From assembly GCF_002252665.1 (NCBI RefSeq), contig NZ_NQKZ01000016.1, positions 1 to 41,912 of the forward strand: a DNA stretch of 41,912 bases. The letters run 5' to 3'. A program made the translations under genes and the position numbers. The notes under the pieces are model-generated. The model did no database searches. It saw only the letters and a list, made by a program, of their open reading frames with translations, and was not told the origin of the DNA. Shown piece by piece: positions 1 to 41,912 of this stretch. Position 1 is the stretch's first letter. Each line of letters begins with the position of its first letter. This DNA comes from Synechococcus sp. 8F6. Its GTDB lineage: Bacteria > Cyanobacteriota > Cyanobacteriia > PCC-6307 > Cyanobiaceae.

Positions 1-423
1 GGCCATCCAATTCACGTCAGGATCACCGCCGTAAGTGGCTTCAGCTCAGAAGCGATCTCTGACTGGGCCAAACACCATCTGGCACCAGGCAGCCAGGTGC
101 TCTCCGATGGCCTGGCCTGCTTCCGCGCCGTGACCACGGCCAACTGCCACCACAAGGCGGTTGTTACCGGTGGCAAGCACCCCAACGAGCTACCGCAGTT
201 CCGTTGGATCAACACTGTGCTGGGCAACCTCAAGACCGGCTTCAACGGCACCTTCCATGCCTTCAACTTTGACAAGTACGCTCGGCGCTACCTGGGCGGC
301 TTCTGCTTCCGCTTCAACCGACGCTTTGCAATGGCTGCGATGACAGAACGCATTGCCAATGCTGTTTGCTGCTGCAAGCCAGTCACAGAGGGGGCTCTCA
401 GGGTTGCGGAGGCTTATGGGTAA
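1..423 (+). mobile_element. IS1595-family (ISXO2-like) transposase, 3' part
   Basis: The reading frame is open from base 1 to the TAA at 421-423, so the 5' part lies outside the contig. The visible 140 residues match the C-terminal catalytic part of ISXO2-like DDE transposases: a segment with VLSDGLACF, then HPNELPQFRWINTVLGN, then FDKYARRYLGGFCFRFNRRF, and the usual ending VAEAYG. These enzymes move the element by cutting and joining its ends. The stop lies at the junction with the neighbouring regulator remnant, so the right end of the element must be close to 421-430. I could not define the inverted repeat or a target duplication. Whether the full gene is intact cannot be seen here. The family call rests on recognition of the C-terminal motif. 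Confidence 0.8.
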
Positions 424-1100
424 TCAGGTCGCCCGAAGCAAAGGGCAACTGCAGGGGCAAGCGACAGAGCGAGTCGCCGCTCACCGCCAAGCTGAGCGCG
501 GTGCCATAGCCCACCACCAGCTCCTGCTCGGCCCGTCCTTCCCAGAGATCGCGGCGGTAGCGGGCCATGCGCACGCCGTCGTTCCAGAGGCCCAGGCTGC
601 GCAAGGCCTGCTCCACCAGGGGGTAGGAGCCCTCCGGCAGAGCCAGGGAGGGAAACTCGGCAATCGCTTCGATGCTGATCAGGGTTGCGGTTGGTGGGCA
701 GATCGGGCAATCCCGTGATCAGGGCATCAACGACGCGCTCGTCCACCAGCTGTAAGGTGCGCCGCACCCCCACGATGTTTGACGCCCCCAACAGCCATCC
801 CTCCGGGGCTGGGCTGCTGAGCAACGGCGCCGACCAGTAGGTGGCTTCCAGGCGCAGCGGCCTGTAGCCGCGCCAACGGGCCTCCTGATGCACGTGCCGC
901 TCCCGCAGCAACAGGCTGGTGTCACCGATCAGCTCCCATTCGCCGTGGCGACGCTCCATCGCCAGCCCAAACAACTGCAGACAGCGTTTGCGGTAACGGC
1001 TCGTGGTGGTTTCGGTGGTGCCATAGCGCCGCTCCACCTGCTCAGCCGACCGCAACCAGAGCAGAGCGTCGAGCGCCTCCAAAACATGCAGCTCAATCAA
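421..1100 (-). pseudogene. LysR-like transcriptional regulator, frameshifted and truncated
   Basis: The N-terminal part (about 1100 down to 690) has a helix-turn-helix-like stretch (EALDALLWLRSAEQVERRYG, then TTSRYRKRCLQLFGL). It is followed by what looks like an effector domain containing GWLLGASNIVGVRR and DALITGLPDLPTNRN. Near 675-700 the frame breaks. The protein continues in another frame as LISIEAIAEFPSLALPEGSY and then VEQALRSLGLWNDGVRMARY, and ends at GDLIT beside the transposase. Both a frameshift and loss of the 3' end are therefore visible. An in-frame ATG at 1166 lies inside the groEL terminator and is unlikely to be used; a TTG at 1098-1100 is a better start. The LysR assignment is tentative. 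The frameshift could be a sequencing error, but the truncation is probably real. Confidence 0.6.
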
Positions 1101-1128
1101 AACACCCCCACGATTCAGCGAATGCCAC

Positions 1129-1163
1129 AAAAAAGGGAGAGGAGGGTAAACCCTCACTCTCCC
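1129..1163 (-). terminator. Rho-independent terminator of groES-groEL
   Basis: On the minus strand the RNA forms a long hairpin: GGGAGAG, then GAGGG, loop TTTA, CCCTC, and CTCTCCC, followed at once by six T (the A run at 1129-1134 on the plus strand). It lies about 70 bases beyond the groEL stop, which is the expected place for the end of the operon. Confidence 0.85.
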
Positions 1164-1177
1164 CATTCCTCAGTGAC

Positions 1178-1224
1178 AGTGATCAGAAGACAGGAGGCTG
1201 GCCTGAAGTGATCAGGCTGGCCTG
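1178..1224. repeat. Short direct repeats downstream of groEL
   Basis: AGTGATCAG occurs at 1178-1186 and 1207-1215, and AGGCTGGCCTG at 1195-1205 and 1214-1224. The two short words are interleaved between the groEL stop and its terminator. I see no coding or known regulatory role; this may be a local duplication. Confidence 0.5.
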
Positions 1225-1230
1225 CTTCGA

Positions 1231-2913
<1,683 letters not shown>

Positions 2914-2933
2914 TCAGCCCAAGCCGTTAGGGC

Positions 2934-3245
2934 TCAGTTGACGATCGCGAGAATGTCCTTCTCGGAGAGCAGCACGAATTCGTCGCTGCCGAGCTTGATG
3001 TCGGTACCGGCATACTTGCTGTACAGCACCTTGTCGCCCACGCTGACTTCGGGAGCCTGACGGCTGCCGTCATCGTTGCGCTTGCCGGGGCCGATCTGCA
3101 CCACCTCACCCACCTGGGGCTTTTCCTTGGCGGTGTCGGGCAACAGGATGCCGCCGGCGGTTTTCTCCTCCGATTCGGACACCTTGATGAAAATGCGATC
3201 TCCGAGGGGCTTAACCGTGGAGACGCTGAGAGAAACAGCAGCCAT
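2934..3245 (-). CDS. groS: Co-chaperonin GroES (Hsp10)
   Basis: This protein of 103 residues starts at the ATG at 3245 ([18 protein letters not shown]). The frame is open further upstream to 3332, but that extension would run through the CIRCE operator and is not part of the family. Family features are [12 protein letters not shown] at the start of the beta barrel, the mobile loop that contacts GroEL around [29 protein letters not shown], and [16 protein letters not shown]. GroES caps the GroEL ring as a heptamer. It is the first gene of the groESL operon and sits immediately downstream of the repressor site. Confidence 0.97.
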
Positions 3246-3321
3246 GGATGAATTGCGAAAGCAACGGCATGGCGCCTGAGACGCCACAGGATTGCGAGCT
3301 GAAGTGCGCCGAAAAGGCGAT

Positions 3322-4951
<1,630 letters not shown>

Positions 4952-4980
4952 TCCCCTCTCCCTCCTGAGGACCCCTACCC

Positions 4981-5388
4981 ATGAGTCTCACCCTGCGCGT
5001 TCTGGCCCCCGATCAGAGCGTTTTTGACGGAACCGCTGAAGAGGTGATCCTGCCCAGCACCACCGGACAGGTGGGCATCCTGCCGGGCCACGTCACCATG
5101 CTGGCCGCGCTGGACACCGGCGTGATGCGCCTGCGCTCCGGCGGTGCCTGGTCGACGATCGCCCTGATGGGTGGCTTCGCCGAAGTGGAAGCTGACGAGG
5201 TGACGGTGCTGGTTAACGGTGCTGAACTCGGCAGCAGCATTGATGCCGCCTCGGCTGAAGCAGCCTTTGAGGCCGCCCAAAGTGCTGCCGCCGCCTTCGA
5301 AGGCCAAGCCACTAGTGCCAACAAGGCGAAGGCACTGCAGGCCCTGGCCACGGCCCGTGCCCGTTTCCAGGCCACCAAGGCGGGCTAG
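4981..5388 (+). CDS. atpC: ATP synthase F1 subunit epsilon
   Basis: This 135-residue protein is of normal length for epsilon, part of the central stalk and an inhibitor of ATP hydrolysis. It opens with the family pattern SLTLRVLAPDQSVFDG and has STTGQVGILPGHVTMLAALD in the N-terminal beta sandwich. The C-terminal helical hairpin is Ala-rich (about residues 85-135). A GAGGA ribosome site lies upstream of the ATG. It is the second gene of an atpD-atpC unit and is followed by a terminator 32 bases after the stop. Confidence 0.97.
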   Translation: MSLTLRVLAPDQSVFDGTAEEVILPSTTGQVGILPGHVTMLAALDTGVMRLRSGGAWSTIALMGGFAEVEADEVTVLVNGAELGSSIDAASAEAAFEAAQSAAAAFEGQATSANKAKALQALATARARFQATKAG

Positions 5389-5420
5389 TTCAGCCGGGAG
5401 CTCATCTCCCATCTCCACTG

Positions 5421-5446
5421 AGCGCCCTAACCCCGGGGCGCTTTTT
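5421..5446 (+). terminator. Terminator of atpD-atpC
   Basis: AGCGCCC (5421-5427) and GGGCGCT (5436-5442) form a GC-rich stem with an eight-base loop and are followed by a T run. The position just after atpC fits the end of the two-gene unit. Confidence 0.85.
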
Positions 5447-5507
5447 GAAGGGAGCTAAGCAGGCAGGTGGGCGCGATCCACACACGACAACATCCGCACA
5501 GCAACCA

Positions 5508-5532
5508 CAAAAAAGCGCCCCCTGAGGGGCGC
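5508..5532 (-). terminator. Terminator of the PSRP-3 gene
   Basis: On the minus strand GCGCCCC, loop TCAG and GGGGCGC are followed by a T run (A run at 5509-5514 on the plus strand). It lies about 50 bases past the stop of the minus-strand PSRP-3 gene. With the atpC terminator it forms a back-to-back pair separating two converging units. Confidence 0.85.
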
Positions 5533-5578
5533 AGGAATGATTAAGCGGCTTGCCAGTGTGGCTGACTAAAACGACCGA

Positions 5579-6079
<501 letters not shown>

Positions 6080-6132
6080 TCAAACAACTAACCTACCAGC
6101 CGCTCCGCCGGTCACCGGCCTGCTCCCCGGCC

Positions 6133-6792
6133 ATGGCCTTGCGCCTGTTCCTCGATTCGGCCGATCCGCAAGCCTGGCAGCAGTGGCTGCCCAGCGGCCT
6201 GTTCCACGGCGTCACCACCAATCCCACCCTGCTGCGCCGGGCCAACCAGCCCTGCAGCCTCCACGGCCTGGCTGAGCTCAGCCGCGTGGCCCTGGCCCAT
6301 GGCATCGCCGAACTGCACCTGCAGGCCTGGGGCGCCAACGCAGCGGAGATGCTGCAGTGCGGCCAGGCCCTTGCGGCACTGGCCCCCGGCCGCATCGCCG
6401 TGAAACTGCCCGTGACCCTGGAGGGCGCGGCGGCGGCTCGCGACCTCACGCGCGCCGGCATCCCCATCACCTTCACCGCCTGCTACGAGCCCCACCAGGT
6501 GTTGATCGCCGCCGCCCTGGGGGTCGCCTACATCGCCCCCTACCTGGGCCGAATCAACGACCAGGGCCGCGATGGCGTGGCGGAGGTGATCGCCATGCAG
6601 CGCAGCCTTGATGGCGTTGGCTCAAGCGTTCGACTGCTGGTGGCCAGTCTGCGCCAGCCCCACGATCTCACCCGCCTGGCGGGCGCCGGTCTGAACACCT
6701 TCACGATCAGCCCGGAGCTGGCCGCAGCCCTGTTCAGCTGCGAGGCCACCACCGCCGCCAGCGCCCAGTTCGAGCGCGACGCCCAAGCCTGA
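6133..6792 (+). CDS. Transaldolase / fructose-6-phosphate aldolase family protein
   Basis: The 219-residue length is that of the short transaldolase subfamily (FSA/TalC type). The N-terminus MALRLFLDSADPQAWQQWLP and HGVTTNPTLL match the family. The Schiff-base lysine is in IAVKLPVT (Lys91), followed by GIPITFTACYEPHQVL and YIAPYLGRIND. Such enzymes either transfer dihydroxyacetone between sugar phosphates or cleave fructose 6-phosphate; sequence alone does not decide which. The stop overlaps the ATG of the HAD hydrolase (TGATG), so the two are translationally coupled. Confidence 0.87.
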   Translation: MALRLFLDSADPQAWQQWLPSGLFHGVTTNPTLLRRANQPCSLHGLAELSRVALAHGIAELHLQAWGANAAEMLQCGQALAALAPGRIAVKLPVTLEGAAAARDLTRAGIPITFTACYEPHQVLIAAALGVAYIAPYLGRINDQGRDGVAEVIAMQRSLDGVGSSVRLLVASLRQPHDLTRLAGAGLNTFTISPELAAALFSCEATTAASAQFERDAQA

Positions 6793-7598
6793 TGTCGCCA
6801 GCACCGCGGATGCCAAGCCCCCCCCAGGCCGTTGTGCTGTTTGACATCGACGGCGTGATCCGCGATGTGAGCGCCAGCTACCGCCGGTCGATCGTGGAAA
6901 CGGTGCACCACTACGCCGGCCAGCGGCCAGAGCCGACTGCCATCGACGCGCTCAAGAGCGAAGGCCGCTGGAACAACGACTGGGAGGCGTCGCTGGAGCT
7001 GCTGCGGCGGACAGGCCACACACCTCTGCCGGCGTTGGAGGCACTGGTGGCCGTGTTCGAAGCCTTCTATTTCGGCGGCGATCCCGAGGGCGACCCCAGC
7101 CAATGGCGGGGGTTCATCGGCGACGAGCCGCTGCTGGTGCAGCCGTCCTTCTTTGCCGCCCTAACGGCGGCCGATCTGGCCTACGGCTTCGTCAGCGGTG
7201 CCGAACCGCCCTCCTGCCGCTATGTGCTGCAAACCCGCCTGGCCCTGAGCGATCCGCCCCTGATCGCCATGGGGGATGCGCCCGATAAGCCGGATCCCAC
7301 CGGCCTGCTGCGGCTGGCCGCCCCGCTGGCGGGGGGAGTGCTCGGGCCCGAAGCGCCTGCGGTGGTTTACCTGGGCGACACCGTGGCCGATGTGCGCACC
7401 GTGCAGCGGGCCCGCGCCCAGTGCCCTGGTCAGCGCTTCCTCAGCCTGGCGGTGGCCCCGCCCCACCTGCACGGCCAGCCGGAAGCGCGAGCCGCCTACG
7501 AGGCGCGCCTGCGGCAGGCCGGCGCTGATGCGGTGCTTGCAAGCACCACGGAACTTCTGAGCCGCCTGAAGCGCCTGGATGCCATCAAGCTGAACTAG
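6792..7598 (+). CDS. HAD-superfamily (subfamily IA) hydrolase
   Basis: Motif I of the haloacid dehalogenase superfamily is VVLFDIDGVIRDV, with the nucleophile Asp18 and general acid Asp20. Near the C-terminus VVYLGDTVADVRTV carries the Mg-binding motif IV. The form resembles the cyanobacterial/archaeal IA subfamily known from TIGR01548. The substrate is unknown; most relatives hydrolyse phosphomonoesters. The start codon overlaps the stop of the transaldolase-like gene, which suggests a related sugar-phosphate substrate, but that is inference. The length (268) is ordinary. Confidence 0.85.
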   Translation: MSPAPRMPSPPQAVVLFDIDGVIRDVSASYRRSIVETVHHYAGQRPEPTAIDALKSEGRWNNDWEASLELLRRTGHTPLPALEALVAVFEAFYFGGDPEGDPSQWRGFIGDEPLLVQPSFFAALTAADLAYGFVSGAEPPSCRYVLQTRLALSDPPLIAMGDAPDKPDPTGLLRLAAPLAGGVLGPEAPAVVYLGDTVADVRTVQRARAQCPGQRFLSLAVAPPHLHGQPEARAAYEARLRQAGADAVLASTTELLSRLKRLDAIKLN

Positions 7599-7608
7599 CT
7601 TGCAATCA

Positions 7609-7620
7609 GATAGTGCTATC
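7609..7620. promoter_or_regulatory. Inverted repeat before the vapB-like gene, possible operator
   Basis: GATAG-TG-CTATC is a perfect five-base inverted repeat ending four bases before the chosen antitoxin ATG at 7625. Toxin-antitoxin operons are often autorepressed through such repeats. The role here is inference from position only. Confidence 0.4.
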
Positions 7621-7624
7621 AGCC

Positions 7625-7870
7625 ATGCCAGCCATCAGTGTTCGCGGCCTGGATGAGGCCCAGCTGAACCAATTGAAGGAGCAGGCCCGCCAGCAAGGCA
7701 TCAGCCTCAATCGCCTCGTGCTGCGGCGCTTGACAGGAGAGCCGTCCGCACCGAACAACCAGCATCAAGATCTGGACGACCTGGCTGGCACATGGTCTGA
7801 GGAAGAGAGCGATGCCTTCAGCGCGGCCATCGCCCCCCTCGAACAGATCGACCCGGAACTCTGGGCCTGA
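7625..7870 (+). CDS. VapB/FitA-like antitoxin, ribbon-helix-helix type
   Basis: This protein of 81 residues begins MPAISVRGLDEAQLNQLKEQ, the pattern of a ribbon-helix-helix DNA-binding domain (one beta strand, then two helices; GISLNRLVLRRL in the second). The C-terminal half is acidic (DLDDLAGTWSEEESDAF), typical of the toxin-neutralising tail. A GTG at 7613 would add four residues, but it lies within the inverted repeat. The gene is separated by three bases from a PIN-domain gene, so the pair is a type II toxin-antitoxin module of the VapBC class. Confidence 0.8.
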   Translation: MPAISVRGLDEAQLNQLKEQARQQGISLNRLVLRRLTGEPSAPNNQHQDLDDLAGTWSEEESDAFSAAIAPLEQIDPELWA

Positions 7871-7873
7871 GCC

Positions 7874-8284
7874 ATGCGGCCCATTGCCCTGGACACCAAT
7901 GCCTATACCGGGTTTAAGCGGGGCCTTCTTCCCTGCGTGGAGCTGGTGCAACGTGCCGACAGGCTGCTGATCAGCAGCACCGTGATCGGAGAACTGCTGG
8001 CGGGCTTCGCCTGCGGCACGCGCGAAGCCCGCAACCGTGAGGAACTCAGCCAGTTTCTGGCCTCAGGGCGCGTCGACCACTGCCCCTGCAGCTTGGCCAC
8101 CGCCGACACCTATGCGCTGATTTACCGAGACCTACGCCGCAAGGGTCGACCCATTCCCACCAATGACATCTGGATCGCCGCCAGTGCCGTTGAGATGGGA
8201 TCCGTCCTGTTCAGCTTCGACGTGCATTTTCAGCAGATTGATGGGCTGCGGGTCATCCAGAGATGGGCTGATGCCCTGCCCTGA
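7874..8284 (+). CDS. VapC-like PIN-domain ribonuclease toxin
   Basis: This is a PIN-domain protein of 136 residues with the conserved acidic site in the expected places: Asp7 in ALDTNAY, Glu40 in VIGELLAGF, Asp98 in IPTNDIWIAA and Asp116 in FSFDVHF. PIN toxins cut RNA, commonly tRNA or rRNA, using Mg ions held by these acids. All four residues are present, so the enzyme looks intact. It is the second gene of the TA pair and directly faces pepP, which converges on it with three bases between stops. Confidence 0.87.
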   Translation: MRPIALDTNAYTGFKRGLLPCVELVQRADRLLISSTVIGELLAGFACGTREARNREELSQFLASGRVDHCPCSLATADTYALIYRDLRRKGRPIPTNDIWIAASAVEMGSVLFSFDVHFQQIDGLRVIQRWADALP

Positions 8285-8287
8285 TCC

Positions 8288-9607
8288 TCAGCGCTCCAGG
8301 GCCGCCGGCGCCTTCAGGGCTGCGGCGGTGAGGTTCTCGTGGCCATGTTCAGTCACAGCCACGTCGTCTTCGATGCGGATGCCGATCCCCTTCCAGTGCT
8401 CATCGATGGCGGGCTGGCCGTCGGGCACCGGCAGGCGATCGCTCACGTAAAGGCCTGGCTCGACGGTGAGCACCATGCCCGGCTCCAACTCCACGTGGTG
8501 CTCGCCCAGCCGATAGGCGCCCACGTCATGGACGTCGAGCCCCAGCCAGTGGCCGGTGCGGTGCATGTAGAGGTGGCGATAGGCCCCCTGCTCAATGATC
8601 CCGTCGGGATCGCCCGTCAGCAGGCCCAGCTCCAGCAACCCCTCCACCAGCACACGCACGGCCGTGTCGTGCACGCCCTCGGACGTGAACCCCGGCGCCA
8701 CGGACGCCACCGCCGCTTCCTGGGCCGCCAGCACCAGCTCATACAGGGCCCGCTGCTCGCCACTGAAGCGGCCGCCCACCGGGAAAGTGCGGGTGATATC
8801 GCCGTTGTAGTAATCGCCCAGGGAGCAACCGGCGTCGATCAGCAGCAAGTCGCCGTCGCGCAGGGAGGCGTTGTTGGCGGTGTAGTGCAGCACGCAGGCG
8901 TTGTCGCCGCCGGCCACGATCGTGCCGTAGGCGGGGCCACGGGCCCCCTGCTCCATGAAGTGCTGCTCGATCACCGCCTGCACCTGGCGCTCGTTGAGGC
9001 CGGGTCGCACCACCTGACGGGCCAGCTCGTGAGCTTCAGCGGAGATGCGCGTCGCCTCCCGCATCCGCTCCAGCTCCTCGGGCCCCTTGCGCAGCCGCAG
9101 GTCGTGCAGCAGCGGGCAGGGGGCCACCAGACCAAAGGCAGCCGAGCCGCTGCGGGGGGCCCGATCGAGCTGACCGGCCCAAGCCGCCAGTACCAACGGC
9201 TCCACCTTGGGGTGCCGGCCGACGCGGAAGGCGATGCCCTCAGCACCCTTCAGGTAGTGGGGCAGCCGCTGCTCCAGTTCGCTGCGGGGATGGGCCAGAT
9301 CGGCACCAAACTCAGCCACCGCCCCTTCGGTGCCCCAACGGAACCCGTTCCACACCTCGGCGCTGGGCTCCTTGGGGGCCACAAACAACACAAAGCGTTC
9401 GCCCTCGGGCCGGTGGGGCAGAAACAGCGCCACCGCATCCGGTTCATCGAAACCGGTGAGATACCAGAAGTCGCTGTTCTGGCGAAAGGGCCACTCGCAG
9501 TCAGCGTGGTGGGTGACGAGCGGCGCCGCCGGAATCACCGCAGCCGCCTCCCCCAACAGCTCGAAGAAGCGCGTGCGCCGCTGGGCAAAGATCGACAGAT
9601 CGAGCAT
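8288..9607 (-). CDS. pepP: Xaa-Pro aminopeptidase (aminopeptidase P)
   Basis: This 439-residue protein is close in length to bacterial PepP. It is a metal-dependent peptidase that removes N-terminal residues preceding proline. The N-terminal domain (about 1-170) includes RQNSDFWYLTGFDEPDAVAL. The pita-bread catalytic domain has the metal ligands in LLIDAGCSLGDYYNGDITRT (two Asp), GHWLGLDVHD (His), VEPGLYV (Glu) and IRIEDDV (Glu). I chose the ATG at 9607 (MLDLSIFAQRRTRFFELLGE); the frame stays open to 9718, but the extra 37 residues lack family character and would overlap the divergent neighbour's upstream region. Confidence 0.94.
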   Translation of the reverse strand: MLDLSIFAQRRTRFFELLGEAAAVIPAAPLVTHHADCEWPFRQNSDFWYLTGFDEPDAVALFLPHRPEGERFVLFVAPKEPSAEVWNGFRWGTEGAVAEFGADLAHPRSELEQRLPHYLKGAEGIAFRVGRHPKVEPLVLAAWAGQLDRAPRSGSAAFGLVAPCPLLHDLRLRKGPEELERMREATRISAEAHELARQVVRPGLNERQVQAVIEQHFMEQGARGPAYGTIVAGGDNACVLHYTANNASLRDGDLLLIDAGCSLGDYYNGDITRTFPVGGRFSGEQRALYELVLAAQEAAVASVAPGFTSEGVHDTAVRVLVEGLLELGLLTGDPDGIIEQGAYRHLYMHRTGHWLGLDVHDVGAYRLGEHHVELEPGMVLTVEPGLYVSDRLPVPDGQPAIDEHWKGIGIRIEDDVAVTEHGHENLTAAALKAPAALER

Positions 9608-9726
9608 GGGTAACGGTCTGGGGGCCTGGCTGGGCGCCAGTCTGGAGCAGTCGGCGCTGCAGACGTTGGCGATAGGCGTTGGCAGGGACGATTGAATAGG
9701 TGCATGGCCTGCAGTCACGCGGCGGA

Positions 9727-10743
9727 ATGAACGACCTGCTCGCCCTGGCGCTGCTGGTGGTGGTGGTGATCGCCGGATCGGCCCTGTGCTCGGGGGTGGA
9801 AGCGGCCCTGCTCACGGTCAACCCCGTGCGCGTGCATGAGTTGGCGGCCCGCAGCCGGCCCGTACGCGGCGCCCGGCGCCTGGAGCAGCTGCGGCAGCGA
9901 CTAGGCCGCACCCTCTCGGTGCTGGTGATCGCCAACAACGGCTTCAACATCTTCGGCAGCCTGATGCTGGGCGGCTATGCCGCCACCGTGTTCAGCCGCC
10001 AGGGCATCGAAGGCATCGCCCTGCCGCTGTTTTCAGTGGGGCTCACCGTGTTGGTGATCCTGCTGGGCGAGATCCTGCCCAAGGCCCTGGGCAGCCGCCT
10101 GGCCCTGCCGGTGGCCCTGGGCAGTGCACCGGCCCTGGCGGTGGTGGCGCAGCTGATGCTGCCGCTGGTGCTGCTGCTGGAGCGGCTGCTGCCAGCGATC
10201 ACCGCCGAAAACGAAATCAGCACCGACGAGGAGGAAATTCGCCTGCTGGCCCGGTTGGGCTCCCAGAAGGGCCAGATCGAAGCCGATGAGGCGGCGATGA
10301 TCGCCAAGGTGTTCCAGCTCAACGACCTCACCGCCCGCGACCTGATGACGCCGCGGGTCGCGGCCCCCACCCTGGAAGGGGCCGCCAGCCTCGACCAGCT
10401 GCGCGATGCCTTGCTGGCCCAGAACGCCGAGTGGTGGGTGGTGCTCGGCGAGGAGGTGGATGAGGTGCTGGGGGTGGCCAGCCGCGAGAAGCTGCTCACG
10501 GCCCTGCTTCAGGGCGATGGGGCCCGCAGTGCTGCCTCCCTGAGCGAGCCGGTCGACTACGTGCCCGAGATGATCCGCGCCGACCGGCTGCTCACCGGCT
10601 TTCGCCGCAACAGCACCGGCGTGCGGGTGGTGGTGGATGAATTCGGCGGCTTTGTGGGGGTGATCGGCGCCGAGGCGGTGCTGGCGGTGCTGGCGGGCTG
10701 GTGGCGGCGGCCCCAACCCGCCGCCGAGGGAGCCCGGCCATGA
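9727..10743 (+). CDS. CNNM/DUF21 membrane protein with CBS-like region (hemolysin C/CorC relative)
   Basis: This protein of 338 residues starts at the ATG at 9727. The N-terminal half is a DUF21/CNNM membrane domain with hydrophobic helices (LLALALLVVVVIAGSALCSG, then LFSVGLTVLVILLGEILPKA). LGEILPKALGSR is the family signature. EADEAAMIAKVFQLNDLTAR and DLMTPR begin the CBS-type cytosolic part. Relatives are implicated in Mg or other divalent cation transport, but the substrate here is not shown. The stop overlaps the start of the GTPase (ATGA), making it the first of five closely packed genes. Confidence 0.85.
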   Translation: MNDLLALALLVVVVIAGSALCSGVEAALLTVNPVRVHELAARSRPVRGARRLEQLRQRLGRTLSVLVIANNGFNIFGSLMLGGYAATVFSRQGIEGIALPLFSVGLTVLVILLGEILPKALGSRLALPVALGSAPALAVVAQLMLPLVLLLERLLPAITAENEISTDEEEIRLLARLGSQKGQIEADEAAMIAKVFQLNDLTARDLMTPRVAAPTLEGAASLDQLRDALLAQNAEWWVVLGEEVDEVLGVASREKLLTALLQGDGARSAASLSEPVDYVPEMIRADRLLTGFRRNSTGVRVVVDEFGGFVGVIGAEAVLAVLAGWWRRPQPAAEGARP

Positions 10744-12065
10744 GGCCCACCGCTGGCGCAACTGCGGTGCCCGCCACCCCTGAGCGCTGCCAACAGCTGC
10801 TGGAGCAGTGGCGCCGCCAGCTAACGCTGAGTGGCCGCGAGCAAAGCCAGCTGGACGGCCAGCGCCAGGCCCTCGATCGCCAGCTGGAGCGCCTGCGCCA
10901 ACGCTGCCTGCGGGTGGCCGTGTTCGGCCGGGTGGGGGTGGGCAAGTCGAGCCTGCTCAATGCCCTGCTAGGGGAGGCGGCCTTCGCCACCGACGTGGCC
11001 CATGGCTGCACCCGCCACCAGGCCGCCCGGGCCTGGAATCAGCCGATTGCTGGCCTGCAGCGGGTGGAACTGGTGGACACCCCCGGCATCGATGAAATTG
11101 CCGCTGCAGCCCGGGCTCGGCTAGCGGCCCGGGTGGCCCTGGGCGCCGACCTAGTGCTGCTTGTACTCGATGGCGACCTCACCAGCGTCGAGCACGACGC
11201 CCTCGCGCCCCTACTGGCCAGCGGCAAGCCGCTGCTGCTGGTGCTCAACCGCTGCGACTGCTGGAGCGACGCGGAGCAAGCCGAGCTGATCGCCAGCATC
11301 CAGCGGCGCCTGCCCGCCGCCGCCCGGCACCTGGAGTTGATCCCGGTGGCCGCTGCACCGCGCCAGCCCGAGCTGCTGGCCGATGGCCGGGTGCGCAGCG
11401 TCCCCCAGCCGCCCCGGGTGGCACCGCTGCGCCAGGCGTTGGTACAGCTGCTGGAGCAGCACGGAGCGCTACTGCTGGCCCTCAATTCTCTCGGCGCCGC
11501 CGACCGCTTCCACCAGGTCCTGCAGCGCTGGCGTCTGGGGGCCAGCCGCCAGGCCGCCCAATCCCTAATCGGCCGCTTCGCCGCCCTCAAGGCCACGGGC
11601 GTGGCCGCCAACCCTCTGGTGCTGCTGGATCTGGCCGGCGGCCTGGCCTGCGACACCGCCCTGGTGCTGCAGCTCTGCCAGCTCTACGGCCTGCCCATGC
11701 ACGGTGCCGGCGCCCGCCAACTGCTACGGCGGCTCTCGGGCCACAACGCCCTGCTGGGGGGCGCCCAGCTCGGCATCCAGCTGCTGCTGGGGGCGCTGCG
11801 CCAGCTGCTGCTGCTGGCGGCGCCGCTCACCGGCGGGCTCAGCCTGGCGCCGGCCGCGCCGGTGGCCCTGGCCCAGGCGGCCCTGGCTGTGCACACCACC
11901 CGGCTCACGGGCCGGCTGGCGGCCGCCGAACTGCTGCGGGGCGCCCAACGGGGAGGGCGCCCCGGGGCCCTGCTGCGCCGCCTAGCCCGCACCGATCCCC
12001 AGGCGCGCCTGTGGCTGGGCGATCGCCCCGAGCCACCGGCCAACCTGCAGGCTCTGCTGCCGTGA
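10740..12065 (+). CDS. Membrane-associated GTPase (Era-like G domain, hydrophobic C-terminus)
   Basis: This is a 441-residue protein. After a coiled N-terminal stretch (about 15-57) comes a G domain: P-loop GRVGVGKS at 63-70, DTPG at 113-116 and NRCD at 170-173 (the N/TKxD base-recognition motif, with Arg in place of Lys). From about residue 265 the protein is rich in Leu and Ala, with several likely membrane or amphipathic helices, as in cyanobacterial GTPases with a DUF697-type tail. Its role is not known. It overlaps the gene before (ATGA) and nadD after (GTGA), so the three are probably translated together. Confidence 0.8.
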   Translation: MRPTAGATAVPATPERCQQLLEQWRRQLTLSGREQSQLDGQRQALDRQLERLRQRCLRVAVFGRVGVGKSSLLNALLGEAAFATDVAHGCTRHQAARAWNQPIAGLQRVELVDTPGIDEIAAAARARLAARVALGADLVLLVLDGDLTSVEHDALAPLLASGKPLLLVLNRCDCWSDAEQAELIASIQRRLPAAARHLELIPVAAAPRQPELLADGRVRSVPQPPRVAPLRQALVQLLEQHGALLLALNSLGAADRFHQVLQRWRLGASRQAAQSLIGRFAALKATGVAANPLVLLDLAGGLACDTALVLQLCQLYGLPMHGAGARQLLRRLSGHNALLGGAQLGIQLLLGALRQLLLLAAPLTGGLSLAPAAPVALAQAALAVHTTRLTGRLAAAELLRGAQRGGRPGALLRRLARTDPQARLWLGDRPEPPANLQALLP

Positions 12066-12712
12066 GCACTTGGTCCGTTGAGGCTGGGGCCGTCGAGGCT
12101 GGCGAAGGCCCGGTCGCCCTGTTCGGCACCAGCGCCGATCCGCCCACCCGCGGCCACCAGGCCCTGCTGGAGGGGCTGCTGCAGCTCTATCCCACGGTGA
12201 TTACCTGGGCCAGCGACAACCCCCACAAGCAACACGGCGCGCCCCTAGAGCAGCGGGCGGCCCTGCTCGGCCAACTGGTGGCCGCCATCGGCAACCCCCG
12301 GCTCAGCCACCGGCAGGAGCTGAGCAGCCCGTGGGCGATCACCGCCCTGGATCGGGCGGCGGCGTGCTGGCCCGGCCGCGAGCTGGTGTTTGTGGTGGGC
12401 AGCGATCTGGCTCCCCAGATCCCCAGCTGGAAGCAGGCCCAGGCGGTGCTGGAGCGCTGCCTGCTGGCCATCGCCCCCCGGGCCGGCTGGCCCCTGCAGC
12501 CGGGCAGCGTCGAGGCGCTCGAGGCCCTCGGCGGCCGGGTGATCAGCCTCAACCTGGAGGTGCCCGCCACCGCCAGCTCGGCGGTGCGCCAGAACCCAGA
12601 CCCCAGCCAGATCCCCGCCGCCTTGATGCCGCTGCTGCTGGAGCACAATCTCTATGGGCTGACCCGCTCGAGCCACACCCGCCGCCTCGACCGCCACCTC
12701 GAAAGCCCCTGA
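12062..12712 (+). CDS. nadD: Nicotinate-nucleotide adenylyltransferase
   Basis: NadD joins nicotinate mononucleotide and ATP to make deamido-NAD in the cytosol. With the GTG start at 12062 (overlapping the GTPase stop) the protein has 216 residues. The nucleotidyltransferase signature appears as FGTSADPPTRGH near residues 21-32; the first His of the usual HxGH is Thr here, a form I recall from cyanobacterial NadD proteins. SDNPHKQ and a C-terminal TASSAVR correspond to the substrate-binding and ISSTxIR-like motifs. The next gene is nadE, the following step of the same pathway. Confidence 0.88.
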   Translation: MSTWSVEAGAVEAGEGPVALFGTSADPPTRGHQALLEGLLQLYPTVITWASDNPHKQHGAPLEQRAALLGQLVAAIGNPRLSHRQELSSPWAITALDRAAACWPGRELVFVVGSDLAPQIPSWKQAQAVLERCLLAIAPRAGWPLQPGSVEALEALGGRVISLNLEVPATASSAVRQNPDPSQIPAALMPLLLEHNLYGLTRSSHTRRLDRHLESP

Positions 12713-14574
12713 TGCGCCTCGCCCTGGCCCAACTCAATCCGCTGGTGGGCGACCTGGCGGGCAACGGCGCGCGGATTTTGGCGGCCTGCCACCAGGTTGC
12801 TGCCCAGGGGGCCAGCCTGGTGGTCACCCCCGAGCTCTCGCTCTGGGGCTACCCGCCGCGCGACCTGCTGCTGCGGCCGAGCCTGATCACCCAGCAGGGT
12901 GTTGTGCTGCAGCAACTGGCCGACGCCCTGGCGGAGGAGCTGCCCCAGCTGGCCGTGCTGGTGGGCATCGCCGAACCCAATGGCGCGGCGGCGTTGCCCA
13001 ACCTGTTCAACGCCGTGGCCCTGGTGGAAGCCGGCAGTTGGCGGGTGGTGGCCCGCAAGCGGCTGCTGCCCACCTACGACGTCTTCGACGAACAGCGCTA
13101 CTTCTGCGCCGCCAGCGAGCCGAGCCTGCTCGAGCTGGAGCAGGGTGGCCGCCACTGGCGCCTCGGGCTGACGATCTGCGAAGACCTCTGGGTGGAGGAG
13201 GACCTGCAGGGCCACCGCCTGGCTGGAGCCGATCCCGTCGCCGAATTGCTCCCGCACCACATCGACCTGCTGCTCAACCTCTCGGCGTCCCCTTTTGGCC
13301 AGGCCAAAGTGGCCCTGCGCCAGAGCCTGGCCCGCCGTGCCGCCACCCGGCTGGGCTGCCCCGTGGTCTACGTCAACCAGGTGGGCGGCAACGACGAGCT
13401 GGTGTTCGACGGCGCCAGCTTCGTGGTGGATCCCGGTGGCGGTGTGGATGCCGGCAGCGCAGTGGAGGCGGGTCGTGGAGTGGTCTGCCAGCTGGCCTGT
13501 GGCCGCGAGCAGGTGTTGACCTGGGATCCCGCGTCCTGCTGCCAACCCTCCCCGGCATCCTCCAAAAAAGGACCACAACAAGAACCACATCTCCAACACC
13601 CATCCGACCGCACCGCCACCAACGCCGCCCCCAGCACCCCCCACCCGGACGCCCTCCTGCTCACCCCGGTGCCCGAGCCGCTCGAGCAACTGTTCCGCAT
13701 CCTGGTGCTGGGCGTGGCCGACTACGCCCGCAAATGCGGCTTCCACGCTGCGCTGCTGGGGCTGAGCGGCGGCATCGATTCGGCCCTGGTGGCCGTGATC
13801 GCCGCCGCCGCCCTGGGGGGCGAGCGGGTGCAGGGTCTGCTGATGCCCTCCCCCTGGAGCTCGGAGGGGTCGCTGCGCGACGCCCAGGCCCTGGCCGCCC
13901 GGCTGGGGCTGACCACCCAGATCGCGCCCATCGCCCCGCTGATGGCCGGCTTCGACGCCGCCCTCACGCCGGTGCTGGCCGGCCCGCCCGCCGGCCTGGC
14001 CGCCGAAAACCTGCAGTCGCGCATCCGCGGCACCCTGCTGATGGCGGTGGCCAACCAGCAGGGCCAGCTGCTGCTCTCCACCGGCAACAAAAGTGAGCTG
14101 GCCGTGGGCTACTGCACCCTCTACGGCGACATGAACGGTGGCCTGGCGGTGATCGGCGACCTCTACAAAACCACCGTGTTTGCCCTTTGCGCCTGGCTCG
14201 ACAGCCCTGCCGCCGGCCCCTGCCGCCGCGCGCTGGGGCTGCCGGCCGATGGCGAGCTGGTGGGGCAGGCCATCCGCGAGAAGCCGCCCAGCGCCGAGCT
14301 GCGGCCCGATCAGCGCGACAGCGATTCGCTGCCCGACTACGCCGTGCTCGATCCGATCCTGCGCCGCTACATCGAACACCTGCAAAGCCCGGAGGAGCTG
14401 ATCGCCGACGGCACCCCGGCCGAGCTGGCCCATCGGGTGATGGCGCTGCTGCGCCGGGCCGAATTCAAGCGGCGCCAGGCCCCGCCCCTGCTCAAGATCG
14501 GCAGCCGGTCGTTTGGCAGTGGCTGGCGGATGCCGATCGCCGCCGCCAATCTGGAGGGACGTTTGCGTAGCTGA
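12712..14574 (+). CDS. nadE: Glutamine-dependent NAD+ synthetase
   Basis: NadE amidates deamido-NAD to NAD. The N-terminal nitrilase-like glutaminase domain carries the triad Glu41 (TPELSLWGYPPRDLL), Lys116 (ARKRLLPTYD) and Cys156 (LTICEDLW). The C-terminal synthetase domain has the PP-loop SGGIDSAL starting at residue 352 and STGNKSELAVGYCTLYGDMN. At 620 residues it is longer than most two-domain bacterial forms. The extra length lies in a Pro/Ser/Gln/His-rich linker at about 276-312, whose DNA (13537-13647) is visibly less GC-rich than its surroundings. The start overlaps the nadD stop (TGATG). Confidence 0.95.
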   Translation: MRLALAQLNPLVGDLAGNGARILAACHQVAAQGASLVVTPELSLWGYPPRDLLLRPSLITQQGVVLQQLADALAEELPQLAVLVGIAEPNGAAALPNLFNAVALVEAGSWRVVARKRLLPTYDVFDEQRYFCAASEPSLLELEQGGRHWRLGLTICEDLWVEEDLQGHRLAGADPVAELLPHHIDLLLNLSASPFGQAKVALRQSLARRAATRLGCPVVYVNQVGGNDELVFDGASFVVDPGGGVDAGSAVEAGRGVVCQLACGREQVLTWDPASCCQPSPASSKKGPQQEPHLQHPSDRTATNAAPSTPHPDALLLTPVPEPLEQLFRILVLGVADYARKCGFHAALLGLSGGIDSALVAVIAAAALGGERVQGLLMPSPWSSEGSLRDAQALAARLGLTTQIAPIAPLMAGFDAALTPVLAGPPAGLAAENLQSRIRGTLLMAVANQQGQLLLSTGNKSELAVGYCTLYGDMNGGLAVIGDLYKTTVFALCAWLDSPAAGPCRRALGLPADGELVGQAIREKPPSAELRPDQRDSDSLPDYAVLDPILRRYIEHLQSPEELIADGTPAELAHRVMALLRRAEFKRRQAPPLLKIGSRSFGSGWRMPIAAANLEGRLRS

Positions 14575-14577
14575 TCC

Positions 14578-15729
14578 ATGGCAGCCCCCAGCCCCGGCGC
14601 GGGCCACACGGCACCAATGGCCAGCATCGGCGTGCCAGCGGAAATCAAGCGCGATGAGCAGCGGGTGGCCCTCACACCCGACGCCGCCGGCGACCTGGTG
14701 AACCAGGGCATGGAGGTGCGCATCCAGGCCGGCGCTGGCCTGGGGGCAGGATTCACGGACGAGCAGTTTGCCGCCGCCGGCGCCCGGTTGGTGAGCGCAG
14801 AGGAGGCCTGGGCCGCCCACCTGGTGGTGAAGGTGAAGGAGCCCCAGCCGGAGGAATTTGCCTTCCTGCGCCCCGACCTGGTGCTGTTCACCTACCTGCA
14901 TCTGGCGGCCTATCCCGATGTGGGCCGGGCCCTGCTGGCGGCCGGCACCACAGCGGTGGCCTACGAAACGGTGCAGCTCGACGACGGCTCCCTGCCCCTG
15001 CTGGCGCCGATGAGCGAGATCGCCGGCCGCATCGCCGCCCAGGTGGGGGCCCACCTGCTGGAAAAACCCCACGGCGGGCGCGGCATCCTGATGGGGGGCT
15101 GCACGGGGGTGCGGCCGGCCCGGGTGGTCGTGCTGGGGGCGGGCAGTGTGGGCTGGAATGCGGCCCGGATCGCCGCCGCGATGGACGCGGAGGTGTTTCT
15201 GCTGGACCGCTCGCCCCAGAAATTGCGCAGCCTGGAGGCCCACCGCCGCGGGCGCCTGGTGAGCCTGGTGAGCAACCGCAGCCTGATCGAACGCCTGGTG
15301 CCGCAGGCCGACCTGCTGATCGGCGCCGTGCTCACGGCCGGCGGCCGCGCTCCCACCCTGGTGAGTGAAGCGCTGGTGCAGCAGATGCAGCCTGGCTCGG
15401 TGATCGTCGATGTGGCGATCGATCAGGGGGGCTGCATTGCCACCAGCCGCGAGACCACCCACACCGATCCGGTGCACACCCTCCACGGCGTGCAGCACTA
15501 CGCCGTCGGCAACATGCCCGGCGCCGTGCCCTACACCTCCACCGAAGCGCTGGTGAGCGTCACCCTGCCCTACATCCTGGTGATGGCTGGGCGGGGCCTG
15601 GTGGAGGCCGTCACCGATCGCCCCGAGCTGCTCTCGGGCCTCAATACCGCGGCTGGGGCCGTGTGCCACCCGGGCGTGGCCAGGGCCCTGGGGGTGACAC
15701 CCCGGCACCCGATGGCCTGCCTGCAGTGA
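14578..15729 (+). CDS. ald: Alanine dehydrogenase
   Basis: This enzyme interconverts alanine with pyruvate and ammonia using NAD(H). The substrate domain starts IGVPAEIKRDEQRVALTPDA. The Rossmann motif is VVVLGAGSVGWNAARIAAAM, followed by FLLDRSPQKLRSLE. SVIVDVAIDQGGC and HYAVGNMPGAVPYTST are family signatures. The first ATG at 14578 gives 383 residues; a second in-frame ATG at 14617 (MASIGVPAEIK) gives 370, the common family length. It starts three bases after the nadE stop. Its need for NAD makes the neighbourhood with nadD-nadE suggestive. Confidence 0.93.
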   Translation: MAAPSPGAGHTAPMASIGVPAEIKRDEQRVALTPDAAGDLVNQGMEVRIQAGAGLGAGFTDEQFAAAGARLVSAEEAWAAHLVVKVKEPQPEEFAFLRPDLVLFTYLHLAAYPDVGRALLAAGTTAVAYETVQLDDGSLPLLAPMSEIAGRIAAQVGAHLLEKPHGGRGILMGGCTGVRPARVVVLGAGSVGWNAARIAAAMDAEVFLLDRSPQKLRSLEAHRRGRLVSLVSNRSLIERLVPQADLLIGAVLTAGGRAPTLVSEALVQQMQPGSVIVDVAIDQGGCIATSRETTHTDPVHTLHGVQHYAVGNMPGAVPYTSTEALVSVTLPYILVMAGRGLVEAVTDRPELLSGLNTAAGAVCHPGVARALGVTPRHPMACLQ

Positions 15730-16794
15730 CTAGCGCAGGCGGGGCAGGGGCCGCTCCAGGGCGGCGGGGCTGATCCCCTCCCGCAGGGCCACCAACAACC
15801 CCGCCGCTGCCGCATAACTGTCCGCCGTCAGCACCTCCAGCCCCAGGGCCTCGGCCGAGACCGCCAGCACACAGGGGTTGTGCACAGCGATCACGGGAAT
15901 GCCGCGCTCAGCGCAGGCCAGCACGGCAGCACCGCCGAGGGCTCCTGCGGGTGCGACCACGGCCCCCACGTCACCGATCTGCAGCAGGTCTGCACCCGCT
16001 GCCCAGGGCGCGGACGCACCAGCTGCCAGCGGCACCAGATCGGGCGCCCGGCTCAAGCCCACCAGCACGCAGGCCAGAAACGTGTAGCCCAATTCCTCCC
16101 CCGCCGCCCGCGGATCGAGATCGGGATCCAGCGGCAGCGGGCTGAGGGCCGGCGCATGGGCGCAGGGGATCCCCAGCTCCCGGCTGAGCAGATGGCTGAT
16201 CACCGCTTCGGCGCCGGCCAGGGCATCCACGCCAGAGCCCTGGCGATAGGCCGCCAGGGCCTCACTGCCGGGATCCTCCGGAAAGCGGGCCACCACGGCG
16301 ATGGCCGTGGCCCCAGCCGCCTGCAGCTGCCGGCCAGCCCGCAGCAGGGCATCGGGGCGGCCGAGCTGCCCCCAGCTGGCGCCGCTGGCCCCCTGGCGCA
16401 AGGAAACCTCAAGGGGCGCATCGGTGCTGACCACCGGGCCGATCTCCAGGCCCAGGCTGGCGCGACAACCCTCAGCCACCTGCAGGTGGCGCCAGCGCAA
16501 CTCCTCTTCGATACCAGCATCGAGCAGCAGTCCCACCCGCTGCCGGCGCACCGGCTGCAACGCCAGGGCCCCGGCGGCGAAACGATCCAACGCCGACCCC
16601 TCCACGTAGTGGATGCGCGGGTCACTCCAGTAGAGGGCCGCCCCGTTCATCACGTTGGGGTGGGTGATCAGGCAGCCGCTGGCGGCCGCCAGCAAGCGGG
16701 CGACGGGTAGGCCATCGCCCGCGTAGCCGCCGAGCTCGCAACCGATGCCGGTCGGAATCACCAGCAGCGTGGGCAGGGGCCGGGAGGCCGTCAT
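15730..16794 (-). CDS. DUF3326 domain protein, function unknown
   Basis: This 354-residue protein matches the cyanobacterial/plant DUF3326 family as I recall it: LLVIPTGIGCELGGYAGDGL near the N-terminus, then CLITHPNVMNGAALYWSDPR and HYVEGSALDRFAAG. The C-terminal half has Gly/Ala-rich segments (LLQIGDVGAVVAPAGALGG; VIAVHNPCVLAVSAEALGL). No cofactor site is obvious to me, and no membrane segment is clear. It is the last gene of a minus-strand set. Its start overlaps the stop of the 67-residue gene (ATGA), and its stop abuts the ald stop from the other strand. The family has no established function that I know of. Confidence 0.82.
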   Translation of the reverse strand: MTASRPLPTLLVIPTGIGCELGGYAGDGLPVARLLAAASGCLITHPNVMNGAALYWSDPRIHYVEGSALDRFAAGALALQPVRRQRVGLLLDAGIEEELRWRHLQVAEGCRASLGLEIGPVVSTDAPLEVSLRQGASGASWGQLGRPDALLRAGRQLQAAGATAIAVVARFPEDPGSEALAAYRQGSGVDALAGAEAVISHLLSRELGIPCAHAPALSPLPLDPDLDPRAAGEELGYTFLACVLVGLSRAPDLVPLAAGASAPWAAGADLLQIGDVGAVVAPAGALGGAAVLACAERGIPVIAVHNPCVLAVSAEALGLEVLTADSYAAAAGLLVALREGISPAALERPLPRLR

Positions 16795-16994
16795 GCCAGC
16801 ACCACCGCTTCAATCGTCAGCACCGCACCCCCGGGTCCCGCCTGGGGATCGGCGGCCGGCTCCACCGCGACGATCGCCCAGCGCAACGGCTGCCCCTCAG
16901 CCGCCAGGGCGGTTTCGATCTGGACCAGCAGCGAGCCGGGGCCGCGGGGGAGACGCAAGGTGACGGGGCGCAGGCTGAGCGCCGAGCTGCTCAC
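16791..16994 (-). CDS. Small conserved-looking protein between ferredoxin and DUF3326 gene
   Basis: This is a protein of 67 residues with a GTG start overlapping the ferredoxin stop (GTGA) and a stop overlapping the DUF3326 start (ATGA). The sequence starts SSSALSLRPVTLRLPRGPGS and contains GQPLRWAIVAVEPA and a hydrophobic end TIEAVVLA. Alternating hydrophobic residues suggest a small beta-rich fold. There are no Cys and no membrane helix. I do not recognise a family. The double overlap strongly supports it as a real gene translated with its neighbours. Confidence 0.7.
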   Translation of the reverse strand: MSSSALSLRPVTLRLPRGPGSLLVQIETALAAEGQPLRWAIVAVEPAADPQAGPGGAVLTIEAVVLA

Positions 16995-17353
16995 TTCTGG
17001 TATTGGCCGAACTGGGCTTCGTAGAGGGCGTCCTCCATCCCCGCCTGGAGCTTGAGATCCGCCAGGGGAAAGGAGACGCAGAGCAGGGCATAGCCCTGCT
17101 GCTGCAGCTCGGCCTTGACGCCCATGGCGTCGGGCTGGTGCACGCTGCCCTCGCTGATCAGCGCCGCACAGGTGGTGCACACCCCCGAACAGCAGGAGCT
17201 GGGCAGGGGCACGCCGGCCGCCTCGGCCGCGGCCAGCACGGTCTGGTCGCTGCGGCAGGGGAAAGTGTGCTGGGCGCCTTCAAATGCGGCGGTGATCGTG
17301 AAGGTCTGGGGATCGGTCACGGGAGGGGCCGGATCGGAGCTGCGATGCCCCAT
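16991..17353 (-). CDS. [2Fe-2S] ferredoxin, plant type
   Basis: This protein of 120 residues has the plant-type cluster pattern C-x4-C-x2-C-x29-C at Cys54, Cys59, Cys62 and Cys92, with an extra Cys at 55 (PSSCCSGVCTTCAALI and YALLCVSFP). A short non-conserved N-terminus (about 1-16) precedes the beta-grasp start TFTITAAFEGAQHTF. It carries single electrons in the cytosol. It has a C-terminal extension after the last Cys (to EAQFGQYQK) that the main photosynthetic ferredoxin lacks, so it is probably a specialised ferredoxin. Its stop overlaps the start of the 67-residue gene, suggesting that the cluster uses its electrons. Confidence 0.9.
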   Translation of the reverse strand: MGHRSSDPAPPVTDPQTFTITAAFEGAQHTFPCRSDQTVLAAAEAAGVPLPSSCCSGVCTTCAALISEGSVHQPDAMGVKAELQQQGYALLCVSFPLADLKLQAGMEDALYEAQFGQYQK

Positions 17354-17389
17354 CTTCCCAGCCCGCCTCCACGCACCCGGCGGGCGGGC

Positions 17390-18112
17390 TCACAACTCCT
17401 GCCACTGGCTGGGGTGGGGGGCCAGGTATTCCGGCGGCGTAGCTCCGGCCTCAGCGGCAGGTGCGCTCAAAGCGAAATCGATGCTGAGGGAGCAGCGCAG
17501 ATCGTCGGGGTCCTCGTTGGGCAGCACGGCGTGATCCAGGCAGCTGGGGAACAGCAGCAGCAGGCCGGCCTGGGGAGCCACATCCACCCAGGGAGCGGTC
17601 CAGGGCGAGGGGGCGAGGGGACCGCCGTGCCCCACGGCCATGCCCGGCACCAGCTCGTTGATCTGCCGCTTCGGCCACAGGCGCAGACAACCGCTGCGCC
17701 CGGTGCCATCGCCATTGAGGTAGTAGATGGCACTGAGATGGGCATTGGGGTGGTGGTGCCGGCCCACCACCTGCCCCGCCTCGCTGAGCACCGGCCAGCA
17801 GCGCTGAATGTGCAGGGCCGTCTTGGCGTGATCAAAGCCGAGCTGCTGCAGGTAGGCCTGCGCGTGACCAGCCAGAACGGCGATCAAGGGCGCAAAGACG
17901 CGATGGCGCTGCAGCTGCCACACGCCGTTGAGATCCCCCGTCCAGGCACAGCCGGGATCCGGATTCGAGCCAGCCTCACCTCTGAGGCTATTCATCGCCT
18001 GAATCTGAAGCGCCGTCTCGAGTGGATCGGGCAACAGCTGCACCCGTCCGAGCGCCACGGGGAACAGGGTCTCGATCGCCAGCCCGGCAGCGGCAGGCAA
18101 CGGCTGGAGCAT
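17390..18112 (-). CDS. Putative 2-oxoglutarate/Fe(II) oxygenase (TIGR02466-like)
   Basis: The C-terminal half looks like the 2OG-Fe(II) oxygenase group that carries the pattern H-x-HP-x-x-x-S-x-x-YYL: HHHPNAHLSAIYYLNG near residues 119-134, with a second His in SCLDHAVLPNE (about 194) and Arg206 in RCSLSID for the co-substrate. These are the expected iron ligands and 2-oxoglutarate contact. The substrate is unknown. I chose the ATG at 18112, preceded by GGAGGAG; a GTG at 18124 is also in frame. The ferredoxin gene follows after 36 bases on the same strand, so co-transcription is likely. Confidence 0.75.
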   Translation of the reverse strand: MLQPLPAAAGLAIETLFPVALGRVQLLPDPLETALQIQAMNSLRGEAGSNPDPGCAWTGDLNGVWQLQRHRVFAPLIAVLAGHAQAYLQQLGFDHAKTALHIQRCWPVLSEAGQVVGRHHHPNAHLSAIYYLNGDGTGRSGCLRLWPKRQINELVPGMAVGHGGPLAPSPWTAPWVDVAPQAGLLLLFPSCLDHAVLPNEDPDDLRCSLSIDFALSAPAAEAGATPPEYLAPHPSQWQEL

Positions 18113-18168
18113 CGGCTCCTCCACAACGCACAGGGATTCCGCTCCAGCATCTCAGCCGCAGCAGCGCA

Positions 18169-18210
18169 CAAAAATCCCCGACCTCCACGCGGTGGCGGGG
18201 AGTTCGGGGA
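18169..18210 (-). terminator. Terminator of the main ATP synthase operon
   Basis: On the minus strand CCCCGAACTCC pairs with GGAGGTCGGGG apart from one mismatch, and ATTTTT follows (plus-strand A run near 18169-18174). It lies 34 bases past the atpG stop. Confidence 0.85.
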
Positions 18211-18243
18211 TGGAGCGCTGACGGCAGCGTGAAGAGGCTGTGC

Positions 18244-19197
18244 TCAGGCCATGGCCGCGGCGCCGCCCACCACTTCCAGGATCTCCTGGGTGATGGCCGC
18301 CTGACGCGCCTTGTTGTAGTCGAGGGTGAGGGTCTTGGCGAGCGCCTTGGCGTTGTCGCTGGCGTTGTTCATGGCCGTCATCCGGCTGGCGAGCTCGGAA
18401 GCAGCAGCCTCCTGGAGGGAGCGCAGCAACTGGTTTTCCAGATACAGCGGCAGTAGCGCATTGAGCAGCTGATCCGGGCTCTGATCGAACACGATGTCGG
18501 ACGGCAGCTTGGGCTGCGGGTTGGCGGCCGTACCCACTTCCACACCCAGCTGACCATCCCGGGTGGTCAGACGGAAGATCTCGTCTTCAGGGATAGCAAT
18601 GCCCTGGGGATCCAGGGGCAGCAGGGTCTGGATGACCGGCTTGGAGCTCACCAAGTTGATGAACTTGGTGAAGATGATCTCCACCCGGTCGGTGGTGCCG
18701 GCGAGAAACTCCGCCAGCACCTCGTTGGCGATGCCCATCGCCTCATTCGCCTTGGGAACCTGCTCGAGGCCCGTGAAGGTGGCCCGAATGGTGTATTGGC
18801 TGGCGCGATTCTGGAAATAGGTGATCGCCTTGCGGCCGATCAACACCAGATCCACGGCATAGCCCTGGCCCTTGAGCTCAGCAACGCGCTGCTCGGTGCG
18901 CTTGATGATGTTGGCGTTGTAGCCGCCGCACAAACCGCGATCGCCGGTCACCGCCATCAGGGTAATGGTGGCCACATCGCGCTGCTCCAGCAGGGGAGCA
19001 TCGGCATCTTCAAAGCGCATGCGCGACTGGAGATTTTCCAGCACGCGAGCGAGGCGGTCGGCGAAGGGCCGGCTGCGCAGCACCTGCTCCTGGGCACGGC
19101 GCACCTTGGCGGCCGCCACCAGACGCATGGCCTCGGTGATCTTGCGGGTGTTCTTGACCGAACTGATCCGGTCGCGGATGTCCTTGAGGTTTGCCAT
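18244..19197 (-). CDS. atpG: ATP synthase F1 subunit gamma
   Basis: This 317-residue protein is the rotating central stalk. The N-terminal helix begins [20 protein letters not shown] and the conserved C-terminus includes [20 protein letters not shown] and [12 protein letters not shown]. It is longer than most bacterial gamma subunits because of the photosynthetic insertion around residues 200-235 ([29 protein letters not shown]). That insertion lacks the Cys pair used for redox control in chloroplasts, as usual in cyanobacteria. It is the last gene of the operon, 15 bases after atpA, and is followed by the terminator at 18169-18210. Confidence 0.97.
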
Positions 19198-19212
19198 CGG
19201 TACTCCCCCTCC

Positions 19213-21366
<2,154 letters not shown>

Positions 21367-21367
<1 letters not shown>

Positions 21368-21891
21368 CAGGCTTTCCCCAGGGTGGTGATGGACTGATCG
21401 ATCAACCGCGCTTGCGCATCGGCATCGAGCTTCCCAGGGAGGGTGGCGAGCGCTTTGGCGATGGCGCGGTTGGCAGCCTCACGGCGCAGCTGGTCTGTAA
21501 CCCGGGCCGCCTCAGAGCTGAGATCGGCCATGGCACCCTGCTTGAGGCGGGCCATCTCCTCAATGGTGCGCTTTTCACTCTCCAGGCGCAGCGCCTGGGC
21601 GCGGGCCTGACCATCCGTGCGGATCTGGTCAGCTTTCTGCTGAGCAGCCGCCAGGTCCTGCTGGGCCTGGGCCAGGGCCGTGGTGGCGGAGGCCAGACGC
21701 TCTTCAGCGTCCTGAAGGTCGCTCAGAATGGCGTTGCGACGGCGCTCCAGGATGCCGCCCAGGAAACCGGGCAGAAACTTCCAGAGGCCAAAAATGACGA
21801 TCGCCAGGTTGATGATGTTGGTCTCAAACGGGTTGAGATTGAGACCAAAGCCGCCGTGACTGGCGAGCAAGGGTGGCAGCAGGTGGGTCAT
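21367..21891 (-). CDS. atpF: ATP synthase Fo subunit b
   Basis: This protein of 174 residues has one membrane helix near the N-terminus (about 25-47, [20 protein letters not shown]) followed by a long charged helix ([20 protein letters not shown] and on) that forms the peripheral stalk with b'. The start overlaps the stop of the b' gene (ATGA). Its length and form match the b subunit of photosynthetic F-type synthases. Confidence 0.95.
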
Positions 21892-22358
21892 GAGGTGGCC
21901 AGCAAGCGGGACACGATCAGGTCACCGAGCTTGTCGGCATCCTTGTTGAGCTGGGTCATCGCCTGATCCCTCTGGGCATCGATCTCGCGGCGAGCCTGCT
22001 CCCGGGATGCATTGGCATCCGCTGTAGCGGCCGCCAGGGCATCGCGGTAGAGACGATCCATTTCCTGTTCCGCCTCCTGAATCAGCTTCTGGGACTGCTG
22101 ACGCGCGTCCTTGAGCTGCTCCTTGAGGTCGGACTCCAGCCGTTCAACCTGAGCCAGCTTCTGCTTGGCGTCGGCGCGACTGGTGGAAATAAAGCTCTCG
22201 CGGTCCTCCACGGCCCGGCCAACGGGGCGGAAGAACAACGAATTCAGAATGAAGGTGAGGAGCACCACCTGCACCGCCATGAGCGGGAGTGTGGCGTCGA
22301 GGTCAAACAGACCTCCCTCCGGGACACCTGCTTCGGCGAGCAGAAGCCAGCTGGTCAT
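21888..22358 (-). CDS. atpF2: ATP synthase Fo subunit b'
   Basis: This protein of 156 residues has an N-terminal membrane helix ([20 protein letters not shown]) and a long coiled-coil ([20 protein letters not shown]). [13 protein letters not shown] is the b' signature after the membrane segment. A separate b' besides b is typical of photosynthetic bacteria and plastids. In cyanobacterial naming it is atpG. It lies between the c and b subunit genes. Confidence 0.94.
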
Positions 22359-22416
22359 TGGGGCGAGGGCGCTGGAACGATCGAGCGGGATGGGCGGTCG
22401 TGAGGCTGGGAGGGCA

Positions 22417-22430
22417 GGGGCTCAAGCCCC
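22417..22430 (-). other. Intercistronic hairpin between atpE and atpF2
   Basis: GGGGCT-CA-AGCCCC forms a compact perfect inverted repeat in the 97-base gap after the c-subunit gene. There is no T run, so it does not look like a full terminator. It could protect the 3' end of the c-subunit message or limit read-through, which would help the high c stoichiometry; that role is inference. Confidence 0.45.
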
Positions 22431-22455
22431 CACCTTCCTTCCACTCACGCAACGA

Positions 22456-22824
<369 letters not shown>

Positions 22825-22863
22825 TTAGCAGAGCGCCTGAGCAACCCTGCTGAGTGGAAGCAC

Positions 22864-23583
22864 CTAGTGATGCTCCTCGTGCACCGCCTCACCGATGTAG
22901 TAGGCGGCAAGGGTGGCGAAGATCAGGGCCTGAATGGCGCTGGTGAACAGTCCCAAGAACATGGCCGGCAGGGGCACGATCAGGGGCACCAAGAACGCCA
23001 GCACCGCCACCACCAACTCGTCGGCCAGGATGTTGCCGAAGAGACGGAAGGAGAGGGAGAGAGGCTTGGTGAAATCCTCGACGATCTTGAACGGCAGCAT
23101 GATCGGGGTGGGTTCCACGTAGTACTCGAAGTAACGCAGACCCTTGCGGCTCAAGCCGGCATAGAAATAGGCCAGCGACACGAGCAGCGCCAGCGCAATC
23201 GTGGTGTTGATGTCGGCGGTGGGAGCACCGAGCTCGCCGCTGGGAAGGTGGATCAGCTTCCAGGGCACCAAGGCTCCGCCCCAGTTGCTCACGAAGATGA
23301 ACAGAAACAGGGTGCCGATGAAGGGCATCCAGTCGCGGTAGGCCTTCTCACCGATCTGCTCGCGCGAGAGGTCGCGGATGTAATCCCACACGAACTCGAG
23401 CAGATTTTGGGTGCCGCGGGGATCACGCTCCAACTTGCGGGTGCCGACCACCACCAGGGCCAACAGGGCACCGATCACAACCCACGAGCTCAGGAACACC
23501 TGGCCATGGATCTTGAGGTTGCCAAGTTGCCAGTAGAGGTGTTGACCAACCTCCAGTTCAGCAAAGGGGAGAAGGAGAGGCAT
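22864..23583 (-). CDS. atpB: ATP synthase Fo subunit a
   Basis: This 239-residue protein has several membrane helices and forms the proton half-channels beside the c-ring. The essential Arg lies in [20 protein letters not shown], and the C-terminal helix ends AALIFAT-like in [40 protein letters not shown] is characteristic of the photosynthetic a subunit. It is named atpI in cyanobacteria and plastids. It lies 54 bases after the AtpI-like gene and 159 bases before the c-subunit gene. Confidence 0.97.
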
Positions 23584-23637
23584 CGGAGCCAGCGAAGGGG
23601 AGTTCGGGGTCGCCGGAGCGACGGAACGGTGTGGGGA

Positions 23638-24075
23638 TCAGGAGTCGAAGACGGCCTGAAGGATCACCGCCGGTTTGTAGAGCAGGAAGCCCAACAGGGC
23701 CGGCAGGGTGGAGAGCTGGGGGACCCTGGTGGAGACGAGCACCAGAGCGACCGGCACGAGCAGCTGGGCCCTGCTCAAGCGGCGGGAGTTTTCCCCCAGC
23801 CGGGTGACACTGCGGCTCAACAGCCACAGGTAGAGCAATCCAGCCAGGGCACCCACCAACAGGCTGAAGGCCGTGGCAAGGGAACCGACGAGGGCGGTGA
23901 CGACCACTGCCGCTGCGGAGAGCAGCATGGTGGCCAGCAACAACCGCCGTTGGAGCCGGAAGTAATCGCCCATTCCATTGCTGGGATCAGCGCTGGTGCT
24001 GGGGTCGGCCGAGGCACGATCGTGCGCCGCAGGTGCCACCACCACAGGGATCGATACGGCGGTGGAGTCCACCAT
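23638..24075 (-). CDS. ATP synthase assembly protein I (AtpI/Atp1-like)
   Basis: The conserved part starts at MGDYFRLQRRLLLATMLLSA and contains several hydrophobic helices (AAVVVTALVGSLATAFSLLV; LVGALAGLLYLWLLSRSV; ALLGFLLYKPAVILQAVF). AtpI helps assemble the c-ring or the Fo part. The start is uncertain: I chose the ATG at 24075, preceded by GGAG, giving 145 residues. A TTG at 24162 is in frame and would add 29 residues, and the family core begins only at the ATG at 23973. It is the first gene of the operon. Confidence 0.85.
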   Translation of the reverse strand: MVDSTAVSIPVVVAPAAHDRASADPSTSADPSNGMGDYFRLQRRLLLATMLLSAAAVVVTALVGSLATAFSLLVGALAGLLYLWLLSRSVTRLGENSRRLSRAQLLVPVALVLVSTRVPQLSTLPALLGFLLYKPAVILQAVFDS

Positions 24076-24208
24076 CTGCTCCAGGTCCACGCAGACGGAA
24101 GAGGCCGGCAGAGCGGCACTCCCGGAGTCGGGAACGGAGGAGCAGGGGAGGGAAACTGACAACCGCGTTCAACCCCTGAAAAGGCGCGCGGAATCTATCA
24201 CGTGCGGG

Positions 24209-25474
24209 TCAAAGCACGGGCAGCAACACGCGCTGCTCCAGCAGCTGACGGGCCACCGCAAGCCGCTGAGCAAGGGGCCAATCCAGGGGCAGCTCGTCGA
24301 TCGCCAGCTCTGGGGCGGCCTCCAGTGCCCGCATCAGGCTGAGGCCCTCCGCGCTGAGGCTGAGTGGCATCAGATCGGGGCCCATCAGACTGGTCGATGG
24401 CCAGCCCCAGAGGCAGCGGTTGACCTCAGCACGGGCGGCCAGGAGGGCAGCATCGGAACCCCAGTCCGGGAGGCATACCGCACCCTGGCTCAAGAAAAAC
24501 TCAAAGTGACTGATGTCGGGGTCGAGCTCCTCGACCAGAGTCCACTGATCGCGAGGGCTGAGGGCCTGGGCCCGCTCCAGCAGGTCACCCTGCAGCAGCC
24601 GCGCCGGATCCCACACCTCCGGGTTGGAGAACCCGACGAACTCGAGACCAGCTGCGGCCACGAACACCATCAGGCGGTCCAGGTTGTAACTGGTCTCCTG
24701 GGGGTGGAGGTACATGTCGGCGAAGTTGGCATCGGCCGTCGTATCGAGGGCCCAGCGCTGCTCGTGGTGGCGGCGCAGCCGATTGGTTTCGGGCAGCTCC
24801 GCCAGCAGTTGCCGGCCCAGGCGCAGGCCTTCATCGCCTGTTCCTGCACCCAGCAGCGCCAGGGCCCGCTGGGTGCGGTGAATTTCCCAGCGACCACCGT
24901 CGGCGTACAGAAAAAGATGGAGCAGGCCACCGGGCCGCAGCAGCCCCGCCAAGGCCCGCAGGCCGGCTTCCGGCTGGCGCAGATGGTGCAACACCCCCAC
25001 CGAATTGATGTAGTCGAACGGACCCTCCCCGGCCAGGTCGAGCAGGCTGCGCTGCTCGATGCGCAGCTCGCGCACCTGGGCTGCGGCCCCGGAGCGGCGG
25101 GTGCGCGAGCTCGCCACCTCAAGAGCGCCCGGACTGATGTCCACCGCCAGCACCGAGGAACCGGGATTCAGATGGCAGAGGTAGTCGGTGCTGACGCCGG
25201 TGCCGCAGCCGGCATCGAGGATCCGCCAGCTGCGCGGGCCGCTGCTGGGGCGGGACGGAACGGCACCGAAGGCGGCGGCCCAGGCGCTGTCAACGCACCA
25301 GCGCCAGTTGTATCCCGGTGGAGGGCCGTCCTGAAGGGGATCGCCTGGGTAGGGGAAGCGGTCGTAGAAGGCGCTCACCACTGGCGTGGCGGCATCACTG
25401 GCGGGCACGGGGGCAGGCACAGAAATCGTGAACGGCAACCGGCCGAGCTTTTCATGCCTGCGCGCCCGATCCAA
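24209..25474 (-). CDS. Class I SAM-dependent methyltransferase
   Basis: The frame runs 421 residues from a TTG at 25474; the true start may lie downstream, since the similarity I recognise begins around VVSAFYDRFPYPGDPLQDGP. The SAM-binding motif I is ILDAGCGTGVSTDYLC, followed by VLAVDISPGALEVA (motif II acid) and YINSVGVLHHL. The C-terminal 200 residues are an extra domain that I do not recognise. The substrate is unknown. The gene sits just upstream of the atp operon on the same strand, with 133 bases to the chosen AtpI start, and is divergent from apcE. Confidence 0.85.
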   Translation of the reverse strand: MDRARRHEKLGRLPFTISVPAPVPASDAATPVVSAFYDRFPYPGDPLQDGPPPGYNWRWCVDSAWAAAFGAVPSRPSSGPRSWRILDAGCGTGVSTDYLCHLNPGSSVLAVDISPGALEVASSRTRRSGAAAQVRELRIEQRSLLDLAGEGPFDYINSVGVLHHLRQPEAGLRALAGLLRPGGLLHLFLYADGGRWEIHRTQRALALLGAGTGDEGLRLGRQLLAELPETNRLRRHHEQRWALDTTADANFADMYLHPQETSYNLDRLMVFVAAAGLEFVGFSNPEVWDPARLLQGDLLERAQALSPRDQWTLVEELDPDISHFEFFLSQGAVCLPDWGSDAALLAARAEVNRCLWGWPSTSLMGPDLMPLSLSAEGLSLMRALEAAPELAIDELPLDWPLAQRLAVARQLLEQRVLLPVL

Positions 25475-25571
25475 ACAGCGGACCCCGACGCGGCTGCAAA
25501 CATTTGTTCATGGCCCGACGAAGGCCCAGAGGGCCCGCCGTAATGTGGCCCAGCCCGGTTCGCTCTCGTCA

Positions 25572-28500
25572 ATGACCGTGACCGCCAGCAGCGGCAGCAC
25601 CAGGGTTTCCCCCCAGCGCTACGACACCCTGCCGCTCTCCAGCGTCCGTCAGGCGGAGCAACAGGACCGCTTCCCCGACGGCGGGGAACTCGACACTTTG
25701 ATGGCCTTCTTCCAGAGCGGTCAGCAGCGGCTGGAGGCCGCGCGCCGGATCTCGGAAAATGCCGACTTCATCGTGGCCAAGGCGGCCAACCGGATCTTTG
25801 CCGGCGGCACGCCGCTCTCCTATCTGGATGCGCCCCTAAGCATTTCCGCTAAAGCCAGCGGCAATGAAACGCCCCTCGCCGCCGACCAGGCCGCCTTCCA
25901 GCGCTCGGTGCAAACCTTCGCCCAGGGCACCGACAGCTCCGGCGGCAACCTGATCACCCGTCTGCTCGAGGGCGCCGGCGGCGATGCCGACGTGCGCGTG
26001 GTGCTGCCCACCGGCTTCAGCCCGATCGCGGTGGGCCGCTACGGCACCGACCGGATGCGCAAATCGCTGCGCGACATGGCCTGGTTCCTGCGCTACGTGG
26101 GCTATGCCCTGGTGGCTGGCGATCCCAGCATCCTGGCCGTCAACACCCGCGGCCTGCGCGACGTGCTCGAGAAGGCCTGCTCCCTGGCCGCCACCAATGT
26201 GGCGCTGCAGGAGATGCGCGCCGCCGCCGCCGGCCTCTGCAAGGACAATCCCCAGGCCCGCCAGCTGGTGATTCAGTACTTCAACGTGCTGATCGCCGAG
26301 CTGGAGGTGCCCACCCCCTCGACCCGCCAGCGCCTCGGCAGCCCTGAGAACCAGGGTCTGCAGCTGCCGGCCACCTACGCCCTCGCAGCCGATGGCAAGC
26401 AGCGCTTCATCATGCGGCCGCGCCTCAGTGGCGCTCAAAAGGCCGAGGTGATCCGCGCGGCCTATCGCCAGGTGTTTGAACGCGACATCGCCAAGGCCTA
26501 CAGCCAGATGCCCTGCCCGGTGGAGGCCACCCAGGTGCGCCAGGGCCAGCTGTCGATGCGCGAGTTCATCCGCGCCCTCGGCCGTAGCAAGGAATACCGA
26601 CAGCAATTCTTCGGCCGCTTCTCCAACAGCCGGGCCGTCGAGCTGGCCTTCCGCCACTTCCTCGGCCGGGGCATCAGCTCCCGCGAGGAGTTCACCCGCT
26701 ACTTCGACATCGTCAGCGCCCAGGGGCTCAACGGCCTCGTGGATGCCCTGATCAACACCATCGAGTACGCCCGGGTGTTCGGGGAGGAAACCGTGCCCTA
26801 CCTGCGGGATCTGGGTGAAGAAGCCCAGGAGAGCGCCGGCTGGGGGTCCAACCGCAAGCTGTTCCGCTTCAGCGCACCGTTTGAAGGCGCCCCCCAGTAC
26901 GTCACCCTCTACGCCTCCTACCGCCAGCCCTTCCCCGACCAGCACGTCTACGGCGGCGGCAATGACCCGCTGGCCCTCAACTACGGCGCGATCTTCCCCT
27001 CTGGCACCGCTTCGGTGGCCACCCGCCCAGCGCCCTACGGCTACGACAGCCGTCGGATCCTGATCGGCAACGGCTTGGCCCAGCCGGGCCAGATGGACAG
27101 CGTCCAGTTCCGCAAGGCCATGCCTCGCCGCGTGGGCCCGAAGGTGGTGCGGCTGCAGCAGATCGCCACCGGCGGCAGTTCCGTGCCCCGCCGCGGCGGT
27201 CAGCCCAGCGTGCGCGGCACAGAGGCCAGCACCCAGGCGGTGATCAACGCGGTGTACGTGCAGATCCTCGGCACCGCTGGCTATGCCGGTGAACGCAACA
27301 AAGTCGAGGAAATCAAGCTCGAAAACGGCGACATCAGCCTGCGCGAATTCGTGCGTCAGGTGGCCCGCTCCACCGCCTTCCGGCGCCGCTACTGGAGTGG
27401 CCTCTACATCACCAAAGCGATCGAGGTGATGCACCGCCGCATCCTGGGCCGCCCCAGCTTCGGGCGTTGGGAAATCGACGCCTACTTCGACACCGCCGCC
27501 CGCTCGGGCTTCTACGGCGTCGTCGACAAGATGCTGAACAGCCGGGAATACAACGATTGCTTCGGCGAGGACACCGTTCCTTATGAGCGGTTCATCACCG
27601 CCGGCGATCGCAATGCCCGCCAAGTGCCAGCCCTCAACCGGCCCTTCAATGCGGCGGCCTATGCCGACATCACCCCGGGCAAACGCCCTGATGTGGCCGC
27701 TCCCCAGACCCTGCGCACCACCACTGACACGGTGTCGCGCAACCTGGCCGATCGCCCCCGCGTGGTGATGGGTGGATGGAGCGCCCAGATCGCCGGTGGG
27801 GAAACGATGGCAGCCCCGGCAACGGCCATTCCCACGGGCCCCGGCAGCATTCGCCAAGCACCAGCCCCGACCCGGCGCTGGAACCAAGCCCCAGCCACCA
27901 CAACAGGGTTCTGGACCTCAACGCCCGGCGGCAGCCCACCCTCCACCCCCAGCACGCGGACCCCGATCAGCGGCAATTGGCGGGCCTCCGTGGGCAGCGG
28001 CCAGACCAGCGGACTCGCCAGCCAACCTGGCGCCGCGATGGCCAAGGCGATTCAACCGGGCCGCCCCCAGGGCTTCAGCCGTCGCCAGAGCGTTGGCAGG
28101 CCCGTGCAGGTGGGCCGCACCAGCAGCGAAACCCAAGTTCAGGAGGCCCTGGAGAGCGTCTACAAGCAACTGCTCAACCGGGTTCCATTTGCCGCCGAGC
28201 GGCTGGGCGATGCGGAATCCCAATTCCGCAACCAGCAGCTCACCGTGGCCGAACTGGTCACCCAGATCGCTGGCAGTGACCTCTTCCAACAGCGCCTCAA
28301 CCGCATGGCGCTGCTTCGGGCAGCGTCAGCCGCCTACCTCGCCTTGCTCGGACGGGCCGCCCAGCCCCAGGAAGTGAGTGCATTCCTGGCCACACGAGCC
28401 AGCCTAGGCCAACAGGCGGCCGTCGATGCCCTGCTGAGCAGTGAAGAATATGGCCAAGCCTTTGGCCAGGACACCGTTCCCTATCTGCGCGGCCTGGCAA

Positions 28501-28595
28501 CTGCCGATGGCATCCCCCTCAGCACGGTGAACCGCACCGCAGAGCTGTATGGGGGCAACGCCGGCCTCACCCCTCGGCCGAAAGCCCCCATCTGA
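25572..28595 (+). CDS. apcE: Phycobilisome core-membrane linker (LCM, anchor protein)
   Basis: ApcE scaffolds the allophycocyanin core and passes energy to photosystem II. Starting at the ATG at 25572 it has 1007 residues. The N-terminal phycobiliprotein-like domain (about 1-235) holds the bilin-binding Cys203 in VLEKACSLAATNVAL, with the usual loop insertion at about 80-135. Three linker repeats follow, near residues 280-410 (RPRLSGAQKAEVIRAAYRQV), 550-680 (NAVYVQILGTAGYAGERNKV) and 850-985 (ALESVYKQLLNRVPFAAERL). By the known rule, three repeats fit a tricylindrical core. A Pro/Ser/Thr/Gly-rich arm at about 746-838 joins repeats two and three. Confidence 0.97.
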   Translation: MTVTASSGSTRVSPQRYDTLPLSSVRQAEQQDRFPDGGELDTLMAFFQSGQQRLEAARRISENADFIVAKAANRIFAGGTPLSYLDAPLSISAKASGNETPLAADQAAFQRSVQTFAQGTDSSGGNLITRLLEGAGGDADVRVVLPTGFSPIAVGRYGTDRMRKSLRDMAWFLRYVGYALVAGDPSILAVNTRGLRDVLEKACSLAATNVALQEMRAAAAGLCKDNPQARQLVIQYFNVLIAELEVPTPSTRQRLGSPENQGLQLPATYALAADGKQRFIMRPRLSGAQKAEVIRAAYRQVFERDIAKAYSQMPCPVEATQVRQGQLSMREFIRALGRSKEYRQQFFGRFSNSRAVELAFRHFLGRGISSREEFTRYFDIVSAQGLNGLVDALINTIEYARVFGEETVPYLRDLGEEAQESAGWGSNRKLFRFSAPFEGAPQYVTLYASYRQPFPDQHVYGGGNDPLALNYGAIFPSGTASVATRPAPYGYDSRRILIGNGLAQPGQMDSVQFRKAMPRRVGPKVVRLQQIATGGSSVPRRGGQPSVRGTEASTQAVINAVYVQILGTAGYAGERNKVEEIKLENGDISLREFVRQVARSTAFRRRYWSGLYITKAIEVMHRRILGRPSFGRWEIDAYFDTAARSGFYGVVDKMLNSREYNDCFGEDTVPYERFITAGDRNARQVPALNRPFNAAAYADITPGKRPDVAAPQTLRTTTDTVSRNLADRPRVVMGGWSAQIAGGETMAAPATAIPTGPGSIRQAPAPTRRWNQAPATTTGFWTSTPGGSPPSTPSTRTPISGNWRASVGSGQTSGLASQPGAAMAKAIQPGRPQGFSRRQSVGRPVQVGRTSSETQVQEALESVYKQLLNRVPFAAERLGDAESQFRNQQLTVAELVTQIAGSDLFQQRLNRMALLRAASAAYLALLGRAAQPQEVSAFLATRASLGQQAAVDALLSSEEYGQAFGQDTVPYLRGLATADGIPLSTVNRTAELYGGNAGLTPRPKAPI

Positions 28596-28967
28596 ATCGA
28601 CAGGCAGGGGCCAACGGGGCCACTAACGAACCTTCCCACCTCCCGAATTTGCTTCGGGGGGGGTTTTTCATGTTCAGAAACATCAATTGCCACAACTTTT
28701 GATTCACACCGTGAAACAAGTGCGCCAATCAGCGCCACTGAATAATGAACAATTGCTGCGGTCGGTCGCTATGAACAACATCGACCAAAACCATTGCAGC
28801 CCAAGGGATCTTCGAGTCAAAAGCGCCGTGAAGAACTGTTACCGCTGCCAAGGGCTGTGCGGGGGCTTAGCGCAGAATGATTCGACGATCGGCGCGAGTC
28901 GATCCTTCCCTTACCCACCGGATATCGGTCTCCGTCAAGGCGGCCGCTTGTTTCGAGGCAGAACTGC
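28596..28967. other. Intergenic region between apcE and apcA
   Basis: This 372-base gap holds the apcE terminator at its left end and then about 300 bases leading to apcA. The middle (about 28670-28800) is noticeably richer in A and T than the coding DNA around it, with CACTGAATAATGAACAATTG as an example. The apcABC promoter and a long leader should lie here. I could not fix the promoter boxes, and I see no tRNA or convincing small gene. Confidence 0.6.
28639..28668 (+). terminator. Terminator of apcE
   Basis: CCTCCCGAA pairs with TTCGGGGGGG around a short TTTGC loop and is followed by TTTTT. It lies 44 bases after the apcE stop, so apcE and apcABC are probably largely separate transcripts. 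Confidence 0.85.
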
Positions 28968-29453
28968 ATGAGCATCGTCTCCAACTCGATCATCAACGCG
29001 GACGCCGAAGCCCGCTACCTCAGCCCTGGCGAACTCGACCAGATCAAGTCCTTCGTGGGCGCTGGTCAACGTCGTCTTCGCGTGGCTCAGGTTCTTAGCG
29101 AGAGCCGCGAGCGCATCGTGAAAACCGCAGGCGGAGCCCTGTTCCAGCGGCGTCCCGACGTCATCTCCCCTGGCGGCAATGCCTACGGCGAGGAGATGAC
29201 CGCTTCGTGCCTTCGCGACATGGACTACTACCTGCGCCTGGTGACCTACGGGATCATCGCCGGTGACGTGACGCCCATCGAAGAGATCGGCATCATCGGC
29301 GCCAAGGAGATGTATCGCTCCCTCGGCACTCCCCTGGACGCCATGGCTGAGTCCGTGCGGGAAATGAAGAACGCCGCCATGGGCCTGCTCACGGGCTCTG
29401 ACGCTGAAGAAGCCGGTTTCTACTTCGACTACGTCATCGGCGCCCTCTCCTGA
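28968..29453 (+). CDS. apcA: Allophycocyanin alpha subunit
   Basis: This protein of 161 residues has the normal length. Phycocyanobilin attaches at Cys81 in [19 protein letters not shown]. The N-terminus [20 protein letters not shown] and the ending [13 protein letters not shown] are typical. It pairs with ApcB to form the trimers that build phycobilisome core cylinders on the thylakoid surface. It is the first gene of apcA-apcB-apcC, which follows apcE after 372 bases. Confidence 0.98.
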
Positions 29454-29495
29454 GGCGACGTTCCTTCCCCATTCCCCGCCACCCAAGCCGGATTC

Positions 29496-29984
29496 ATGCA
29501 AGACGCCATCACTAACGTCATCAACCAGGCCGACGTCCAGGGCCTGTACCTCGACGGTTCGGCCATGGGCCGCCTGGAGCAGTACTTCGCCAGCGGTGAG
29601 CTGCGGGTTCGGGCTGCTGCCACCATCAGCGCCAACGGTTCAGCCATCATCAAAGAGGCCGTGGCCAAGTCGCTGCTGTATTCGGACATCACCCGTCCCG
29701 GCGGCAACATGTACACCACCCGTCGCTATGCGGCCTGCATCCGCGACCTGGATTACTACCTCCGTTACGCCACCTACGCCATGCTGGCGGGTGACACCTC
29801 AATCCTCGACGAGCGCGTGCTGAACGGCCTCAAGGAGACCTACAACTCCCTGGGCGTGCCCATCGGCGCCACCGTGCAGTCGATCCAGGCCATGAAGGAA
29901 ACCACGGCTGCCCTCGTGGGTCCGGATGCTGGCCGTGAAATGGGGGTGTATTTCGACTACATCTGCTCCGGCCTGGGCAACTGA
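29496..29984 (+). CDS. apcB: Allophycocyanin beta subunit
   Basis: This protein of 162 residues starts [20 protein letters not shown]. The bilin-binding residue is Cys81 ([20 protein letters not shown]). Asn71 in RPGGNMYTT is the residue methylated in phycobiliprotein beta subunits. It is separated from apcA by 42 bases and from apcC by 35 bases in one transcription unit. Confidence 0.98.
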
Positions 29985-30019
29985 TCCCCTGCCAGCGGCA
30001 CACCCCGAGGATCACCACC

Positions 30020-30220
30020 ATGCGTCTGTTCAAGATCACGGCCTGCATCCCCTGTCCGGAGAAAAGCCGCACCCAGCGCGAGCTGCAGAACACCTATTTC
30101 ACGAAATGGGTGCCCTACGACAGCTGGTTCGCTGAGCAGCAGCGAATCATGAAGCAGGGCGGCAAGATCCTCAAGGTGGAACTGGCCACTGGCCGTCGCC
30201 AACAAAACGTCGGCAACTGA
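30020..30220 (+). CDS. apcC: Phycobilisome core linker, small (LC 7.8 kDa)
   Basis: This protein of 66 residues is the small core linker that caps allophycocyanin trimers at the ends of the core cylinders. It starts MRLFKITACIPCPEKSRTQR and continues ELQNTYFTKWVPYDSWFAEQ, the CpcD-like linker pattern. It is the last gene of the apcABC unit and is followed by a terminator. Confidence 0.97.
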   Translation: MRLFKITACIPCPEKSRTQRELQNTYFTKWVPYDSWFAEQQRIMKQGGKILKVELATGRRQQNVGN

Positions 30221-30262
30221 GTCTCGTCAAGCTCCACTGGTCTGGCCACACAACTCCCACAT

Positions 30263-30286
30263 GCCCGGCATTCGCTGGGCTTTTTT
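30263..30286 (+). terminator. Terminator of apcABC
   Basis: GCCCGGC (30263-30269), loop ATTC, GCTGGGC (30274-30280; one G-U pair) and TTTTTTA form a textbook terminator 42 bases past the apcC stop. Confidence 0.9.
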
Positions 30287-30354
30287 ATTGGGTACCGATT
30301 GGCTCGAAGGGGCTCGACAACCACCACCCAAACACGGCTCAATAGGGCCTCAGG

Positions 30355-31593
30355 ATGGTGCCGCTCCGGCACTCCTTACTCCTTGTCTTGGCCCGAACCG
30401 CAACCCACACCACCAGCAGCAACGCCTCGCCAAGCCGCAGCATCGGCGGAGGCCTGTTGCCCCTGCCCTGGGACCAGTGGCCCGCAGAGGCGCGGCTGCT
30501 GCTGGGCATGGTGGCGCTCTGGAGCGTGATCGGATTGCTGGTGCTCACCTCAGCGAGCTGGTGGGTGGCGGAACGGGAAATGGGCGATGGAGCCTTCTAT
30601 CTCAAGCGCCAGCTCATCTGGATGGTGGCCAGCTGGGGCCTGCTCTGGCTCGGCCTACGCACCAGCCTGCGGCGCTGGCTGCACCTCGCCCCCCTGGGGC
30701 TCTGGGTCGGCATCATCATGATTGCGGCCACCCTGGTGGTCGGCAGCACCGTCAATGGGGCGAGCCGCTGGCTGGTGGTCGGTCCCGTCCAGCTGCAACC
30801 GTCGGAATTGGTGAAGCCCTTCCTGGTGCTGCAGGGGGCTGCGCTGTTTGCCCACTGGAAGCGCATCGGCGGCGATCAGAAGCTGCTGTGGCTTGGGGTG
30901 TTCGGGGCGCTGATTCTGCTGATCCTCAAGCAGCCCAACCTCAGCACCGCCGCCCTTTCCGGCCTGCTGCTCTGGCTGATGGCGCTGGCCGGCGGCCTCT
31001 CTCTACCCCTGCTGCTGGGGGCCGCCGGTGCCGGGGGTCTGCTCGGCAGCGCCAGCATCCTGATGAACAACTATCAGCGCCTGCGGGTGGCGTCGTTTCT
31101 CGATCCGTGGCGCGATGCCCAGGGCGATGGCTACCAGCTGGTGCAGAGCCTGTTGGCCATCGGCTCGGGAGGCGTTCTGGGGGAGGGTTTTGGCCTATCC
31201 ACCCAGAAACTGCAATACCTGCCGATCCAGAGCACCGATTTCATCTTCGCTGTGTTTGCCGAGGAGTTTGGCTTTGTGGGATCGGTGGTGCTGCTGCTGT
31301 TTCTGCTGCTGTTTGGTTTTGTGGGCCTGCGGGTAGCTCTGAGTTGCCGCAGCAACCAGCAGCGCCTGATCGCCATCGGCTGCACCACCCTGCTGGTGGG
31401 TCAATCGATTCTCAACATTTCGGTGGCCAGTGGCGCCATGCCCACCACCGGCCTGCCCTTGCCGCTGATCAGCTACGGCGGCAACTCGCTGATGGCCAGC
31501 CTGCTGGTGTGCGGCCTGCTGATCCGCTGCTCGCTGGAAGCAGGCGGCCTCGCCTCCACCCCCCGCCGCCGGCGCACCGCAGCCGCCCGATAG
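30355..31593 (+). CDS. ftsW: Lipid II polymerase of the SEDS family (FtsW)
   Basis: This protein of 412 residues has about ten membrane helices, matching the FtsW/RodA/SEDS family that polymerises peptidoglycan at the septum. Family motifs are GASRWLVVGPVQLQPSELVK, SLLAIGSGGVLGEGFGLSTQ, LPIQSTDFIFAVFAEEFGF and, near the end, MPTTGLPLPLISYGGNSLMA. The soluble N-terminus of about 45 residues varies among relatives, so the start could be later. I prefer FtsW over RodA because of the GLPLPLISYGG form and cyanobacterial gene order, but the two are hard to separate by eye. It is followed by ccdA after nine bases. Confidence 0.88.
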   Translation: MVPLRHSLLLVLARTATHTTSSNASPSRSIGGGLLPLPWDQWPAEARLLLGMVALWSVIGLLVLTSASWWVAEREMGDGAFYLKRQLIWMVASWGLLWLGLRTSLRRWLHLAPLGLWVGIIMIAATLVVGSTVNGASRWLVVGPVQLQPSELVKPFLVLQGAALFAHWKRIGGDQKLLWLGVFGALILLILKQPNLSTAALSGLLLWLMALAGGLSLPLLLGAAGAGGLLGSASILMNNYQRLRVASFLDPWRDAQGDGYQLVQSLLAIGSGGVLGEGFGLSTQKLQYLPIQSTDFIFAVFAEEFGFVGSVVLLLFLLLFGFVGLRVALSCRSNQQRLIAIGCTTLLVGQSILNISVASGAMPTTGLPLPLISYGGNSLMASLLVCGLLIRCSLEAGGLASTPRRRRTAAAR

Positions 31594-31602
31594 GCTGACC
31601 AG

Positions 31603-32349
31603 ATGATCAGCCTTGGGCCCCAACTGGCCGATTGGGCCCGCACCAGCGAGGCGCTGCTGCAGCAATCCCTGGCCAGCCCCTCACCCGGCACCGTGGCCGT
31701 GGTGTTTGCAGGCGGGCTGCTCACCAGCCTGGGCCCCTGCTCGCTATCGCTGTTGCCAATCACCCTGGCCTACCTGGCCGGCTTCAGCAACGAAACCGGC
31801 AGTGCTGCATTGGCCCAGCGTCAGACCCCCTGGCTGCGCAGCCTCAGCTTCACTGCAGGGATTGTGGCGGCCCTGGTGCTGCTGGGCTTGGTGAGTGGGC
31901 TGCTAGGCCGCATCTATGGCCAGATTCCTGGCCTGATTCCGACTGTGGTGGCGGTGCTGGCCCTGCTGATGGGGCTCAACCTGCTTGGCCTGCTCAAGCT
32001 GCCCCTGCCCGCCGGCCCCGATCCGGAGGTGTGGCGTCGCCGCGTGCCGGCGCCACTGGCGCCGATGGCTGCGGGCCTGGCCTTCGGGCTGGCGGCCACC
32101 CCCTGCACCACGCCGGTGTTAGCGGTGCTGCTGGCCTGGATAGCCCAAAACGGCAAACCCCTGGTGGGGATGCTGCTGCTGACCAGCTTCGGCGCGGGCC
32201 AGGTCGTGCCGCTGCTGCTGGCGGGCACCGCGGCGGCCAGTTTGCCGCACCTACTCAGCCTTCGCCGGGTGGGTCAATGGGTGCCACCGATCAGCGGCGT
32301 GGTGCTGGTCACCACCGGTGCCCTCACCCTGGTGGCCAACTGGCGATGA
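31603..32349 (+). CDS. ccdA: Cytochrome c biogenesis thiol transporter CcdA
   Basis: This membrane protein of 248 residues matches the CcdA/DsbD-beta family, which moves reducing power across the thylakoid membrane so that apocytochrome c cysteines can bind heme. The two redox cysteines are Cys46 in [13 protein letters not shown] and Cys168 in [10 protein letters not shown]. Six hydrophobic segments can be seen. The stop overlaps the ccs1 start (ATGA). Together they make up part of the system II cytochrome c pathway, which matures cytochrome f and other c-type cytochromes. Confidence 0.93.
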
Positions 32350-33656
32350 CCAGCTCCATCAGAGGCTTCACCCGGGTGCTGGGCTGGATCTCCGATCTGC
32401 GCCTGGCGATTGTGCTGCTGCTGGTGATTGCCGTCGCCAGCGGGGTTGGCACGGCCATCCCGCAGCAGGAAACCGCCGAGTTTTATCACCGGCTTTACGA
32501 CCCCCAACCCTGGCTGGGCCTGCTGGGCGGCGATGGGGTGATGGCCCTGCAGCTCGACCATGTCTTTTCCAGCGGCTGGTTTCTAGGGCTGCTGGCCTGG
32601 CTGGCCCTGTCACTGCTGCTCTGCAGTTGGCGCCGCCAGTGGCCCGCCCTGCAGGCCGCCCTGCGCTGGATCGACTACCGCTCCCCTCGCCAGCTCAGCA
32701 AATTGAGCGTGGCCGAAACCCTGCCCACCCCTAGCCCCAGCTCCAGCCTGGACACGCTGGCCCAGCTGCTGCAGCGTCAGGGTTGGCAGATCCAGCTCCA
32801 GGAGGGGCGCCTGGCGGCCCGCAAGGGGGTGGTGGGCCGGGTGGGCCCCATGCTCGTCCATGCCGGCATGGTGGTGTTGATGCTGGGTGCCGCCTGGGGG
32901 GCCGTAGGCGGTCAGCGGGCCGAGCAATACCTGGCCCCCGGCCGCAGCCTCGAGCTGATGGACAGCCGCGGCAGCAGCCGGCTCACTCTCGCCCTCGACC
33001 GCTTCGCCATCCAACGGGATCCCGCCGGCCGACCAGAGCAATTCACGTCCCAGCTGCGCATCCTTGAGGGCGACGGCAGCGAAGGCAGCCTGCTGAAGCA
33101 GGCGCAAATCAGCGTCAACCATCCGCTGCGCTTCCAGGGAGTGACCCTCTATCAGGCCGACTGGGCCCTGGCGGCGATCACGGTGCAACTGGGCAAGAGT
33201 CCGCTGCTGCAACTGCCGCTGCAGAGCTTCCCTCAGCTGGGCGAGCAGGTGTGGGGGCTGGTGCTGCCAACCCGGCCCGATGGCAGCGAGCCGGTGCTGC
33301 TCAGCCTGAGCAGTGAGCAGGGGCCAGTGGATGTGTACGGCGCCGATGGCAGCTTGCTCAGCCAGATCGCCCCCGGTGGTGAACCCGTGGAGGTGAAGGG
33401 TCTGCCGATCCGGGTGGAGAGCGTGCTGCCCGCCAGCGGCATCCTGCTGAAGCGGGATCCGGGCGTGCCCCTCGTTTATGCCGGCTTTGCCATCGCCCTG
33501 GCCGGTGGAGGCCTCAGCCTGCTGGCCACCCGTCAGCTGTGGGCGATCGCCGAGGAGCAACCGGGCCAGCAGGGCCAATTGCACGTGGCCGGGCTGTGCA
33601 ACCGCAACCTCACCGGCTTTGCCACCGAACTACCCCAGCTCCTGAGCCAGCTCTGA
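32346..33656 (+). CDS. ccs1: Cytochrome c biogenesis protein Ccs1/ResB
   Basis: The ATG at 32346 overlaps the ccdA stop and gives 436 residues. Three membrane helices near the N-terminus ([38 protein letters not shown]; a third in [19 protein letters not shown]) are followed by a large lumenal domain and a last helix ([17 protein letters not shown]). [20 protein letters not shown] and [19 protein letters not shown] are family signatures. Ccs1 acts with CcsA in heme transport and ligation; ccsA is not in this window. Confidence 0.93.
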
Positions 33657-33665
33657 GGTGGCCCG

Positions 33666-34091
33666 TCAGCAGGGCAGCCGCGTGCCGTGGCTGACCCGCA
33701 CCACGGTGTGCACGTTGCCGCGGGGATGGAAGTCGGCTTCCAGCTGCATCCACTGGGGATCGGTGGCGGCCACCAGGTCGTCGAGAATGCGGTTGGCCAC
33801 CTCCTCATGGGAGATGGAGCGGTCGCGGTAGCTGTTCACGTAGAGCTTGATCGCCTTGAGCTCCACCACCCGGGGGCCAGGCTGATAGAGCAGACGCAGC
33901 ACGGCGAAGTCGGGGTAGCCCGAAAACGGGCACTTGCAGGTGAACTCGGGCAGCTCGATCGAAATCTCGTAGGGGCGTCCGGGCCGGGGATTGTCGAAGC
34001 AGATCAGCTCCGCCTCGGCGATGGCCCGCTCGCCATAGAGCGGCGTTTGGGTGCGATCAGGGCTGGCGGGAGCTGCGGAGCTGGAGGACAT
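33666..34091 (-). CDS. queF: NADPH-dependent 7-cyano-7-deazaguanine reductase
   Basis: QueF reduces preQ0 to preQ1 in queuosine synthesis. The ATG at 34091 gives 141 residues, normal for the short (unimodular) form. The catalytic Cys54 and Asp61 lie in [14 protein letters not shown], and the NADPH/substrate motif is [20 protein letters not shown] (Glu78). The frame is open to 34130, but the added residues look non-coding. It converges on ccs1 and diverges from glnB, with about 200 bases to the glnB start that also hold the NtcA box. Confidence 0.94.
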
Positions 34092-34188
34092 GGAAAGGGG
34101 AAACGGCCCGGCCAGAGGCCCGGCGTGCACGGCGATCCTAGAAAGAACCGGGAAGCCACTCCGGCGCCCCGCGCGAGCGCCCCCGCCG

Positions 34189-34633
<445 letters not shown>

Positions 34634-34664
34634 TCTGAGCTGAGCTTGTCGGCACCAGCGCCGT

Positions 34665-35588
34665 TCAGCCATCCCCTCGAGCCCTGGTGGTCAGCGTGCT
34701 GGCCACCAGGGCTTTGATCTGGGCGGGGCCCACGGTCGCCGTGGCTAGCGGAGCAGGGGTTGCCTGTTCGGGGTTTACCTGTTGGGGGTTTGCCTGTTGG
34801 GGGTTTGCGGTTTGTGCAACATCGTGTTGAACAACGCCCAAGCGCCGCAGCCACAACAGGTATTCGTGGTTGCCGGCGGGCCCGGTGATCGGCGACGCCA
34901 CCAGGCCGCAGGCCTTCAGCCCCAACGCCCCGGCCGCCGCAATCACCCCCGCAATCGCATCGCAGTGGGCGACGGGATCGCGCACGACCCCGCCCTTGCC
35001 GACGCGGCTCTTGCCCACCTCGAACTGGGGCTTGACCAGCAGCACCAGATCGACGGGCACCTCGTTCTGGAGCAAGCCCAGCAGGGCCGGCAACACCAGG
35101 GCCAGGGAGATGAACGACACATCGGCCACCGCCAGATCGGGCAAAGGGTCCTCCGGGCCGTAGAGGTCTGCGGGGCTGAGGTGGCGCAGGTTGGTGCGCT
35201 CGCGCAGCACCACTCGGGGATCGCTGCGCAGGCTCCAGGCGGTTTGGCCGTAACCCACATCAATGCCATAGACGCGCGCGGCGCCGTGCTGAAGCAGGCA
35301 GTCGCTGAAGCCGCCGGTAGAGATGCCGCCATCGAGGCAAACGCGGCCCTCCACCTGCAGCGGAAAGCGCGCCAGCGCCTCGAGCAACTTCTCACCACCG
35401 CGGGAGACGAACCGGGGCGGCTGCTGCACCAGCAGCTCCGCCTCCGGCAACACCTCCGTGCCCGGCTTGTCGAGCACACGATCGCCCTGCCGCACCCTCC
35501 CGGCCCGAATCAGCTGTTGGGCCTGCTGGCGGCTGGCGGCCAGGCCGCGGGCCACCAGCTCCAGATCCAGGCGTTGTTTGCGGGCCAT
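34665..35588 (-). CDS. TlyA-family rRNA 2'-O-methyltransferase (S4 plus FtsJ-like domain)
   Basis: This is a 307-residue protein. The N-terminal S4 RNA-binding domain (about 1-60) begins MARKQRLDLELVARGLAASR. The SAM-binding FtsJ-like domain has VCLDGGISTGGFSDCLLQHG and YGIDVGYGQTAW, then VADVSFISLALVLPALL and VLLVKPQFEVGKSRVGKGGV. In actinobacteria TlyA methylates cytidines of 16S and 23S rRNA; the target here is inferred. The C-terminal part (residues about 255-280) contains NPQQ/NPEQ repeats coded by a 15-base tandem repeat. The ATG at 35588 fits the family start. Confidence 0.9.
   Translation of the reverse strand: MARKQRLDLELVARGLAASRQQAQQLIRAGRVRQGDRVLDKPGTEVLPEAELLVQQPPRFVSRGGEKLLEALARFPLQVEGRVCLDGGISTGGFSDCLLQHGAARVYGIDVGYGQTAWSLRSDPRVVLRERTNLRHLSPADLYGPEDPLPDLAVADVSFISLALVLPALLGLLQNEVPVDLVLLVKPQFEVGKSRVGKGGVVRDPVAHCDAIAGVIAAAGALGLKACGLVASPITGPAGNHEYLLWLRRLGVVQHDVAQTANPQQANPQQVNPEQATPAPLATATVGPAQIKALVASTLTTRARGDG
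34756..34814. repeat. Tandem 15-base repeat inside the TlyA-like gene
   Basis: About four copies of a 14-15-base unit close to GGGGTTTGCCTGTTG run in tandem, the middle two nearly identical. In the minus-strand protein they encode NPQQA/NPQQV/NPEQA steps, so the unit length keeps the frame and copy number could vary without disrupting the gene. Confidence 0.85.
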
Positions 35589-35700
35589 GGCACTCGCGCT
35601 TTTGTGATCAAACCACAACGCAAACGGAACACATTCCAAGCAAGCCCGTCTCCCGCTCAAAACTCAGCGGAGGATATCTCTCAACTTCGAAGCGGCAGCG

Positions 35701-35913
35701 ATGGCCACCTTGATCCACCGCGCCCAAAAAACCAACAACGTGCTGGAGCTGCTCTACCCCGGCAGCTTCGTCAAACTGCGCAACCAACCGCATGATTTGC
35801 CTCCCTTCCAACTGATCCAGTGCCGCGGCGGACGCTGCTGGGTGCGCCAGCAGGCTTGGGGACATCAGGTGCACTGGGAAGTGGAGCACCGTCGCCTGAC
35901 TGCGGCGGCCTGA
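35701..35913 (+). CDS. Small basic hypothetical protein
   Basis: This protein of 70 residues starts at an ATG and reads MATLIHRAQKTNNVLELLYP, followed by FVKLRNQPHDLPPFQLIQCR and GGRCWVRQQAWGHQVHWEVE. It is compact and basic, rich in aromatic residues, Arg and His, with no membrane helix or signal peptide. I do not recognise a named family. It lies divergent from the TlyA-like gene, 69 bases before purB on the same strand. Gene-like composition and spacing favour a real gene. Confidence 0.6.
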   Translation: MATLIHRAQKTNNVLELLYPGSFVKLRNQPHDLPPFQLIQCRGGRCWVRQQAWGHQVHWEVEHRRLTAAA

Positions 35914-35982
35914 CAACTGCGGCCTAACCAGTCCCCAGGGGACGCACCCATACATTGGTCTGGACGTGAGCCAAACGCGGCC

Positions 35983-37278
35983 TTGATCGAGCGTTACACC
36001 CTGCCCGAAATGGGCAACCTCTGGAGTGAGGAAGCCAAGTTCCAGAGCTGGCTGGATGTGGAGATCGCCGCCACCGAAGCCAACTGCGAGCTGGGCCGGG
36101 TGCCCGCCGAGGCCTTGGCCACGATCAAGCAGAAGGCCAGCTTCAGCGTCGAGCGCATCCTCGAGATCGAGGCGGAAGTGCGGCACGACGTGATCGCCTT
36201 TCTCACCAACGTGAACGAGCACGTGGGTGACGCCGGGCGCCACATCCACGTGGGCATGACCAGCTCCGATGTGCTCGACACGGGCCTGGCACTGCAACTG
36301 AAGGCCTCGGTGCAGCTGCTGCGCACCGAGCTTGACGCTCTCGCAGACGCCCTTAGGGCTTTAGCCCGCGCCCACAAGGGCACGGTGATGATCGGCCGCT
36401 CCCACGCCATCCACGGCGAGCCGATCACCTTCGGCTTCAAGGTGGCGGGCTGGCTGGCGGAGGTGGAGCGCAACCGCGACCGGCTGGAGCGCCTCGAGCG
36501 GGTGGTGAGCGTGGGCCAGATCAGCGGTGCCATGGGCACCTACGCCAACACCGACCCCCAGGTGGAAGCGATCGCCTGCGCCAAGCTCGGCCTGGAGCCG
36601 GATACGGCCAGCACCCAGGTGATCTCCCGCGATCGCCACGCCGAATACGTGCAAACGCTCGCCCTGGTGGGCGCCGCCCTGGAGCGCTTCTCCACCGAGA
36701 TCCGCAACCTGCAGCGCACCGATGTGCTCGAGGTGGAAGAGAACTTCGCCAAGGGGCAGAAGGGCAGCTCGGCCATGCCCCACAAACGCAACCCGATCCG
36801 CAGCGAGCGCATCAGCGGCCTGGCGCGGGTGCTGCGCAGCTACGTAGTGGCGGCCCTGGAAAACTGCGCCCTCTGGCACGAGCGCGACATCAGCCACAGC
36901 TCGGTGGAGCGGATGATGCTGCCCGACTGCTCGGCCACCCTGCACTTCATGCTGCGGGAGATGACCGACGTGGTGAAGGGCCTGGGGGTCTACCCCGACA
37001 ACATGGCCCGCAACATGAACGTCTACGGCGGCGTGGTGTTCAGCCAGCGGGTGCTGCTGGCCTTAGTGGAGAGCGGCATCAACCGCGAAGATGCCTACCG
37101 GATCGTGCAGCGCAACGCCCACACCGCCTGGAACACCGAGGGGGGCAACTTCCGCGCCAACCTCGAGGCCGACGGTGAGGTGACCAGCCGCCTCAGCCTC
37201 GAGCAGCTGGCCGACTGCTTCTCCACCGACCTGCACCAGGAGAACCTGGGCGTGATCTGGGAGCGGCTGGGGGTTTGA
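35983..37278 (+). CDS. purB: Adenylosuccinate lyase
   Basis: PurB catalyses two steps of purine synthesis: SAICAR to AICAR, and adenylosuccinate to AMP. The protein (431 residues) starts MIERYTLPEMGNLWSEEAKF from a TTG at 35983; no ATG lies at a better place and the residues from this point match the family. The superfamily signature GSSAMPHKRNP starts near residue 261, and TSSDVLDTGLALQL is also conserved. The length is typical of the short bacterial form. Confidence 0.95.
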   Translation: MIERYTLPEMGNLWSEEAKFQSWLDVEIAATEANCELGRVPAEALATIKQKASFSVERILEIEAEVRHDVIAFLTNVNEHVGDAGRHIHVGMTSSDVLDTGLALQLKASVQLLRTELDALADALRALARAHKGTVMIGRSHAIHGEPITFGFKVAGWLAEVERNRDRLERLERVVSVGQISGAMGTYANTDPQVEAIACAKLGLEPDTASTQVISRDRHAEYVQTLALVGAALERFSTEIRNLQRTDVLEVEENFAKGQKGSSAMPHKRNPIRSERISGLARVLRSYVVAALENCALWHERDISHSSVERMMLPDCSATLHFMLREMTDVVKGLGVYPDNMARNMNVYGGVVFSQRVLLALVESGINREDAYRIVQRNAHTAWNTEGGNFRANLEADGEVTSRLSLEQLADCFSTDLHQENLGVIWERLGV

Positions 37279-37313
37279 GCGTCTCAGCGCTGGGCCCCAG
37301 AGGGGGTGCAGCA

Positions 37314-37802
37314 CTAGCGGCTGTAAACCCCCGTGAGCTGGGCCGTAGCCAGCTGATGGCCGGCCATGGCCTGCTGGAGCTGTGCCACCGTGATGCCAGG
37401 CTCCAGATCCAGGCTGGTGTCGAGGGCAAACAGGCTGAGGATGTAGCGATGGGTCTGCCCCAGTGGCGGCTCCGGCCCCTGGTAGCCGATGCGATGGAAG
37501 TCGGCGACGCCCCAACAGGCACCGTGGCAGGCGCCACTGGGAAGCTGGGGTGCCCGATCCAGGCCGGCCGGCAGGCCCTGGTGCTCAGCCGGGAGGTTGA
37601 ACAGCACCCAGTGCACCCAGGTGCCCCCCGGCGCATCGGGATCCTCCAGAACCAGCGCAAAGCTGACGGTGGAGCTCGGTGCTCCGTGCCAGCGCAGCGG
37701 CGGGGAGAGATTCAGGCCATCGGCACAGTGGATCGAAGGAATCCTGCCCCCATCGACAAACCCAGGGGAGGTGAGCTGGAAGGAGCCGTTGCTGCTCGAC
37801 AT
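37314..37802 (-). CDS. YbhB/YbcL family (Raf kinase inhibitor-like, PEBP) protein
   Basis: The ATG at 37802 (MSSSNGSFQLTSPGFVDGGR) gives 162 residues, normal for the family. The ligand-pocket motif is EDPDAPGGTWVHWVLFNLPA, and GYQGPEPPLGQTHRYILSLF is the second conserved block. There is no signal peptide, so it is probably cytosolic. Bacterial members have no settled role. The gene converges on purB, with about 35 bases between the two stops. Confidence 0.9.
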   Translation of the reverse strand: MSSSNGSFQLTSPGFVDGGRIPSIHCADGLNLSPPLRWHGAPSSTVSFALVLEDPDAPGGTWVHWVLFNLPAEHQGLPAGLDRAPQLPSGACHGACWGVADFHRIGYQGPEPPLGQTHRYILSLFALDTSLDLEPGITVAQLQQAMAGHQLATAQLTGVYSR

Positions 37803-37931
37803 CGTTCGGTCTCGGCCTCCACAGCCTGAGCCGGTGCCAACCAATCCCGAAGCGTTGCCGCGCCTTCTCGCTGGGATCACAGCAGGGTCGCCACGCATCC
37901 GCTGCCTGACGATCACGACAGAGCCGCGCGA

Positions 37932-38369
37932 CTAAGCCTTGTGATACGGGCCACCCTGGAGGATGGACGTGGCGCGATAGAGCTGCTCCAGCAGCAGCAG
38001 TCGGGCCAGCTCGTGGGGGAATGTCATCGGTGAGAGGCTGAGGCGCCAGCTGGCTCTGGCCTTGAGCCCTGGGTCCAGCCCATCGGCGCCGCCGATCACG
38101 AAGGCGAGGCGATCCGAGCCTGAATCGCGCAGCTGCTCGGCGAAGCTGAGCGAATCGACGCTGCGGCCCTCTTCGGTAAGCACCACCAGCCGTTCATCAG
38201 CTTGGAGGGCCGCCGTGATCGCCGCAGCTTCCTTGACCATCGTGGAGTCCTTGAGCTCCGTGATCACCAGTCCTGGCAGGCGCTTGCGGTAGAGAGCGAC
38301 TCCCTCCTGCACCCAACCCTTGCGCACCTTGCCCACGGCGATGATGCGGATGCGGGCGGAGTTGATCAC
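37932..38369 (-). CDS. rlmH: 23S rRNA (pseudouridine1915-N3)-methyltransferase
   Basis: This protein of 145 residues belongs to the SPOUT methyltransferases. It starts with [31 protein letters not shown] is the SAM-binding knot loop, and the C-terminal [19 protein letters not shown] is diagnostic of RlmH. It modifies pseudouridine 1915 in helix 69 of 23S rRNA on the assembled ribosome. The gene follows the large helicase gene on the same strand after 19 bases, so the two may share a transcript. Confidence 0.95.
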
Positions 38370-38388
38370 GGGTTACTGCCCACCAACC

Positions 38389-41151
38389 TCAGGCCTGGGG
38401 GCGTTCGGTGGCCGGGTCGAGCTGGCCGTTGCCGCTGGCCAGCAGATCTTCGATCTCGCACACCGGGAAGCGGTTGATCGCCTTCAGGGCGGCGCGGGCT
38501 TTGGTGCGCAGCTGCTCACTGATCGCCTCGCAGTAGGGCACCTGGGCCAGCAAATCCACCGTGCGGCGCAGGATCCGCACCACATCGCCTTCGTCGAGGG
38601 AGGTGTTGGCGATCACGTCGCTCCAGCTGGCCCCCTTGGCCCAGGCGTGCACCAGGCCGGTGAGCTCGGGCTCCCACCAGAGCGGGAAAGTGACCTTGGC
38701 GCGCTCCTGCTGGCGCTCCAGCTCCCGGCGCAGACCGCGCAGATCGTGCAGGGCCTCCTCGGCAGCCGGGGGCGGCGGGTAGCCGCACCAGAGATCCGGC
38801 CGATTCACCTCGGTGGAAATCGCCTCAAACACCGCCGCCAGCTGGGGCGGATCGAGCTCATCGAGGTGGCCACTCATCAACGCCAGCCCCAGCCACAGCT
38901 CGTTGTCGCCGCGCAGGGCCGCCACGGTGCGGCCCACCTCGGTGGGCTCCAGCCCATCGGCCCCCGCCAGGGCCCCGAAGAAGCGCAGCACCTCGATCAA
39001 GGCCAGGAAGGTGTCCCAGTGGCGGTTAGAGCGGAAGTGCAGCAGCCGCTGGCGCTCGTCGATCTCCAGCTGCAGCTCCTCCATGCGCCGGCGGTGCTTC
39101 TTGAGCTGGCGGCGGTCACCCCAACGGTGGGCCGGATGCAGCTCCAGCTGCTCCTCCAGGTCATGCACCAGCTGGGCGTGGGCCTGCACCTCGCCCGCCA
39201 GGTCGTATTGGGGGGTGACCATGTCGTGGCGGCTGGCCATGTGGGCCACCGCCAGGGCGAGGCCGCCGCTGGCCTGGTCGCCGTGGCGCAGCTCGCCGGC
39301 ATGGCGCAGCTCGGGCGCCTCCACCTGGCCCACCTGCAGGCAGCTGAGCTCGGCATGCAGGGCCACCACGGCGCCGCAGGGCAGCAGCAGCCACACGTTG
39401 TCGTCGGTGAGGCAGAGCAGCAGGGGGAACTGGCCCGGCCCCTTCACCTTCTCGACGATCACCGCTGGTGTCACCCGGCCGCGCAGCTGAGGGGCCTTGA
39501 GGCTCACCAGGGTGCCTTCGCTGGCGAACTGCAGGGCCAGGGTGAGCTCATGGGCGAGGGTTTCCTCGGCCTGCTGCTGCAGGATCCGCAGGATGCGGCG
39601 CTCCTCGCGCAGGTGCCCCCGCTGTTTCTCGTAGTCCTCGAAGTCGTCCCAGGGCACCTCGCCGGAGCCATCTTCGAGGCCCTCGAGCTGCTGCATCAGC
39701 TGGGCGATCCGGGCCTCGTCTTCAGCCAGATCCAAGGTGGCCAAATAGCGCCCGAAGCTACGCTCCACCAGCTCCTTGGCCTTGGCCAGGTCGTAGCGCT
39801 GCAGCAGGTTGAGCACCATGCCGTAGCTGGGCGTAAAATGGCTGACCAGCGGATCGGCAGGCGCGGTGGCCAGCTGGCCCGCTTCGCGCACCCCCTCAAA
39901 GCGGCTCTGCACCGTCACCACATAACCCTGGGAGTCGAGGCCCCGCCGGCCGGCACGGCCGGCCATCTGCAGGAATTCACTGCCCATCAGTGCCCGGTGG
40001 CCCCGCTCAGTGCGCTTGGACAGCGCCGAGATCACCGTGGTGCGGGCCGGCATGTTGATGCCGGCGGCCAGGGTTTCGGTGGCGAACACCACCTTGATCA
40101 AACCCTGCTGGAACAGCTCCTCGATCAGTTCCTTCCACGCCGGCAGCACGCCGGCATGGTGGGCGGCTATGCCCCGTAGCAGCGCCTCGGCGTGGCCGCC
40201 CTCCCGCACCGCCTCGGGGGTGGCCGCCACAAAGGCGTCGAGCCGGGCCTTGATGCGTGCCTGCTCCGCCGGGGTCACCAGATTGGCCTTGCCAAGCTCC
40301 TTGACCCCCTTGTCGCAGCCGCGGCGGCTGAAGATGAAATAGATGGCGGGCAGCATCTCGCGCTCGGCCATCTGGGCCACCACAAAGCCAAGCGGCGGCG
40401 CCTCGGGCTGGGGCGGCTTGGGCGTTTTCGGGCCCTTGCGGTGGCTGCCCTTGGGGGCCCGCCACACCTTGCAGTTGGGATGGAGCCCGGTGCCCTCCTC
40501 GTTGAGCAGGGGGTGCAGGCCCTTGGCACTGCAGAAGCTGAACGCGAGCGGCACCGGCCGGTGGTCGCTGAACACCAGGCGGGTGGGGCCGTGCACCCGC
40601 TCGATCCAATCGGTGAGCTGGCCGGCATTGGCCACCGTGGCCGAGAGGGCCACCAGCTGCACCGGCGGCGGGCAGTGAATGATCGATTCCTCCCACACGG
40701 TGCCCCGCTGGGAGTCGTTCATGTAGTGGCACTCATCGAGCACCACCGCCTCCACGCCCTCGAGCGGATCGTCTCCCCCATCCACTTCCGCATAGAGCAT
40801 GTTGCGGAAGATCTCGGTGGTCATCACCACCACCTGGGCCTCACGGTTGAGGCTGAGGTCGCCGGTGAGCAAGCCCACCTTGTCGGCGCCAAACTGCGCG
40901 CGGAAATCGCGCAGCTTCTGGTTGGAGAGTGCCTTCAGCGGCGTGGTGTAAAACACCTTCTGGCCGTGGGCCAGGGCTCGGTAGATGGCGTATTCGCCCA
41001 CCAGCGTCTTGCCCGAACCCGTCGGAGCGCTCACCACCACCGAGTGGCCCTGGTTGAGGGCATCGATCGCCTCCAACTGGAAGTCGTCGAGCGGAAAGGG
41101 AAAAATTGCCGCCGGATCGAGGGCTGCAGACACCGGCGCAGACTGGGGCAT
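38389..41151 (-). CDS. Ski2-like DExH RNA helicase with DSHCT domain
   Basis: This protein of 920 residues has the helicase core in the first half: Walker A SAPTGSGKT at 41-49, Walker B/DExH as VVLDECHYMND (DECH at 139-142), LSATVANAGQL (motif III) and QMAGRAGRRGLD (motif VI). The second half has a long helical insertion and a C-terminal DSHCT domain (AWAKGASWSDVIANTSLDEG, GDVVRILRRTVDLLAQVP). This layout is that of Ski2/Mtr4-type RNA helicases, which feed RNA to exonucleases in eukaryotes. Cyanobacterial members exist, but their exact partner is not shown here. Confidence 0.92.
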   Translation of the reverse strand: MPQSAPVSAALDPAAIFPFPLDDFQLEAIDALNQGHSVVVSAPTGSGKTLVGEYAIYRALAHGQKVFYTTPLKALSNQKLRDFRAQFGADKVGLLTGDLSLNREAQVVVMTTEIFRNMLYAEVDGGDDPLEGVEAVVLDECHYMNDSQRGTVWEESIIHCPPPVQLVALSATVANAGQLTDWIERVHGPTRLVFSDHRPVPLAFSFCSAKGLHPLLNEEGTGLHPNCKVWRAPKGSHRKGPKTPKPPQPEAPPLGFVVAQMAEREMLPAIYFIFSRRGCDKGVKELGKANLVTPAEQARIKARLDAFVAATPEAVREGGHAEALLRGIAAHHAGVLPAWKELIEELFQQGLIKVVFATETLAAGINMPARTTVISALSKRTERGHRALMGSEFLQMAGRAGRRGLDSQGYVVTVQSRFEGVREAGQLATAPADPLVSHFTPSYGMVLNLLQRYDLAKAKELVERSFGRYLATLDLAEDEARIAQLMQQLEGLEDGSGEVPWDDFEDYEKQRGHLREERRILRILQQQAEETLAHELTLALQFASEGTLVSLKAPQLRGRVTPAVIVEKVKGPGQFPLLLCLTDDNVWLLLPCGAVVALHAELSCLQVGQVEAPELRHAGELRHGDQASGGLALAVAHMASRHDMVTPQYDLAGEVQAHAQLVHDLEEQLELHPAHRWGDRRQLKKHRRRMEELQLEIDERQRLLHFRSNRHWDTFLALIEVLRFFGALAGADGLEPTEVGRTVAALRGDNELWLGLALMSGHLDELDPPQLAAVFEAISTEVNRPDLWCGYPPPPAAEEALHDLRGLRRELERQQERAKVTFPLWWEPELTGLVHAWAKGASWSDVIANTSLDEGDVVRILRRTVDLLAQVPYCEAISEQLRTKARAALKAINRFPVCEIEDLLASGNGQLDPATERPQA

Positions 41152-41230
41152 GGAGTGATCCTATGGGCCCCGGCTGAGGGACGCAGCCTTGCGCGTTGCG
41201 CACCGGTGGCCGGCACGGGGGTGATCCGGC

Positions 41231-41604
41231 TCAAGCCAACTCCAGCCACTGGCGCAGCGCCCGTTCCAACCGGGCCAGCTCCTCCCCCTGCAACAGGCCC
41301 AGCAGCGCGCGCACCTGGGGCCGCGATGCCGTGAACAGCTTGTCCACCATCAGCTGGGCTGGCCGCGGCAGGCCATTGACCGCTGAGGGCTCCAGGGACA
41401 AGCGCAGCAGCGGGGCCTCCAGCATCCGGGTGGTGAGCGGACAGCAGGTGAGGGTCGGATGATCGCTCAGCCAGCGATCGGCCTGCACCACCACGGCCAG
41501 CCGCCGCTGGGGATCACCACTCGCCACAGGATTACCCAGTCGCACCACCGCCCCACGGCGCAAGGGGATCACAGGCTGCCGTTGGGGTTGGGTCTTAGGG
41601 GCCG

Positions 41605-41608
<4 letters not shown>
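41231..41608 (-). CDS. MazF/PemK-like toxin
   Basis: This protein of 125 residues begins (after a short tail) with PLRRGAVVRLGNPVASGDPQ, then AVVVQADRW and CCPLTT, the order of the MazF/PemK barrel (RGxVxxV..., then VxVxS-like strand, then the conserved Thr). The C-terminal part PAQLMVDKLFTASRPQVRAL fits the later DKxRxxxK-like segment. MazF toxins cut mRNA or tRNA at short sequence motifs. The start overlaps the upstream antitoxin stop (ATGA), as usual for such pairs. The assignment is by pattern and carries moderate certainty. Confidence 0.75.
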
Positions 41609-41907
<299 letters not shown>

Positions 41908-41912
41908 GGGTT

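Follow-up and report, generated by a model that had tools for sequence, protein, structure and literature searches.

The window analysed here (the whole stretch of 41,912 nucleotides from Synechococcus sp. 8F6, contig NZ_NQKZ01000016.1) carries on its minus strand, in the order of reading, a 2OG-Fe(II) oxygenase-like gene (17390–18124; PF13759/TIGR02466), a plant-type [2Fe-2S] ferredoxin gene (16991–17353; Fer2, E 1.9e-16), a small gene with a GTG start, here called ORF67 (16791–16994, 67 aa), and a gene for a 354 aa protein of the DUF3326 family (15730–16794; PF11805, E 7.2e-146), the one match to this family in the genome. As the first-pass annotation had pointed out, the last three genes overlap at their junctions: the end of the ferredoxin gene and the beginning of ORF67 share GTGA (16991–16994, read from 16994 to 16991), and the end of ORF67 and the beginning of DUF3326 share ATGA (16791–16794, read from 16794 to 16791). 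The ends of the tblastn matches imply the same two overlaps in locus L062 (ferredoxin to 4813, ORF67 4813–5001, DUF3326 from 5001), and since they recur there and the gene order is kept across photosynthetic genera, we regard them as more than chance. The oxygenase gene, on the same strand, lies 36 bases upstream if the ferredoxin starts at the ATG at 17353, as had been assumed; with the GTG at 17320, which comparison with relatives makes the more likely start, the distance would be 69 bases. A sigma-70 consensus scan of positions 15600–18300 yielded no promoter-like site (0.1 expected) and one terminator-like site, within the coding region of the ferredoxin (against 0.7 from chance); both tests are weak.

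The ferredoxin exceeds the PF00111 cut-off (60.2 bits against 21) and falls below the NCBI cut-off of TIGR02008 (fdx_plant; 67.9 against 81.15 bits); its four cluster cysteines, C54, C59, C62 and C92, are invariant in 15 sequences. By gene order it is assigned to fed3 (the slr1828 class): the cyanobacterial 'cluster d', fed3-DUF650-DUF3326, was reported by Cassier-Chauvat and Chauvat in 2014 (PMC4284462), and the ferredoxin stands beside DUF3326 here as it does there, the label of the middle gene apart. The label used there is DUF650, for which no Pfam match was obtained with the ORF67 proteins scanned here. The unit had been called undescribed at first pass, which is half right: a version of the cluster was in print, and the passages on cluster d in PMC4284462 contain no partnership, fusion or non-photosynthetic data. 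A link to the Mg-protoporphyrin ester cyclase has been described for FdC2, VirK and Synechocystis Fed2 (PMC8408499, PMC10947542), which like the present protein are plant-type [2Fe-2S] ferredoxins with a C-terminal extension. We considered this link for the present ferredoxin and rejected it, as the plant FdC2 work, in the parts of these reports that bear on it, concerns Fed2; the Synechocystis ortholog of VirK is Fed2 (sll1382), while the ferredoxin adjoining DUF3326 is, by synteny, fed3, and the two are set apart by gene order.

The first-pass annotation had proposed searching cyanobacterial genomes for this gene order, and the order ferredoxin-ORF67-DUF3326 indeed proved to be conserved across photosynthetic genera. 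In a set of genus-level loci covering 80 of the 86 genera of the photosynthetic class, 70 of 80 loci have ORF67 no more than 1.5 kb upstream of DUF3326, and 52 have a ferredoxin within 6 kb upstream, with ORF67 present every time; the combination of ferredoxin and DUF3326 without ORF67 does not occur (0/80). The pair ORF67-DUF3326 without an upstream ferredoxin is found at 18 loci (of the 70 with ORF67 nearby, 80 in total), one of which, L206, has only about 450 bases of contig upstream. L064, whose contig is cut at this point, was also scored as ferredoxin-free. A further set of 80 named loci overlaps partly with the genus-level set (L062 and L225 are apparently one contig), and the two are therefore not summed. 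In the 10 genomes without a neighbouring ORF67, the gene was found elsewhere in all 10 (E from 1.4e-5 to 3.5e-25), in three of them still together with a ferredoxin (L268, L274 and, by coordinates, G171). The oxygenase, which scores above both curated cut-offs (PF13759, 66.9 bits against 27; TIGR02466, 73.9 against 62.5), had been counted as a member of the unit; with an upstream copy in 5/80 loci it is better described as a local neighbour outside the conserved unit. The gene atpG is found upstream in 20/80 loci, and the two cases indicate that neighbours of no evident relation occur at DUF3326 loci.

DUF3326 itself was detected in 381 of 386 genomes of the phylum Cyanobacteriota, photosynthetic or not, and in none of 13 non-cyanobacterial control genomes. 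All 53 genomes outside the photosynthetic class lack PsaA/B. Among 40 DUF3326 loci outside this class no ferredoxin was found in the flank, and none of the nine genomes tested has a comparable ferredoxin. ORF67 was matched in 31 of 49 genomes outside the class, and there it is adjacent to DUF3326 (4/40 loci: L052, L053, L055 and L236, directly upstream in each), unlinked, or fused to it (two genomes, with modest and weak matches). It was not found in families f37 (0/6), f32 (0/3), f40 (0/1) and f41 (0/1), nor in 5 of the 31 f31 genomes, and in genus g106 three genomes match ORF67 but not DUF3326. The first-pass annotation had named, as an outcome that would speak against its unit, DUF3326 usually standing without the ferredoxin or the small gene; this is the case for the ferredoxin only outside the photosynthetic class, and not for the small gene.

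The in-frame fusion of ORF67 to DUF3326 in L244/L319 has modest scores (14.6 bits in one search, 11.5 in another), and that in L316 comprises an ORF67-like segment at residues 37–94 with an intact LLRWAV motif, followed by DUF3326 from residue 116 (5.8 bits, E 0.045). No ORF67 match was obtained for the N-terminal extension of L315, and that of family f37 has no detectable similarity to ORF67 (five sequences; the score is equalled in 124 of 150 shuffles). Four phage DUF3326 proteins from three lineages possess an N-terminal domain that aligns with ORF67 over the length of the latter (hhalign 19.7, E 0.0012), a score reached by none of 200 column shuffles (maximum 12.2) and none of 101 control windows from proteins of the same phages (maximum 10.9); an initial comparison of the profiles, based on a different alignment that had two ORF67 sequences less, gave a weak result (probability 2.3, E 0.021). 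At the position of Arg38-Trp39 of ORF67, Arg-Phe is found in the phage domain. Searches with the L150 phage protein in the phages collection and with the L152 phage protein in plasmids gave no match. Separately, the region upstream of DUF3326 in L320 contains a stretch that resembles ORF67 weakly (E 0.014).

ORF67 has no Pfam or NCBIfam match, and a sequence search of the PDB returned nothing significant. The AlphaFold model predicts a βαββ fold (pLDDT 90.4, pTM 0.73), in which the LRWAI motif falls on a predicted strand (residues 35–46); its Arg38-Trp39 (16878–16883, minus strand) is invariant in both family alignments, of 37 (A4) and 57 (A9) sequences. Dodecins (PF07311) are small proteins whose dodecamer binds flavin between tryptophans, and they resemble ORF67 in length (about 67 aa), in the predicted order of secondary structures and in a Trp early in the second strand. 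Foldseek placed a dodecin first and many among the first 30 matches, all of them weak (probability up to 0.96, E at least 0.15, TM about 0.43–0.58), with lysine 5,6-aminomutase ranking beside them; structure comparison gave at best Z 5.2 for dodecin 2cz8 (rmsd 3.6, 62 residues aligned), behind Rpb7-type domains with Z 6.1. The profiles of the two families show weak similarity over the helix (hhalign 19.3, 22 columns; reached by 0/150 shuffles and 0/116 real windows), but the two align poorly when compared globally (score 5.3), their tryptophans coincide only once a gap of 3 residues is introduced, and with the phage N-terminal domain the dodecin profile gives no match (8.9). Of the tryptophan feature of dodecins, ORF67 sequences show just a conserved Trp; with E values up to 1 allowed, none of five ORF67 proteins matched the Pfam dodecin family. 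Dodecins as such were rejected, with the Pfam family present in 0 of 117 phylum genomes.

The DUF3326 protein is a full-length member of PF11805, a family with no assigned function (485.9 bits against a cut-off of 25; residues 9–346 on profile positions 2–336 of 337). Its glycine-rich loop PTGIGxxxGGxAGD (residues 14–27; 16714–16755, minus strand) contains P14, G16, G18, G22, G23, A25, G26 and D27, invariant in 32 phylum sequences, and is a candidate phosphate or ligand site. No cysteine is invariant or nearly so in the same 32 sequences; in a set drawn mainly from photosynthetic members, C211 comes close to invariance. A search of the PDB by sequence revealed nothing significant. For the AlphaFold model (pLDDT 89.6, pTM 0.88), the first Foldseek match was lumazine synthase (9yl5, E 4.3e-3), and structure comparison gave Z of at most 9.3 over about residues 82–256, with LacI, PIWI, lumazine synthase and arylmalonate decarboxylase tied; a viral fold library offered nothing usable (best E 1.1e-2).

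The co-occurrence of the two genes, the loci without ferredoxin, the adjacent, unlinked and fused forms and the phage domain together suggest that ORF67 is most likely an N-terminal domain or subunit that has split off from the DUF3326 protein, with the ferredoxin appearing as a later, dispensable and accessory neighbour of the pair. The idea of the small protein as a DUF3326 subunit, already raised at first pass, is thus supported by adjacency, co-occurrence and fusions. We put at roughly 0.7 the probability of a two-part machine in which the detached βαββ domain would act as a subunit, and the DUF3326 part would most likely be an enzyme whose glycine-rich loop holds a phosphorylated or nucleotide-like ligand and which makes use of conserved Asp, Glu, His and Asn residues. 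The invariant Arg-Trp strand of ORF67 would probably close or line this site, or hold an aromatic ligand. In photosynthetic cyanobacteria the upstream fed3-type ferredoxin is probably co-transcribed with the pair and may either work for the enzyme or simply be regulated together with it; several picocyanobacterial lineages have apparently lost it and kept the pair.

Could the ferredoxin instead be dedicated to supplying electrons to DUF3326 as a redox enzyme, ORF67 being the adaptor? The overlapping genes and a ferredoxin that never occurs upstream without ORF67 are in line with this, and the dodecins and lumazine synthase heading the two fold searches would suit a flavin; yet the ferredoxin is missing from 18/70 ORF67-DUF3326 loci and from all 40 outside the class, DUF3326 has no phylum-wide conserved cysteine, and Synechocystis fx3 (slr1828) was fully deleted with no photoautotrophic growth defect (PMC8887894), although fx3/fed3 is called essential in PMC4284462. 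Such an electron path, which the first-pass annotation had placed at the core, is accordingly unlikely, and the four-gene redox unit is rejected as the core because neither ferredoxin nor oxygenase is retained with the pair. That ORF67 is primarily the partner of the ferredoxin, with DUF3326 an operon bystander, would agree with the three genomes in which the two stay together away from DUF3326, but is highly improbable given the ferredoxin-less pairs (18/80 loci, plus 4/40 outside the class), the want of a comparable ferredoxin in the nine genomes tested, and fusions that join ORF67 to DUF3326. A mere housekeeping neighbourhood with no shared function, for which the atpG and oxygenase neighbours speak, is hardly credible, as it leaves unexplained both the retention of relocated ORF67 in 10/10 genomes and the fusions in relatives and phages.

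Taking the two-part reading further, ORF67 could be a dodecin-like aromatic-cofactor subunit and the pair an ancient flavin- or lumazine-type enzyme of the phylum that predates oxygenic photosynthesis, was later wired to photosynthetic electrons via fed3, and was taken by phages as a fusion next to a PS-decarboxylase-like gene, a scenario we consider distinctly doubtful. The preferred subunit reading would turn a small protein outside any Pfam or NCBIfam family into part of a defined complex that could be purified, would give a reason for possible failures of experiments with DUF3326 by itself, and moves the question from the effect of the ferredoxin on DUF3326 to the role of the pair before photosynthesis. 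It offers a first handle on a protein family that almost every cyanobacterium has, as do its relatives without photosynthesis.

PS-decarboxylase, encoded beside the phage genes, is not a general partner, since the family is present in 14 of 117 phylum genomes. Clustering of the neighbours at the 40 DUF3326 loci outside the photosynthetic class revealed no constant partner; in three of them DUF3326 lies beside genes that we take, by eye, to be hypoxanthine-phosphoribosyltransferase-like. DUF3326 is also annotated in potato (PMC13294368).

The unit in this cluster is the pair of DUF3326 and ORF67, the 67-residue protein encoded before it, and the ferredoxin, which is found upstream of DUF3326 only where ORF67 is too, is dispensable to that pair. 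In the window, DUF3326 (15730-16794), ORF67 (16791-16994), the ferredoxin (16991-17353) and the 2OG-Fe(II) oxygenase (17390-18124) all lie on the minus strand, and the sequence bears out the GTGA and ATGA overlaps reported in the first-pass annotation. Family matches were obtained for DUF3326 (PF11805), the ferredoxin (Fer2) and the oxygenase (PF13759/TIGR02466); ORF67 matched no Pfam or NCBIfam family, and the ferredoxin scored below the NCBI cut-off of the plant subfamily model (67.9 bits vs 81.15). Comparison with relatives places the probable start of the ferredoxin at GTG 17320 rather than ATG 17353, so that the gap to the oxygenase would grow to 69 bases. The next gene upstream after the oxygenase is atpG (PF00231), and DUF3326 meets an alanine dehydrogenase gene (TIGR00518, 464.4 bits) in convergent orientation, the stop codons of the two directly abutting at 15729/15730.

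The cluster had been proposed to be an undescribed redox unit, in which the ferredoxin feeds electrons to DUF3326. "Undescribed" is only partly correct, since a figure legend in PMC4284462 already lists fed3, DUF650 and DUF3326 as cyanobacterial "cluster d"; the DUF650 label of that legend was not reproduced for the ORF67 proteins scanned against Pfam. Two studies that tested fed3 (slr1828), the Synechocystis counterpart of the ferredoxin by gene order, contradict each other: PMC4284462 calls it essential for photoautotrophic growth, and PMC8887894 reports a full deletion that left photoautotrophic growth normal and impaired growth under photomixotrophic conditions. A potato gene is annotated as DUF3326 in PMC13294368.

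DUF3326 is present in 381 of 386 genomes of the phylum (the misses are G032, G047, G078, G126 and G349). Among 80 loci of the photosynthetic class, one per genus (80 of 86 genera sampled), ORF67 lies up to 450 bases upstream of DUF3326 in 66 and up to 1.5 kb upstream in 70. A ferredoxin occurs within 6 kb upstream in 52, each time together with ORF67, which favors the redox proposal; against it, 18 loci possess ORF67 without the ferredoxin (one, L206, with only ~450 bases of contig upstream) and only 5 possess the oxygenase. No locus has the ferredoxin without ORF67, 10 have neither, and 20 have atpG. The oxygenase was seen in this set only in picocyanobacteria, in 5 of the 11 loci from the window's own family. 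A second, overlapping set of 80 named loci, in which close relatives are over-represented, gave ORF67 in 79 at either distance, the ferredoxin in 56, both in 56, ORF67 without ferredoxin in 23, the reverse in 0 and neither in 1, with the oxygenase in 33 and atpG in 55. In all ten genomes without a neighboring ORF67 the gene was located elsewhere, adjoining a ferredoxin in three (L268, L274 and, by coordinates, G171). Four loci (L175, L182, L205 and L214) carry ~0.9 kb of variable sequence between ORF67 and DUF3326, the longest frames of which are unlike one another. A record titled Bifidobacterium breve (L094) contains a picocyanobacterial DUF3326 locus, and its title is probably wrong.

At an E limit of 1e-12, a profile of the window ferredoxin detected plant-type ferredoxins in 28/28 photosynthetic and 0/9 other genomes. 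In six picocyanobacterial genera without a neighboring ferredoxin the best match to this profile, which is not fed3-specific, is far weaker (E 8.5e-28 to 8.4e-34) than in the other 22 (1.1e-38 to 2.5e-53), from which we infer that fed3 was lost there.

The ORF67-DUF3326 pair looks older than its link to the ferredoxin, because it is present, whether adjacent, unlinked or fused, in lineages that lack photosystem I. PsaA/PsaB were absent from 53/53 genomes outside the class, including those of the 40 non-photosynthetic DUF3326 loci, and both positive controls matched. None of these 40 loci has a ferredoxin in the flank (up to 1.5 kb). ORF67 is directly upstream of DUF3326 in four (L052, L053, L055 and L236), and 31 of 49 genomes outside the class contain an ORF67 match (E up to 0.01), among them 26 of the 31 genomes of family f31. 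Where positions are listed for both genes, the coordinates put ORF67 apart from DUF3326, except for a fused one in G016. The ORF67 of locus L278, MKAINLQLKIKKKNDADYIEREISYYGKPLRWAIVEVSNEHYTIDCAILKEDE, is a clear family member. ORF67 was not found in families f37 (0/6), f32 (0/3), f40 (0/1) and f41 (0/1). In three genomes of genus g106 (G047, G078 and G126) ORF67 is matched, at E values between 2e-6 and 2e-5, though DUF3326 is not. Three distant lineages (L054, L056 and L058) share one type of gene directly upstream of DUF3326, which we take, by eye, to be hypoxanthine-phosphoribosyltransferase-like.

We regard ORF67 as most likely the N-terminal domain of the DUF3326 protein, separately encoded in most cyanobacteria sampled. 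In family f30 the DUF3326 frame has an N-terminal extension, with an ORF67-like stretch RWAVVGV..LLVEAAV in L244/L319 (14.6 bits, 11.5 bits in another search), a full-length ORF67-like stretch in L316 (residues 37-94, E 0.045, 5.8 bits) and nothing recognized in L315. Six f37 loci (L241, L252, L255, L259, L264 and L317) possess a conserved extension of ~80-95 residues at the place expected for ORF67; the five sequences tested showed no similarity to it (L317 was read by eye). A scan of IMG/VR revealed phage contigs whose DUF3326 proteins bear ~70 extra N-terminal residues. Phage genes (T4-like portal, head closure) beside DUF3326 were confirmed in L150 and weakly in L152, while the viral status of L151 and L154 is a database label. 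The ORF67 profile (39 sequences) matched the four phage proteins, which represent three lineages (L150 and L151 are 86% identical), over ORF67 positions 1-56 (score 19.7, E 0.0012). None of 200 column shuffles reached this score, 101 control windows from the same phage proteins and neighboring phosphatidylserine-decarboxylase-like proteins gave at most 10.9, and phage windows starting in the first 30 columns scored 17.4-19.6; the match had been weak in an earlier run that used a different alignment and two fewer ORF67 proteins. In these contigs (L150 2797-4889, L151, L152 2767-4896, L154 4001-6077) the fusion immediately precedes a member of the phosphatidylserine decarboxylase family (PF02666, E 2.5e-14 for L150, 4.6e-10 for L152; assigned by position, alignment and eye in L151 and L154). 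An adjoining secreted protein in L152 (886-2475), presumably, by eye, resembling Bacteroidota type-IX-secretion cargo, hints at the host of the phage.

The ORF67 model (pLDDT 90.4) comprises β 8-16, α 22-31, β 35-46 and β 57-66. Its top Foldseek match is dodecin, alongside lysine 5,6-aminomutase chains; a second aligner scored dodecins at Z 5.2, within 1 of Rpb7-type domains (6.1). Against the dodecin profile ORF67 scored 19.3, with the helices matched, a value reached by none of 150 shuffles (maximum 16.9) and none of 116 windows from the DUF3326 and ferredoxin alignments (maximum 12.1; reversed dodecin 10.5). However, the global alignment is poor, the Trp-Trp pairing requires a three-residue gap, and the phage N-terminal domain did not match (8.9). 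We take the likeness as a lead to an aromatic ligand, not as membership of dodecins. For the confidently modeled DUF3326 (pLDDT 89.6, pTM 0.88), Foldseek's top match was lumazine synthase (E 4.3e-3). Its residues ~82-256 are similar to many folds of the Rossmann or flavodoxin type, with Z scores reaching 9.3 and no single one prominent. Invariant residues in 32 sequences include P14, G16, G18, G22, G23, G26, D27, P46, N47, N50, Y63, E65, D92, D190, E196, H201, H213 and E233. The 32 sequences share no invariant or near-invariant cysteine, and this conservation pattern argues for a putative enzyme of neither the Fe-S nor the thiol type, at least phylum-wide; C211 comes close to invariance in a set of 61 sequences that are mainly photosynthetic.
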